Shown here one piece after another: positions 1-64,000 of a stretch of 64,000 bases of DNA. A program made the position numbers and the translations under genes. Source of the DNA: an uncultured PS1 clade bacterium (lineage in GTDB: Bacteria > Pseudomonadota > Alphaproteobacteria > RS24); NCBI GenBank assembly GCA_902624095.1, contig CACNWB010000003.1, forward strand, positions 1-64,000. The letters run 5' to 3'. A model generated the notes under the pieces. That model saw only the letters and a list, made by a program, of their open reading frames with translations, was not told the origin of the DNA and searched no databases. The number at the start of each line of letters is the position of its first letter. The first letter of the stretch is position 1.

Positions 1-362
1 AGTTTTGCCGCCAGCCCTTCGCGCTTATTTGTGACCACGCCCATTTTGATTTTTTGTGCGCGCGCACGGTCGAGTATCGGCATGAGATTGTCGAAAATTC
101 GTGTGCCGTGGTCAATGTTCCTGTCGTACCACAACACAAACTCTTCCGTGGCGGCGGCCATGTCCGTGTCGGAAAGCGTTACTCCATGTTCGGCAAAACC
201 GCGTTGCAAAATCATTGCCGCGCCGCCGCCAATCAAATGGCGCACCTTGTCTTGCAGCAATGGCGCCAACGCGTGCTGGCCCAGAATATAGTTCATCGCC
301 GCATGCAGATCCGGATTTGTATCTGCCAACGTGCCGTCAAGATCGAATAGCAAAACTGCCAT
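1..362 (-). CDS. gph: Phosphoglycolate phosphatase-like HAD hydrolase (partial, 5' part only)
   Basis: The minus strand reads from an ATG at 362 through 120 codons to the window edge without a stop. It is missing from the ORF track because it runs off the end. The N-terminus MAVLLFDLDGTLADTNPDL carries HAD motif I (DxDGT) with the nucleophile Asp7, and GVVTNK near the edge fits motif II. The helical stretch between them matches the cap of Gph/PGP-type phosphatases, which hydrolyse 2-phosphoglycolate or similar small phosphate esters in the cytoplasm. The C-terminal half with motifs III and IV lies outside the window, so the substrate is not certain. It is divergent from the EamA gene, with 71 bases between them. 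Confidence 0.8.
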   Translation of the reverse strand, partial: MAVLLFDLDGTLADTNPDLHAAMNYILGQHALAPLLQDKVRHLIGGGAAMILQRGFAEHGVTLSDTDMAAATEEFVLWYDRNIDHGTRIFDNLMPILDRARAQKIKMGVVTNKREGLAAK

Positions 363-433
363 ATGACCTGCCCTCTACAAGCGTTCCCTGCATTGCTATA
401 GCCTTGTTACGGCGCTCATGCTACACGGAAAAC

Positions 434-1309
434 ATGGCACCGCGACATCTTCTCCTGATGATTATCATCTGCCTAGTTTGGGGATTTACGTTCGTCGCGG
501 GCAAAGCCGGCGTTTCCGAAATACCGCCAATGCTGTTTACCGCACTGCGCTACATACTGCTGTCGGCTATTTTGTTGCCGTTCCTGCGCATTGTCGAAGG
601 CCATATGCCCGAAGTGATTTTCATCTCATTGGCGATGGGGTCGGTGCATTTTACGCTGTTTTACGGCGGCATGTCGCTGGCCGATAATGTTTCCGCCGTA
701 GCTGTGGCCACTCAATTGGGCGTGCCGTTTGCTACTATTATGTCGATTGTTTTTTTGAGCGAGCAGGTCGGCTGGCGGCGTTGGACCGGCATTGCCTTGG
801 CTTTTGGCGGCGTCATGATGATCAGCTTTGACCCGGCCATCATCGATGAACGGATCGGGCTGGCGCTGGTGGTCGGCGCTGCTTTCATCGGTTCGCTGGG
901 CACAATTGTGATGAAGCGTATTTCCAATACGGGCGTCTATCAGATGCAAGCCTGGATTGCGATGCTGAGCTGGCCGCCGCTCGTCGCAGTCTCGCTAATT
1001 TTCGAAAGCAACCATATGGCCGTACTGACCCAGTCGAGCTGGCAGGCTTGGGGTGGTGTCATTTACACGGCTTTGGGTGCCAGCCTGATAGGCCATGCGG
1101 GGATGTTTTATTTGTTGAAACGCTATGATGTGTCGATCACCTCACCCTTAACGCTGATGGCACCTATTTTCGGCATTGTGTTCGGTGTGCTGGTTTGGGG
1201 TGACGTGCTGGGCGTGCGTTTCTGGTTGGGCGGCGCGTTCACTTTGCTGGGCGTTTTAATCATCGGATTGCGCAAACGCGAATTTGCCCCCGCTGGAGCC
1301 ACGCTGTGA
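434..1309 (+). CDS. EamA/DMT-family transporter
   Basis: A 291-residue integral membrane protein with about ten hydrophobic segments arranged as two EamA repeats, the plan of drug/metabolite transporters that export amino acids, metabolites or drugs. The ORF track begins at 101, but the family-like N-terminus MAPRHLLLMIIICLVWGFTF begins at the ATG at 434, and the upstream 111 residues are not hydrophobic and overlap gph on the other strand. The substrate cannot be told from sequence. Its TGA stop overlaps the GTG start of the next gene (GTGA), so the two are probably co-translated. Confidence 0.85.
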   Translation: MAPRHLLLMIIICLVWGFTFVAGKAGVSEIPPMLFTALRYILLSAILLPFLRIVEGHMPEVIFISLAMGSVHFTLFYGGMSLADNVSAVAVATQLGVPFATIMSIVFLSEQVGWRRWTGIALAFGGVMMISFDPAIIDERIGLALVVGAAFIGSLGTIVMKRISNTGVYQMQAWIAMLSWPPLVAVSLIFESNHMAVLTQSSWQAWGGVIYTALGASLIGHAGMFYLLKRYDVSITSPLTLMAPIFGIVFGVLVWGDVLGVRFWLGGAFTLLGVLIIGLRKREFAPAGATL

Positions 1310-2073
1310 CAGGATCATCAACAGCGCGACCGTCTCCGAATTTCAATGCGCGTGCCGCGGACACCGATATCTCCATGCTGATCCTGCACTATACCAACAT
1401 GACTAATGCCGAGGCAGCGCTGGCGCGGCTGTGTGATCCGGCCAGTCAAGTGTCGGCGCATTATCTGATTGCCAGCGACGGTGAGGTTTTCGCATTGGTA
1501 GACGAGGCCGACCGCGCTTGGCACGCCGGTGTGTCGGCGTGGCAGGGTATACGCGACATTAACAGCGCTTCCGTTGGCATTGAACTGGACCATCCGGGTC
1601 ACCATGTCGGCGGGCAAATGATTGCATATCCGCCGGCGCAAATGGCGGCACTGGTCGATCTATCAAAGGCCATTATCGCGCGGCACAATATTAGTCCTGA
1701 CAAGGTGTTGGGGCACTCCGATGTGGCACCGGGGCGCAAAATAGACCCTGGTGAAGCGCTGGATTGGGAGGCACTCGCAAGCGAAGGGGTCGGCTTGTGG
1801 CCTGAGGCAGTGGAGCCAGAAGAGGTGGAGACCTTGAAACCGGGGGATGCGACCCCTGCGGTCGCGGCTTTGCAACAGGCTTTGCGCGCCTATGGCTATG
1901 ATATTACCCATGACAGGGTTTTCGGTGCACAAATGAGCGCTGTAATCAGTGCTTTTCAGCGTCATTTCAGACCCTCTTGCGTGGACGGGCAGGCCGATGG
2001 CGAGACGCAGACGCTGGTTTATGCCGTGTGTCGCGCCCAAGCTGCGCTTGACCGGGGATCGGTTTCGCCGTAA
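1306..2073 (+). CDS. AmpD-type N-acetylmuramoyl-L-alanine amidase with peptidoglycan-binding domain
   Basis: A 255-residue Amidase_2 family protein. LILHYTN near residue 27 holds the first zinc-binding His, and GHSDVAPGRKIDPG near residue 138 holds the second His, the catalytic Lys region and the Asp ligand. Residues about 175-250 form a PG_binding_1-like helical domain (LKPGDATPAVAALQQALRAYGY). No signal peptide is visible, so it is likely a cytoplasmic amidase that trims anhydromuropeptides in wall recycling, like AmpD. The GTG start overlaps the stop of the EamA gene. It sits directly before rnpB and the dcw cluster, which suits a wall-recycling role. Family assignment is firm; whether it is the sole AmpD is not known. 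Confidence 0.88.
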   Translation: MTGSSTARPSPNFNARAADTDISMLILHYTNMTNAEAALARLCDPASQVSAHYLIASDGEVFALVDEADRAWHAGVSAWQGIRDINSASVGIELDHPGHHVGGQMIAYPPAQMAALVDLSKAIIARHNISPDKVLGHSDVAPGRKIDPGEALDWEALASEGVGLWPEAVEPEEVETLKPGDATPAVAALQQALRAYGYDITHDRVFGAQMSAVISAFQRHFRPSCVDGQADGETQTLVYAVCRAQAALDRGSVSP

Positions 2074-2083
2074 TCAGCTTACG

Positions 2084-2441
<358 letters not shown>

Positions 2442-2544
2442 GATTTTTGGCTTTTTCCAATTTTTTTCGCTTTTTTGTGAAACTCCTGTCTTTAGGCACT
2501 GGAGAAAGCGACTGTAACACCCGGTTTGGCCCATTTAGTATAAG

Positions 2545-2602
2545 TATAATCCCATTGACACCCATATATACCCATGCTATCCCAAGTAATCCCATATTGG
2601 GA
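2545..2602 (+). promoter_or_regulatory. dcw promoter -10 element and five-copy MraZ operator
   Basis: A perfect TATAAT lies at 2545-2550 with no good -35 in front. Starting at 2550 the pentamer (T/A)CCCA occurs five times at exactly 10-base intervals (2550, 2560, 2570, 2580, 2590), each separated by 5 bases. Read on the minus strand this is TGGGN-N5 repeated, the known recognition pattern of the MraZ repressor. A sixth copy in opposite orientation (TGGGA, 2598-2602) forms TCCCAtatTGGGA with the last repeat. The array lies just ahead of mraZ, so autoregulation of the division cluster is the natural reading. The promoter assignment is an inference. Confidence 0.8.
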
Positions 2603-2645
2603 AAAGCGCGTCGACGGGCGCGCAGAATTCGGAATGGAGGGTGGC

Positions 2646-3143
2646 GTGACAGCGTTCATGTCAACGATAACTAGTAAAATAGACGCCAAGGGCCGCGTGT
2701 CTGTGCCTTCTGTCTTCCGTTCCGCCATTGCATCCCAAAATAGAGGTGTCGCAAGCCCCCTCGGTATTTTTGTTTATCCCTCCTTTACCGAAAATGCGAT
2801 TGAGGGTGGCGGCCAGTCTTTGATGAGCGATATCGGCGCCATGGTGGACAGGCTGGACCTGTTTACCGAGGAACGCGACGCGCTCGCAACCTCGCTCTTT
2901 GCCGACAGCCATCATCTGACATTCGATGTCGACGGTCGTGTGTCCCTTCCCGAAACCTTGCTGGCCCATGCGAATATCGACAAATCCTTGTGTTTTGTCG
3001 GGCTGGGCGGGAAGTTTCAGATTTGGGACCCTGACCATTTTGCAGCGTTTCGGGCCAATGCCCGCAGCATGGCGCTTGAAAAGCGAACCATGTTGCGTTC
3101 CCTTTCGGCACAGGCCGACCCGCCAGGGAGTTCGGGTCAGTGA
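2646..3143 (+). CDS. mraZ: Transcriptional regulator MraZ
   Basis: A 165-residue DNA-binding protein with two SpoVT-AbrB folds, each marked by the family signature: KIDAKGRVSVP near residue 10 and DVDGRVSLPETLL near residue 95. MraZ forms ring-shaped oligomers and represses the dcw cluster through TGGGN repeats, which are present just upstream. I chose the GTG at 2646 rather than the ATG at 2574 of the ORF track: GGAGG at 2636-2640 is ideally spaced, and the 24 extra residues would be encoded by the operator itself. The TGA stop overlaps the GTG start of rsmH. Confidence 0.92.
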   Translation: MTAFMSTITSKIDAKGRVSVPSVFRSAIASQNRGVASPLGIFVYPSFTENAIEGGGQSLMSDIGAMVDRLDLFTEERDALATSLFADSHHLTFDVDGRVSLPETLLAHANIDKSLCFVGLGGKFQIWDPDHFAAFRANARSMALEKRTMLRSLSAQADPPGSSGQ

Positions 3144-4198
3144 GCGGCGGGGGATGCAACCGAAGGCAGCCGGCGCGCATGCCCCCGACTTCTGCCCCTC
3201 ATGTTCCAGTTCTTTTATCGGAAGTTGTCACCGCCATCTCGCCCGCCAAAGGAGATATCTATCTGGATGGCACCTTTGGGGCCGGCGGGTACACGCGCGC
3301 CGTTCTAGAAGCCGCGGGTTGCTCGGTTCTTGCCCTTGACCGCGACCCGCAGGCGCTGGCCGATGCCGGTGCTTTGGTTGATGCCTTTGGCGCACGGCTT
3401 TCGCTGGTCGAAGGGTGCTTTGGTGATATGGAGGCAGTCGCGCAAGACGCTGGATTTGCCGAATTGGACGGCGTGATGCTCGATCTCGGTGTTTCGTCCA
3501 TGCAAATTGATCAGCCGGCACGCGGCTTTTCTTTTATGCGCGACGGGCCGCTCGACATGCGTATGGGCGCATCCGGTACCAGCGCCGAAGAACTTGTTAA
3601 TGAAGCCGACCCCGCCTTGCTCGCATCCATTTTGTCGGTCTATGGCGAAGAGCGCCGCGCGCGCGCCATTGTGCGTGCGCTTGTGGTGCGGCGCGAAACG
3701 GCACGCATCACCCGCACTGGCGAACTCGCCGAGATTGTATGCAGTGTGCTGGGCCAGCCGCGTGGCAAGAGTGCACATCCCGCCACGCGGACATTTCAGG
3801 CACTGCGAATTTATCTGAATGACGAGCTGGGAGAATTGCTGCGCGGCCTGCATGCGGCCGAGCGCATTTTGCGCCCAGGTGGACGCCTGGTGATCGTCAC
3901 ATTCCACTCGCTGGAAGACCGTATGGTCAAACAATTTCTAGCCAATCGGAGTGGGCGCGCCGGTCGGCCGTCGCGTCATCTGCCGGAGCAGGCGGGTCCG
4001 GCCAGCAGTTTCGAAGAATTGCCGAAGCGTTCGCAAAAAGCTGGTGCCGATGAAGTGGCTCGAAATTCCCGTGCGCGGTCGGCGCGGTTGCGCGGTGCGG
4101 TGCGCACCACCGCACCTGCGTTTCCCGAAGATGAAAGCCTACTTCCAATGGGTGCACCGAAGCTCACACAAACAGCCGCTATGGGAGGTCGTCCATGA
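3140..4198 (+). CDS. rsmH: 16S rRNA (cytosine(1402)-N(4))-methyltransferase RsmH
   Basis: Also called MraW; methylates C1402 of 16S rRNA using S-adenosylmethionine. The SAM-binding loop is DGTFGAGGYTRAVL near residue 43, followed by LDLGVSSMQIDQPARGFSF, then NDELGELLRGL and TFHSLEDRMVKQF, all RsmH signatures. The C-terminus has the RNSRARSARLR basic patch. The GTG at 3140 overlaps the mraZ stop in a GTGA; an ATG at 3179 (MPPTSAPHVPVLL) is an alternative that fits the usual family N-terminus equally well. ftsL follows with a 4-base overlap (ATGA). Confidence 0.95.
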   Translation: MSGGGCNRRQPARMPPTSAPHVPVLLSEVVTAISPAKGDIYLDGTFGAGGYTRAVLEAAGCSVLALDRDPQALADAGALVDAFGARLSLVEGCFGDMEAVAQDAGFAELDGVMLDLGVSSMQIDQPARGFSFMRDGPLDMRMGASGTSAEELVNEADPALLASILSVYGEERRARAIVRALVVRRETARITRTGELAEIVCSVLGQPRGKSAHPATRTFQALRIYLNDELGELLRGLHAAERILRPGGRLVIVTFHSLEDRMVKQFLANRSGRAGRPSRHLPEQAGPASSFEELPKRSQKAGADEVARNSRARSARLRGAVRTTAPAFPEDESLLPMGAPKLTQTAAMGGRP

Positions 4199-4509
4199 TC
4201 CGTATTTTTAATATTGCCTGCTTTTTCGTGATCGTATCGTTGGTCGCCGCGGTTTACCACATCCGCTACAGCGCCGAGGTGGAAGCGCGCAAATTGTACA
4301 CGCTTGAGCGCAAAATCACGGCGGCTGAAGATTTGCATCAAACGCTTGCTGCCGAATGGAGCAGCCTGAACGATCCGCGCCGCCTGCAAATTTTGGTGTC
4401 GCAGCACCTGGTACTGTCGCCGCTTCAAGCCCATCAGGTCATGCCTCCCGATGCCCCCACGCTCTCCCCGATTTCGGTCAAACTGTTACAACAGGAGCGC
4501 GCGCAATGA
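4195..4509 (+). CDS. ftsL: Cell division protein FtsL
   Basis: A 104-residue bitopic membrane protein: short cytoplasmic tail, one membrane helix (about residues 5-22, FNIACFFVIVSLVAAVYHI), then a periplasmic coiled coil (about 27-60) rich in E, K, L and A. FtsL joins FtsB and FtsQ at the divisome and activates FtsWI. Sequence conservation in the family is low; the call rests on topology, length and its place between rsmH and ftsI. The stop overlaps the ftsI start region (GCGCAATGA). Confidence 0.88.
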   Translation: MIRIFNIACFFVIVSLVAAVYHIRYSAEVEARKLYTLERKITAAEDLHQTLAAEWSSLNDPRRLQILVSQHLVLSPLQAHQVMPPDAPTLSPISVKLLQQERAQ

Positions 4510-6251
4510 AGCACGCCAAAATCCCTTTGGTGACAGCTGGTGGCGATTGGGCAGGCGTGATGAACATTCTTGCTGGCCAGATTGGTAATGGCGTAGCGCA
4601 TCATGGGGTTGCGCAGACCCGCGCCCGATTACGCCTTGCCAGCATTATGTTTGTTCTGGTGTTTGCGGTGCTGGGCGGGCGTCTTGCGCAGCTCACTTTG
4701 GCCGAAGACCCGCAATTGTCGCGCGTCGGCTTGGCCGACCGCAAGGCCGAGGTTCAGCGTCCCTCCATTACGGACCGCAACGGCGTGGTGCTGGCCTCGC
4801 AAATCTATTTGACAACGCTGGGTGCCAATGCCTCAGAAATTCAAAATGGTGATGTGGTCGCCGCGCAGTTAAACGAGATCTTGCCGAATATAAACGCCCA
4901 ACGCGCGCGACGCCTGCTGGCTGGTGACCGCCATTATGTGGAACTAAGCAAGGGGCTTACTCCCATGCAAAAGCGCGCCGTGCTTGAGCTTGGAAACCCA
5001 GGGCTGAAATTGCGACGCGAAGCCCAGCGTGTTTATCCCAGCGGATCTATTGCCTCGCATGTCGTCGGGTTTTCTAGTACCGATATGCGGGGCCTGATGG
5101 GGCTGGAGCGGCGCCTGGACCAGCAGGTACAAATGTCACCCATATTCGCAACGACCCTCGACATCCGCGTTCAACATGTGGTGCGCGAAAGCCTGTCAGC
5201 GGCGATCGGCAAGTTTTCGGCCAAGGGTGGGGGTGCCATTTTGATGGATGCAACCAATGGTGAAATTCTCGCACTGGTTTCGCTGCCCGATTTTGACATC
5301 AACCGCCCGTCGGCGACCCCCCTGTCGCGCCATTTCAACTCCATGACCATGGGCGTCTATGAATTGGGGTCGATTTTCAAAGTCATGACCGCGGCCATGG
5401 CTCTTGAAAGCGGAGAGGTCAGGCTCGACGAAACCTTCGATACGGGCGCGCCGCTGAAGATTGGCGTGGCAACCATAAATGATGTGCATGGTGAAAAACG
5501 CCCGCTCACCCCGCGCGAAATTGTCATCCATTCGTCGAATATCGGATCGGTGCAATTGGCGCTGCGCGTGTCGGATGTCGCCCATTACGACTTTATGAAA
5601 AAACTGGGCTTCACCCAGCGCCTGCAATTTGAGTTGCCCGAAACCGGCGCACCACTCATGCCCGCACGCTGGACGGATATAGAGCGGGCAACGACCTCCT
5701 TCGGTCACGGTTTTTCTGTCACGCCGTTGCATGCACTGGTTGCGGGCGCAGCGATGGTAAATGGCGGGGTGTTATACCCGCCGCGCCTGACGCCCACCGA
5801 CATGCCCGTTGGAACCCGTGTCATATCGGAGCCGACCAGTCTGGTTTTGCGAGACATGATGCGCGATGTCGTTACAATCGGTACTGGCAAGAAAGCCAAT
5901 GTGCCGGGCTATGATGTAATCGGCAAAACGGGTTCGGCCAACAAGCCTGCGCACGGCGGATATGACGATGACGCGCTCATTACATCCTTTCTCGGCGCGT
6001 TTCCCTATTCCGATCCGCGTTATGCGCTGTTGGTGATGCTCGACGAGCCGCAGGGTATTCCGGAAAGCCACAATCTGACTCTTGCGGGCTGGAATGCGGC
6101 ACCAACAGCAGCTGAAATCATAGCCCGTGCCGCCCCACTCTTGGGTGTGCGGCCTGCCTCGCACAAGCCCCTTCAAGCGCATGAAAAAATGGCAGTGCAG
6201 GCGGGCGTGCCGACCTTGGCTCTCAAAGCGGAGGTGCCCCATGCGCCTTGA
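4506..6251 (+). CDS. ftsI: Septal peptidoglycan transpeptidase FtsI (PBP3)
   Basis: A class B penicillin-binding protein of 581 residues that crosslinks septal peptidoglycan. One membrane helix lies near residues 42-60 (LASIMFVLVFAVLGGRL). The transpeptidase motifs are in order: SxxK in ELGSIFKVM near residue 287, SxN in HSSNIGS near 343, and KTG in GKTGSANKP near 473. The ORF track starts at 4356 in the middle of ftsL; the ATG at 4506, overlapping the ftsL stop as ATGA, gives the expected N-terminus. It ends 11 bases inside murE. Confidence 0.96.
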   Translation: MKHAKIPLVTAGGDWAGVMNILAGQIGNGVAHHGVAQTRARLRLASIMFVLVFAVLGGRLAQLTLAEDPQLSRVGLADRKAEVQRPSITDRNGVVLASQIYLTTLGANASEIQNGDVVAAQLNEILPNINAQRARRLLAGDRHYVELSKGLTPMQKRAVLELGNPGLKLRREAQRVYPSGSIASHVVGFSSTDMRGLMGLERRLDQQVQMSPIFATTLDIRVQHVVRESLSAAIGKFSAKGGGAILMDATNGEILALVSLPDFDINRPSATPLSRHFNSMTMGVYELGSIFKVMTAAMALESGEVRLDETFDTGAPLKIGVATINDVHGEKRPLTPREIVIHSSNIGSVQLALRVSDVAHYDFMKKLGFTQRLQFELPETGAPLMPARWTDIERATTSFGHGFSVTPLHALVAGAAMVNGGVLYPPRLTPTDMPVGTRVISEPTSLVLRDMMRDVVTIGTGKKANVPGYDVIGKTGSANKPAHGGYDDDALITSFLGAFPYSDPRYALLVMLDEPQGIPESHNLTLAGWNAAPTAAEIIARAAPLLGVRPASHKPLQAHEKMAVQAGVPTLALKAEVPHAP

Positions 6252-7695
6252 GGCTTTGCTATCCCAAAACATGCAATGCGATGCGGCCCACGCCGATGTG
6301 GAAATCACCGGCCTGACGGCTGACAGCCGAATTGTCGCGCCGGGATATTTGTTTGCCGCCCTGCCGGGTGAACATGTAGACGGCAACAGATTTGTTGCTC
6401 AAGCCGTCGCGCAAGGTGCGGCTGCGATTTTGACCGCGCAACCAGATGCGGGTCTGTCGGTTCCGGTTCTTTACGATGAAAACCCACGTCGGGCGCTGGC
6501 TGAGCTGGCAGGGCGCTTTTTCGCCTTCCGCCCCGAATGCACGGTCGGCATAACTGGAACGAATGGTAAAACATCAACGGCGGCGTTTTTGCGCCAGTTC
6601 TGGACAGAAGCCGGTCTGTCGGCGGCAAGCCTCGGCACATTGGGTGTGGTGACGCAAGAATTCACCCGCCCGATAGACCACACCACACCCGATCCGGTAA
6701 CACTGCATGCGGCCCTGCGCGATCTCTATGCCCGCGGCATTGACCATTTGGCGATGGAAGTTTCCAGCCATGCGCTGGCCCAGCATCGTGTTGACGGGCT
6801 GGATTGCGATGTTGCGGGCTTTACCAATCTCACCCGCGACCATCTGGATTATCACGGCGACACGGCACGTTATTTTGAGGCTAAGGTGCGCTTGTTTACA
6901 GAAATTCTGAAACCGGCCGGCGTAGCTGTTGTGCAAATGCGCGGGCGAATGGCCCCCGATCTGGCGGAGGCCGCGCGCGCTAAAGGGCGCCAAGTTTATC
7001 CGGTCGGCGGTTTACATGCGGCGCTCAAAATTTTGGTCGCCACGCGCGCGCCCGACGGCATGGTGCTGGTCATTGAAGAAGCTGGCAACAGGGTCGATGT
7101 ACATGTGCCACTGATCGGTGATTTTCAGGTCGAAAATTTGGAAGTTGCCATGGGGTTGGGTCTGCATAGTGGGCTAGATTTCGAGCAAATGGCGGGTGCC
7201 TGCAACAGATTGCAGGGTGTCGCCGGTCGCATGCACCTTGCTGGAATTTTCCAGGGCGCGGCGATTTATGTCGATTACGCCCACACGCCCGATGCGTTGT
7301 CGGCGGCACTTTTGGCCGTGCGACAACATGTGAGAGATGAAGGCCGCGTATTGCTGGTGTTTGGTTGCGGCGGCGACCGCGACACTGGCAAGCGTCCGCA
7401 AATGGGGGCGATTGCCGCTAAAGGGGCCGATCTGGTTTTCGTGACGGATGATAATCCGCGCTCCGAAAGCCCGGCCGATATCCGCCGCGCCATCATGGAT
7501 ACCTGTCCCGACGCATTGGAATTTGACGATCGCCGCGAAGCTATATCAGCCGCCATCGACGCGGCGCGGGAGGGCGACATTGTTCTGGTTGCGGGAAAGG
7601 GGCACGAGCAGGGTCAAATTATCGGGGACACAATTTTGCCCTTTGATGATGTCACTGTCATTGCCGAGCATGTCGGTTTGGAGGTACGCCCGTGA
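6241..7695 (+). CDS. murE: UDP-N-acetylmuramoyl-L-alanyl-D-glutamate--2,6-diaminopimelate ligase
   Basis: Cytoplasmic Mur ligase that adds the third stem-peptide residue. The ATP-binding loop is GITGTNGKTSTAAFL near residue 102. DDNPRSESP near residue 403 contains the DNPR motif that selects meso-diaminopimelate over lysine, in keeping with a Gram-negative wall. Length is 484 residues, normal for the family. The ATG at 6241 overlaps the end of ftsI by 11 bases and yields the typical N-terminal domain beginning MRLEALL. The upstream start in the ORF track lies inside ftsI and is rejected. Confidence 0.97.
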   Translation: MRLEALLSQNMQCDAAHADVEITGLTADSRIVAPGYLFAALPGEHVDGNRFVAQAVAQGAAAILTAQPDAGLSVPVLYDENPRRALAELAGRFFAFRPECTVGITGTNGKTSTAAFLRQFWTEAGLSAASLGTLGVVTQEFTRPIDHTTPDPVTLHAALRDLYARGIDHLAMEVSSHALAQHRVDGLDCDVAGFTNLTRDHLDYHGDTARYFEAKVRLFTEILKPAGVAVVQMRGRMAPDLAEAARAKGRQVYPVGGLHAALKILVATRAPDGMVLVIEEAGNRVDVHVPLIGDFQVENLEVAMGLGLHSGLDFEQMAGACNRLQGVAGRMHLAGIFQGAAIYVDYAHTPDALSAALLAVRQHVRDEGRVLLVFGCGGDRDTGKRPQMGAIAAKGADLVFVTDDNPRSESPADIRRAIMDTCPDALEFDDRREAISAAIDAAREGDIVLVAGKGHEQGQIIGDTILPFDDVTVIAEHVGLEVRP

Positions 7696-9164
7696 TCCCG
7701 CCTGTTTTGTGGACAGATGAACAAATTTCAGAGGCGACACAGGCCCATTGCACCGCGCCGTTCACGGTCAGCGGTGTGTCGATTGATACGCGCAGTTTGG
7801 AGCCGGGCGATCTTTTTGTTGCATTGCCCGGGTCGGGGCGCGACGGCCATGATTTTGTGGATGCCGCCTTTGCCGCCGGAGCAACGGCCGCACTCGTTTG
7901 TCGCGGCAAGATTGACTTTATGAAAGCGGCCGGGCCGCTGGTTGAAGTCGATGATGTTCCAGCCGCCTTGGAAGCACTTGCCCATGCCGCGCGAGCGCGC
8001 AGTGGCGCCTATATTACCGCTGTTACAGGAAGTGTCGGCAAAACGAGTGTTAAAGAAGCGCTCAGGCTGGCGCTTTCAAAGTCGGGCGAAACCTTTGCTT
8101 CGGAAAAATCCTTCAACAATCACATCGGTGTGCCGTTGAGCCTTGCGCGCATGCCTCAAGATTGCGCCTACGGGGTTTTCGAGGTCGGCATGAACCATGC
8201 CGGTGAGATTGATGCACTGGTGCGCATGGTGCGGCCGCATTGCGCCATCATCACATATGTTGGAACGGCGCATATTGAACATTTTGACTCGGAAGCCGAT
8301 ATCGCGCGCGCCAAGGGCGAGATTTTCAATGATATGGCCAATGATGTGGTCGAGGGTGGCACAGTTGTCATCCCCGCAGACAACCCGCATATCGATCTGC
8401 TTGTCGAATTGGCTGAGGCTCGAGGCATTGCAGATATTCGCCGCTTCAGCACGAATGAGATGGCGGCGGCATCCGAGCCACCGGATATTGTCACCAGCAA
8501 AATTTACCTGCACGAAACATGCAGTTGTGTCAGCGGACGCATTGGCAGTGCGGAAGTCACCTTCAAGGTCGGCACACCCGGTGCTCACCATGTGAGTAAC
8601 AGTCTGGCCGTTTTGGGCGCTGTTCAGGCCGCTGGTGCTGATCTTGCGCTCGCCGCCTTGTCACTGGCCGAAGTCGAGGCACTAAGCGGGCGCGGGCGAC
8701 GTCATATGCTGGATGTTGCCGGTGGCCCATGCGTGTTGATCGATGAAAGCTACAACGCAAATCCGGCGTCCATGTCGGCGGCCATTAAAGCACTGGGTCT
8801 TGTGCCGAGGCTCGGACAGGGCCGCCGCATTGCCGTTCTTGGTGACATGGCGGAACTGGGCGAGTCCTCAAAAGATCTGCATATGGATATTGCCGGACTT
8901 ATGGATTCGGTGGATATCGATCTGGTTTTCAGTTGCGGCCCGCAAATGGCGCACATGTTTGCCAATCTGCCGCCCGACCGCAAGGGCATACACGCCCCTT
9001 CAACCGATGCGCTGACAAATATTCTACAGGCGGAAATTCGCGCCGGCGATATCGTTATGGTCAAAGGCTCGCATGCTAGCCAGATGAACCGAGTTGTCGC
9101 TTCGCTGCTCGGGGCCAAAACCGTGCGTGCGGGTCAACAAGGGGAGCAACGCGATGCTGTATGA
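7692..9164 (+). CDS. murF: UDP-N-acetylmuramoyl-tripeptide--D-alanyl-D-alanine ligase
   Basis: Adds D-Ala-D-Ala to complete the UDP-MurNAc pentapeptide. The 490-residue product has the Mur ligase P-loop [13 protein letters not shown] near residue 115, the central [11 protein letters not shown] segment and the [14 protein letters not shown] motif characteristic of MurF. The GTG start overlaps the murE stop (GTGA). The mraY start lies 11 bases inside its 3' end, continuing the tightly coupled gene chain. Confidence 0.96.
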
Positions 9165-10245
9165 ATTGATGATGTCGCTAAAGGGGTCTGTTCCCGGTGC
9201 CAATCTGTTTTCCTATATCACCTTCAGGGCCGGCGGTGCCGTTATGACGGCGCTGATTATCAGTTTTATTCTGGGGCCCTGGGTTATCGACAATCTGCGT
9301 ATGCGCCAGGGCAAGGGCCAGCCGATTCGCGAAGACGGGCCACAATCGCATCTCGTCACCAAGGTCGGCACGCCGACCATGGGGGGCTTGCTTATTCTGC
9401 TTGCGGTTTTGGCCTCGACATTGCTGTGGGGTGACCTGAGCAACTCTTATCTGTGGATCGTGTCGTTGACAACGTTGGGTTTCGGACTTGTCGGTTTTGC
9501 CGATGATTTTCTAAAAGTGCGCGGCGGTTCAAGCGCCGGGGTGTCGGGCCGCGTCAAAATTGTGCTGGAGGCGATGATCGCCCTTGTCGCGGTGTTGGCA
9601 ATCTCAACAATTTTGCCGCAGCCGCTGGCCACCAGCTATGCCATCCCATTTTTCAAAGATGTGCTTTTGCCCTTTGGCCTACCCCTGTTTGTACTGGCCG
9701 GCATGTTTGTCATTGTCGGGTCTTCCAATGCGGTTAATCTGACCGACGGTCTGGACGGCCTGGCGATTGTGCCAATGATGATTGCTTCGGCCAGCTTCGG
9801 CCTAATTGCCTATCTCGTCGGCCATGCAATTTTTGCCAATTATCTACAGGTGCATTTTGTGCCGGGTGCAGGTGAACTGGCCGTGCTGTGCGCGGCACTC
9901 ATCGGGGCCGGTCTTGGTTTCCTCTGGTACAATGCCCCCCCCGCTATGGTGTTTATGGGTGATACGGGCTCATTGGCGCTCGGCGGCGCGCTGGGCGCCA
10001 TTGCTGTGGCGACAAAACACGAAATTGTGCTGGCGATTATTGGCGGCTTGTTTGTTCTGGAAGCCGTGTCGGTGATTGTTCAGGTCGCCTCTTTCAAGCT
10101 GACAGGAAGGCGAGTTTTTGCGATGGCACCTCTGCATCATCATTTCGAACAGCGCGGCTGGGCCGAATCCACAATTGTGATCCGCTTCTGGATCATATCC
10201 GTGGTGCTGGCGCTGATCGGGCTGGCAACGTTGAAACTGCGATAG
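9154..10245 (+). CDS. mraY: Phospho-N-acetylmuramoyl-pentapeptide transferase
   Basis: Polytopic membrane enzyme (363 residues, about ten helices) that makes lipid I from UDP-MurNAc-pentapeptide and undecaprenyl phosphate. Signatures: FADDFLKV with the paired catalytic Asp residues near 115, [10 protein letters not shown] near residue 195, [11 protein letters not shown] near 267, and the histidine-rich [14 protein letters not shown] loop near 325. The start at 9154 has GGGGAG at 9141-9146 in front and overlaps murF; the longer ORF in the track starts inside murF. Confidence 0.97.
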
Positions 10246-10251
10246 GGCGTC

Positions 10252-11676
10252 ATGATTACACTTCCCAAATATCACGGTGAAACCGCAGTGTTCGGGCTGG
10301 GGCGCTCAGGCCTGTCGGTCGTGCGTGCGCTTGTAGCCGCCGGCAACAGGGTGAGTGCTTGGGACCAAAATGGCGACCAGCGGGCGGAGGCCGAAAAAGC
10401 CGGTGCCCAAATCAGAGATTTGGAAACCGAATTTGGTGCCCCGGCCCGCTTGGTTCTAAGCCCCGGTGTGCCGCTCACCCATCCGCAGCCGCACGCCGTT
10501 GTAAAGGCGGCTCGCGCCGCTGACGTACCGGTGCTGGGCGATGTTGAATTATTTGCCGCCGCCGTGTGCAATATGGCGGAACACCCCAAAATCGTCGCGG
10601 TCACGGGCACGAATGGCAAGTCGACAACTAGCGCGCTCATCGCGCATCTTCTGGCGACCCGCGGGGCCGCGGTGCGGCTCGGCGGTAATATCGGCCATGC
10701 GGTGCTGGACCTTGATATGCCGGCGCAAGGCGCGCCGACCGTCTATGTGCTGGAGCTTTCTTCCTATCAAATTGACCTGGTGGAAACGCTCACACCTGAT
10801 GTTGCGGTGCTGACAAATCTCAGTCCCGACCACCTCGACCGGCATGGCGACATGGCCGGATATGTCGCGGCTAAATCTCGTCTTTTTGACATGCTGGCGC
10901 CACATGCCACCGCCGTCATTGGGTGCGATGACGCTGAAAGCCGCATTATTGCCGATGCATTGCATGCATCGGGCCAGCAGGTTTGCCGCATTGCGGCCTC
11001 CGGTGATGCAGATATCTGCTGGCGCGATGGTGCGCTGGTGGCGGGTAAAGATGTTCTTGCCAATCTAGAATATGCACCCGCTTTGCGAGGGGCCCATAAC
11101 GGGCAAAACGCTGCCGCCGCCACCGCCGTGCTTGGGGCTTTGGGTCATGGCATGAAAGACCTGCAACAGGCTTTGGAAGATTTTCCGGGGCTTGCCCACC
11201 GCCTGCAACCGGTTGGAAATTACAAAAATTTGATCTTCGTAAATGACAGCAAGGCGACGAATGCCGAGGCGACGCGGCAAGCGCTCGCCGCATATGAGAA
11301 TATTTACTGGATTGTCGGCGGTCGCGCAAAAGACAATGGCCTGTTGGGGCTTGATGCGTTTTATAAAAATGTGCGCGCGGCCTTCTTGATCGGCGAAGCC
11401 GCCGCGCAGTTTAAAAGTCTGCTTGAAGGCCATTTCGTTTGCCATATCAGCGGAACGCTTGATAAAGCCGTTTACGATGCCGCCAACCATGCGCGCGCAG
11501 ATGCCGCCAAAAGGGATGTCACAGGTAGCCCGGCACAAGCGGCGGTTTTGCTGTCGCCAGCCTGTGCCTCGTTTGATCAGTTCCCTGATTTTGAGGCGCG
11601 AGGCGATGCTTTTTGCGCTGCGATTGCTAAATGGCAGTCTGAGCAAACTTCAGCTTATGAGGGCGCGCCATGTTGA
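10252..11676 (+). CDS. murD: UDP-N-acetylmuramoyl-L-alanine--D-glutamate ligase
   Basis: Adds D-glutamate to UDP-MurNAc-L-Ala. The 474-residue protein shows the N-terminal Rossmann loop VFGLGRSGLSVVRAL, the ATP loop VTGTNGKSTTSALIAHLL near residue 118, the ELSSYQIDL segment, and FVNDSKATNAEATRQAL near residue 326, a MurD hallmark. It follows mraY after 6 bases and overlaps the ftsW start by 7 bases. Confidence 0.96.
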   Translation: MITLPKYHGETAVFGLGRSGLSVVRALVAAGNRVSAWDQNGDQRAEAEKAGAQIRDLETEFGAPARLVLSPGVPLTHPQPHAVVKAARAADVPVLGDVELFAAAVCNMAEHPKIVAVTGTNGKSTTSALIAHLLATRGAAVRLGGNIGHAVLDLDMPAQGAPTVYVLELSSYQIDLVETLTPDVAVLTNLSPDHLDRHGDMAGYVAAKSRLFDMLAPHATAVIGCDDAESRIIADALHASGQQVCRIAASGDADICWRDGALVAGKDVLANLEYAPALRGAHNGQNAAAATAVLGALGHGMKDLQQALEDFPGLAHRLQPVGNYKNLIFVNDSKATNAEATRQALAAYENIYWIVGGRAKDNGLLGLDAFYKNVRAAFLIGEAAAQFKSLLEGHFVCHISGTLDKAVYDAANHARADAAKRDVTGSPAQAAVLLSPACASFDQFPDFEARGDAFCAAIAKWQSEQTSAYEGAPC

Positions 11677-12845
11677 GATTTTTCGCCCGCACCGATAAAA
11701 GCCCACTTGCGCAATGGTGGTGGACCGTCGACCGCTGGCTTGTTGCCGCCGTGGTTGTGCTGATCGGTTTGGGATATCTGATGGCCCTTGCCGCCAGCCC
11801 CGCCGTGGCCCAACATATCGGCAAGCCGATTTATTATTTCGCCAACAAACAATTGACATTTCTCACACTGGCGCTGGGTGTGTTTTTCGCCGTCTCTATG
11901 CTGAATCCGCGCCTGGTGCGCATGTTGGCGCTGGTGAGTTTTATCGCAGCTTTTGTCGGTGTTGTGGCCACTCTGTTTGTCGGCACTTCCGCCAAGGGTG
12001 CCAGCCGTTGGTTGATTATCGCCAGTGTTTCGGTTCAGCCTTCTGAAATTCTGAAGCCTGCTTTTGTTGTCGTGACGGCGCAACTTTTTGCCCTTCACAA
12101 AACCCGCTTCGACAGCCATGCGCTGATAGGTGCCTTTACTCTCCTCGTAATGTGCTGTGTGTTGCTAGCAGGCCAGCCCGATATTGGCCAGTTGACGCTG
12201 ATGGGTCTTGTCTGGATGTGCATGTATTTTCTTGCGGGTGGCTCTTTGCGCCTGTTGTCCGTGTTGGGTATTTTGGGTATTGCCACGGGCGTGTATCTTT
12301 ATGCCACCGAGCCGCATGTCTCCAGCCGCGTTGATCGATTCATCACCCCGTCGAGCGGCGACACTTATCAGGTCGACAAAGCCATGGATGCGATCAAATC
12401 CGGCGGCATTGTGGGTGTCGGGCCAGGCGACGGGCGCGTCAAATCAATTTTGCCTGACGCACATTCGGATTATGTGTTCGCGGTTGCCGCCGAAGAGGGC
12501 GGCTTGCTGATCGGCGGCTTTATTATCTGTGTGTTCGCCGTAATTATCTTGCGCGCGCTGTCGCGGCTGCGCGCAGAGCGCGAGCATTGGATTCAACTGG
12601 CGGCGGCGGGGCTGACCTGTCTGTTCGGATTGCAGGCCATTATCAATCTTGCTGTTAACCTCAATCTGATGCCGTCCAAAGGCATGACACTTCCATTTAT
12701 TTCCTATGGTGGCTCGTCGCTTATCGCCTCGGCGTTCACCATGGGCATGTTGGTGGCGCTGTCGCGGCGCAGATCACACGACCAGATGCTGGCGCGCCCC
12801 ATAAGCGGCGTGACGCTTCACGCGCAATTCGGAGGTCGCTCTTGA
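11670..12845 (+). CDS. ftsW: Septal peptidoglycan glycosyltransferase FtsW
   Basis: SEDS-family polymerase that makes septal glycan with FtsI. The 391-residue protein has about ten membrane helices. Family marks are SAKGASRWL near residue 109, QPSEILKPAFV, VGVGPGDGRVKSILPDAHSDYVF around residues 249-270 (the conserved extracytoplasmic loop), and PFISYGGSSLIAS near residue 342. The related RodA is also present in the window at 59018, so the septal and lateral SEDS proteins are distinguished here by gene neighbourhood. Confidence 0.95.
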   Translation: MLRFFARTDKSPLAQWWWTVDRWLVAAVVVLIGLGYLMALAASPAVAQHIGKPIYYFANKQLTFLTLALGVFFAVSMLNPRLVRMLALVSFIAAFVGVVATLFVGTSAKGASRWLIIASVSVQPSEILKPAFVVVTAQLFALHKTRFDSHALIGAFTLLVMCCVLLAGQPDIGQLTLMGLVWMCMYFLAGGSLRLLSVLGILGIATGVYLYATEPHVSSRVDRFITPSSGDTYQVDKAMDAIKSGGIVGVGPGDGRVKSILPDAHSDYVFAVAAEEGGLLIGGFIICVFAVIILRALSRLRAEREHWIQLAAAGLTCLFGLQAIINLAVNLNLMPSKGMTLPFISYGGSSLIASAFTMGMLVALSRRRSHDQMLARPISGVTLHAQFGGRS

Positions 12846-13987
12846 ACCAGAAGCAGAACATCCGAAGCGAAGTGGTGCTGCTTGCGGCCGGTGGCACAGG
12901 CGGACATTTGTTTCCGGCCAGTGCCTTGGCGCGCCGCATGAAGGAAAAGGGCCATGAAGTACATCTGGCAACGGATGCGCGCGGTCTGACCTATCTTTCT
13001 CAACTTGAAGAAATGCCCGTTCACAAGCTCGCGGCGGCAACGATATTTGGCGATAAAATATGGCTTTTCCCGTGGAATATATTGAAAATAATCTTCGCTT
13101 TCGTTCAGGCGGTTCATCTCGTGCTGAGGCTCAAGCCCTCGATTGTTGTAGGTTTTGGCGGTTACCCGTCGTTTGCCCCGGCACTGGCCGCGCAAGTACT
13201 TCGGCGACAGGTGTTAATCCATGAACAAAACGCCGTATTGGGACGAGCTAATCGCGTGCTGTGTGGTCTCGGCGCGCATCTGGCAACAAGTTTTGGCGGC
13301 ACGCGCGGTATATCAAAATCGACAAAAACAAGAACCCGCAAAGTCGGCAATCCTGTGCGCAATGATGTTCTGACAGCGGCGCGTGGCGGCTATCGTTACC
13401 TTAATGCCTCGCGCCCGTTTGAATTGCTGATTTTCGGTGGCAGTCAGGGTGCAAGCGTTTTTGCCGATACGGTGCCTGCGGCGATCGGCGAATTGCCGGC
13501 AGATTTGAAAGCGCGCCTGCGTGTTGTGCATCAGGTACGCCGGACAGATATGGCAAAAACACTCGCGGCCTATGGGGAAATCAGCGTTTATACCGAAATT
13601 CGAGATTTTTTCGATGATTTACCCGCCCGCATGCGGCGCGCGCATCTGGTCATTTGTCGCGGCGGTGCCTCGACAGTGTGTGAGCTTTCGCTGCTGGGTG
13701 CGCCGGCCATTATTGTGCCCTTGCCGGGTTCTCTGGATCAGGATCAGGCACATAATGTGCGCGAACTGAACGAAAAGGGCGGCGCTTGGATGGTCAGCCA
13801 AACCGAATTTACGACCGAATGGCTGTCGGGAAAACTGAATGAATTGATGGTGAATATTGAGCTGTTGAACACCGCCTCGGCGCGGTCATTGTCGCTGGCG
13901 CGGCCGGATGCCGATTTGCGTCTGTGTCGCTATGCCATGTCGCTCATCAAAAGCGACAGTTCCGCCGGCAAGGAGAAAAGACAATGA
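12842..13987 (+). CDS. murG: UDP-N-acetylglucosamine--lipid I transferase MurG
   Basis: Membrane-associated GT-B glycosyltransferase that turns lipid I into lipid II. The N-terminal loop GGTGGHLFPASALA, IHEQNAVLGRANR near residue 122, FGGSQGA near 199 and RGGASTVCELSLLGAPAI near 268 are MurG signatures. Length is 381 residues. The start is a TTG that overlaps the ftsW stop (TTGA), with GGAGGT at 12831-12836 at good spacing, so this rare start is well supported. The stop overlaps the murC ATG (ATGA). Confidence 0.95.
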   Translation: MNQKQNIRSEVVLLAAGGTGGHLFPASALARRMKEKGHEVHLATDARGLTYLSQLEEMPVHKLAAATIFGDKIWLFPWNILKIIFAFVQAVHLVLRLKPSIVVGFGGYPSFAPALAAQVLRRQVLIHEQNAVLGRANRVLCGLGAHLATSFGGTRGISKSTKTRTRKVGNPVRNDVLTAARGGYRYLNASRPFELLIFGGSQGASVFADTVPAAIGELPADLKARLRVVHQVRRTDMAKTLAAYGEISVYTEIRDFFDDLPARMRRAHLVICRGGASTVCELSLLGAPAIIVPLPGSLDQDQAHNVRELNEKGGAWMVSQTEFTTEWLSGKLNELMVNIELLNTASARSLSLARPDADLRLCRYAMSLIKSDSSAGKEKRQ

Positions 13988-15414
13988 CCCAAAGCCCTGC
14001 CGCACCGCCGCGCACATTGCGCCCCTTCGGGCGGGTGCATATTGTTGGCATTGGCGGCATTGGCATGAGCGGCATTGCCGAGGTGATGCATGTCATGGGT
14101 TTTGAGGTGCAAGGCAGTGATTTGGGAGAGAATGCCAACACGCGCAGGCTGTCGGATATTGGTGTGCCCATAATGATCGGTCATCGCGAGGAAAATATTG
14201 CCGGTGCGGGTGTCGTCGCCGTGTCGTCGGCGGTTGCACAAGACAATGTCGAGATGCGCGCCGCGCGCGCGCGCCACATTCCCGTGGTTCGCCGCGCCGA
14301 AATGCTGGCCGAACTCATGCGCCTGAAACCCTGCCTGACGGTCGCCGGTACGCATGGCAAAACGACCACAACCTCGCTGGCTGCCGCTGTGCTTGATGCT
14401 GCGGGGCTCGATCCTACCGTTATCAATGGCGGCATTATCAACGCCTATGGTACCAATGCGCGGCTTGGTTCGGGCGACTGGATTGTAGTTGAAGCCGATG
14501 AAAGCGACGGCACTTTTGTGTGCCTGCCTTCAACCATAGGCATTGTCACCAATATTGACCCTGAACATTTGGAGCATTACGGCAGTTTTGAAAACTTGCG
14601 CGATGCGTTTGTGCGCTACATGCAGAATATTCCGTTTTATGGTGCCGGCATTGTGTGTCTCGACCATCCAGAAGTGGCGGCGCTGATGGGTCAGGTGCAA
14701 GACCGCCGCATCGTCACTTATGGGCTGAACGAGCAGGCTGATATTCAGGCAACAAATATCACCACACGCGGGTTTGCACAGGAGTTTGACGTTATTTACC
14801 GAGACCGTCAGAACGATACGCAAGCGGTCATGTCGAAGTTGTACCTGCCTATGGCGGGGACATATAATCTGCAAAATGCGCTGGCGGCGATTGCCGCAGG
14901 GCTGGAGGTGAGCGCCGAACCGGAACAAATCCGCGCGGCATTTTCAGGTTTTGCCGGTGTCATGCGCCGTTTCTCGCATGTCGGCAAGGTGCGTGATGTC
15001 GATATTTTTGACGACTATGCTCACCATCCGGTCGAGATTGCTGCTGTTCTGGGCAGCGCCCGCAATGCGGCAGGCGGACGCGTCATCGCTGTCATGCAAC
15101 CGCATCGCTATACGCGCCTGCGTGATTTGTTCGCCGATTTCTGTAGCTGTATGAATGCCGCCGATGTGGTTTTTGTTCTGCCGGTTTTCACCGCCGGAGA
15201 AGAGCCGATCAAGGGTTTTGATGCCGAGCGTCTTGTTGAGGGCTTGCGGGCACATGGACACCGTCATGCCTTGGCTTTAGCCGATGATGATGCGCTCGCA
15301 CCCGCGTTGTCCGAGATTATCGCTGCTGGAGACATTGTGGTGTGCATGGGCGCGGGCAGCATCACGCGCATTGCGCATGAACTTCCGACACGTTTAGCGG
15401 AGGTGGCGGCATGA
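13984..15414 (+). CDS. murC: UDP-N-acetylmuramate--L-alanine ligase
   Basis: First Mur ligase, joining L-alanine to UDP-MurNAc. The 476-residue protein begins with a Rossmann loop (HIVGIGGIGMSGIAEVM), has the ATP loop AGTHGKTTTTSLAAAVL near residue 120, VEADESDGTF, and the C-terminal domain motif MQPHRYTRLRDLF near 370. The start at 13984 is chosen over the track's 13924 because it overlaps the murG stop as ATGA and gives the normal N-terminus. It overlaps murB by 4 bases. Confidence 0.97.
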   Translation: MTQSPAAPPRTLRPFGRVHIVGIGGIGMSGIAEVMHVMGFEVQGSDLGENANTRRLSDIGVPIMIGHREENIAGAGVVAVSSAVAQDNVEMRAARARHIPVVRRAEMLAELMRLKPCLTVAGTHGKTTTTSLAAAVLDAAGLDPTVINGGIINAYGTNARLGSGDWIVVEADESDGTFVCLPSTIGIVTNIDPEHLEHYGSFENLRDAFVRYMQNIPFYGAGIVCLDHPEVAALMGQVQDRRIVTYGLNEQADIQATNITTRGFAQEFDVIYRDRQNDTQAVMSKLYLPMAGTYNLQNALAAIAAGLEVSAEPEQIRAAFSGFAGVMRRFSHVGKVRDVDIFDDYAHHPVEIAAVLGSARNAAGGRVIAVMQPHRYTRLRDLFADFCSCMNAADVVFVLPVFTAGEEPIKGFDAERLVEGLRAHGHRHALALADDDALAPALSEIIAAGDIVVCMGAGSITRIAHELPTRLAEVAA

Positions 15415-16379
15415 GTTCGCATGCGAATAATCCAAAGCCGCAAATAACACGCGCTTATGTTAAGCCCGACGATTTGCCTGAGGTAAACGGAAAATATATT
15501 ACCGAGAAGTCTTTGAGTGGGCTCACATGGTTTCGGGTTGGAGGCGCAGCGGATGTCATTTACCTCCCGACAGATGCTGATGATCTGAGTGCATTTTTGA
15601 AAAATCTGGCGGCGGATATTCCGGTCACTGTTTTGGGCGCGGGTTCCAACACACTGGCGCGCGATGGCGGTGTGCGAGGTGTTGTCATTCGCCTCGGTAG
15701 TGGCTTTGCCGACATTGCCTGCGATGGCGAAACGGATATTCGCGCTGGAGCTGGCGCGCTTGATGTGCGGGTGGCCTCAACAGCCGCCGGTGCCGGACTT
15801 TCAGGGTTTGAATTTCTTAGCGGCATCCCGGGTAGTATCGGCGGCGCGGTGGCAATGAACGCCGGCGCCTATGGTCGCGAGACTGCAGATGTGCTGGTGC
15901 GGGTTGAAGCCATCACTTTGGACGGGGATAAACGCGAACTGACGCCCGATGCGCTTAACCTTGGCTACCGCACAAACGGCTACCCGGATCCGATTATCTA
16001 CACGGCGGCGGTTTTTCGGGGGGTTCCTGCCGACGCAAACGTTATCACGGCGCAAATGGACGAGATTGCCGACAAGCGCGGCACCACCCAGCCAGTCAAA
16101 TCGCGCACGGGCGGCAGCACATTTAAAAATCCGGGCGGGGCTAGCCCTAACGGGCCAAAGGCCTGGAAACTTATTGATGATGCCGGATGTCGGGGCTTGC
16201 GTGTCGGCGAGGCGCAAGTTTCCGAACTGCATTGCAATTTCCTTATTAATCACGGCAACGCCAGCGCTGCCGACATTGAGACACTGGGCGAAACCGTACG
16301 CCAGCGAGTACTGGAAACCAGTGACATTGATCTCGATTGGGAAATCCGGCGGATCGGGGAGGTGGCTGATGGCGCCTAA
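15411..16379 (+). CDS. murB: UDP-N-acetylenolpyruvoylglucosamine reductase
   Basis: FAD- and NADPH-dependent reductase that makes UDP-MurNAc. FAD-binding signatures are TWFRVGGAADVIYLP near residue 40 and VLGAGSNTLARDGGV near 77, then GIPGSIGGAVAMNAGAYG near 142. The catalytic serine lies in GGSTFKNPGG near residue 240, followed by KLIDDAGCRGLRVGEAQVSE. Length 322 fits the shorter MurB type common in alphaproteobacteria. It overlaps murC by 4 and ddl by 11 bases. Confidence 0.96.
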   Translation: MSSHANNPKPQITRAYVKPDDLPEVNGKYITEKSLSGLTWFRVGGAADVIYLPTDADDLSAFLKNLAADIPVTVLGAGSNTLARDGGVRGVVIRLGSGFADIACDGETDIRAGAGALDVRVASTAAGAGLSGFEFLSGIPGSIGGAVAMNAGAYGRETADVLVRVEAITLDGDKRELTPDALNLGYRTNGYPDPIIYTAAVFRGVPADANVITAQMDEIADKRGTTQPVKSRTGGSTFKNPGGASPNGPKAWKLIDDAGCRGLRVGEAQVSELHCNFLINHGNASAADIETLGETVRQRVLETSDIDLDWEIRRIGEVADGA

Positions 16380-17283
16380 ATCGCATATCGCGGTATTACA
16401 GGGAGGCTGGTCGCCGGAGCGTGAAATCAGTCTTATTTCCGGTCAAAAATGCACCGAGGCACTGCAACGCAGTGGTTATCAGGTCACACCAATCGATGTT
16501 GACCGTGATCTGGCCACGCGCCTGACAGAGCTTGCCCCCGATGTTTGTTTCAACGCGCTTCACGGCGTAGGAGGGGAAGATGGCGAGGTGCAGGGCCTGT
16601 TGGAAGTTTTGGCCATTCCCTATACACATTCTGGCGTTCGCGCTTCGGCCATGGCTATGGACAAGCACTTGTCGAAAAAGATATTTGCCGATGCTGGTTT
16701 GCCGGTGGCCCCCTCGCTATTGGTCATGCGCGGGTCATGCATCGACCATCCGCTGGACCCGCCTTATGTCGTCAAGCCGGTCAATCAGGGTTCCAGTGTC
16801 GGCGTGCATATCGTTCCTGAAGGCGCAAACGATTTGCCCGACACGCTGACCGACTCTGGCTGGGGATATCACGATGCCGCAATGGTCGAAGCCTATATTG
16901 CCGGTCGCGAATTAACCTGTGCCGTGCTGGATGATGCGCCCACAGATGTTATGGAAATTGTGCCGACCAACGGCTTTTACGATTATCGCGCGAAATATGA
17001 TGAGGGCGGCTCGGCGCACATTTTGCCCGCTGACATTCCCGCTTCCTTATCCGGCGAAATTCAGGCGGTCACACTGATGGCCCATCGTGTGCTGGGGTGC
17101 CGTGGTGTGACACGGGCCGATTTCCGCTTCGACCCTGACGGGCCGACATTGGCGCTGCTTGAAATCAACACCCAGCCGGGCATGACGCCCCTGTCGCTGG
17201 TGCCAGAAATGGCCGAAGCACGCGGCATGTCATATGACAATTTGGTGACTTGGATTGTGGAGGATGCCTCATGTCCAAGGTGA
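16369..17283 (+). CDS. ddl: D-alanine--D-alanine ligase
   Basis: ATP-grasp enzyme that makes D-Ala-D-Ala for MurF. The 304-residue product has VLQGGWSPEREISLISG at the N-terminus, NALHGVGGEDGEVQGLLE near residue 64, the PYVVKPVNQGSSVGV lid region, and LEINTQPGMTPLSLVPEMA with the metal-binding Glu and Asn near 272. The start at 16369 overlaps the end of murB; the ORF track start at 15949 lies inside murB in another frame. It overlaps ftsQ by 13 bases. Confidence 0.95.
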   Translation: MAPKSHIAVLQGGWSPEREISLISGQKCTEALQRSGYQVTPIDVDRDLATRLTELAPDVCFNALHGVGGEDGEVQGLLEVLAIPYTHSGVRASAMAMDKHLSKKIFADAGLPVAPSLLVMRGSCIDHPLDPPYVVKPVNQGSSVGVHIVPEGANDLPDTLTDSGWGYHDAAMVEAYIAGRELTCAVLDDAPTDVMEIVPTNGFYDYRAKYDEGGSAHILPADIPASLSGEIQAVTLMAHRVLGCRGVTRADFRFDPDGPTLALLEINTQPGMTPLSLVPEMAEARGMSYDNLVTWIVEDASCPR

Positions 17284-18161
17284 GATCGTTTATAAAAAAA
17301 CGTACTCCTAAAGAACGCTTGATGCGTGCGACATCTTTCGTGCTGATCGCACCATTAAGTAAGCTTGTAGCAAGGATTTTCCCAAATTGGCGGCTCGGTC
17401 TGGCGAGTTTGATCGGTATTCTGGTTTTGGTTCTGGTCGGTATTTTCACCGCCGAGTTGACCCGTCCGACGGCGAATTATTTGCGTGATGGTTTCTTTGA
17501 GGCATCCGCCAAAGCTGGCCTTCATGTCATGGACATTACCGTGGAGGGGCGTCGCCGTACTCAGAGAGAAGACTTGCTGGCAGTCACACAAATTGATGCC
17601 GGCATGCCAATTTTGCAGGTGGATTTGGACGCAATGCAAACGCGTATCAAAAAATTGCCATGGGTACATAATGTAACGGTGGTGCGACGCCTGCCGGGCA
17701 TTATTCATTTGCAGATTCGAGAACACGAACCCTTCGCGCTGTATGAAGAGGGGCGCAAAATCGCGCTGATCGACAAAAATGGCGATGTCATTATCCGCAA
17801 TCACCTTCAAACCTTCGAACATTTGCCGGTGCTGTCCGGTTCGGGTGCGCCCATTCGTGCACAAGCGCTGATGGATATGTTGCAAGATTATCCGGTTATC
17901 CGCAATCGGCTAGTTGCCGCCGAATGGATAGGTGGTAGACGCTGGAGCTTGACATTGGATCATGGCGGGGCCGTGCATTTGCCAGCCAAAAACGTGAAAA
18001 ATGCCCTCAGCCGCCTGATGGACCTAGAAGGCGAGCGGCGAATTCTGGCGGTCGAGAAACAGAGTATCGACCTTCGTTTGCCCGACCGCATCTTGCTGCG
18101 CCCTATAGGCGAAACTTCGCGCGCGGCACCGCCAAGGCCCAAATGGGAGAAGCGCTCGTGA
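17271..18161 (+). CDS. ftsQ: Cell division protein FtsQ
   Basis: A 296-residue bitopic membrane protein of the FtsQLB divisome complex. A basic cytoplasmic segment is followed by one membrane helix (about residues 44-62, GLASLIGILVLVLVGIFTA), then a periplasmic POTRA domain (VMDITVEGRRRTQREDLLAV to near residue 150) and the FtsQ beta domain. The ATG at 17271 has GGAGGA upstream and overlaps ddl. The ftsA GTG overlaps its stop. Confidence 0.92.
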   Translation: MSKVRSFIKKRTPKERLMRATSFVLIAPLSKLVARIFPNWRLGLASLIGILVLVLVGIFTAELTRPTANYLRDGFFEASAKAGLHVMDITVEGRRRTQREDLLAVTQIDAGMPILQVDLDAMQTRIKKLPWVHNVTVVRRLPGIIHLQIREHEPFALYEEGRKIALIDKNGDVIIRNHLQTFEHLPVLSGSGAPIRAQALMDMLQDYPVIRNRLVAAEWIGGRRWSLTLDHGGAVHLPAKNVKNALSRLMDLEGERRILAVEKQSIDLRLPDRILLRPIGETSRAAPPRPKWEKRS

Positions 18162-19432
18162 CCCGTCCTGTAAAACATAACCAATTCGGCAGGCACGGAG
18201 CCGTTTCAATGCGGCGCGGGCCCCTTGCTGCCCTCGATATCGGTACCAACAAGGTGGCCTGTTTGATTGCCGAAACCGCCGAAGACAATGCGCCCAACCG
18301 GATGATGCGCATCGCCGGTTTCGGGCATCAAATATCGGAGGGATTGCAGGCTGGGCAGATTACCGACATGCGCGCCGCCGAAGACAGTTTGCGCGCCGCT
18401 GTGGATGCCGCCGAGCGCATGGCAGGTGTCGAGGTACGAAGCATAATTATAGGTGTGTCGGCGAGCCGGATTTCAAGCCAGATTTGCGAGGCGCATGTGC
18501 CGTTACACGGGCAGGCCGTCAATGCCGACCATATGGGACTGGCCCTGCGTCACGCATGCGAAAAATTCTGGTCGGAGGACCACGAAATTCTGCACGCCAT
18601 TCCGGTAGCCTATTATGTCGATGACAGCGCGGTGATAACCGACCCCAGAGGCATGTATGGTCAGGAATTGCGTGTGACGTTGCATCTTATTAGTTCCCCT
18701 GTGGGGCCGATTAGAAACCTGTTGGCATGCGTTGAGCAATGCCACCTTGTTTGTGACAAACTCGTGGTCACGCCTTATGCTAGCGCGCTGTCGACCTTGA
18801 TGCAGGATGAAATTGACCTAGGCACATTGCACCTTGATATGGGCGGCGGCACCACTAGCTTCACGATATTCTATGAAGGTGCGCCTGTGCATACGGGCGT
18901 TGTGCCGGTGGGCGGTCATCATATCACCACCGATATCGCCCGTGGATTGAATGTAGCACTGCCGATTGCCGAGCGTATCAAAACGCTTTACGGCAGCGCG
19001 CTGGCTTCGTCTGACAATGAACGCGAACAGTTTGAGCTGCCTGTAAATGACGGTGAGACTCAGATGTTGCCGCGCAGTGAGCTGACGAAAATTATTCGCC
19101 CGCGTCTTGAAGAAACTTTCGAAATGATTGAGGCGCGGGTCGCAAGCTCGGGTATGGCGCATCTGGCGGGTCGCCGTGTGGTGTTGACTGGTGGCGCATC
19201 GCAGCTTTCCGGCGTGCCAGAATTGGCGCAGACAATACTTGACCGGCAGCCACGCCTCGGTTTTCCGATGCGGCTTTCGGGTCTGCCAGAGGCGGCGGCC
19301 AGCCCATCTTTTGCGGCATGTGCTGGTCTTTTGAATTATGCCGGGCGTCAACATGCAGACGCCGCACTTGTTTCTGAAAATGTCGGCGGGCCGCTTGGTC
19401 GACTGGCGACTTGGCTGAGGAGGAACTTTTAA
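18158..19432 (+). CDS. ftsA: Cell division protein FtsA
   Basis: Actin-fold ATPase that tethers FtsZ to the membrane. Visible are the phosphate-1 loop LAALDIGTNKVACLIAE near residue 24, the phosphate-2 loop LHLDMGGGTTSF near residue 226, and the adenosine loop VVLTGGASQLSGV near residue 344. The last residues GRLATWLRRNF form the conserved C-terminal amphipathic helix that binds the membrane. I take the GTG at 18158, overlapping the ftsQ stop (GTGA), with a GGGAG upstream, over the ATG at 18143. Length 424. Confidence 0.95.
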   Translation: MTRPVKHNQFGRHGAVSMRRGPLAALDIGTNKVACLIAETAEDNAPNRMMRIAGFGHQISEGLQAGQITDMRAAEDSLRAAVDAAERMAGVEVRSIIIGVSASRISSQICEAHVPLHGQAVNADHMGLALRHACEKFWSEDHEILHAIPVAYYVDDSAVITDPRGMYGQELRVTLHLISSPVGPIRNLLACVEQCHLVCDKLVVTPYASALSTLMQDEIDLGTLHLDMGGGTTSFTIFYEGAPVHTGVVPVGGHHITTDIARGLNVALPIAERIKTLYGSALASSDNEREQFELPVNDGETQMLPRSELTKIIRPRLEETFEMIEARVASSGMAHLAGRRVVLTGGASQLSGVPELAQTILDRQPRLGFPMRLSGLPEAAASPSFAACAGLLNYAGRQHADAALVSENVGGPLGRLATWLRRNF

Positions 19433-19598
19433 TGCAACGCATATTTGTATCAGCGTATTTAAATGGCCTGGGGCCACCTGTGACGGGCGATGAGAGCTTG
19501 TCGGGAGCATGCACTACCTGGATATTGGGCGCAGGGCCGCATGCTCTTTCAACTTTGGAAAACATGCCCAACACGAACGAGTAGAAAAGGAGAACGCC
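19433..19598 (+). promoter_or_regulatory. ftsA-ftsZ spacer with an 8-bp inverted repeat
   Basis: This 166-base gap is the only sizeable break between genes of the dcw cluster. It contains a perfect inverted repeat, GAGCATGC at 19505-19512 and GCATGCTC at 19539-19546, with a 26-base loop, and ends with the ftsZ ribosome binding site AAAAGGAGAA (19585-19594). Separate promoters for ftsZ are known in other bacteria; whether one is here cannot be decided by eye. Confidence 0.4.
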
Positions 19599-21347
19599 AT
19601 GAGTATTCATCTTACCGTTCCACCGAAAAGGGAACTTAAACCCCGTATTGTCGTGTTTGGAATCGGGGGCGCTGGTGGCAATGCAGTCAATAATATGGTG
19701 AGCGCAGGGCTGGAAGGCGTCGATTTTGTCGTCGCCAATACCGACGCACAGGCACTTGCGGCCAGCGAGGCCGATCGCCGAATTCAGATGGGCAGCAAGC
19801 TCACTGAAGGATTGGGTGCCGGCTCAAATCCGGAGGTCGGGCGTCAGGCGGCCGAGGAGTCGATGGCTGAAATCGTCGACATGTTGCAGGGCTCGCATAT
19901 GGCCTTTGTGACAGCCGGCATGGGCGGGGGCACCGGCACCGGTGCGGCACCCGTGATTGCCCGCGCCGCACGCGAATTGGGTGTGCTGACCGTCGGTGTG
20001 GTGACCAAGCCCTTCGATTTTGAAGGCACACGGCGCATGCGGTCGGCCAATGAAGGCATAAACGAATTGGCCAAGGAGGTTGATACGCTAATTATCATCC
20101 CGAACCAGAACTTGTTCCGTATCGCCAATGCCCAGACGACATTTGCCGAAGCCTTTGCAATGGCTGATGAGGTTCTGCATTCGGGCGTGTCCGGCATTAC
20201 CGATTTGATGATCAAGCCAGGTCTTATTAATCTCGACTTTGCCGATGTCAAAACCATTATGGACGAAATGGGCAAAGCCATGATGGGCACGGGCGAAGCC
20301 GAAGGCGACAACCGTGCCATCGAGGCTGCTGAGGCCGCGATTGCAAATCCGTTGCTTGATGATGTTTCGATGAGCGGGGCCAACGGTCTGTTGATCAGTA
20401 TTTCTGGCGGTGAAGACTTGACGCTGTATGAGGTTGATGAGGCCGCCAACCGCATCAAGGATGAGGTTGACGAAAACGCCAATATCATCATCGGCTCAAC
20501 CTTCGACGATAATCTGAAAGGCATGGTGCGGGTCTCCGTTGTCGCTACCGGTATTGAGGCGGGGGCAAAATCCAAATTGCGCCCCGTCACGCGTGGCGAG
20601 GTGATCAATATGGGTCAACAAATTCAGGATTATCCCTCTGCCGAGCCGCAAGAAATCGAGGGTGACGGGGCGAGCAGCGAATTGCCATCCTTCATGCAAG
20701 CCGATGCTGCGCAACCTGCGGTTGAAGATGTTGCGGAAATTGCAGAGCCGCAACCTGCGGCAGAAGCTCAGGAGATTGCCGAAGAAGCTGATGATGGGGA
20801 ACTTCCGGGTTTTCTGCGTGAGCCGAAACTGGCGCCGCGGCGCGAAGTGTCAAAACGCTCGCGTTCATTTCTTGACCGTGTGTTGGGCACCAACCGCCAG
20901 CCACCGAAGGAAGAAAGCCATCTGGCTACCGACCCGACAGATGAGGCAAAGCCCTTGGAGGATAATGAGCGGATCGAGCCGCGTCTTGAGGAAACGGCTG
21001 AGACTGCCGGACGCGATATTGATGATGCGCCGACACCGGATCAACGTCCGGCAGCAATTCTCGATGCGCCTCAAGCGATACCCGCTGAACCGATGCCAAT
21101 GGTGGCTGCGGCACCTGCGCAGAAGGAACCGACACTGGACCTCGATACACCTGAAGCAACTGCTCCTGCGGCAAAAATCGAAATGCCGGAACTGCCGGCA
21201 CCACAAGTTTCAGTGAATTCTGTGGCGCCGACACCGACGATTGCCGAGCAAGCACCCGTGGTGCAAACGCAGATGCAGACCGCGCCGAGCATGAATACGT
21301 CTTACGAGGCCGACCAGTTAGATATTCCGGCCTTCTTGCGTAGGTAA
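19599..21347 (+). CDS. ftsZ: Cell division protein FtsZ
   Basis: Tubulin-like GTPase that forms the Z ring. The GTPase core (about residues 1-330) contains [28 protein letters not shown] (the tubulin signature) and the T7 loop [11 protein letters not shown]. The 582-residue length is large because of a linker of about 240 residues rich in Ala, Glu and Pro. It ends in the conserved C-terminal peptide LDIPAFLRR (574-582). The linker carries two similar motifs, ELPSFM at 361 and ELPGFLR at 401. The ATG at 19599 has AAAAGGAGAA in front; the 30 extra residues of the ORF track are rejected. Confidence 0.97.
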
Positions 21348-21362
21348 AATATAAGGGGAAAG

Positions 21363-21388
21363 TTCGGACCTTGTGTCCGGGCTTTTTT
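21363..21388 (+). terminator. Rho-independent terminator after ftsZ
   Basis: CGGAC at 21365-21369 pairs with GTCCG at 21375-21379 around a 5-base loop, and wobble pairs extend the stem. A run of six T follows after GC (21383-21388). It lies 15 bases after the ftsZ stop, and marks the end of the dcw transcript. Confidence 0.85.
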
Positions 21389-21542
21389 CGATCCTGAATT
21401 CTTTTTTCGACCTCGGTGAGGCGATTTGGTTAGCTTTGTTACAAGGCCGTAATATTAGGCAATAATCTGTTATTTGAACTTGGTTAGTTGCTTTTGTAGA
21501 ACACGCTTCAGTAAAGTAATTGAAACCAAGGATAAACGCAGT

Positions 21543-22523
21543 ATGGCACCACCCCCTGCCACAATTGCTCAGATACACGAGCGCTTCCCAGCTGTTGCTT
21601 TTGCCGGAGCACCAGATATTCAGCAGTTTAAAGCGCAGCAGACAACAGTGGGCGCGGCTGTCTCTTGTCGGGGCGTTGGGTTGCATTCGGGCGCGGAATT
21701 GACCATGCGGCTAGTTCCGGCAGCTGCAGACACTGGCATTGTTTTTAACCGTACAGATATTGCCGATCGTGATGAGGCATCCATTCCCGCCCTGCTCGGC
21801 AGCGTATGTGATGTCACCCTGTCAACCAAAATCGGCAACAGCCACGGGCATGTGGTTGGCACGATTGAACATTTGTTGGCGGCGCTGGCCGGTATGCGGG
21901 TCGATAATATCATCGTTGAAATCGACGGGCCGGAAGTGCCGATTATGGATGGCAGCGCCAAACCCTTTGTCGATTTGATGCAAAGTGTCGGTATTGTTAA
22001 ATTAGACGCAGTGCGTCGGGCCTTGCGCGTCAAGAAGCCGGTACGAGTATCGCAAGGTGACGGCTATTGCGAATTGCTGCCCGAAGACGGATGTGTTTTC
22101 GAATCTGAGATTGATTTTCAAAGCGGCGCAATCGGGCGTCAGGCCTATCAGCTTGACCTTATGACCGAAAATTTTGGTGTGAATGTCGCTGGTGCGCGTA
22201 CTTTCTGTATGTTGCATCAGGTTGAAGCCATGCACAGCGCGGGGCTTGCACTGGGCGGCTCCATTGAAAACGCCATTTTGGTTGATGGTGATGTCGTCAT
22301 GAATGAAGAAGGTTTGCGGTCCCCAAAAGAGTTTGTGCAGCACAAACTTCTGGATGCCATTGGCGATCTTTATCTGCTTGGCCTTCCTCTGATCGGTCGG
22401 TATCGAGGGTATAAATCGGGCCACGCACTACATAACAAGCTTCTGCACGCTCTGTTCCTTGAGGCGGACGCCTTCGATCTTGTCAACCTGTCTGGTGCGG
22501 ACAAAATCCTCGCAGCCGAATAG
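21543..22523 (+). CDS. lpxC: UDP-3-O-acyl-N-acetylglucosamine deacetylase
   Basis: Zinc enzyme of the committed step in lipid A synthesis. The 326-residue protein has CRGVGLHSGAELTM near residue 40, GTIEHLLAALAGM near residue 107 with the first zinc His, MDGSAKPFVDLM, and HKLLDAIGDLYLLG and SGHALHNKLLHAL with the remaining ligands and catalytic His. The ATG at 21543 follows an AAGGA; the track start at 21474 lies in the leader. It has its own transcription unit after the ftsZ terminator. Regulation by FtsH proteolysis is known elsewhere but is not visible here. Confidence 0.95.
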   Translation: MAPPPATIAQIHERFPAVAFAGAPDIQQFKAQQTTVGAAVSCRGVGLHSGAELTMRLVPAAADTGIVFNRTDIADRDEASIPALLGSVCDVTLSTKIGNSHGHVVGTIEHLLAALAGMRVDNIIVEIDGPEVPIMDGSAKPFVDLMQSVGIVKLDAVRRALRVKKPVRVSQGDGYCELLPEDGCVFESEIDFQSGAIGRQAYQLDLMTENFGVNVAGARTFCMLHQVEAMHSAGLALGGSIENAILVDGDVVMNEEGLRSPKEFVQHKLLDAIGDLYLLGLPLIGRYRGYKSGHALHNKLLHALFLEADAFDLVNLSGADKILAAE

Positions 22524-22624
22524 AATCGCGTTTTTTACGCCTTCTCTCTACTGGCATCCGTTCCTTCAATGCTGTAAAACTATCGCTCATTGGCTCTTTT
22601 TGGACCGTGGTACGCTATCTCATT

Positions 22625-23437
22625 ATGACGTGGAAACAATTATTAACTGTATGTGCTGTGTGCGGCGTGTTGTCGGCTTGCGGTGCGAATAATTCGGAAA
22701 TCGCAGAATATATCGAACGGCCTGTCGAACAGATATACAACGAGGCTTTTGACGAATTGGAGCGCGGTAATTTCATCAGTGCAGCACAGCAATTTGATGA
22801 AGTTGAGCGTCAGCACCCCTATTCCATTTGGGCGCGCCGTGCCATGGTTATGGCTGCCTACACCTATTATTTGCAGAATAAATATGACGAAGCCATTCTC
22901 ACAGCGCGCCGGTTTATTGCGCTTTACCCTGGCAATAAGCGCGCGGCCTACGCCTATTATCTCATCGCCATGTGCCAGTATGAGCGGATCTCGGACGTCA
23001 AGCGCGACCAGTTGATAACCGAATTGGCCCAGCAAGCGCTGGTCGACGTAATCCGGCGTTTTCCAGAATCGGACTATGCCCGTGATGCTATTTTGAAACT
23101 CGACCTCACCAGCGACCATTTGGCCGGCAAGGAAATGGACGTGGGCCGTTATTATCTGAAGCGCGGGCATTATTCTGCGGCCTCGGTGCGGTTTTCCAAT
23201 GTTATCAGAAACTTCCCCCGCACCTCCCATGTGCCAGAAGCCCTGCATCGGCTGACTGAGGTTTTTCTCTCGCTCGGCGTTTACAATGAGGCGCAAAATG
23301 CCGCCGCAGTCCTGGGGTATAATTTCCCCGACAGTCGTTGGTATCGTGACAGTTACCGGATTCTGGTTGACAGCGAGCTAACCCCTGAGGAAGACCCCTC
23401 ATCCTGGATTAGCAGGGCTCTCGACAAGGTCTTTTAG
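22625..23437 (+). CDS. bamD: Outer membrane assembly lipoprotein BamD
   Basis: A 270-residue lipoprotein of the BAM complex, which inserts beta-barrel proteins into the outer membrane. The signal peptide ends in the lipobox LSAC (Cys about residue 20). The mature part is a string of TPR repeats (NEAFDELERGNFISAAQQFDEVERQHPYS is not quoted in full; repeats continue to about residue 225), with conserved PYSIWA and YPGNKRA. The ATG at 22625 is chosen so that the signal peptide begins MTWKQLL. recN follows after 9 bases. Confidence 0.93.
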   Translation: MTWKQLLTVCAVCGVLSACGANNSEIAEYIERPVEQIYNEAFDELERGNFISAAQQFDEVERQHPYSIWARRAMVMAAYTYYLQNKYDEAILTARRFIALYPGNKRAAYAYYLIAMCQYERISDVKRDQLITELAQQALVDVIRRFPESDYARDAILKLDLTSDHLAGKEMDVGRYYLKRGHYSAASVRFSNVIRNFPRTSHVPEALHRLTEVFLSLGVYNEAQNAAAVLGYNFPDSRWYRDSYRILVDSELTPEEDPSSWISRALDKVF

Positions 23438-23446
23438 GGGCCGCGA

Positions 23447-27243
<3,797 letters not shown>

Positions 27244-27804
27244 TCCTTCTCGACGTTAACGTTTTTGCAACCGCTGCCGCCGAGCGCCTTAAACTTTGGC
27301 ATTGCTGGCTGGGTGGCGTGGGTTTTCAGCCAGTTTTTCTTCCGGTATCGGCCAGCCCTTCCCCATGTCCTAGGCGAAGCATAGCATCTGCTCTTTCTTG
27401 ATAAAGGTCACGATATCTTTTTCCGCAGGCGCGCTGTCTCCCTATGTGCGGGTGATTTGCTGGTGACGGCGCATGGTGTGTTTGCTGGTTCCAAATTCTT
27501 TGCGCGCAACAACGAGAAATGAGAATACCAGCTTGCCCCTGCGACGGGATTTGTTTGTCAGCTGTTCGAGGTGGTGTATCAGAAGGCTAGATGCAAATGA
27601 CTAGTCCTGGTCAGCAATCCCTTGTACTTGATTAAGCTGCAGATAGGAAATGAACTCGCGTCGACGCGCGGCCCACATAATTTTTTCGAGTATTATCTCT
27701 GTCTGAGAAAAATGATGCATGATTTTCTCTTAGTCTTTTAGACCATTATAATATAATTGAAGCAGGTGTTTCTAGCACCAACAGGTTGTATACGCATCCA
27801 GTCA
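27244..27804. other. 561-base gap without an intact gene
   Basis: Between ligA and pepP there is no ORF above 60 codons that looks real. The composition is more AT-rich at the pepP end. The minus strand has one frame from an ATG at 27720 to a TAA at 27289 broken only by three TAG codons (see the finding and the pseudogene entry). An inverted repeat GAGAAAA (27705-27711) / TTTTCTC (27723-27729) lies near the pepP end and might help to end pepP transcription. Confidence 0.5.
27289..27720 (-). pseudogene. Possible decayed gene with three in-frame TAG codons
   Basis: Reading from the ATG at 27720, the frame runs 143 codons to a TAA with stops only at codons 40, 93 and 117, all TAG. The stretch between them includes protein-like segments such as SRRRGKLVFSFLVVARKEF and KGWPIPEEKLAE. 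I do not recognise the family. A perfect TATAAT (27745-27750 on the minus strand) precedes it. In random DNA several stops would be expected in such a length, so three is only mildly low; this may be chance. It lies downstream of pepP on the same strand. Confidence 0.3.
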
Positions 27805-29610
27805 TCATATCTGACGACAAGCCTTTTCAAGCCATCTTGCCGTGCGCGTATCGACAAGCGGTTTAACTTTGCCAAGAACGTCCGCGTGATAGGTGTTGAG
27901 CCATAATTTTTCTTCCTCCGTGAGGGCTGATCTGTCAATAAGACGGTGGTCAATTGGGGCGAGGGTCAATGCATCGAACTCCAGCATATCGCGGTGTTTG
28001 TCACCGACATTTTTCGCTGCACGAACATATTGTAGGTTTTCAATTCTTATCCCAAAACGACCTGTGGCATAGTATCCCGGCTCATTTGACACGATCATAC
28101 CAGGTGCCATCGCTATCATCCCGCCCTTTGAGATGCGTTGTGGACCTTCATGCACGGAAAGATAACTGCCGACACCATGGCCAGTGCCATGGTCGAAATC
28201 CTGCCCTGCCGCCCATAGTGGCGCGCGGGCAAGCGTGTCCAATTGCATTCCGTTTGTACCGGCCGGAAAACGCGCGGCGGCCAGCGCAATATGGCCGCGA
28301 AGAACCCTCGTAAAAGCATCAATTGCACCTCTAGGTGGAGGACGCCCTTCAATAAGCACTGTGCGAGTCACATCCGTAGTGCCATCGGCATATTGTCCAC
28401 CACTGTCGATGAGGTAGAGATCACCGGGCCGCAAACGGCGATTGGTGGCGTGGGTTACCCGATAATGCACAATCGCACCGTTCGGCCCACTTCCCGATAT
28501 GGTGTCGAAGCTCAAGTCACGTAATTTTCCCGTGTCAGCACGAAAGGCTTCCGCTTTGCGTGCGGCATCAATCTCATTGATTTTTCCCGTGCGCCCATAA
28601 GCGTCTAGCCAGCACAAAAAGCGGCACAGTGCTGCGCCGTCGCGCAAATGAGCGGCTTTGGCGCCTTTTATCTCGGCCTTTGTTTTGCAGGCTTTTGCCG
28701 CGGTGCACAAATCCTCGCCATGCACGATCTCAGTACCTTTCACAAGGGCCGCAAACCACATCGGAGTGGTTTCCGGTTCAAGGCGCACCTTCCCTTTCAA
28801 TTTGCCAAGCGCGGCTGCGATTTTATCGCTGGCGTGAATATGCAGCTTGTCGCCTATATGCCTTCGCGTTTTGGCATCAATGCGGGCCGGGTTAATAAAC
28901 CAGTCGAACCGACCGCCAGCTCTCAAAATGCCGAAAGACAGCGCGAAGGGCGTGTGCGGCACGTCATTGCCACGAATATTTAATAGCCAGGCAATGTTTT
29001 CCGGCTGAGTTACCAGCATGGCGGACTGGTCTGCCTCGGCAAGCTGGCGACCAATGTCACGGCGTTTGTCAAACGAGGTGCGTCCGGCCAATCGGTTGGG
29101 ATGCGCAATAACTTGTGTTTCCGGCATGGTGGGCCGGTCAACCCAGATGCGGTCAATCGGATTGTCCGCCACATATTCAATGTCGAGGCCATTGCGCTGC
29201 CCCAGCTTTTCAACCGCGCCAGCAAAAGCAAGCGTGTGCAGTTTCGGGTCGATGCCGATACGCTGGTTTTTCCGTAGTTTTTTTTCGAGCCATTTAAGCG
29301 GGCTGGTTTCGGCAATCGGCACAATTTCAAAAATATTCGTATCCACCTGATCGGGCGCCTGCAGAATATACCGCCCGTCGACGAAAACAGCCGCCTGACG
29401 CGTCGTGACCACAGCGACACCAGCCGAGCCACCAAAGCCAGTCAGCCATTTCAAACGTTCGTTGGCGGGCGGAACATATTCGCCCTGAAACGCGTCTTCG
29501 CGCGGCACAATAAAGGCATCGAGCCCGTTTTCGGACATGGTGCGGCGCAACAGCTTTACATGCTGCGCTGTATTTTTAGCATCTTTTGGATCTTCGAAAT
29601 CTTGAAACAT
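27805..29610 (-). CDS. pepP: Xaa-Pro aminopeptidase (M24B), long form
   Basis: A 601-residue metallopeptidase that removes N-terminal residues before proline. Two creatinase-N domains (about residues 1-300) precede the catalytic pita-bread domain. The metal ligands are visible: LIDSGGQYADGTTDVTRTV (two Asp), HGTGHGVGSYLSVHEGP (His), and NEPGYYATGRFGIRIENL (two Glu). I choose the ATG at 29610 (MFQDFEDPKD), which follows the prmA stop by 10 bases, over the track start at 29655 inside prmA. It is the last gene of a pcrA-prmA-pepP minus-strand run. Confidence 0.92.
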   Translation of the reverse strand: MFQDFEDPKDAKNTAQHVKLLRRTMSENGLDAFIVPREDAFQGEYVPPANERLKWLTGFGGSAGVAVVTTRQAAVFVDGRYILQAPDQVDTNIFEIVPIAETSPLKWLEKKLRKNQRIGIDPKLHTLAFAGAVEKLGQRNGLDIEYVADNPIDRIWVDRPTMPETQVIAHPNRLAGRTSFDKRRDIGRQLAEADQSAMLVTQPENIAWLLNIRGNDVPHTPFALSFGILRAGGRFDWFINPARIDAKTRRHIGDKLHIHASDKIAAALGKLKGKVRLEPETTPMWFAALVKGTEIVHGEDLCTAAKACKTKAEIKGAKAAHLRDGAALCRFLCWLDAYGRTGKINEIDAARKAEAFRADTGKLRDLSFDTISGSGPNGAIVHYRVTHATNRRLRPGDLYLIDSGGQYADGTTDVTRTVLIEGRPPPRGAIDAFTRVLRGHIALAAARFPAGTNGMQLDTLARAPLWAAGQDFDHGTGHGVGSYLSVHEGPQRISKGGMIAMAPGMIVSNEPGYYATGRFGIRIENLQYVRAAKNVGDKHRDMLEFDALTLAPIDHRLIDRSALTEEEKLWLNTYHADVLGKVKPLVDTRTARWLEKACRQI

Positions 29611-29620
29611 AGCGTTAAGT

Positions 29621-30451
29621 TTAATGCCGAAACATAAGGCTCGTCCACGGGCCAATGCGGATATCTTTTTGCAAGGTCAGTCCGGCGTGGCGATAGCGTG
29701 CAACGACACGCTGTCTTTGCGTGTTCAGCAGTCCCGAGAGGATGAGCTGTCCGGCCGGGGCCAAATGCGTGGCCATGGTAGACGCCATGGTAATGAGGGG
29801 CACGGCTAGAATATTCGCCATAATCAAGTCAAACGGTCCGGCTTGACGCGCCGCAGGATGGGCAAATCCGTTGCACCATATCGGCCTGATATGCGCGGGC
29901 AGGTTGTTGATCTTGAAATTTTGCTGCGCCGCACGCACCGCGTCGGGGTCATTATCGCAGGCAAAAACATGTCTGCACCCCGCCTTGGCAAGCGCAATTG
30001 TAAGTGTGCCGGCGCCCGTGCCTATATCGGCGGCCCGGGTTGGGCAATGCTTTTTCAGCACATGCGCCAGCAGGTGCAAACACCCTTGTGTTGTCTCATG
30101 ATGGCCCGAACCGAAGGCAAGCCCGGCATCCATTTGAATATGGTGGCGCGCACACTGCGCATGTGGCCGGTCGTGACGCCCAAACAGAAAGAACGGCGGC
30201 ACTTGCACGGGCGGCAGATTTTGCTGGCTTCGTGACACCCAATCTTCATCCGGAACATGTTCAAGTTCTAAATCCTCATGGGCAAACGGCAAGACACCAA
30301 ATTCGGGGGCTTCGGTGAAATAGGCCTCAATGCGCTTCCCGCCGCTTTTGGGCAGTCCGATGGCTTGGGCGACGGCACCGGCATTGTCGAAAAACGCTTC
30401 GGCCAAATCAGGGGTTTGGGTGGTCACGCAGGCTTTGAATAGGGCGGGCAT
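29621..30451 (-). CDS. prmA: Ribosomal protein L11 methyltransferase
   Basis: Trimethylates ribosomal protein L11 with S-adenosylmethionine. The substrate-recognition domain fills the N-terminal third. DAGLAFGSGHHETTQGCL near residue 108, AADIGTGAGTLTIALAKAG near residue 139 (SAM motif I) and LIMANILAVPL near 204 are PrmA signatures. Length 276 is normal. It begins 9 bases after the pcrA stop and is followed closely by pepP. Confidence 0.94.
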   Translation of the reverse strand: MPALFKACVTTQTPDLAEAFFDNAGAVAQAIGLPKSGGKRIEAYFTEAPEFGVLPFAHEDLELEHVPDEDWVSRSQQNLPPVQVPPFFLFGRHDRPHAQCARHHIQMDAGLAFGSGHHETTQGCLHLLAHVLKKHCPTRAADIGTGAGTLTIALAKAGCRHVFACDNDPDAVRAAQQNFKINNLPAHIRPIWCNGFAHPAARQAGPFDLIMANILAVPLITMASTMATHLAPAGQLILSGLLNTQRQRVVARYRHAGLTLQKDIRIGPWTSLMFRH

Positions 30452-30460
30452 AATCGGCGT

Positions 30461-32803
30461 TCACTGCTTTTCAACATATGCATCGAGCACTTTTTTGCGT
30501 CCTGCCTTTTCAAAACCGACTGTCAGCTTATTGCCTTCAATGTCTTCGATGCGTCCGTAGCCGAATTTCTGGTGGAATATGCGCTCGCCGCGCTGATAGG
30601 GACTGTCGGACATATTAGAGGCAACAGTTTCGGCGCGCGACTGTATTGTTGGTGGATCGCTTGGGTCAAAACGATTGCGATTGGCCTGCGCGCGCTGCCA
30701 GCCCGGACTGTTATAAGTTGAGGTGGCAAAATCATTGGCAAACCGGCTCTGGCTGGCAAAGCTATTGCCGATCTGGTCGCTATCCCCGACCTCGACATGC
30801 TCGGCAGGCAATTCGTCGATAAACCTCGAGGGAATGGCCGAATTCCACTGGCCGTGTGTGCGGCGGTTGCCGGCAAATGAGATGGTGGCGCGCTGGCGCG
30901 CCCGCGTCAGGCCGACATAAGCAAGGCGGCGTTCCTCTTCCAGCCCTTTTGTACCGCTTTCGTCCAAACTGCGTTGATGCGGGAAAAGACCTTCCTCCCA
31001 ACCGGGCAGAAAAACTGTATCAAACTCAAGTCCCTTGGCGGCGTGCAGGGTCATCAGGGAGACCTTGTCGTCATTTTCCTGTGTTTGAGCGTCCATCACC
31101 AGCGAGATATGTTCTAGATACCCTGCCATGTTTTCAAACTCATCCATCGAACGCACAAGCTCTTTCAGGTTTTCCAGCTTGCCGGGTGCTTCGGGCGATT
31201 TGTCGGCCTGCCACATGGCGGTGTAGCCGCTTTCATCCAGAACCAGCTCGGCCAGTTCGGTATGCGTCATGGACGGGATCAATCCGCGCCAGCGTTCGAC
31301 AGACTGGATAAAACCGTTCAACGCGCGCCGTGCCGCCGGCTTCAACTCTTCCGTTTGCACCAGTTGGGTTGCGGCGCGGTAAAGCGAGGTGTTCTGGCGT
31401 CGGGCGGCATCGTGGAGTGTCTGCAAGGCCACATTGCCAAGCCCACGTCGGGGCTTGTTGCAGATGCGTTCAAACGCCAAATCATCGTCGGCTTGTGCGA
31501 TAAGCCGGAAATAGGCATTGGCGTCACGAATTTCGGCGCGCTCATAAAATCGTGGCCCCCCAATCACCCGATAAGGCACGCCCAATGCGATAAACCGGTC
31601 TTCAAATTCACGCATTTGAAAACTTGCACGCACCAATATGGCTATTTCGTTTAATGGATCCCCGGCGCGCTGATAGGCTTCGATATCGTCCCCGGTCAGG
31701 CGCGCTTCTTCGTCGCCGTCCCACACGCCGCGCACAACAACTTTCTCGCCTTCGGTCAGGTCGGTCCAAAGCTCTTTGCCAAGGCGCCCCTCATTGGCCG
31801 CGATCAGGCCCGATGCGGCGGCCAGAATATGCGGCGTCGAGCGGTAATTGCGCTCCAGGCGGATAACTTGCGCGCCCGTGAAATCGCGCTCAAAACGCAA
31901 AATATTGTCAACTTCCGCACCACGCCAACCATAGATCGACTGGTCGTCATCGCCGACACAGCAAATATTGTTGTGCGCTTGTGCCAGAAGGCGCAGCCAC
32001 AAATATTGCACCGCATTTGTGTCCTGATATTCATCGACCAATATGTGTTTGAACTTGTTTTGATACTCTACCAGCACGGCGTCATTTTCACGGAACAGGC
32101 GCAAACATTCCAATAATAGATCACCGAAATCAGTGGCGTTGAGAATTTTCAGCCGCTGTTGATATTGTGTGTAAACCTTGCCGCCCCACCCATTGGCAAA
32201 AAAACCGGATTCGCTGTCGGGTACGTCTTCGGGGGTCCAGCCACGGTTTTTCCAGCGGTCAATGAGACCGGCCATCTGACGCGCCGGCCATCTTTTTTCG
32301 TCAATGTTTTCAGCCTGTATGATTTGTTTGATGAGGCGTATCTGGTCGTCCGTATCCAAAATGGTGAAATCGGGGCGCAGGTCGACCAGCTCGGCGTGGC
32401 GGCGCAGAATCCGCACCGATATCGAGTGAAAGGTGCCGAGCCATCCCATGCCTTCAACGGTCTCGCCCATCAGCGAACTGATGCGCTCTTTCATCTCGCG
32501 CGCGGCTTTATTGGTAAAGGTCACAGCCAGAATTTGGCTCGGCCATGCCTGCCCGGTGGCGATTTTATGGGCAATGCGTGTGGTCAATGCCCGTGTTTTA
32601 CCGGTGCCGGCACCGGCCAGTAACAAAAGCGGGCCGTCTTCTGCCAGAACAGCCGCGCGTTGCTCGTCATTAAGGCCGTCCAGCATAGGCCCAGCGCGGC
32701 GCGCATCCATATTGGCGCGCGCGGCAGCCGAGATTGAGCCTGACTGCGCTTGCGACGGGGGCGGTGTATCGGATCCTAGATCAAACGGATCATTTTCCAT
32801 CAT
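30461..32803 (-). CDS. uvrD: ATP-dependent DNA helicase UvrD/PcrA
   Basis: Superfamily 1 3'-5' helicase (780 residues) for nucleotide excision and mismatch repair and replication restart. Helicase motifs in order: LNDEQRAAV (Q motif), AGAGTGKTRALTTRI near residue 64 (motif I), VTFTNKAAREMKERI (Ia), VDEYQDTNAVQYL (II), GDDDQSIYGWRGA (III), ERNYRST (IV), LMTLHAAKGLEFDTVFLPG (V) and EERRLAYVGLTRAR (VI). The C-terminus is a Tudor-like domain (GERIFHQKFGYGRIEDIEGNK), as in PcrA. It is divergent from the AsmA-like gene. Confidence 0.95.
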   Translation of the reverse strand: MMENDPFDLGSDTPPPSQAQSGSISAAARANMDARRAGPMLDGLNDEQRAAVLAEDGPLLLLAGAGTGKTRALTTRIAHKIATGQAWPSQILAVTFTNKAAREMKERISSLMGETVEGMGWLGTFHSISVRILRRHAELVDLRPDFTILDTDDQIRLIKQIIQAENIDEKRWPARQMAGLIDRWKNRGWTPEDVPDSESGFFANGWGGKVYTQYQQRLKILNATDFGDLLLECLRLFRENDAVLVEYQNKFKHILVDEYQDTNAVQYLWLRLLAQAHNNICCVGDDDQSIYGWRGAEVDNILRFERDFTGAQVIRLERNYRSTPHILAAASGLIAANEGRLGKELWTDLTEGEKVVVRGVWDGDEEARLTGDDIEAYQRAGDPLNEIAILVRASFQMREFEDRFIALGVPYRVIGGPRFYERAEIRDANAYFRLIAQADDDLAFERICNKPRRGLGNVALQTLHDAARRQNTSLYRAATQLVQTEELKPAARRALNGFIQSVERWRGLIPSMTHTELAELVLDESGYTAMWQADKSPEAPGKLENLKELVRSMDEFENMAGYLEHISLVMDAQTQENDDKVSLMTLHAAKGLEFDTVFLPGWEEGLFPHQRSLDESGTKGLEEERRLAYVGLTRARQRATISFAGNRRTHGQWNSAIPSRFIDELPAEHVEVGDSDQIGNSFASQSRFANDFATSTYNSPGWQRAQANRNRFDPSDPPTIQSRAETVASNMSDSPYQRGERIFHQKFGYGRIEDIEGNKLTVGFEKAGRKKVLDAYVEKQ

Positions 32804-32930
32804 ACTTGCTACTCAAGTGATTCTGTCTGTGCTGAAGCCAATATATCACGTGTTTCGCAGCGTTTCTGCCGCTGGCAACACATAATATGTTACTATAGCC
32901 TTTGTTTCGAGTTTCATGGAGATTTTCGCA

Positions 32931-35900
32931 ATGCGCATGCGGTTGCTGACTTTTCTGGTGCCGATCACGCTGGTGATTGCTGCGGCATTTCTCGTGCCCT
33001 TAATAGTCGATATTGACGCACGCCGCGACCAAATTACCGCGCAAATCAGCCGCGACATGAATATTGATATAAATGCGCACGGACCAGTGACCTTGCGCCT
33101 TTTGCCCAGCCCGGCCTTGCAATTTGAAAACATTATATCGGTCATCAATCTGCCAGAACGGAGAAAGCTAGAAGGGGAGCAGGAGGCACCAAGCGAGCAG
33201 GACGAGCAAAGTGCTACCCCAAGGCCCTCTATGGTAGTAGCTGCCAAGCAGGTTGATGCTGGCGTGTCGTTGGTCGCCCTGTTTGACGGTAGTTTGACGG
33301 TCCACAATCTGGCTTTACGTCAGGGCGAGATACGCATTATCGGTTTGGATAATGCACGCACCGCCACGAATGCGCTTCGGCTTTCGCCAGTGCCGGAAAT
33401 CACCTTTGTTGATATGCAGCTGATTATCCAGCGCAAACGCGCCGCGCCACTACGCCTGGCCGGGTTGAGCGGCAGGTTTCAAGCCGACGCTGCCGACGGC
33501 CCGTTCCGTATCACCGTGCAAAGGCAGGGGCGAGGCCTGCGGTCTGTATCGCTTGACGCTCGTATTGGTAGTTTTGTTACCAACCGGCTGCCCTTGCGTT
33601 TGTCAGCGCGCATGGGAACCGATAGTGGTCTGCAATTTAACGGATTTTTCAACCAGCGCCCAAAAGCAACTGTGGAAGGCGAAATATCATTGCGCGACAA
33701 GCGTCTTATACCCAATATTCTCTCCAAACTGGCCCTTGAAACAGTAACTGTGACCTCTCAGACAGCAAGCGTCGACGGCCTGATCCGCCTCACGGAGGTT
33801 GGGTTATTCGGGGACAATCTCGAAATCGGCGCGCTTCAGACCCAGTTTCAATCCCAGGTCGGCATTATCTGGCCCCGTACCGAGGCCACGGCTTTGCAGA
33901 TTAATTCGCGGCTCAGTGCCGATGAGATTGACTTTGACCTGATCAGGCCGATGCCCCAAGCCCAAAAGCCTGTTGAGACAGAAACTGCCGATGATCCGTT
34001 TCACCAAATCTGGCCGGCAGTCGACTTTGACGCAAGTATATTGTCAGGACGTTTTTCGTTGGGCGGGGAGGTCGGTCGCAATTTTGTTATCGATTTGAGA
34101 GCCGGGGAAAACGGCGCACGCATCAACCGCTTCAGTGCGGATTTGCCGTTCAATTCATCCATCTTGGCTGCTGCCGAGCTTGCTGGCCCTCCGGGTGCGA
34201 TGAAGCTGTCGGGCGACATGGCGTTGCGTAGTTCCGACAGTGTCGCCGCGTTGCTCTGGCTGGGCGCGCAAGCTGGATATGATTTGTCGGCTGTCGCCGA
34301 AACAGTTGATGAGCCGCTACTTCAACGCATGGGGCTGGTGACCGAGTTTAGTATTGAGTCCGAACAGGTCAAGCTGCGCGGCCTGACGGGGCGCATTGGC
34401 AGCGATCAGCTTAAACTTGACCTTGACCTATCGCGAAGGGACACGCTGCGGGGGCATTTGGATTTGCATCTGTCGCAAGCGAATTTGCAAACCTTCGGGT
34501 TAATGGAGAATGTCAAATTGTCCCACCAAGCTCCGTTTCCGCTTTTGGATTTGCCAATTGGAAACTGGTTGCAGAACCTGTTGCGATCGGGTGCCGCCGC
34601 ATCGCGCGATTTCACTTTTAACCTACGCAGTGAAGACATTCGCGCCGACAATATCCGACTGGGACCTGTGACGATCAACGGACGCATTATTGACAACACA
34701 CTGGAATTGGATGTTTTACAGTTAGACGATTACCTGAATTCGACATTCACTATAACCGGCTCATTGCGTCATGACGGTCAGGCCAGTGACGGCGCGCTGG
34801 ATATTGCGGTGGATACGCCAAATGCATCGCGTATGCTGTCCCCGCTTTTGGAAGCTGTTGAACCCTTGTATCTGGATGTTTCCGGTCCGCTGTCGCTTGC
34901 GTCCAACCTGCGACTTCCCGCACGCAATGACCCTGATTGGCCCAATGTTAAGATTGCCGGTAAGGGAAAATTGGGAAATCTTGATATTGACTTGGACATT
35001 CGCACACCCGTCCGGGACTTGGCGCTCGATGCGGCCGGCACACGCCTTGATTTGACGCTGAAGGGATCAGCAAATGAAATGACCGCGCGCCTCGGCATGC
35101 CGGTAACGCGAGCGCCAGAACAATCGGCCGTGGTGTCCTTGTCCACCAATGCGCAGCCCGGTTCGGTGTCCCGTCTGGAGGCTGAATTGGCCGTGGACAA
35201 AGATTTGTTCTCCCTGTCGGGCACGGTGCGGCCCGGACCTGCGGGGCGGCGCATTGAAGGATTGATGCGTGCCGTTGGCACAGATGTTTTACCCTATATA
35301 GGGCTCGTGCGTGGGTCGGAAAGTAAGGTGGCATTTTCCGGCACCTCACAAATTGTGATGCAACAGGAAGGGATAAGTTTTTCAAATATCGATCTGGGGC
35401 TTGGCGCTGGACTCCTTACTGGAGAAGGCGTCATGGAATTTGCTGGCGAAGTTTCCGGCACCCGCAATAATCTGACAGCTAATCTGCTGCTGGATGCGCT
35501 TGACCTTGACCCGTTTCTGCCCGCATTTGACCCCGAAACTGGATGGTCGAAAACCCCCATTGGTTGGCAACTTCTTGGTGCCAGCGATGCCAATTTGCAA
35601 TTGCGTTTGACCAATGCCGCCCTGCTCGGCGTGCGGGTGGATGCCTTACGGACAAATATCAAACTGATCGAAGGCGTGCTGGAAGCCCAGGACATCACGG
35701 CCAGTATTTTGGGCGGCCAGTTTGAATTTGATGCCCAGGCTGAGGGCGGCGAGTTGACGCCATCCTTTCAGTTTATCGGCAGTTTTACCGATTTTGACTT
35801 GGACAGGCTGTTGACACATGCCTATGCGCGGTCGACCCTGCGCGCTCTCGTTTCGGGGAACTTCTCGTTTCAGGGGCGCGGCACATCAACCCGCAACATT

Positions 35901-36305
35901 GTTGCGTCGCTTTCGGGGGCGGCACAGGTTGAAATCCAGTCTGGCACTTTTGAGGCGTTTAACGTAGTCCAGCTACGAAACGGTTTGGGCGTTTTTAAAG
36001 ACAGAACCCAAGACGAACTGGCCGATGCATATTTCTGGAAAGGCCGAGAGAATTTCAGTCGCGGATTGGGCCTTTTAGCCTTGCGCGAAGGACACCTTCA
36101 AACAAACGCATTGGAGATTTTACGCCAAGACGACCGTCTGCTTGCCAAGATGAGTGGCTATATCGATTTCGTGGAACAACGCCTTGAAGTCCAATCCCTG
36201 TTTTTTAATAATCTGGGGCGTAAAGCGCTAAGCTTGGACTTGACGGACGCGCTTGATGCGCCGCGTTATGCGGTTTCGCGGGTGGACGCGCCTTCGACGC
36301 AATAG
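32931..36305 (+). CDS. AsmA-family envelope protein
   Basis: A 1124-residue protein with one N-terminal membrane helix (RLLTFLVPITLVIAAAFLVP) and a long periplasmic beta-rich body, the plan of AsmA-family bridge proteins that carry phospholipid between membranes. The AsmA N-terminal signature is NAHGPVTLRLLPSPALQFENI, and the AsmA_2-like C-terminus lies around residues 880-1110. The ATG at 32931 has GGAGA seven bases in front; the ATG at 32916 of the ORF track has a poor site. It stands alone between divergent uvrD and the convergent RHH gene. Which AsmA paralogue it is cannot be told. Confidence 0.85.
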   Translation: MRMRLLTFLVPITLVIAAAFLVPLIVDIDARRDQITAQISRDMNIDINAHGPVTLRLLPSPALQFENIISVINLPERRKLEGEQEAPSEQDEQSATPRPSMVVAAKQVDAGVSLVALFDGSLTVHNLALRQGEIRIIGLDNARTATNALRLSPVPEITFVDMQLIIQRKRAAPLRLAGLSGRFQADAADGPFRITVQRQGRGLRSVSLDARIGSFVTNRLPLRLSARMGTDSGLQFNGFFNQRPKATVEGEISLRDKRLIPNILSKLALETVTVTSQTASVDGLIRLTEVGLFGDNLEIGALQTQFQSQVGIIWPRTEATALQINSRLSADEIDFDLIRPMPQAQKPVETETADDPFHQIWPAVDFDASILSGRFSLGGEVGRNFVIDLRAGENGARINRFSADLPFNSSILAAAELAGPPGAMKLSGDMALRSSDSVAALLWLGAQAGYDLSAVAETVDEPLLQRMGLVTEFSIESEQVKLRGLTGRIGSDQLKLDLDLSRRDTLRGHLDLHLSQANLQTFGLMENVKLSHQAPFPLLDLPIGNWLQNLLRSGAAASRDFTFNLRSEDIRADNIRLGPVTINGRIIDNTLELDVLQLDDYLNSTFTITGSLRHDGQASDGALDIAVDTPNASRMLSPLLEAVEPLYLDVSGPLSLASNLRLPARNDPDWPNVKIAGKGKLGNLDIDLDIRTPVRDLALDAAGTRLDLTLKGSANEMTARLGMPVTRAPEQSAVVSLSTNAQPGSVSRLEAELAVDKDLFSLSGTVRPGPAGRRIEGLMRAVGTDVLPYIGLVRGSESKVAFSGTSQIVMQQEGISFSNIDLGLGAGLLTGEGVMEFAGEVSGTRNNLTANLLLDALDLDPFLPAFDPETGWSKTPIGWQLLGASDANLQLRLTNAALLGVRVDALRTNIKLIEGVLEAQDITASILGGQFEFDAQAEGGELTPSFQFIGSFTDFDLDRLLTHAYARSTLRALVSGNFSFQGRGTSTRNIVASLSGAAQVEIQSGTFEAFNVVQLRNGLGVFKDRTQDELADAYFWKGRENFSRGLGLLALREGHLQTNALEILRQDDRLLAKMSGYIDFVEQRLEVQSLFFNNLGRKALSLDLTDALDAPRYAVSRVDAPSTQ

Positions 36306-36309
36306 TTGT

Positions 36310-36522
36310 TCAGGTCCCGCGCGCCCAGATTAACACGGCAACCCGCAAAGCACTCGTCAGACTGCTGTTGCGCGGGCGCGCATCAATTTCTGCAATCTTG
36401 TCAGCAAGCGACATGTTGTGTGCCGCCGCCATGTTGGACAAGGCCGTCCAGAAACTCGGCTCCAAGGAAATGCTGGTCGCATGTCCGGCGATGGTAATCG
36501 AGCGTTTGGTCGGCTTTTCCAA
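36310..36522 (-). CDS. Small ribbon-helix-helix domain protein (RHH_4 type)
   Basis: A 70-residue protein: KRSITIAGHATSISLEPSFW is the beta strand and first helix region, followed by ALSNMAAAHNMSLADKIAEID and SALRVAVL, matching the alphaproteobacterial RHH_4 family. Such proteins look like small DNA-binding regulators, but their targets are unknown. The start is TTG at 36522 with GAGGT in front (36529-36533 on the minus strand). It lies 15 bases after fumC, an arrangement seen in other alphaproteobacteria, usually with a small DUF4169 gene in between that is absent here. Confidence 0.8.
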   Translation of the reverse strand: MEKPTKRSITIAGHATSISLEPSFWTALSNMAAAHNMSLADKIAEIDARPRNSSLTSALRVAVLIWARGT

Positions 36523-36537
36523 AATTACCTCGCGAGC

Positions 36538-37929
36538 TTATTTTGGCGCGATCATATCTTCGGGCTGAACAATCTTGTCAAATTCCGCGTCGGTGACATA
36601 GCCGCCTCCAACCGCTTCCTCCCGCAAGGTCGTGCCGTTTTTATGCGCGGCTTTGGCAATCACCGTAGCATTGTCATAGCCGATTTGCGGTGCAAGTGCG
36701 GTCACAAGCATGAGAGAGCGTTCCATCAGCATTGTGATATTGGACGTGTTCGGTTCAATGCCAACCACACAATTATCGGTGAAACTTGTCGCCGCATCGC
36801 CGATCAACCGCATGGACTGAATAAGATTATAGGCCATAACTGGTTTGAAAACATTCAGTTCCATATGGCCTTGCGCACCGGCTACCGAAATTGTCGTATG
36901 GTTACCCATTACTTGCGCGCACACCATGGTCAGTGCCTCGCACTGGGTCGGGTTTACTTTACCGGGCATGATTGAGGAGCCTGGTTCGTTTTCTGGCAGG
37001 CTCAACTCGCCCAGGCCGGAGCGTGGGCCCGACCCCAGCAGGCGAATATCATTGGCGATTTTGCTAAGAGATGCGGCAACCGTGTTCAACATGCCCGACA
37101 TTTCCACAAATGCGTCATGGGCGGCCAGCGCCTCGAATTTATTTTCGGCCGTGACGAATTCAAGACCTGTGAAGCCGGCGACCTCGGCGGCAAAAGCTTC
37201 GGCAAATCCGGGCTTGGCGTTGAGGCCCGTGCCGACCGCCGTGCCGCCCTGGGCCAGCGCCAGCAATCGAGGCAGGGAGGTGCGAACACGCTCAAGCGCA
37301 TATTTTATTTGTGTCGTATAGCCGGAAAATTCCTGACCCAGTGTCAGCGGTGTTGCGTCTTGCAAATGCGTGCGCCCGATTTTAACAATGTCGGCCCATG
37401 CGCCTACCTTGTCCGATAGCGCGGCGTGCAAATGTTCCAGCGCTGGCAACAGCCTGCCGGCGGCTTCTTCGGCGGCCGCAATATGCATGGCGGTCGGAAA
37501 AGTGTCATTGGATGACTGGCTGCGGTTGCAATGGTCATTGGGATGCACGGGCTGCTTGGAGCCCATTTTTCCGCCCAACATTTCAATAGCGCGGTTGGAA
37601 ATAACTTCATTGGCATTCATATTTGACTGTGTGCCCGAACCGGTTTGCCAGATAACAAGTGGGAAGTGTTCATTGAGCGCGCCATTGGCAACTTCTTGTG
37701 CCGCTTTCACAATCGCTTCGCCGGTTTCGGTGTCCAGATTGTTAAGCTGCATATTGGCTTTCGCTGCTGCCATTTTCACAATTCCCAGCGCGCGAATTAG
37801 TGGTAAGGGCATGGTTTCATTGCTGATTTTGAAATTACTGAGAGAGCGTTGTGTCTGCGCACCCCAGTATTTATCCGCTGGCACCTCTAGGGGACCAAAA
37901 CTGTCGGTTTCCGTGCGTGTCGCTGTCAT
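36538..37929 (-). CDS. fumC: Class II fumarate hydratase
   Basis: Iron-independent fumarase of the citric acid cycle, 463 residues. [20 protein letters not shown] at the N-terminus, [13 protein letters not shown] near residue 97, [14 protein letters not shown] near residue 139, and the mobile signature loop [20 protein letters not shown] near residue 317 with the catalytic Ser are all class II fumarase marks. It lies between sspB and the RHH gene on the minus strand. Confidence 0.97.
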
Positions 37930-38006
37930 GATGCATCTCTCCTAACCTGTTTTTCGGGTCTAGCATGAGATGGCATACGCGCCAAGCGGCCTCGCGCCTG
38001 TTTTAC

Positions 38007-38513
38007 CTATTTGTCGCGAAACGTATCGAGATTTAAAACTTCACCGGTTCTCGGCTCTTTGGCTTCGGGCGCATCTGGCTCATTTTGGTCAGATGTGTTC
38101 TCAGATATGTCTTCCCGCGCAGAAGAGGGCGCGGAGGGTGCCTCATCCAACATCTGTTCCTGATTAGCGGGAAAGCGCAATCCATATTCGACAGAGGGGT
38201 CGAAGAAAGCCAAGACGGTGGCAAACGGAATGCGAAGTGTCTGCACCACACCATCAAAAGCCAGATCGACTTGAAAGCCGAGATCTGAAACGCTGAGATT
38301 TTCAAACTGGTGCTGTAACACAATCGTCATTTCGTCGCCCTGACGCGCGCGCAAATCATCCGGCATGTCAACGCCCGGATGTTGCGGGGCAAAGGTGATA
38401 TAGAAATGATGTTCGCCAGGCAGCCCGTCTTTCGCTACGCTTTCAAGTGCGTCACGAACAATGCTCATCATGGCATTGTGGGTCATGGTCTGGTAGTCGA
38501 GCGCTTCTGTCAT
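38007..38513 (-). CDS. sspB: ClpXP adaptor protein SspB (alphaproteobacterial type)
   Basis: Binds the ssrA tag on incomplete proteins and hands them to ClpXP. The 168-residue protein has the family N-terminus (MTHNAMMSIVRDAL) and the core segments GEHHFYITFAPQHPGVDMPD and EMTIVLQHQFENLSVSDLGF, then an acidic, low-complexity tail that should carry the ClpX-contact peptide near its end (GEVLNLDTFRDK). The ssrA gene lies directly upstream on the same strand, with a start codon only about 20 bases after the last RNA-like structure. fumC follows in the same direction, 77 bases further on. Confidence 0.92.
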   Translation of the reverse strand: MTEALDYQTMTHNAMMSIVRDALESVAKDGLPGEHHFYITFAPQHPGVDMPDDLRARQGDEMTIVLQHQFENLSVSDLGFQVDLAFDGVVQTLRIPFATVLAFFDPSVEYGLRFPANQEQMLDEAPSAPSSAREDISENTSDQNEPDAPEAKEPRTGEVLNLDTFRDK

Positions 38514-38533
38514 ATCTGAACCTGGCCCCGCGA

Positions 38534-38580
38534 ACCTGGCATTAAAAGAAATGGAAGGCTTCTGTTGCCAGGTGCCTTCC
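38534..38580 (-). other. Probable 3' pseudoknot of tmRNA or terminator hairpin
   Basis: On the minus strand GGAAGGC (38580-38574) pairs with GCCTTCC (38559-38553). The loop begins with ACCTGGC (38573-38567), which is the exact complement of GCCAGGT at 38540-38534, giving an H-type pseudoknot of two 7-bp stems, a structure typical of tmRNA. The T-rich bases ATTTCTTTTAAT between the two could instead make the first stem act as a terminator. A second GCCAGGTTC copy lies at the sspB ribosome binding site (38526-38518). Confidence 0.65.
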
Positions 38581-38872
38581 GGACCCCGCCATCACCAGCG
38601 ACGGCAATGGACTTTAATTGAAGTTGAGGCGCTGACTAGGCAGCGACTGCTACTTCCGCGTAGTTGTCATTTGCAACTATCAGATTGGCCCGATAACGGT
38701 GGGTACCATGCCGAGCGACGGAAACAACCTTTACGCCCTCGTCGATCCTGGTTCGCCCCCATAAGCCAGCGTGTTGCCGGAATTGGAAATGGTGGAGGCG
38801 CCGGGTACTGCCCCCGGGTCCGATGGGTTTATTGCGAAGTCCGTGTATCGCCATAGTCGGCAAGCCGACACC
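38534..38872 (-). ncRNA. ssrA: tmRNA, circularly permuted two-piece form
   Basis: The permuted tmRNA rescues stalled ribosomes. On the minus strand the acceptor piece comes first: T-stem CCGGG/CCCGG with loop GGCAGTA, then CGCCTCCACCA ending at 38790. A 29-base spacer follows, then the coding piece starts at 38760 with GGGGGCGAACCAGGATCGAC. GGGGGCG pairs with CGCCTCC as the acceptor stem (one G-U). The tag reading frame GCA AAT GAC ... GCC TAG (38674-38636) encodes ANDNYAEVAVAA, so the full tag is AANDNYAEVAVAA. A likely pseudoknot closes the 3' end (38534-38580). The outer limits are estimates; a GTCGGC/GCCGAC hairpin marks the upstream end. Confidence 0.93.
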
Positions 38873-38958
38873 AGTGATATAGCATTCTTCACAGCAAAAT
38901 CATAGTGTTTCGCCAAAAGCCGTTGCGTGGCCCACGCAGAATCGTGAATGATGCGCTC

Positions 38959-39753
38959 ATGCAACAATATCTCGATCTTCTCCAGCGCGTTGTTGATGAT
39001 GGCGTGGAGCGTGGCGACCGGACAGGCACCGGAACGCGCTCTATTTTCGGCCACCAAATGCGGTTTGACCTTGCGCAGGGTTTTCCGATGCTGACTACGA
39101 AAAAACTCCATTTGAAGTCAATCATCCACGAACTGTTGTGGTTTTTGTCGGGCGATACGAATATTGCCTATCTCAACGAAAAAGGGGTTTCCATCTGGAA
39201 TGAATGGGCCGATGAGAACGGGGATCTGGGGCCAGTTTATGGTCGCCAGTGGCGAAGTTGGCAGACTTCGGATGGTCGCCACATCGACCAGATTTCGCAA
39301 CTTGTCGCGCAATTGACTTCAAATCCGGAATCGCGGCGTCACATTGTGACAGCCTGGAACCCTGCCGATGTTGACGAGATGGCGCTGCCGCCATGCCACT
39401 GCCTGTTTCAGTTTTATGTGGCCGACGGCAAACTGTCATGCCAGCTTTACCAGCGTTCAGCGGATATTTTTCTGGGCGTCCCTTTCAATATTGCCTCATA
39501 TGCGCTTTTGACACTGATGCTGGCGCAAGTTTGCGATCTGGAGGCTGGCGATTTCGTGCACACGCTGGGCGACGCTCATCTTTATTTGAACCATTTGGAA
39601 CAAACCCGCCTGCAACTTGAACGCACTCCCGGTGCCCTGCCGAGTTTGCGGATAAACCCCGACAAGAAGAATATTTTTGGATTCGTTTTTGATGATTTCG
39701 AGCTGCTGGATTATCAGGCGCAGGCGCATATTCCAGCGCCAGTGGCGGTGTAG
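38959..39753 (+). CDS. thyA: Thymidylate synthase
   Basis: Folate-dependent enzyme that makes dTMP from dUMP, 264 residues, the same length as classical ThyA. Visible are the N-terminal [19 protein letters not shown], the catalytic Cys in [12 protein letters not shown] near residue 146, and the dUMP-binding [19 protein letters not shown]. The ATG at 38959 ([11 protein letters not shown]) matches the family start; the track start at 38905 adds 18 unlike residues. It is divergent from ssrA and is followed by dfrA after about 5-15 bases, a common pairing because ThyA makes dihydrofolate that DHFR recycles. Confidence 0.96.
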
Positions 39754-39758
39754 CCCCC

Positions 39759-40271
39759 GTGCAGATTATGCACATCGAGATGATTGTGGCGGTTGCCGAA
39801 AACGGGGTGATCGGCAATCAGGGCGATATGCCGTGGCGCTTGCCGGGCGATCTTGCCCATTTCAAAGAAATCACCATGGGGTGTTCGGTAATAATGGGTC
39901 GCCGAACATGGAGCTCAATCGGGCGTCCGTTGCCGGGGCGCAAAAATATTGTTCTGTCGCGCCAAATATCAGGTTTCGAGCCCGCTTTGCCGCCGGGGGT
40001 GGCTTGCGTGGCCTCGCCGGAGGCGGCATTGGCCCTGTGCGCGGATGCCCCGCGCGTCATGATTATCGGTGGTGGAGAGATTTATCGCATTTTCGAAGCT
40101 CAAGCCATGCGTATTCATCTGACGCAGGTGCATGCGAAGCCGCCGGGGGACACGCATTTTGCGCTGGCAGATCCTGTCGCTTGGCAAGAAACAGAGACGA
40201 TATTCCGCGCCGCTGGTGAAGAAGATAGCGCCGATTACAGTTTCGTGACGCTGGAAAGAAAGACTTTGTAA
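39759..40271 (+). CDS. dfrA: Dihydrofolate reductase
   Basis: Reduces dihydrofolate to tetrahydrofolate with NADPH. Motifs: ENGVIGNQGDMPWRLPGDLAHF with the active-site Asp, VIMGRRTWSSIGRPLPGRKNIVLSR, and IIGGGEIYRIF near residue 107. Length about 163-170 depending on the start: GTG at 39759, ATG at 39768 or ATG at 39780 (MIVAVAENGVIG, closest to the family start) are all possible, and no clear ribosome binding site decides. It follows thyA and its stop overlaps the next ATG (TAATG). Confidence 0.93.
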   Translation: MQIMHIEMIVAVAENGVIGNQGDMPWRLPGDLAHFKEITMGCSVIMGRRTWSSIGRPLPGRKNIVLSRQISGFEPALPPGVACVASPEAALALCADAPRVMIIGGGEIYRIFEAQAMRIHLTQVHAKPPGDTHFALADPVAWQETETIFRAAGEEDSADYSFVTLERKTL

Positions 40272-41179
40272 TGGAGGAATTTTGTTCAGGCCTACTGTTT
40301 CCCGAAGGGCCGATTGCCATGTCGGATGGCAGTGTCATTTTGGTCGAGATTGCCCGCGGAACGCTGAGCCGTGTCACGCCGGGCGGTGTGCTTGAAGTGG
40401 TGGCCGATCTCGGCGGCGGGCCGAATGGTGCCGCCATCGGGCCCGATGGCGCAGTTTATGTCTGCAATAATGGCGGCTTTTCATGGCTGGAGATTGGCGG
40501 TCGCATTTATCCGCATGACAGGCCGGATGATTATTCCGGCGGGCGTATTGAACGCGTTGACCTGGCAACGGGCGCGGTTGAGCGGCTCTACGATAGGTGC
40601 GACGACCATGCCCTAGTTGCCCCGAATGACATTGTGTTCGACCGCACGGGCGGTTTCTGGTTCACTGATTTGGGCAAATCCTACGACCGCCTCAAGGATA
40701 GAGGCGCCGTCTATTACGCCAAGCCCGATGGCAGCCATATCGAGCAGGTGGTTTTTCCCATTGAAACGCCTAACGGAATCGGCCTGAGCCCCGACGAAAA
40801 CACCGTCTATGTGGCTGAAACACAGGGTGGACGGCTGTGGGGGTTTGATATTGAAAGCCCGGGAAAACTGAAACCACCGGCACAAGCATTGCCGTCTGCC
40901 TTTGTCGCGTCCCCTGTCGGGCTCAACTATTTCGACTCGCTCGCCTTAGAAGCGGACGGCACCGTAGCTGTTGCGACCATTGCCAATGGGGGCATTTCGC
41001 GTATCTCGCCCGAAGACGGATCGATATCACATGTGCCGACCGATGACGGCATGACAACCAATATTTGTTTTGGCGGCGATGATTTACGCACCGCCTTTAT
41101 AACCCTGTCATCGACGGGGCGTCTGGTGAAAGCGCAATGGGACGCGCCTGGCCTGCCGCTTAATTTTTTGAACCTGTAA
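40271..41179 (+). CDS. SMP-30/gluconolactonase-family beta-propeller protein
   Basis: A 302-residue six-bladed propeller of the SMP-30/gluconolactonase/LRE family, lactone hydrolases that use a divalent metal. FPEGPIAMSDG near residue 10 carries the metal-binding Glu; APNDIVFDRTGGFWFTD near residue 119 and TPNGIGLSPDENTVYVAET near residue 164 carry the Asn ligands; DSLALEADGTVAVAT follows. No signal peptide is seen. The start overlaps the dfrA stop by one base, so it is co-translated with folate genes, an odd partner. The precise substrate is unknown. Its 3' end overlaps the convergent DUF1737 gene by 20 bases. Confidence 0.85.
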   Translation: MEEFCSGLLFPEGPIAMSDGSVILVEIARGTLSRVTPGGVLEVVADLGGGPNGAAIGPDGAVYVCNNGGFSWLEIGGRIYPHDRPDDYSGGRIERVDLATGAVERLYDRCDDHALVAPNDIVFDRTGGFWFTDLGKSYDRLKDRGAVYYAKPDGSHIEQVVFPIETPNGIGLSPDENTVYVAETQGGRLWGFDIESPGKLKPPAQALPSAFVASPVGLNYFDSLALEADGTVAVATIANGGISRISPEDGSISHVPTDDGMTTNICFGGDDLRTAFITLSSTGRLVKAQWDAPGLPLNFLNL

Positions 41180-41342
41180 CAGCGCTTTTCGCGGATACAA
41201 ATTCGGGCAGCACAACCGCCTGCCCGCAATGCCGATTACCCTGCTCGTTCACCTGCTGAAGCGGCGGGCCGTCAAGCAAATAGCCGTTGCGCAAGGCACC
41301 GCTCACCCGCTGGCAAAAAGCGACATCATCGTCACCGGTCAA
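41160..41342 (-). CDS. DUF1737-like small protein with unclear start
   Basis: About 60 residues: LTGDDDVAFCQRVSGALRNGYLLDG resembles the small DUF1737 family (function unknown). The only canonical start in the open frame is TTG at 41342, without a visible ribosome binding site and inside the conserved YRLLTG segment. An ATG at 41375 that overlaps the mrp stop (ATGA) is in the same frame but is cut off by a TAA five codons later (ATG ACG TGT GAC AAA TAA). The gene may have lost its start, or may use a rare one. It lies directly downstream of mrp. Confidence 0.55.
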   Translation of the reverse strand: MTGDDDVAFCQRVSGALRNGYLLDGPPLQQVNEQGNRHCGQAVVLPEFVSAKSAVTGSKN

Positions 41343-41371
41343 GAGGCGGTAGGCTTTTTATTTGTCACACG

Positions 41372-42421
41372 TCATGTTTTTGCACCCTCCAGCAGTCCAA
41401 TTAATTTTTGCGCAAGCTCAACAAAGGCAAGTGACGCCGCGCTTTGCGGCGCGTCAATGACCACGGGCACACCGGTTTCGGCAGCGGCATGGATTTCCGC
41501 GTCCAGCGGTAAGCTCATCAGCGCATCCTTGCCGGGATTGCCGAAAGGGTGCATTCGCGTACCATCCGGCGCCGTCATAAAGGCCATATTTTCAACAAGG
41601 CCGAGCACTGGCACATTGGTTTTTTCAAACATGGCCCTTGCGCGCCGTACATCGGCCTGCGCCAGCGCGCTGGGAGTTGAAACCACAACCGCACCGTTGA
41701 CCGGAATGCGTTGCGCCGTGGTGAGCTGAATGTCGCCCGTTCCCGGTGGCATGTCCAGCACCAAGACATCCAGTTCCGGCCATTCAACGTCATCAAGCAT
41801 TTGAATGAGGGCGGTCTGCACCATTGGTCCACGCCAAATCATCGCCTGTTCGGGCGGTACCATATAGCCGATCGACATCGTGTGCAGGCCGTGGCACTCG
41901 ACGGGGACGAGCTTTTTTTCAGCCGTCGTGGCGGGGCGCCCAGTCACATTTAATAGCTGCGGCAGTGACGGCCCGTAAATATCCGCATCAAGCAGGCCGA
42001 CACGTAAGCCCTGGGCCTGCAATGCTGCGGCCAGATTGACGGCGACGGTGGATTTTCCGACCCCGCCCTTGCCGCTGGCCACCGCAATTACGCGCGTTAT
42101 TTTGGCAAAAATCTCAGGTGCATCTCTATTTGGAGGCGCTGTGTCGCCCGGTTTTTGCATGCTTGGCGCCTCATTATGCGCGGTTAGTACGCAAGTTACG
42201 GACGTAACCCCAGCCACGCCGAGCGTTGCGTTTTCCGCCGCAGATTGCAAATCAGCCAAAGTGCTTTCCGGCAGGCCGGCCACATCCAGCGAAAACCCCA
42301 CATTCGACTCGCGTAAGACAAGCCCCTGCACACGGCCAGAGGCGATTATATCGGTGTCTCCCGACGGGTCGCGCACTTGCGAAAGTGCCGCGCGAATGTC
42401 GGTCTCGGATAAATCGGTCAT
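41372..42421 (-). CDS. mrp: Mrp/NBP35-type iron-sulfur cluster carrier ATPase
   Basis: A 349-residue protein with an N-terminal MIP18-like domain (about 1-90) and a P-loop ATPase domain. The deviant Walker A is ASGKGGVGKSTVAVNLA near residue 110, followed by GLLDADIYGPSLPQLL and LVLDMPPGTGDIQLT. It is expected to load or transfer Fe-S clusters in the cytoplasm. The CxxC pair found in many Mrp proteins is replaced by MTAPDGTRMHPFG. The ATG at 42421 (MTDLSETDIR) is chosen over the track start at 42472. It is divergent from hflK. Confidence 0.93.
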   Translation of the reverse strand: MTDLSETDIRAALSQVRDPSGDTDIIASGRVQGLVLRESNVGFSLDVAGLPESTLADLQSAAENATLGVAGVTSVTCVLTAHNEAPSMQKPGDTAPPNRDAPEIFAKITRVIAVASGKGGVGKSTVAVNLAAALQAQGLRVGLLDADIYGPSLPQLLNVTGRPATTAEKKLVPVECHGLHTMSIGYMVPPEQAMIWRGPMVQTALIQMLDDVEWPELDVLVLDMPPGTGDIQLTTAQRIPVNGAVVVSTPSALAQADVRRARAMFEKTNVPVLGLVENMAFMTAPDGTRMHPFGNPGKDALMSLPLDAEIHAAAETGVPVVIDAPQSAASLAFVELAQKLIGLLEGAKT

Positions 42422-42608
42422 GTGTTTTTCTTTCGTCGCCCGCCTTGAAAAAAGGCTGCGCCCTGCCCACATTTAAATGTGTTACTTCACTGATATATAG
42501 ACATGTAATGAGACGGGGCAAGGTCTCATTGTGATTGGCGGCGCGGTGACCTATATAGAGAGCGAGTTCATGAAAACACGCTGAACCGCGCGGCATAAGG
42601 AGAAATAA
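42422..42608. promoter_or_regulatory. mrp-hflK divergent control region with palindrome and stem-loop
   Basis: This 187-base region separates the divergent genes mrp and hflK. It holds a perfect 14-base palindrome CACATTTAAATGTG (42468-42481) and a perfect 8-bp stem AATGAGAC (42507-42514) / GTCTCATT (42523-42530) with an 8-base loop. CTTGAAA at 42444-42450 followed about 15 bases later by CCCACATTT loosely resembles a heat-shock (sigma-32) promoter pointing to hflK; this is weak. AAGGAG before hflK is its ribosome binding site. Confidence 0.45.
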
Positions 42609-43706
42609 ATGCCTTGGGAAAATAATTCGGGTGGCGATCGCGGCCCTTGGGGTGGTGGTCCAAACCGTGGGTCACGTCGCGGTTCGGGTCCAAACGAGCC
42701 TAATATTGACGAACTTATCGAGCAAATGCGTAAGCGGATGCGCGAAATCCTGCCAGGTGGAGGCGGGTCGTCCATATTGGTCGTGTTTGGTGTTTTGCTG
42801 ACATTTTGGGGGCTATCGGGTTTTTACCGGGTGCAAGCGGATGAGCAGGGCGTTGTGTTGCGCTTCGGCAAGTTTTTGACGCAGACCAGCCCAGGCCTCA
42901 ATTACCATCTGCCATGGCCCATCGAGACAGCTATCACGCCCAAGGTTACAACCGTTAATCGCGTGGATATCGGCATGCGTGGCGGCCTTGAAGACCGGCG
43001 TGGTTCCAATGCTGTCACCCGTGATGTGCCGGAAGAAAGCCTGATGCTGACAGGCGATGAAAATATCGTCGATGTCGATTTTTCCGTGTTTTGGGTTATC
43101 ACTAATGCGCCGGACTTTTTGTTCAATATTCAAAACCCGACTGGCACAGTGAAGGCCGTTGCCGAAAGCACCATGCGTGAAATTATCGGGCAAAATGACA
43201 TCCAGCCGATTTTGACCGAGCAACGTCAGAAAAACGAGGAACAAGTCAAGGCTCTGATGCAGCAAACGCTGGACAGCTATGACGCTGGTATTGGCATCAC
43301 GCAGGTGAAAATGCAAAAAGTTGACCCGCCTGCAGCTGTCATTGACGCTTTTCGCGATGTGCAAGCCGCGCGCGCCGACCAGGAACGCGCGCGTAATGAA
43401 GCCAACAGTTACGCCAATCGCGTGGTGCCTGAAGCGCAAGGCGAGGCCGTGCGTATCCGTCGTGAGGCGGAAGCCTATCGTGCCCAAACTGTCGCCGAAG
43501 CCGATGGTGAGGCCACCCGCTTTGCCTCGATTTACGATGAATATCGCAATGCGCGCGGAGTTACGCGCCAGCGCATGTTTCTTGAGACGCTTGAGCGCGT
43601 TCTCGGCAACACCAATAAAGTTATCATTGATCAGGAAGGTGGCGGGTCGGGTGTTGTGCCCTATTTGCCGCTCGATCAGCTGAACCGTAAGAAGGAGGCC
43701 AACTAA
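42609..43706 (+). CDS. hflK: FtsH modulator HflK
   Basis: A 365-residue SPFH/band 7 protein. A Gly- and Pro-rich N-terminal tail (GGDRGPWGGGPNRGSRRG) precedes one membrane helix (about residues 56-76, SSILVVFGVLLTFWGLSGFY), then the SPFH domain (VQADEQGVVLRFGKF onward) and a coiled coil rich in Ala, Arg and Glu near 240-310. With HflC it forms a large cage around the FtsH protease. AAGGAG precedes the ATG. The stop overlaps the hflC start (TAATG). Confidence 0.95.
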   Translation: MPWENNSGGDRGPWGGGPNRGSRRGSGPNEPNIDELIEQMRKRMREILPGGGGSSILVVFGVLLTFWGLSGFYRVQADEQGVVLRFGKFLTQTSPGLNYHLPWPIETAITPKVTTVNRVDIGMRGGLEDRRGSNAVTRDVPEESLMLTGDENIVDVDFSVFWVITNAPDFLFNIQNPTGTVKAVAESTMREIIGQNDIQPILTEQRQKNEEQVKALMQQTLDSYDAGIGITQVKMQKVDPPAAVIDAFRDVQAARADQERARNEANSYANRVVPEAQGEAVRIRREAEAYRAQTVAEADGEATRFASIYDEYRNARGVTRQRMFLETLERVLGNTNKVIIDQEGGGSGVVPYLPLDQLNRKKEAN

Positions 43707-44734
43707 TGGGTCGTCTAACCGGAATTATTGGAGTGGTTCTTGTGGTAGCGCTGGGCATATTGGCGTCGGCTTCTATATTCACCGTTCATCAGACACAGCA
43801 GGCACTGGTTCTGCAATTTGGTGACCCGCGCCGTGTCATAACCGAGCCGGGGTTGAACTTCAAAGTGCCGTTCGTGCAGAATGTAATCTCTATCGACAAG
43901 CGTATTCTCGATCTCGACAGCCCGGCCGAGGAATTGATTGCCTCTGACCAGAAGCGTCTGGTTGTCGATGCATTTACGCGCTATCGCATTATCGATCCGC
44001 TGCAATTCTACAAAGCCCTGCGTGACGAGCGCCGCGCGCGTTCAAGACTGGCCGCGATTGTGTCGTCTTCGATGCGTTCTGTTTTGGGTGAGGAGGAGTT
44101 TCAGGCAGTCGTGCGCGACAAGCGAGATGATTTGATGACCCGCATTCGCGATTTGGTAAATGAACAGGCAAGCGATTTCGGCATTGAAATCGTCGATGTC
44201 CGCATTCGTCGCGCTGATCTGCCGGAGGCTAACTCGCAGGCCATTTACCGGCGCATGCAAACCGAGCGTGAGCAAGAAGCCGCCGAGTTTCGCGCGCGCG
44301 GGCAGGAGGTGTCGCGTGCCATCCGCGCCCAGGCCGACAAGCAGGTGACCGTTTTGCTCGCCGAAGCGACCCGTGACAGTGAAATTATCCGCGGTCAGGG
44401 TGATGGGTGCCGCAACCGGGTATTTGCGAAAGTCTTCGGGCAAGACCCCGACTTTTTCGCCTTTTACCGGTCTATGCAAGCCTATGAGCGCGCGCTCGAG
44501 GATGAAGGCACAACTATGGTGCTGTCGCCTGACAGTGCGTTTTTCCAGTTTTTGCGCGACCCGAACAGTGTGCTGGCAAACAGTCGTCAGGGTTCGGTCA
44601 AACGCGGAGAGCGGGTCAATATCAACAGACTGACCGCCGATGGCAAAAGCCTGAGCGGTGCGCTATGCCCCGAAATCGAAGAACAGGCTTTGGCTGATGC
44701 CGCCGCATCTGCTGAAGAGCAGGCGGCCGAGTAG
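43706..44734 (+). CDS. hflC: FtsH modulator HflC
   Basis: Partner of HflK, 342 residues. An N-terminal membrane helix (about 5-25, GIIGVVLVVALGILASASIF) is followed by the SPFH domain (QQALVLQFGDPRRVITEPGL) and a coiled coil (EREQEAAEFRARGQEVSRAI). The HflC signature DFFAFYRSMQAYERAL lies near residue 250. A C-terminal extension of about 60 residues is rich in Ala and Glu (EEQALADAAASAEEQAAE). It starts one base before the hflK stop ends. Confidence 0.95.
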   Translation: MGRLTGIIGVVLVVALGILASASIFTVHQTQQALVLQFGDPRRVITEPGLNFKVPFVQNVISIDKRILDLDSPAEELIASDQKRLVVDAFTRYRIIDPLQFYKALRDERRARSRLAAIVSSSMRSVLGEEEFQAVVRDKRDDLMTRIRDLVNEQASDFGIEIVDVRIRRADLPEANSQAIYRRMQTEREQEAAEFRARGQEVSRAIRAQADKQVTVLLAEATRDSEIIRGQGDGCRNRVFAKVFGQDPDFFAFYRSMQAYERALEDEGTTMVLSPDSAFFQFLRDPNSVLANSRQGSVKRGERVNINRLTADGKSLSGALCPEIEEQALADAAASAEEQAAE

Positions 44735-44767
44735 AGCTGGGCATTTAACCGGGGATTGGCGTAACAC

Positions 44768-44956
44768 TTGCTGATTGACACAGTTCTTCTGGCATTTGGG
44801 CTGGTATTGGCTTTTGAGGGTGCCGTCTATGCCCTTTTTCCGACATTTTTGCGGCGTATTATACGGCAGCTCGACATGGTCAATGATGCACAGCTTCGTC
44901 TCGGTGGTCTTGCCGCTTTAGTTGCCGGCGTCGTTTTGGTCTGGTTGGTAAATTGA
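44768..44956 (+). CDS. DUF2065 small membrane protein
   Basis: A 62-residue protein with two hydrophobic segments (LLAFGLVLAFEGAVYALFP and LRLGGLAALVAGVVLVWLV), matching DUF2065, a family of unknown function usually found between hflC and degP/mucD or purA. The start is TTG at 44768, with GGGGATT upstream; no ATG or GTG is available in frame. Its place between hflKC and the periplasmic protease suggests a membrane quality-control role, which is inference. Confidence 0.82.
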   Translation: MLIDTVLLAFGLVLAFEGAVYALFPTFLRRIIRQLDMVNDAQLRLGGLAALVAGVVLVWLVN

Positions 44957-44969
44957 AAGCAGGTATGCA

Positions 44970-46412
44970 ATGACAATTATCTCATCTTTTTTTCGACATT
45001 CTCGATCCGTAATAGTGGCGGCAGCCCTTTTGGGGCTTGCGACCCCAGCGCTGGCGCGCGGCGTTCCGGACGGATTTGCCGATCTCGCAGAACGCCTGAT
45101 GCCCGCCGTGGTCAATATCTCTACCAGCCAGACCGTCGACACCAATGCGACTCCGCCGAGTCAGCCACCCTTTAACGATTTCTTCGAAGAGTTTTTTCGC
45201 CAACGCCAAGACCCACAAGCTCCCAGCCGCCGAAAGGTGTCATCGCTGGGTTCGGGCTTTGTGATTGACCCTGAGGGCATCATCATTACCAATAATCACG
45301 TCATAGAGGAAGCCGACGAAATTGTCGTCAATTTCTCCGATGGTTCGAAATATGATGCGACCGTTATCGGGCGAGACCCGAAAACCGATATTGCAGTGCT
45401 CAAAATAAAAGCCGACAAGGCCCTGCCATTTGTGCCGATGGGAAATTCCTCCTCCGCCCGCGTGGGCGACTGGGTAATTGCCATTGGCAATCCGTTCGGG
45501 CTAGGCGGGTCATTGTCGGCCGGGGTCATCTCGGCGATTAACCGCGACATCAATGCTGGCCCATATGACAGCTTCATCCAGACTGATGCCGCGATTAATC
45601 GCGGCAATTCGGGTGGCCCGCTGTTTAACCTCGACGGCGAGGTTATCGGCGTCAATTCGGCTATTATTTCCCCATCGGGTGGCTCGGTCGGTATCGGATT
45701 TTCGATACCTGCGGATCTGGCAAGTTCGGTGATCGCACAGCTTCGCAAATTCGGTGAAACGCGGCGCGGTTGGCTGGGTGTGCGCATTCAGGCGGTTACG
45801 GATGACCTTGCCGAAAGTCTGGGTCTTGATAAGCCTCATGGTGCGCTGGTGACGGAAGTTTCCGAAGATGGTCCAGCGAAAAAGGGCGGTATTCGTGTCC
45901 GTGATGTGATTGTTCGCTTCAACGGTACAGACGTGCCGCAAATGCGTGATTTGCCGCGTATTGTTGCCGATACGGAAATTAACAAAAAGGTTAAGGTCGA
46001 GGTTATCCGGAGCGGTAAAAGCAAAACACTGACCATTGTTACCGGTCGCCTTGAAGAGCCGCTGGCGCAAAAAATAGATGCTGAGCCGAAAGAGCAGGAA
46101 AATAACAGCGATAATCTTAGAGTTCAGGGGCTTACGCTAGCCGATATTGATGATACGCTACGCGAGCGGTTTCAACTTGACCCCAAGGTTAAAGGCGCGG
46201 TGCTGCTAAAAGTGGCCTCCGACAGCCATGCGGCTGAAAAGGGCCTCCGGCCCGGCGACGTCATTTCCGAGGTGGAACAGCGCGAAACCAAAGGCGCAGC
46301 AGAAGTTGTCAAAGCGATCAATGACGCCGCTGCCGACGGCATGAAAAAAGCGCTGTTGCTGGTGACATCGCGCGCCGGCATTCGCTATGTCGTCATTGAT
46401 TTGACGCCGTAA
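44970..46412 (+). CDS. degP: Periplasmic serine protease DegP/HtrA family (MucD-like)
   Basis: A 480-residue periplasmic protease and chaperone. The signal peptide (SRSVIVAAALLGLATPALA) ends near residue 29. The trypsin-like domain has the triad His in TNNHVIEEADE, Asp in KTDIAVLKI and Ser in NRGNSGGPLF. Two PDZ domains follow (about residues 270-360 and 385-475). A Phe-rich loop (FNDFFEEFFRQR) is typical of the family. It follows DUF2065 after 13 bases and closes the hflKC unit; serB is convergent. Confidence 0.93.
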   Translation: MTIISSFFRHSRSVIVAAALLGLATPALARGVPDGFADLAERLMPAVVNISTSQTVDTNATPPSQPPFNDFFEEFFRQRQDPQAPSRRKVSSLGSGFVIDPEGIIITNNHVIEEADEIVVNFSDGSKYDATVIGRDPKTDIAVLKIKADKALPFVPMGNSSSARVGDWVIAIGNPFGLGGSLSAGVISAINRDINAGPYDSFIQTDAAINRGNSGGPLFNLDGEVIGVNSAIISPSGGSVGIGFSIPADLASSVIAQLRKFGETRRGWLGVRIQAVTDDLAESLGLDKPHGALVTEVSEDGPAKKGGIRVRDVIVRFNGTDVPQMRDLPRIVADTEINKKVKVEVIRSGKSKTLTIVTGRLEEPLAQKIDAEPKEQENNSDNLRVQGLTLADIDDTLRERFQLDPKVKGAVLLKVASDSHAAEKGLRPGDVISEVEQRETKGAAEVVKAINDAAADGMKKALLLVTSRAGIRYVVIDLTP

Positions 46413-46431
46413 ATCTCTGGGCAGGCTTCGG

Positions 46432-47334
46432 TCAACCTTTGACAAAGTCCGATTTGGCGTAACCTTGCAAATACAGCAGTGCAGTCAGGTCGCCATGCTT
46501 CACCGTATAGCGTGCGGCAGCTGCCACGGCGGACTTGGCCCGAAATGCAACCCCCATGCCGGCGGCCTCTAGCATTGCCAAATCATTCGAGCCATCGCCC
46601 ACGGCTAAGGCTTGAGCTGGTGAAATGCCAAGCTCTTTGCTCCAGACCCGCATAATGTTGGCCTTGGCTGCGCAGCCCAATATTGGGTCTGTGACGGTGC
46701 CGTCGAGCTTATTATCGGCAATGCCTAGATCATTGCTCTGAAAGCGGTCAAAGCCCAGCCTGTCAGCAATTTTTTCTGCGAAAAACCGAAAGCCCCCGGA
46801 AACAAGCCCACAAGTGGTCGCGTTAGCGTTTAATGTCGCTAACAGGGTCGCCGCACCGGGCATGAGCGAAATACGATTGTCATAAAGCGTCTGCAAAGCG
46901 GAAACGGGCAATCCGGTTAACATGGCGACGCGTTCGCGCAAGGACGGTTCGAAATCAAGTTCGCCGCGCATGGCGCGCGCCGTAATGTCGACCATTTTTT
47001 CCTGAACGCCAAACTCGACCGCCAACTCGTCCAGACATTCCTGCTCGATAATCGTGCTTTCCATATCTGCGACCAGGAGTTGTTTGTGCCGTTCGGCGGC
47101 GGCCACGATATTAATGTCGACTGGCGCGCTGCACAGACACTGCCGCACCGCTTTTTTTATGTCCTGTCCTCGCGTTTCGTTGGTGTCCGATAATCCAAAT
47201 TCCACGGCCTCTGCATCGCCCAGCACATTTGGCGACGTGGCACCCGCTAGAGTATCGGCAATCCGGCTTACCAAGTCGGCCGTCAAAACACCCGCACCTG
47301 GCGGCGCGGTTAGGACCAGAAATTCTTTTGTCAT
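46432..47334 (-). CDS. serB: Phosphoserine phosphatase SerB
   Basis: Last step of serine synthesis, a HAD phosphatase of 300 residues with an N-terminal ACT-like region (about 1-80). Motif I reads VADMESTIIEQECLDELA near residue 88: the nucleophile Asp is present, but the second Asp of DxDxT is Glu. Motif II is GLVSGGFRFF, motif III has AAKANIMR with the Lys, and motif IV is AVGDGSNDLAML. It is divergent from miaA, with 27 bases between starts. Confidence 0.92.
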   Translation of the reverse strand: MTKEFLVLTAPPGAGVLTADLVSRIADTLAGATSPNVLGDAEAVEFGLSDTNETRGQDIKKAVRQCLCSAPVDINIVAAAERHKQLLVADMESTIIEQECLDELAVEFGVQEKMVDITARAMRGELDFEPSLRERVAMLTGLPVSALQTLYDNRISLMPGAATLLATLNANATTCGLVSGGFRFFAEKIADRLGFDRFQSNDLGIADNKLDGTVTDPILGCAAKANIMRVWSKELGISPAQALAVGDGSNDLAMLEAAGMGVAFRAKSAVAAAARYTVKHGDLTALLYLQGYAKSDFVKG

Positions 47335-47361
47335 GGCACGGAAACTATTAAAACTGGAAAT

Positions 47362-48318
47362 ATGAAACCCAACATGTCATCGGCTCCTTCGGCCTTTCTT
47401 ATCGCAGGCGCGACCGCCAGCGGCAAGTCGGTATTGGCACTTACAATTGCTGAGGCCTTTAACGGTGTCATTATTAATACCGATTCAATGCAAGTCTACG
47501 ACACATTGCAGGTGTTGACCGCGCGCCCCGATGCGGCTTTTTTGGCGCGTGTGCCGCACTATCTTTACGGACATGTCAGCCCACAATCCGACTATAGCGT
47601 GGGGCATTGGGTAGCAGATGCGGCCGCGGCGTTGGCGCAGGCGCGCGCCAACGGGCAAATTCCGGTTTTCACCGGCGGCACTGGGCTTTATTTCAGAGCA
47701 CTGTTAAACGGGCTGGTGGATATTCCCGAGATCCCAGCCGCGGTGCGCGAAGACTTGCACGCACGCCATGAAAATGAAGGCGTTCTTGCGCTTCACGCTG
47801 AATTGAAGACCCGCGACCCGAAACTTGCCGCCCGCCTGCATCCAAACGACCCTCAGCGCATTTTGCGCGGGCTGGAGGTCGTCGAGGCGACGGGGCGCCC
47901 CCTGTCTGACTGGCAGGCCGACACGCAAGAACCGCTTTTGCCAGAACCGGCCGCATGCCTCATGCTTGCGCCATCGCGCGACTGGCTTTATGCGCGATGC
48001 GATGCGCGATTTGTGGCCATGCTGGCGGATGGCGCGGCACAGGACGAGGTTGCAGCCCTTTCAGCCCTCCATTTGCCCCCCCAGGCGATGGCGTTGAAGG
48101 CACTGGGCGTAGCCGAATTACAGGCCGTTGCGCGCGGTGAAATGGAGCTCGAAACGGCAATCGCGCAGACACAAATGCACACACGCCGCTATGCAAAACG
48201 GCAAATGACCTGGTTTCGCAATCAAATGCCCGATTGGGCGAGCTTCACAGAGCAAGATTACGAAGATAATTTCGCCAATATCTTTTCATTTATTTCAAAA
48301 AAACACTTGACTTGGTAA
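47362..48318 (+). CDS. miaA: tRNA dimethylallyltransferase MiaA
   Basis: Adds the dimethylallyl group to A37 of tRNAs that read UNN codons. The 318-residue protein has the P-loop IAGATASGKSVLALTIAEAF near residue 14, NTDSMQVYDTLQVLTARP near residue 40, VFTGGTGLYFRALLNGL near residue 102, and HPNDPQRILRGLEV near residue 157. The promoter of the ilv genes overlaps its 3' end. Confidence 0.95.
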   Translation: MKPNMSSAPSAFLIAGATASGKSVLALTIAEAFNGVIINTDSMQVYDTLQVLTARPDAAFLARVPHYLYGHVSPQSDYSVGHWVADAAAALAQARANGQIPVFTGGTGLYFRALLNGLVDIPEIPAAVREDLHARHENEGVLALHAELKTRDPKLAARLHPNDPQRILRGLEVVEATGRPLSDWQADTQEPLLPEPAACLMLAPSRDWLYARCDARFVAMLADGAAQDEVAALSALHLPPQAMALKALGVAELQAVARGEMELETAIAQTQMHTRRYAKRQMTWFRNQMPDWASFTEQDYEDNFANIFSFISKKHLTW

Positions 48319-48335
48319 TATTCAACCTCTAATTT
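48307..48335 (+). promoter_or_regulatory. Candidate sigma-70 promoter for ilvB
   Basis: TTGACT (48307-48312) and TAATTT (48330-48335) are separated by 17 bases. It sits at the end of miaA, 77 bases before the ilvB ATG. An A-rich/T-rich inverted repeat (AAAAAAGG near 48349, CCTTTTTT near 48380) lies in the leader. Confidence 0.45.
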
Positions 48336-48411
48336 GCCTTTAAATGGCAAAAAAGGCGGGCGCCAGGCAGAACGCACGTCCTTTTTTCCGTGGTTTTTGA
48401 GGAGACATGAT

Positions 48412-50169
48412 ATGTCTGCGACCATGACAGGCGCGCAAATTGTTCTGAAGGCTCTGCAAGATCAGGGCGTGGAGCATATTTTCGGCTATCCAGGTGGTGC
48501 TGTTCTGCCGATTTATGATGAAATTTTTCAGCAAGATGCGGTCGAGCATATTCTGGTGCGCCACGAGCAGGGTGCGACCCATGCCGCGGAAGGTTATGCG
48601 CGCTCTACCGGCAAGCCGGGCGTTGTGCTGGTTACATCTGGGCCTGGTGCGACCAATGCGGTGACGGGACTGACGGATGCGCTGATGGACTCAATACCGA
48701 TGGTATGCATCACTGGTCAGGTCGCCACACATCTTATTGGCAATGATGCGTTTCAGGAAGCCGATACGGTGGGCATTACGCGGCCCTGCACCAAGCATAA
48801 TTATCTGGTAAAATCAGCCGATGATTTGCCGCGCATTCTGCATGAGGCATTTCATGTGGCGACAACCGGACGCCCGGGCCCTGTTGTGGTCGATATTCCT
48901 AAGGACGTTCAGTTCGCCGAAGCAAAATATATGCGCCCCACAGCCGTTAAGCACAAGACCTATAAGCCCCAGATCAAGGGCGATATAGAGGCGATTTACA
49001 CAGCGGTTGACCTGATTTCTAAGGCCAAAAAACCGGTATTTTATTCTGGCGGCGGGGTCATTAATTCCGGCCCGCAGGCAAGCCAGCTATTGCGCGAGTT
49101 TGTAAAGCTGACAGGCTTCCCTATTACATCAACACTGATGGGGCTTGGTGCTTTTCCGTCTGCCGACCCACAATGGCTAGGCATGCTCGGCATGCACGGA
49201 ACTTATGAGGCAAATCTGGCGATGCATGATTGCGACGTCATGATCAATATCGGTGCGCGTTTCGACGACCGCATCACAGGTCGGCTAGATGCGTTTTCGC
49301 CCAATTCCAAGAAAATCCACATTGATATCGACCCGTCATCGATCAACAAAAATGTGGCGGTGGATCTGCCGATTGTTGGCGATGTGGCGCATGTTCTCGA
49401 AGACATGTTGCGCGTCTGGAAGTCGCGCGCCGTCGAGCCCGACAAAAAGGCACTGACCGATTGGTGGGCGGAAATCGAAACGTGGCGCCGGCGCAAATGC
49501 CTTGCCTATCGCAAAGATGACAAAGCCATCAAACCGCAATATGCGGTTGAGCGGCTTTACGAGCTGACCAAAGGCCCGAACACCTATATCACCACCGAGG
49601 TCGGCCAGCATCAGATGTGGGCGGCGCAATATTACCGTTTTGAAGAACCCAATCGCTGGATGACCTCCGGCGGGCTGGGCACAATGGGCTATGGCATCCC
49701 CGCGGCGGTCGGTGTTCAGGTTGCCCATCCGGATGCGCTGGTGATCGATATTGCCGGCGAAGCTTCTGTTCTGATGACCATGCAGGAAATCTCCACAGCA
49801 GTGCAATATCGCTTGCCGGTCAAAATATTCATTCTGAATAATGAATATATGGGCATGGTACGCCAATGGCAGGAACTCCTGCATGGCGGGCGCTATTCGA
49901 GCAGCTATTCAGAAGCGCTGCCCGATTTTGTCAAGCTGGCCGAGGCTTATGGTGCCACCGGCATTCGCGCCGAAAAGCCGGACGAACTGGATGACGCCAT
50001 CCGCAAAATGATAAAAACAAAAGGCCCGGTTATTTTTGACTGCATTGTCACTAAGGAAGAAAACTGTTTCCCCATGATACCGTCGGGCGCGGCGCATAAT
50101 GATATGTTGCTGGCCGATGATCAGGGGTTGGATATTGAGGTGTCCGACGCTGGCAAAGTCATGGTGTAA
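48412..50169 (+). CDS. ilvB: Acetolactate synthase, large (catalytic) subunit
   Basis: ThDP-dependent first common enzyme of valine, leucine and isoleucine synthesis, 585 residues. The start has GAGGAG in front; the ORF track start at 48334 lies in the leader. FGYPGGAVLPIYDEI near residue 27, HEQGATHAAEGYARSTGK near residue 54 with the catalytic Glu, the FAD/ThDP domains, and a C-terminal ThDP motif IAGEASVLMTMQE with NNEYMGMVRQWQELLHGGRYS mark an AHAS. The GEAS form of the metal motif is what I expect for alphaproteobacterial AHAS. ilvN and ilvC follow. Confidence 0.96.
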   Translation: MSATMTGAQIVLKALQDQGVEHIFGYPGGAVLPIYDEIFQQDAVEHILVRHEQGATHAAEGYARSTGKPGVVLVTSGPGATNAVTGLTDALMDSIPMVCITGQVATHLIGNDAFQEADTVGITRPCTKHNYLVKSADDLPRILHEAFHVATTGRPGPVVVDIPKDVQFAEAKYMRPTAVKHKTYKPQIKGDIEAIYTAVDLISKAKKPVFYSGGGVINSGPQASQLLREFVKLTGFPITSTLMGLGAFPSADPQWLGMLGMHGTYEANLAMHDCDVMINIGARFDDRITGRLDAFSPNSKKIHIDIDPSSINKNVAVDLPIVGDVAHVLEDMLRVWKSRAVEPDKKALTDWWAEIETWRRRKCLAYRKDDKAIKPQYAVERLYELTKGPNTYITTEVGQHQMWAAQYYRFEEPNRWMTSGGLGTMGYGIPAAVGVQVAHPDALVIDIAGEASVLMTMQEISTAVQYRLPVKIFILNNEYMGMVRQWQELLHGGRYSSSYSEALPDFVKLAEAYGATGIRAEKPDELDDAIRKMIKTKGPVIFDCIVTKEENCFPMIPSGAAHNDMLLADDQGLDIEVSDAGKVMV

Positions 50170-50256
50170 AGTCGAACTGTGAGGCAGGGGCTTCCATAAA
50201 ACATGCGCCTCAGTTATGAATAGCGCGGCGTTGATACCCAGCCCATGTGAGGAAAA

Positions 50257-50769
50257 ATGACCATGCAAGACCAGATCAATACCCATACCATTTCGGTTCT
50301 GGTGGATAACGAAGCTGGCGTGCTGGCGCGGGTTATCGGATTGTTTTCTGGGCGCGGCTACAATATTGATAGCCTGACAGTGGCCGAGGTTGACGATGGG
50401 GCGCACACATCGCGCATAACTGTTGTCACCACTGGCACGCCCATGGTAATTGAGCAAATAAAAGCCCAACTGGGCCGCCTCGTGCCGGTACATCGCGTAG
50501 TCGACCTCACAGTGGAAACCGACAGCGTTGAGCGCGAATTGGCTCTCATCAAAGTATCCGGCAAGGGCGAAGCTCGTGTCGAGGCATTGCGCATGTCGGA
50601 GGCGTTTCGCGCGCGCGTGGTTGACGCAACGCCGGACAGTTTTGTTTTCGAGCTGACTGGACGAACGGGAAAAATTGATGCCTTTATCGGCCTCATGCGT
50701 CCCCTGGGGCTGAAAGAAGTTTCGCGAACCGGTGTCGCGGCCATTGCGCGCGGCGCCGAGGCCATGTAA
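50257..50769 (+). CDS. ilvN: Acetolactate synthase, small (regulatory) subunit
   Basis: A 170-residue ACT-domain protein that gives valine feedback control to IlvB. HTISVLVDNEAGVLARVIGLFSGRGYNIDSLTV covers the ACT domain (quoted here only to GRGYNIDSL), and the C-terminal half contains VHRVVDLT and LTGRTGKIDAFI. The ATG at 50257 or 50263 may be used (GAGGAAAAATGACCATG). The 87-base gap after ilvB holds a small inverted repeat TGAGGC (50180-50185) / GCCTCA (50207-50212). Confidence 0.95.
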   Translation: MTMQDQINTHTISVLVDNEAGVLARVIGLFSGRGYNIDSLTVAEVDDGAHTSRITVVTTGTPMVIEQIKAQLGRLVPVHRVVDLTVETDSVERELALIKVSGKGEARVEALRMSEAFRARVVDATPDSFVFELTGRTGKIDAFIGLMRPLGLKEVSRTGVAAIARGAEAM

Positions 50770-50817
50770 ACCCATATCCGAAAAACCCTATGGCAACCCA
50801 ATTTCTGGAGTGACTTT

Positions 50818-51828
50818 ATGGACATGCTTTATGACCGCGATGCGGATATCGAACTGATTAAAACCAAAAAAGTGGCCGTTATCGGCTACGGTTCACAAGG
50901 CCACGCCCATGTGTTGAACCTGCGCGACAGTGGGGTCGAGCAAATTTGCGTCGGCCTGCGTGAGGGCTCCAGTTCGGTTGCCAAGGCTGAAGGCGAGGAG
51001 CTTGAGGTCAAGAATATTGCTGAGGCGGCCAGTTGGGCCGATGTGGTTATGATGCTGACACCGGATGAATTGCAAAAAGACATTTACAACGCCAATATCG
51101 GGCCAAATTTGCGCGAAGGTGCAATATTGATGTTTGCCCACGGCCTGTCTATTCATTTTAATCTAATTGTGCCGCGTGCCGATTTGGATGTGGCAATGGT
51201 GGCACCCAAAGGTCCAGGTCATACAGTGCGCGGTGAATATTCCAGAGGCGGCGGCGTGCCGTGTCTGATGGCGGTGCATCAAGACGCCAGCGGCCGGGCC
51301 CGTGATGTTGCCATGTCTTATGCTTGCGGTCTGGGTGGCGGGCGTTCCGGCATTATTGAAACCACTTTCCGTGATGAATGCGAAACCGACCTGTTCGGTG
51401 AGCAGGCCGTCTTGTGCGGCGGCGTAGTAGAGCTTATCAAGGCCGGCTATGAAACGCTTACCGAAGCCGGATATCCGCCGGAAATGGCCTATTTCGAATG
51501 CCTGCACGAGGTCAAACTGATTGTTGATCTGATTTACGAGGGCGGCATCAAAAACATGAATTATTCGATCTCCAACACGGCGGAATTCGGTGAATATGTC
51601 TCCGGCCCGCGCGTGGTAACAGATGAAACCAAGGCGGAGATGAAAAAAATTCTTACTGACATTCAAAGCGGCAAGTTTACTGATCGCTGGATGCAAGGTG
51701 GTCAGGAAGAGATCAAGGATTTTCGTGCGAAGTCCGACGCGCATCCCATCGAGCAGGTGGGCGCCGATTTGCGCGCTAAAATGCCATGGATTTCTGCCAA
51801 TAAACTGGTTGATCAGTCGAAAAACTAG
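50818..51828 (+). CDS. ilvC: Ketol-acid reductoisomerase (class I)
   Basis: Second common step of branched-chain amino acid synthesis, NADPH and magnesium dependent, 336 residues. The Rossmann loop is [20 protein letters not shown] near residue 20; [13 protein letters not shown] near residue 129, [22 protein letters not shown] and [19 protein letters not shown] carry the KARI knot and metal ligands. TGGAGTGACTTT precedes the ATG. It closes the ilvBNC set. Confidence 0.97.
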
Positions 51829-51861
51829 CGGTTTTTGAGGGCAAACCCTAAAAGCCCGATT

Positions 51862-51920
51862 ATTGCAACCAAACATTTGCTAAATTGCAATATTGCATAT
51901 GTGCACGTAGAGTATTGCAA
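51862..51920 (+). promoter_or_regulatory. Array of ATTGCA motifs before the lysR gene
   Basis: ATTGCAA occurs at 51862, 51884 and 51914, and ATTGCAT at 51892. The spacing is 22, 8 and 22 bases, a symmetric layout, and the last copy abuts the start codon (ATTGCAATTATG). LysR-type regulators commonly control their own promoters through such repeats, so this is a candidate operator; binding is inferred. Confidence 0.45.
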
Positions 51921-51922
51921 TT

Positions 51923-52846
51923 ATGAAAAAGCTTGACTGGGACGACTTGCGCTTCTTCTTGGCTGTAGCTGCAGCAGGTAGCCTGTCTGCAGCCGCACGC
52001 GAGTTGGGCGTCAACACCACAACTGCCTTGCGGCGCATTGCCAGTCTGGAAGAGGCATTGCAGGCGCGCTTGTTTGAACGCCTGCGTTCGGGCTATGCAC
52101 TCACCCAAGAAGGTACCCGCCTGATGGAGACGTTAGAGCCCGTTGATCAACGTTTGACCTCGTTATCGCGCGATTTTCAGGCAGGCGCCACCTCACTGCA
52201 GGGCACGGTCAGATTGGGTGCCAGTGATATTATTGCCAGCGGTTTTGTAGCTCCGTCTTTAGGCCGGTTTCGCGCCGAAAAGCCCGATATTGCGCTGGAT
52301 GTTGTCACCGACCCAAGCCTTACTGGGCCGGGCGCCGCCCCACGGGTTTTAAACGCCCTGCGCGATGTCGATTTGGCCCTGCGGCTGGCGCGCCCCACAC
52401 AGGGCGACATGCTGGTGCGTAAGTTGGGCGATGTGGCCTACGGGCTTTATGCCACACCGTCTTACATTGAACGCTTTGGCACGGTGCCGATTAGCGGCGA
52501 TTTGAGCGGCCATCAGATTGTTGGATTTTCGCCCGATGACCGCCCCTTGGGGCCCGTCTGGTGGTTATCGCGCGCCGAGCGTAATGCCCGTGTGATCATG
52601 CGCTCGTCAAATGCGGCTGTTAGGCTGGGCACCGCAATGGCAGATGAGGCGCTCGCCGCCTTGCCTTGTTTTGAGGCGGATCGACTGTCGGGGCTTGAGC
52701 GCATAGCCGGTCCCGATCTAATCGGCGGCTTAGAGTTGTGGTTGCTGACGCGTTCCGATCTGGCCCAGCTCGGTCATGTGCGCGCAGTGATGGATTTTTT
52801 GGTCGGGGAAGTCAAGGCGCGAATGACTGAGTTGTTGGGGCGGTGA
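51923..52846 (+). CDS. LysR-family transcriptional regulator
   Basis: A 307-residue regulator. The N-terminal winged helix-turn-helix is DDLRFFLAVAAAGSLSAAARELGV to about residue 60, with LARLFERL-like end (ALQARLFERLRSGYALT). The rest is a periplasmic-binding-like sensor domain (about 90-300). Ligand and targets are unknown. It lies between ilvC and leuA on the same strand, so a link with branched-chain amino acid control is possible, but the neighbours alone do not show it. Confidence 0.9.
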   Translation: MKKLDWDDLRFFLAVAAAGSLSAAARELGVNTTTALRRIASLEEALQARLFERLRSGYALTQEGTRLMETLEPVDQRLTSLSRDFQAGATSLQGTVRLGASDIIASGFVAPSLGRFRAEKPDIALDVVTDPSLTGPGAAPRVLNALRDVDLALRLARPTQGDMLVRKLGDVAYGLYATPSYIERFGTVPISGDLSGHQIVGFSPDDRPLGPVWWLSRAERNARVIMRSSNAAVRLGTAMADEALAALPCFEADRLSGLERIAGPDLIGGLELWLLTRSDLAQLGHVRAVMDFLVGEVKARMTELLGR

Positions 52847-52934
52847 TCTTGTTGAATTTGCTTGCTTCTCGGGCCGCGCTTAGATAAACAGATAGAGGTT
52901 AATACCAAAGCAAATACAGGTAGTGCGAAACTAA

Positions 52935-53054
52935 ATGGCATATATGGGTAACACGATGATGCAATGGGGCTTGCAGGCGCAACAGCGCAATGTGGCATGC
53001 CTGCCCGCACGCGTGAAAACCGATCTGGAAATCCTTCTCCTTATGTGCCCCTGA
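52935..53054 (+). CDS. Putative leuA leader peptide
   Basis: An ORF of 39 codons too short for the track: it begins ATG GCA TAT ATG and ends with GAT CTG GAA ATC CTT CTC CTT ATG TGC CCC TGA, so the C-terminus reads DLEILLLMCP. Four Leu and one Ile fall within six codons near the end. The start is uncertain; later in-frame starts at 52944, 52956, 52959 or GTG 53013 (MKTDLEILLLMCP) are possible and none has a strong ribosome binding site. The stop lies inside the first arm of the hairpin that follows. Confidence 0.55.
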   Translation: MAYMGNTMMQWGLQAQQRNVACLPARVKTDLEILLLMCP

Positions 53055-53141
53055 GACCGGACATTCGATGCAATGGCGCGTTCTCAGGGGATTAAAAAAA
53101 GAGATTAATCTATCCGGAAAGACCCGGGCTTTGAGAAGGAT
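53031..53141 (+). promoter_or_regulatory. Candidate leucine-responsive translational attenuator of leuA
   Basis: ATCCTTCTC (53031-53039), the Ile-Leu-Leu codons of the leader, is the exact reverse complement of GAGAAGGAT (53133-53141), which contains the leuA ribosome binding site seven bases before its ATG. Between the two lies a perfect 9-bp stem CCCCTGAGA (53048-53056) / TCTCAGGGG (53082-53090). No T run follows, so a transcription terminator is unlikely. A ribosome stalled at the Leu codons would cover the 5' partner and free the leuA site. Confidence 0.55.
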
Positions 53142-53147
53142 AAACAC

Positions 53148-55779
<2,632 letters not shown>

Positions 55780-55801
55780 CTCTCTATAGGGGTGGGGGCC
55801 C

Positions 55802-56677
55802 GTGGTGGCGAGTTTTAAATCAAAACGAAGCGAACTTCGTGGCATCAGCGTTTCCGGCGTCACCATTATTTGCCTGGTTTTTGCGGCCATCTGTCTGATA
55901 TTTGTCTCCCGTAATGATCGCGTGATCGGCGATTTGCGCCAGCTAATGTCCGATGTGTTCACCCCAACTTATGATCTGATTTCCCGCCCCGGTGCCGAAT
56001 TGCGCAAAATGCGCAACATGGCGACTAATTTGGTTGATTTGCAAGCTAGTTATCAGAATCTTGAAGCTGAGAATGAGCGTCTGCGTGCGCAAGTGGGGGA
56101 ATTGCGCCGCAATCGTGTGTTGCTGGACCGTTATCGCGAATTATTGGCGCTGCCCGTTGAGCCAAGTTTGCATGTCATTTCGGCCCGCGTGATTGCGGAT
56201 TTGCAAAGCCCGTTTGTGCGAACTTTGGTGGCTAATACCGGACGCCTCGCTGGTGTTAAGGAAGGTCAAGCGGTCACGGGTGGCAGTGGTCTTGTCGGGC
56301 GTATTGTATCTGTTGGGCGGGTTTCCAGCCGTTTGCTGCTACTCACGGATTTTAACAGCCACGTGCCTGTGCGGATTGCACCCAACAACACTCGTGCCAT
56401 TTTGTCCGGCAATAATGCCGACAATCCCGTATTACGGTTTTTGCCCAAAAATACGAACATTGAGGAGGGTGCTGAAGTGGTCACCTCCGGTGACGGCGGG
56501 CAGGTGCCCATTGGGATTCCAGTGGGGGTTGTCCGTGTTGATGATGACGGGCGCCCCTTCGTTGATTTGCGGGAAGACCTGCACAATTTGAGTTATGTCC
56601 GAATTATTTCAACCCGTAACATTGAACAACCACCACGCGAAACAAATGCCCGAACATTGCCGGACTTGGGCCGATGA
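55802..56677 (+). CDS. mreC: Rod shape-determining protein MreC
   Basis: A 291-residue bitopic protein of the elongasome. One membrane helix (about residues 18-38, VTIICLVFAAICLIFVS), then a periplasmic coiled coil (about 70-105, YQNLEAENERLRAQVGELRR) and the MreC beta domains. The start is GTG at 55802. mreD begins 4 bases before its end (ATGA). Confidence 0.93.
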   Translation: MVASFKSKRSELRGISVSGVTIICLVFAAICLIFVSRNDRVIGDLRQLMSDVFTPTYDLISRPGAELRKMRNMATNLVDLQASYQNLEAENERLRAQVGELRRNRVLLDRYRELLALPVEPSLHVISARVIADLQSPFVRTLVANTGRLAGVKEGQAVTGGSGLVGRIVSVGRVSSRLLLLTDFNSHVPVRIAPNNTRAILSGNNADNPVLRFLPKNTNIEEGAEVVTSGDGGQVPIGIPVGVVRVDDDGRPFVDLREDLHNLSYVRIISTRNIEQPPRETNARTLPDLGR

Positions 56678-57195
56678 GCGGTCAATCTCCGATCAGTGTG
56701 CAAACACCCGGCCAGCGTCTTCTGGTCAATGTGCTGCCGCTGTTTCTGATTTTTTTTCTCATTCTGACTGGTCATGTCCCCTCCGGTTTTGAATTTACCG
56801 CGCATTTTGATTCGGCGCTTTTTCTAGTTCCGGTATTTTTTCTGGCTCTATACGGGCAGCGCACAATTACCCCCGTAATCATTATGGTTCTCGGGCTTTT
56901 CAAGGATATTGTCGACGGCACGCCGATAGGTTTTTGGGGTTTACTCATCACCTTCTTCTTTTTCGCCGCGCAAGGCCAGCAGCAAGTCTTGGTGCGAGCC
57001 AGTTTCCGCGGGCGATGGCTGGGTTATTCCGGCATTTGTTCACTGACCTTCCTGGCCGGATATTTCATTGCAGCGGTGCGCGATGACATGTTGAGCCTGT
57101 TCTGGGTCAGCATGGGCTCGGCGGCATTGTCATCTTTATGGTTTTTGCCAATTAGCCTAATATTGGGATTGTTAATTGCTGAAGATCAGGAGTAG
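56674..57195 (+). CDS. mreD: Rod shape-determining protein MreD
   Basis: A 173-residue membrane protein with five or six hydrophobic helices. Sequence conservation in the family is low; GLFKDIVDGTPIGFWGLLIT near residue 75 is the recognisable MreD segment. It overlaps mreC by 4 bases and is followed by mrdA after 8 bases. Confidence 0.9.
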   Translation: MSGQSPISVQTPGQRLLVNVLPLFLIFFLILTGHVPSGFEFTAHFDSALFLVPVFFLALYGQRTITPVIIMVLGLFKDIVDGTPIGFWGLLITFFFFAAQGQQQVLVRASFRGRWLGYSGICSLTFLAGYFIAAVRDDMLSLFWVSMGSAALSSLWFLPISLILGLLIAEDQE

Positions 57196-57203
57196 ACCCG
57201 AAA

Positions 57204-59021
57204 ATGGCTGGCTTTGAAGATGATGCAACAACCTTTACCCGCCGCGGGCTGGTGTTGGGCGTGTCTCAAATCGCCCTGTTTTCTCTGCTGGCCGGACGGT
57301 TGCAATATCTTCAGGTTGCGCGCAGCGACCTCTACGCCACGCTTGCCGAAGACAATCGGGTAAATGTCAGATTGATGGCGCCGCCGCGCGGTCAAATTTT
57401 CGACCGCAATAAAGTTAAGTTGGCCGACAATGACCAGGACTTTCAGGTTGTTCTAATACCCGAACAGGCAGGCGATCTTGGTGCGACGGTGGCCAAACTT
57501 TCACAATTGCTTGGTTTCTCAGACCGCCAGCAAAAAGATTTACTGCGTCGGGCGCGGCGCGGGCCAAAATTCCGTCCCCTAACAGTGGCTGAAAATCTTA
57601 GTTGGGAAACGTTTTCGCAAGTCAATTTGAACCTGCCGTTTCTCTCCGGCGTACAGCCGCGTGTCGGCGATCGGCGCATTTACAGCTTTGCCGATGCCAC
57701 AGCGCATTCGGTCGGTTATGTGGGGATTGAAACCAAGCGCGACATTGAAGTGCACGGCAATGCACCCTCAGATATGGTCGGACGCAGTGGGATTGAACGC
57801 TATTTTGAGAATGTGTTGCGCGGCGAGGCAGGCGTACGCCATGTGGAAGTAAACGCGCATGGGCGTACCGTGCGTGAGCTCGCTTTCGATCCCGGGCGAC
57901 CGGGGGCGGATATTGAACTGACGCTGGACATTGGTTTACAGAAATTCGCCCACGAACGCATGGCCGGACACAGTGGGTCGGCCATTGTAATGGATACACA
58001 AACAGGCGATTTGCTGTGCATGGTTTCGACACCCGCTTTCGATCCTAACAAGTTGTCGCAAGGGGTGGATACGAAAAGCTGGAACGAAATGGTGACACAT
58101 GAGCGCAAGCCGCTGATGAATAAAGTATTGCGCGGGCAATATTCTCCCGGCTCCACCTTCAAAATGCTGGTCGGGCTGGCGGCACTCGAGACAGGAGTGA
58201 TAACGCCCGATGAATCGATCGAGTGCACCGGAATGTATTCATTTGGCGACGAAGATTTTCACTGCTGGAAAGATGAAGGCCATGGCCCAATGCGCTTTGA
58301 AGATGCGATCGCGCAATCTTGCGACACATATTATTACGAAATCGCGCGACGGCTCGGCATCGACAATATTGAAAAAATGGCGCGCCGCTTCAATCTCGGC
58401 CAGCCGACGGGCATTGAAATTGGCGGCGAAAAGGCCGGCATTGTGCCGGGGCGCGACTGGAAGCGGGCAAATTATGACGCCGGCTGGCGCACGGGCGAAA
58501 CACTGATTACTGGCATCGGGCAGGGCTTCTTGCTGGTCACACCTTTGCAATTGACCGTTATGACAGCATCGCTAGCAAATGGCGGCTTTATTGTTCGTCC
58601 GCGCCTTATTCGCGACACCGAACCAGTGCCGGCCCAGCCGATCGGCATTGATGCCCAGCACCTCGCCCTGGTAAACAGCGCTATGTATAAGGTTGTCAAC
58701 CGACCCTCGGGCACGGCTTATGAATCGTCAATTCTGATCAACGGCAATCGCATGAATGGTAAAACGGGCACCGTGCAGGTGCGCCGTATTTCCAAAGACG
58801 AACGGGAAAGCGGTGTTTTATCGAATAAGGAACTGGACTGGCACTTGCGCGACCATTCGCTGTTTGTCGGTTATGCGCCGCACAAGAATCCACGATATGC
58901 CATTTCAATCGTCATTGAGCATGGCGGCGGCGGTGCTTATGTGGCCGCCCCCATTGCGCGCGACATTATGGCTGAATTACTGCGCAATGAAGGCCGTGCG
59001 CGAGAAGCGAGGGCATCATGA
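57204..59021 (+). CDS. mrdA: Penicillin-binding protein 2 (elongation transpeptidase)
   Basis: A class B PBP of 605 residues that crosslinks lateral peptidoglycan. One membrane helix near residues 15-35, the PBP dimer domain, then the transpeptidase: SxxK in YSPGSTFKMLVGL near residue 315, SxD in AQSCDTYYYEIARRLG near residue 372 (the PBP2 form), and KTG in NGKTGTVQVRRI near residue 520. It overlaps rodA by 4 bases, which fits their direct partnership. Confidence 0.96.
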   Translation: MAGFEDDATTFTRRGLVLGVSQIALFSLLAGRLQYLQVARSDLYATLAEDNRVNVRLMAPPRGQIFDRNKVKLADNDQDFQVVLIPEQAGDLGATVAKLSQLLGFSDRQQKDLLRRARRGPKFRPLTVAENLSWETFSQVNLNLPFLSGVQPRVGDRRIYSFADATAHSVGYVGIETKRDIEVHGNAPSDMVGRSGIERYFENVLRGEAGVRHVEVNAHGRTVRELAFDPGRPGADIELTLDIGLQKFAHERMAGHSGSAIVMDTQTGDLLCMVSTPAFDPNKLSQGVDTKSWNEMVTHERKPLMNKVLRGQYSPGSTFKMLVGLAALETGVITPDESIECTGMYSFGDEDFHCWKDEGHGPMRFEDAIAQSCDTYYYEIARRLGIDNIEKMARRFNLGQPTGIEIGGEKAGIVPGRDWKRANYDAGWRTGETLITGIGQGFLLVTPLQLTVMTASLANGGFIVRPRLIRDTEPVPAQPIGIDAQHLALVNSAMYKVVNRPSGTAYESSILINGNRMNGKTGTVQVRRISKDERESGVLSNKELDWHLRDHSLFVGYAPHKNPRYAISIVIEHGGGGAYVAAPIARDIMAELLRNEGRAREARAS

Positions 59022-60148
59022 GCTCCACAGGAACAGGAGGTTCACGCGAGGGTGCTTTTGCTTTCGGTCAGGGCCTCAATTGGGGTTTGATACTGACGGT
59101 ACTTCTGCTCGGCCTCGTTGGTGTCGGCACATTATATTCAGCCGCGGGTGGTTCGTTTGAGCCTTGGGCTTGGCGTCACGGATCGCGCCTAATAGTCGGG
59201 TTTTTTTTGATGCTGGCGGTGGCTGCACTGGATGTTAGGCTTTTGTACAGTGGTGCCTATCTGGTGTTTGGAGGCTTGCTGCTTTTGCTGTTGAGCGTTC
59301 AGCTCTTTGGTGATGTAACCATGGGGGCAAAACGCTGGCTTGATCTGGGCATCGTGACGGTGCAGCCGTCGGAATTTATCCGCCTTGGCATGATATTGGC
59401 GTTGGCACGGTTCTATCAGTCAATCCATCAAGATGTCGTATCGCATTTTCAAAATCTTTTTGTGCCGGCACTTGTCATTTTGGTTCCGGTAGCGCTTATT
59501 ATCAACCAGCCGGATCTCGGAACAACCATTATGCTGGCGGTGAGTGGAGTTGGTGTCTTATTTCTTGCCGGGCTGAATTGGCGGTATTTCGCCGCTGGTG
59601 CCGTCGGCATTGTGGCGACTGTTCCGCTGGTGTGGCAACGCCTGCTTGATTATCAGAAAGAACGCGTGCTTGTTTTCCTTAATCCGGAGCGCGACCCTCT
59701 GGGTGCGGGTTATCACATTATCCAGTCGAAAATCGGCATTGGGTCGGGCGGCTTGTTCGGCAAAGGGTTCAGCGAGGGCACTCAAAGTCGGCTGAACTTT
59801 CTGCCGGAAAAACACACCGATTTCGTGTTTACCATTTATGCTGAGGAAATGGGCTTTGTCGGCAGTGTATTATTGTTGGTATTGTTCATGTTGTTGCTGG
59901 TGCAATTGGCCTTAATCGCCAAACAGATGCGCAGTCAGTTCGCCCGCCTTGTCGTTGGCGGTATCGGGTTTTCACTGTTTGTTTATATTTTCATCAATCT
60001 AGCGATGGTGATGGGGCTGGCACCGGTGGTCGGCGTGCCATTACCATTTATATCATATGGTGGGACTTCAATGCTCACATTTTTGTTAAGCATTGGTGTC
60101 GTCCTCAGTCTTGAGCGTCAGGTAAGGGTAGAAATGTCGCGCGGCTAG
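59018..60148 (+). CDS. rodA: Elongation peptidoglycan glycosyltransferase RodA
   Basis: SEDS polymerase of the elongasome, 376 residues with about ten membrane helices. GAKRWLDLGIVTVQPSEFIRL near residue 107, NQPDLGTTIML near residue 166, LNFLPEKHTDFVFTIYAEE near residue 265 and GVPLPFISYGGTSMLT near residue 340 are RodA signatures. It closes the operon. Its TAG stop interlocks with the TAG of convergent grxC in one CTAG. Confidence 0.96.
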   Translation: MSSTGTGGSREGAFAFGQGLNWGLILTVLLLGLVGVGTLYSAAGGSFEPWAWRHGSRLIVGFFLMLAVAALDVRLLYSGAYLVFGGLLLLLLSVQLFGDVTMGAKRWLDLGIVTVQPSEFIRLGMILALARFYQSIHQDVVSHFQNLFVPALVILVPVALIINQPDLGTTIMLAVSGVGVLFLAGLNWRYFAAGAVGIVATVPLVWQRLLDYQKERVLVFLNPERDPLGAGYHIIQSKIGIGSGGLFGKGFSEGTQSRLNFLPEKHTDFVFTIYAEEMGFVGSVLLLVLFMLLLVQLALIAKQMRSQFARLVVGGIGFSLFVYIFINLAMVMGLAPVVGVPLPFISYGGTSMLTFLLSIGVVLSLERQVRVEMSRG

Positions 60149-60411
60149 GCGCCGGTGTTAATTGCCAGCAAAGCGTTCAGCTTGCCGGATTCTTCCAGCA
60201 TAAAAAGATCGTCGCACCCGCCAACATGTGTGCCGTTTATAAAGATCTGCGGCACGCTCGTCCGCCCGTCTACACGCGCGCTCATCGCTGCACGTTTGTC
60301 CGGGTCGGTGACGACAATTTCCTCAAACGAAACCAGTTTGGCACGCAACAGGTCTTTTGCTGCATGGCAAAACGGGCAGGTCGGCGTTGTGTAAATTTCT
60401 ATTGTCACCAA
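60145..60411 (-). CDS. grxC: Glutaredoxin 3
   Basis: An 88-residue dithiol glutaredoxin with the redox-active CPFC at residues 12-15, the cis-Pro in SVPQIFINGTHVGG near residue 53 and the GCDDL segment that holds glutathione. It reduces protein disulfides in the cytoplasm. It is convergent with rodA and overlaps it by 4 bases. Confidence 0.95.
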   Translation of the reverse strand: MVTIEIYTTPTCPFCHAAKDLLRAKLVSFEEIVVTDPDKRAAMSARVDGRTSVPQIFINGTHVGGCDDLFMLEESGKLNALLAINTGA

Positions 60412-60466
60412 AGGCTCCTGCCATCAACATATGGATAACGGCGTTTTTGGCAAGAGTGTGGCTAAA

Positions 60467-60700
60467 TTATTCGGCAGCCGCGCCTGCGGCGGCGTCCAGC
60501 ATGGCCAAATTGCCGGCAACCATTCGACCGTTCCGACCTTCCTGCATTTCAAACTCAACACGCTGGTTCTCGAGCAATTGCTTGTAACCCGACGCCTGAA
60601 CGGCTGTCACGTGGACAAAACAGTCATCTGAACCATTATCCGGGGTGATAAACCCATACCCTTTGGCAGAATTAAACCATTTTACAGTACCTGTTAACAT
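60467..60700 (-). CDS. cspA: Cold-shock domain protein
   Basis: A 77-residue RNA-binding cold-shock domain protein: GTVKWFNSAKGYGFITPDNG carries RNP1 (KGYGFI) and DCFVHVTAV carries RNP2. The C-terminal tail is Ala-rich (AAAGAAAE). I choose the ATG at 60700 (MLTGTVKWF), which has GGAGG at good spacing, over the track start at 60712. The symbol marks the family, not a specific paralogue. An upstream gap of about 300 bases allows the long leader common in cold-shock mRNAs. Confidence 0.93.
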   Translation of the reverse strand: MLTGTVKWFNSAKGYGFITPDNGSDDCFVHVTAVQASGYKQLLENQRVEFEMQEGRNGRMVAGNLAMLDAAAGAAAE

Positions 60701-61004
60701 ACTCGCCTCCATTCTTCTGAAAGCGCGCCGAAGCAGATATGCCGTCCAATCGAGTAAGGCGCATGGATTGAACGCAAGGCTTCCTGATTAGAATTAGGTC
60801 GCTGTTACAAAAAAACCAGAAATTAAACGCGCACATTTGCAGAACGGGTACTAGCTTGTGTGGACAAGATTTGCCAAAAACTAGTCTGTTCATGCGTTTT
60901 AACTGTATTTTTCAGTGTGCCCGCGGGCTTACTAGGCCCGTGCCTGCGATGTCTGATCAACCGTTTTTGACAAATTTATAACGCCTCCATGTTACTAATA
61001 TTTT
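60701..61004. other. 304-base gap upstream of cspA
   Basis: No gene is visible. Two small inverted repeats lie at 60902-60916 (ACTG/CAGT) and 60924-60940 (CGGGC/GCCCG, 7-base loop). They follow the DUF3108 gene on the minus strand and could end its transcript, although no T run is present. The part next to cspA should be its 5' leader. Confidence 0.4.
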
Positions 61005-61856
61005 TTACCAATCCTCCTCCTCATCATCGTCAATGCGAGGCGACAATTCCAATGTTGCTGGTACGACCTGCATATTTGATTCGTGAAACGGTTCAACCGC
61101 CACAACGCGAACCGTGCCATAGCGTGTGCCGACGCTTACCTCGCGCGGAGCCATGAATCCGCTATTGGCAATGCTGGCAAATTCAAGGTTAAGGGGGTGC
61201 ATCTCTTCGGCGCGTTGATAGGTTTTTTCCGGATATCCGGCAATTGGCTCCCAGCGCACGCGGCAGGCAATGTGGCCCGGCGCGGCAACAAATGGCGTAC
61301 TTTCCATATCTTCAGGATTAAGCCTGGCAAGGCGGCGCCCGTCATACAAGCGCATGGGCGTGCGGCAAAAAGCATCGCCTCTTTCCGGGCCTTGCCGCAC
61401 GAGCATAGACAGAAACGGGTCACGGGTGCCGGACCCGACATTTTCCATGCGTATCTGCACCATCGCTTCAGGCGATCTTTCCGATTTGTAATTGGTTTCA
61501 TAGCTGACCGGCGCACCGTCGGCATAATTAAGCCTGGCAAAATTTATGCTGTCTTCACCTGTCCAGCTATAGTGCAACGACACCGGTTCGAGATTGTCGC
61601 CATGCAATTTCCCCGTGGTTTTGACGAGGCCGCTGGCGTCTGAGAATGCAACACCCAGACCCGACGGACGTAGCAAGGCCGATAGTTGATACTGCCAGTT
61701 AGTTATAACTAGTTCCACATCGGCGCGCGCGAAAAGAATGCCGCGCAGGTAAATCTTATAGACGGAAATATAAGTGGTTGGCGTAAAGGTCTTAGGCGCC
61801 GCCGCAACCGGCGCAGCGGCGATTAAACAAGCTAAAATGGGGGCAAAACGGATGAT
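61005..61856 (-). CDS. DUF3108 domain periplasmic protein, non-canonical start
   Basis: The ORF track begins at GTG 61718, but the frame continues upstream without a stop through AIIRFAPILACLIAAAPVAA, a complete signal peptide with an Ala-x-Ala end, then PTTYISVYKIYLRGILFA, the usual start of a DUF3108 domain. No ATG, GTG or TTG occurs in that part. GAGAGGA (61870-61864) lies seven bases before ATC at 61856, so ATC is the likely start, giving 283 residues. The protein ends in an acidic tail (DDDEEEDW). Function is unknown. The MFS gene lies 33 bases upstream on the same strand. Confidence 0.7.
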   Translation of the reverse strand: MIRFAPILACLIAAAPVAAAPKTFTPTTYISVYKIYLRGILFARADVELVITNWQYQLSALLRPSGLGVAFSDASGLVKTTGKLHGDNLEPVSLHYSWTGEDSINFARLNYADGAPVSYETNYKSERSPEAMVQIRMENVGSGTRDPFLSMLVRQGPERGDAFCRTPMRLYDGRRLARLNPEDMESTPFVAAPGHIACRVRWEPIAGYPEKTYQRAEEMHPLNLEFASIANSGFMAPREVSVGTRYGTVRVVAVEPFHESNMQVVPATLELSPRIDDDEEEDW

Positions 61857-61889
61857 TGCACGTTCCTCTCATTAAATTTCACGACAGTG

Positions 61890-63164
61890 TTACGCAGTCT
61901 TACCCATATTTTCAATATCGGCTCGCAGGGTACGCGCGGCCAGCCACAAATGAAATGACGCCCAGACTGCCAGAAGCGCCGACGTTACCATAGCGTAAGG
62001 CAGCGCGCGCGCGCCGTAGTCGGCTGAAAAATAATCACTCAAAACACCGATCATGAGCGGCCCTAAACCTAAACCGATAATATTGTTGATGAACAACAAT
62101 ATCGCCGAAGCAAGCGAGCGCATTTCGGGTTTCACCAGCGTATGCAACATTGCAAGTGTCGGACCGAAATAAAGCGCGCCGACGCTGACCGGAAAAGCCA
62201 GCAAAACAATGGCCGATGTGGTGTCAGTGGCAAGATAGGCACCCACCGAAAACGGCAGCCCAACCAGTGCCAATAGAATAATCAGCCACAGATTCCAGCG
62301 AACATCGCGCTTGCCGAGCCGGTCGGCGAAATGCCCGCCCAGAGCTGTTCCGATGCCACCGCCAATGCCGATGAGTAGGGCCAGGATTTGGCCGACCTCA
62401 ATGGTTGTCATGGCATGAACACGCACGAAATATGTTGGTAACCAAGCGATCGCACCATAGCCCACCGTGACAACCAAGGTTGAACCGATGATCAGTTGGC
62501 GTAAGGTTTTATTTTGCAGGATGTAGAGTGCGACGTAGCTCAAAGGAGGCGCTTTTTGGGCTTCATGCTTGTCGCTCAGCCCGCGCGACGGGTCGCGCAG
62601 GGTGAACATGGCAACAACGGCCAGTAACAGGCCGGGCAGGGCGACAACCTGAAAGGCGGTGCGCCAGCCATAATTATGGTTCACCCATCCACCAACCAGA
62701 AAGGCAATGAGCAGGCCGATATTGATGCCCAGCGCGAAAATTGCCATCGGCGTGGCGCGTTCACTAGGGGCATACATATCTGCAATTATGGCGTGCGACG
62801 GCGGGCTGGTGCCAGCCTCGCCGACCCCGACGCCGATGCGCGCTAGGAGAAGCTGCGCGAAATTTTGTGCATAGCCGCAAGTAATCGTCATCACGGAAAA
62901 TAGTGACAGCGAGACAATAATAATTTTTTTCCGGCTCGTGCGGTCGGCTAGATAGGCGATTGGAATACCCAGTGTTGCATAGAAAATGGCAAAGGCCAGG
63001 CCCGACAAAAGCCCCAATTGCGTGTCGGAAAGCCCCATATCAAGCTTGATCGACTGCAACAATATGGCGACGATCTGGCGGTCAACATAATTCGCCGTGT
63101 AGATGAAGGTCAACAAACCGACCGTGTAGGCCCTGACAGCGGGCGTAAAATTCATATCGGTCAT
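61890..63164 (-). CDS. MFS transporter, spinster-like
   Basis: A 424-residue major facilitator with twelve hydrophobic helices. TANYVDRQIVAILLQSIK in helix 1, YLADRTSRKKIIIVSL (the helix 2-3 loop motif A) and RIGVGVGEAGTSPPSHAIIADMY in helix 4 resemble the spinster-like MFS group. Substrate unknown. The ATG follows the previous stop closely (TAATAATG), so it is co-translated with the small membrane protein upstream. Confidence 0.88.
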   Translation of the reverse strand: MTDMNFTPAVRAYTVGLLTFIYTANYVDRQIVAILLQSIKLDMGLSDTQLGLLSGLAFAIFYATLGIPIAYLADRTSRKKIIIVSLSLFSVMTITCGYAQNFAQLLLARIGVGVGEAGTSPPSHAIIADMYAPSERATPMAIFALGINIGLLIAFLVGGWVNHNYGWRTAFQVVALPGLLLAVVAMFTLRDPSRGLSDKHEAQKAPPLSYVALYILQNKTLRQLIIGSTLVVTVGYGAIAWLPTYFVRVHAMTTIEVGQILALLIGIGGGIGTALGGHFADRLGKRDVRWNLWLIILLALVGLPFSVGAYLATDTTSAIVLLAFPVSVGALYFGPTLAMLHTLVKPEMRSLASAILLFINNIIGLGLGPLMIGVLSDYFSADYGARALPYAMVTSALLAVWASFHLWLAARTLRADIENMGKTA

Positions 63165-63166
63165 TA

Positions 63167-63511
63167 TTAGTTAGAGCGGGAGAAAACCCGTTTTTTCCTT
63201 CTCCTGCTGGCGATAAATCGAGTGGCCGAAACCAGTATTAAAGCGGCCACAAAGTAAATCAGCAGGCTACCCAAACTACTCACCAAGATGGCGGTAAAAA
63301 AATCCGCAGCGATGAAGCGCTCGCTGCCTGTCAAAATCGGATAGAGTTTTTCACCAAAGACACTGGAAAATGCAACAAATAAAGACAATGTCACGGGCGA
63401 GGCAGTTTGAATCTGCGCACCGAGCCCAATAGCTAAAACGACCAGCCCAACAAATGCACTTATATTGGGCGTGAAATTCACGACTTGAACAAAGTTTTCC
63501 ACACGCACCAC
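63167..63511 (-). CDS. Small membrane protein of unknown function
   Basis: A protein of about 112-114 residues with three hydrophobic segments (ISAFVGLVVLAIGLGAQI, a middle segment, and LLIYFVAALILVSATRF) and a basic tail (RRRKKRVF). I do not recognise the family. The start is GTG at 63511 or GTG at 63505; AAGG lies in front. It is coupled to the MFS gene. Confidence 0.6.
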   Translation of the reverse strand: MVRVENFVQVVNFTPNISAFVGLVVLAIGLGAQIQTASPVTLSLFVAFSSVFGEKLYPILTGSERFIAADFFTAILVSSLGSLLIYFVAALILVSATRFIASRRRKKRVFSRSN

Positions 63512-63577
63512 CTTGTAACAGCGTCACCCTGCGGCAAGAATTCTTTTAGGTCAATCCATTACCAAGAAAATCTCACA

Positions 63578-64000
63578 TTACCAGCCGGAAATTTCGCGTT
63601 TGGCTAATTTTTCCAGCAGGCTTATCGCACTGTCGGTTTCATTGAGGCAGGGTACAGTGGTGAAATGTGTGCCGCCCGCATCGGCAAATGCTTCGCGTAG
63701 CTCAAGATTAATTTCTTCCAGCGTTTCCACACAATCCGACACAAAGCCTGGCGTGATAACGGCAATTTTCTTGGTGCCATCGCGCGCCAGGGCCTCTACG
63801 GTCTTGTCAGTATACGGCTCAAGCCACTTTGTCGGGCCGAAGCGCGATTGAAAGGTCAGTTTGAACCCGGTTTCGGGAAGTTTCAGTTTTTCGCGCAACA
63901 GTCGGGCGGTCTTTGCGCAATGGCAGTGATAGGGGTCGCCCTTGTCGAAATATTTTTGTGGTAGCCCGTGAAACGAGGCAACCAATACATCCGGTTTCCA
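63578..64000 (-). CDS. hemH: Ferrochelatase (partial, C-terminal part)
   Basis: The frame runs from the window edge to a TAA at 63578 (about 140 residues seen). WKPDVLVASFHGLPQKYFDKGDPY carries the catalytic His in SFHGLP; SRFGPTKWLEPYTD and TPGFVSDCVETLEEI carry the conserved C-terminal motif with the acidic residues. The enzyme inserts ferrous iron into protoporphyrin IX. The start lies beyond the window; the track start (TTG 63985) is internal. Confidence 0.95.
   Translation of the reverse strand, partial: WKPDVLVASFHGLPQKYFDKGDPYHCHCAKTARLLREKLKLPETGFKLTFQSRFGPTKWLEPYTDKTVEALARDGTKKIAVITPGFVSDCVETLEEINLELREAFADAGGTHFTTVPCLNETDSAISLLEKLAKREISGW

Follow-up and report, generated by a model that had tools for sequence, protein, structure and literature searches.

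A Leu-rich leader ORF and a stop-holding hairpin upstream of leuA in Alphaproteobacteria: a candidate leucine-responsive translational control element

In Alphaproteobacteria, a widely conserved and leuA-specific element, consisting of a short Leu-rich leader ORF and a hairpin (P2), lies directly upstream of leuA. It was analysed computationally, starting from a 64,000-nucleotide stretch of DNA of an uncultured PS1 clade bacterium (the window). The analysis identified the leader, its Leu codons, P2, a complementarity (P1) between leader codons and the leuA Shine-Dalgarno sequence (SD), a cross-lineage matching of leader and SD, and a predicted release of the SD by a leader-bound ribosome. The leader is probably a cis-acting, leucine-responsive element that controls leuA mainly at translation initiation, through leucyl-tRNA shortage.

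Leader ORF and hairpin P2

The gene order in the window is ilv large and small subunits, ilvC, a LysR-type regulator, a gap, and leuA, which was identified by the LeuA motif DTTLRDGEQ and by the relatives compared. The following features were assigned:

51923-52846: LysR-type regulator gene, upstream of the gap before leuA
52861-52889, + strand: promoter-like block CTTGC-N17-GATAAAC (sequence comparison with family leaders)
52935-53054, + strand: leader ORF of 39 aa, MAYMGNTMMQWGLQAQQRNVACLPARVKTDLEILLLMCP followed by the stop, ending ILLLMCP (ORF list and comparison)
53031-53039, + strand: 5' strand of P1 (anti-SD), codons ATC CTT CTC, ATCCTTCTC (exact complement and MFE fold)
53034-53042, + strand: regulatory Leu codons CTT CTC CTT, codons -6, -5 and -4 before the stop (leader alignment)
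53048-53056, + strand: 5' arm of P2, CCCCTGAGA, holding the leader stop TGA at 53052-53054 (covariation)
53082-53090, + strand: 3' arm of P2, TCTCAGGGG (covariation and match to model R1)
53113-53128, + strand: small hairpin P3, TCCGG/CCCGG, between P2 and the SD (MFE fold)
53133-53141, + strand: 3' strand of P1, GAGAAGGAT, containing the leuA SD (exact complement and MFE fold)
53148-54746, + strand: leuA, 2-isopropylmalate synthase, 532 aa, ATG at 53148 (ORF)

The promoter-like pattern was present in 14 of the 18 family leaders listed, with a similar spacing to the leader ORF. A generic sigma-70 scan did not pick up the block at 52861-52889, so it is a putative promoter on the strength of conservation only. 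Conservation of P3 beyond the genus was not seen, so far as we looked. The ilv genes at 48 kb, inspected by eye, had no similar Leu-rich leader. Elsewhere in the same genome, a weak second TIGR00970 (leuA_yeast) match was found in a 566-codon open frame (G000:C12:19238-20185).

The preliminary description of this locus, made from the window's sequence, had placed the Ile-Leu-Leu codons (53031-53039) and their complement (53133-53141) at coordinates that proved right to the base. The Ile-Leu-Leu-Leu codons, ATC CTT CTC CTT, occupy 53031-53042. Loci L003 and L004 share the start and the 39-aa length of the window's leader. Among 177 unique leaders, codon -4, the fourth before the stop, was Leu in all (CTT in 162, CTA in 15), codon -6 was Leu in 164, with all four CTN codons used, and codon -5 was Leu in 114 and Arg in 62. 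Third-base variation at codons -4 and -6 was synonymous. The N-terminus of the leader showed no conservation, and the Leu codons near the stop were invariant. Synonymous change with the residues kept fixed argues that the leader is translated. CTT made up 56% of the regulatory Leu codons in leaders vs. 8.8% in leuA genes; hungry-codon sensitivity, rather than pairing, could be the cause of the preference for CTT and CTC. Where codon -5 was Arg, it was CGA 61 times and CGG once, while CGA accounts for approximately 5% of Arg codons in leuA, and CTTCGACTTA was nearly fixed in these leaders. This near-fixation suggests either that the RNA is constrained here or that a slow codon is used on purpose.

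P2 is a strongly covarying helix. In an alignment of 45 divergent copies, 95.6% of cells were paired, and 40 cells had changed on both sides compared to 13.9 ± 3.5 in shuffles, none of 500 shuffles being as high. The leader stop alternates between TGA, TAG, and TAA, with the opposite arm of P2 changing to match. A perfect 9-bp hairpin with the stop in its first arm, here placed at 53048-53056/53082-53090, had already been noted and was regarded as a spacer; it turned out to be the best-conserved structural part of the element. A search of Rfam gave no match at or near the gathering score: the one hit in the window was unrelated and below threshold, and outside it a tRNA came up. The leader with P2 is not an Rfam family.

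Regions upstream of leuA were compared for 80 named loci and 30 relatives, and a Leu-rich ORF with its stop in the 5' arm of P2 was present in approximately 88 of 108. A covariance model, R1, matched the window at 53026-53094 (E 1.9e-12) and nowhere else in it. Among 385 genomes sampled from the class, 124 had a match to R1, in almost every case a single one, and a LeuA start was present in 130 of the 137 loci fetched with it. In a phylum-wide sample, all of the matches listed belonged to the same class.

Two loci were unusual. Upstream of leuA in L017 (G008), the leader and P2 were lost, a natural deletion of the regulatory leader, and a promoter-like block, CTTGC...CTAAAT, stood no more than a few bases upstream of the leuA ATG; the leuA mRNA is possibly leaderless there. 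In L021/L046 (IMCC14465), the interval between P2 and leuA contained about three tandem 'CCCGGCAT-GGGCTAAATTG' hairpin units, where close relatives have one.

Predicted pairing between leader codons and the leuA SD

As first described, ATCCTTCTC is the exact reverse complement of GAGAAGGAT, and the MFE fold of the window leader contains both P1 and P2. Compared with dinucleotide shuffles, the folding energy gave z = -1.8 and -2.2, so the fold of the window is only modest on folding energy alone. To weigh the match itself, 263 ORF start regions were sampled from 14 stretches of 20 kb of the same genome. A perfect complement of at least 9 bases to the Leu-codon core was found in one other start region, leuA ranking second, whereas by duplex energy with the Leu codons 12 of the 263 were as good as or better than leuA. 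The preliminary estimate of a chance below one percent is therefore fair for perfect length and does not hold for duplex energy. Other SDs pair equally well because the pyrimidine-rich Leu codons resemble an anti-SD, and any test of P1 must allow for this. When the six codons of the Leu region were compared with synonymous recodings, their pairing with the SD gave p 0.010 in the window, and 0 or 1 of 30 shuffled leaders locked the SD as well. The duplex with a broad 40-nt leader segment was no better than shuffled (p 0.43).

P1 was kept, nearly invariant, in the genus of the window and in two other genera of its family (12 distinct sequences); nearly all members of these three genera had it, mostly with 8-10 contiguous pairs, G-U allowed. 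Pair counting within the family found no compensatory (both-side) change in P1, and the family therefore neither proves nor disproves the pairing. Fixed Leu codons facing a fixed SD could be the source of this conservation. In g2 (L018) and in the sister genus g3 (L019-L023), the pairing of Leu codons with the SD was largely lost. Some folds of g3 leaders paired the leader segments GTCATC and TAATC with the start codon of leuA and the bases flanking it; these alternative duplexes in L018 and L019-L023 were weak and not above shuffled (p 0.15-0.84). Relatives that keep leuA and lose the leader or its complementarity had been named beforehand as evidence against a switch. Such losses did occur in g2 and g3 and, for the entire leader, in L017, and count in part against the switch as first described; three genera retain P1.

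Several statistics were tried for leader/SD matching across lineages, with SD and start positions assigned by rule. The first, plain duplex energies of own vs. swapped pairs (-11.9 vs. -9.9), was rejected: an upstream control segment showed an equal excess, so that the comparison was confounded by base composition or by the upstream pairing that some lineages show. Core-conditioned, dinucleotide, and synonymous nulls were used in its place. Beyond the CCTTC/GAAGG core, where leader and SD both have it, the flanks added 2.73 base pairs in own leader/SD combinations vs. 1.96 in swapped ones (22 lineages, p 0.0009), and beyond CTT/AAG by 2.99 vs. 2.24 (84 lineages; 0 of 10,000 permutations as high); the same test was null on three control segments. 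Compensated examples of P1 are GGTCCTTC:GAAGGACC in L065, TGGTCCTTCG:CGAAGGACCA in L185, and TCCCTTC:GAAGGGA in L182. Pairing of the leader with the leuA initiation region exceeded that of dinucleotide-shuffled leaders (34 divergent lineages, Fisher p 5e-7; two control segments null, 0.76 and 0.29) and of synonymous recodings (110 lineages, Fisher p 4e-15), and the six Leu-region codons against the SD gave Fisher p 9.5e-9 over the same 110 lineages; since the lineages are not fully independent, these pooled values are optimistic. Pooled over many lineages, the results support a leader/SD complementarity in excess of SD core, composition, and codon choice.

Individually, the Leu codons paired significantly with the SD in only 22 of the 110 lineages, and several lineages were near p = 1. 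In L027, L090, L093, L094, L096, L099, L103, and L107, the SD had its partner in the leader stretch immediately before the Leu codons, which themselves paired with bases lying between P2 and the SD. In some other lineages, no clear SD partner was found in the leader. Co-variation of Leu codons and SD had been proposed as a check of the switch: within the family no double changes were found, and the support comes from the leader/SD matching across pooled lineages.

Predicted SD release and alternative explanations

The cost of opening the SD was computed by folding with a ribosome footprint of 31 nt, its A-site placed on a given codon. By folding only, the leuA SD of the window is predicted to be sequestered in free RNA and released by a leader-stalled ribosome: the cost fell from 6.5 kcal/mol to 1.4 kcal/mol when the A-site was set on either of the first two Leu codons, and was 2.4 kcal/mol on the third and 5.0 kcal/mol on the stop. 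A ribosome further upstream left it unchanged at 6.5 kcal/mol. Over 110 lineages, the mean cost was 5.07 in free RNA, 2.79 with the ribosome on the first Leu codon, and 4.52 with the ribosome upstream (p 1.8e-6). An earlier ribosome mask that also covered P2 left the SD of the window locked (6.2 kcal/mol), because the freed 3' arm of P2, TTCTC, can pair with GAGAA; it was replaced by the realistic footprint. When the ribosome sits on the first Leu codon, P2 starts just past its footprint and can therefore stay folded during a stall.

On this basis, we propose the following course of events. With leucyl-tRNA plentiful, the ribosome would finish the leader at the stop within P2 and leave; P2 would then form, the Ile-Leu-Leu codons would pair with the leuA SD as P1, and leuA would be off. 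With leucyl-tRNA scarce, the ribosome would stall on the Leu codons and cover the 5' strand of P1, P2 would just clear its downstream edge, the SD would stay open, and leuA would be translated. The likely role of P2 would be to compact the rest of the leader and to bring the Leu codons to the SD after the ribosome departs. We infer that the leader is translated, that ribosomes stall on it, and that leuA responds to leucine; the controlled step would be translation, either in place of Rho-dependent termination or alongside it. The switch logic outlined in the preliminary description agrees with the predicted release of the SD; its assignment of the Leu codons as the SD partner does not extend to all lineages.

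Transcription attenuation at an intrinsic terminator was rejected because a T-run is missing. No intrinsic terminator was found in the window before leuA, in line with the T run reported missing at the outset, and 103 of 110 lineages had no T-run after P2. A different transcriptional route for a response of leuA to leucine is conceivable: P2 might act as a pause site or belong to a terminator, Rho-dependent or atypical, and the Leu codons might pair with the SD incidentally, since they are rich in pyrimidines and it is rich in purines. The most conserved structure is indeed P2 and not P1, the leader and P2 are kept in many lineages without this pairing, 12 of the 263 SDs sampled pair as stably with the window's Leu codons, and Rho has been proposed for actinobacterial leaders without a terminator (PMC1262725). 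The missing T-runs and terminator speak against such a route, as does a complementarity that reaches beyond the SD core where the controls are null, and we regard it as rather doubtful.

It is still less likely that the leader and P2 are functional and the 9-base match in this genome is a chance one, with P1 unused. Anti-SD-like Leu codons will match any SD, the P1 pairs mostly never vary within the family, and the broad-segment shuffle test was negative; against this stand the second rank of leuA by perfect length, the contiguous pairs in nearly all members of three genera, and the results with synonymous recodings and shuffled leaders in the window. Support of leuA expression by reinitiation or general coupling, with no leucine switch, is very improbable: reinitiation at leaders has been proposed in general (PMC4833913), but leader stop and leuA start are approximately 75-180 nt apart, far above the described peak of 10-13 nt, and the invariant residues are the stop-proximal Leu codons, not the N-terminus. 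Translational control by the stalled leader ribosome remains our preferred reading. Whether it amounts to an undescribed class-wide RNA element seems to us evenly balanced; in such an element, the Leu codons, or the codons just before them, would serve as the anti-SD strand and co-evolve with the leuA SD, the register would shift between lineages, and a fixed stop-holding hairpin would lie at the edge of the stalled ribosome.

Relation to known leaders and significance

In the classical enteric leuL attenuator, a Leu-rich leader peptide upstream of leuA senses leucyl-tRNA by ribosome stalling. The alphaproteobacterial leuA element likewise has a Leu-rich leader peptide; unlike leuL, it showed no U-run terminator or antiterminator, and its predicted target is the SD. 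In ermC-type translational attenuators, a ribosome stalled by a drug releases the SD from sequestration. Here too a stalled leader ribosome is predicted to open the SD of the next gene; the signal would be leucyl-tRNA shortage instead of a drug, and the sensing codons themselves would be the anti-SD strand.

The nearest known counterpart is the LEU element that precedes leuA in Actinobacteria; for it, Seliverstov et al. (2005; PMC1262725) proposed a base stem between the Leu run and the SD, enclosing a pseudoknot or an alternative hairpin. The use of Leu codons against the SD is thus not the distinct design that it had been taken for. The authors favoured a protein-binding site because mutations of the Leu codons in Streptomyces did not fit attenuation (PMC1262725). 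Both elements have a short Leu-run leader ORF directly upstream of leuA and no intrinsic terminator, and the base stem of Leu run and SD is shared by the window genome and the three genera, but fails in L018 and L019-L023. Unlike the LEU element, ours has a simple long hairpin holding the leader stop (MFE folds cannot show pseudoknots) and belongs to a different phylum. The S. lividans leader is MRFGLLLLSCRGEGL (PMC8079986), and the actinobacterial LeuL1 has LLLLSCRGEGL; LLLLSC is common to the S. lividans leader and many alphaproteobacterial leaders (LLLLLSCP before the stop), that is, to two phyla.

Within the same class, attenuators of amino acid operons have been predicted (Vitreschak 2004, as cited in PMC10117765), and the Caulobacter ilvBN leader was described with a rho-independent terminator (PMC4117421). 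The leuA leader resembles these in the proposed control of branched-chain amino acid genes by a leader peptide and differs from ilvBN in having no rho-independent terminator. In a literature search with most subscription papers outside its scope, no alphaproteobacterial leuA leader was found; Vitreschak 2004 or Lopatovskaya 2010 could mention one. The design has a precedent and is not shared by all lineages.

The usual teaching on leader peptides of amino acid genes is that they attenuate transcription by way of a terminator. The terminator-less leuA leader spans a large part of one bacterial class and is absent from Rfam. It offers a clean test of translational attenuation, since the sensing codon and the anti-SD strand would be the same nucleotides. 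This shared-nucleotide constraint predicts the codon choice of the leader (CTT 56% vs. 9% in leuA) and would mean that a peptide, a set of codons, and a ribosome binding site some distance away evolve in a coupled manner. The alphaproteobacterial leaders may also serve as an independent lineage in which the mechanism of the actinobacterial LEU element can be revisited.
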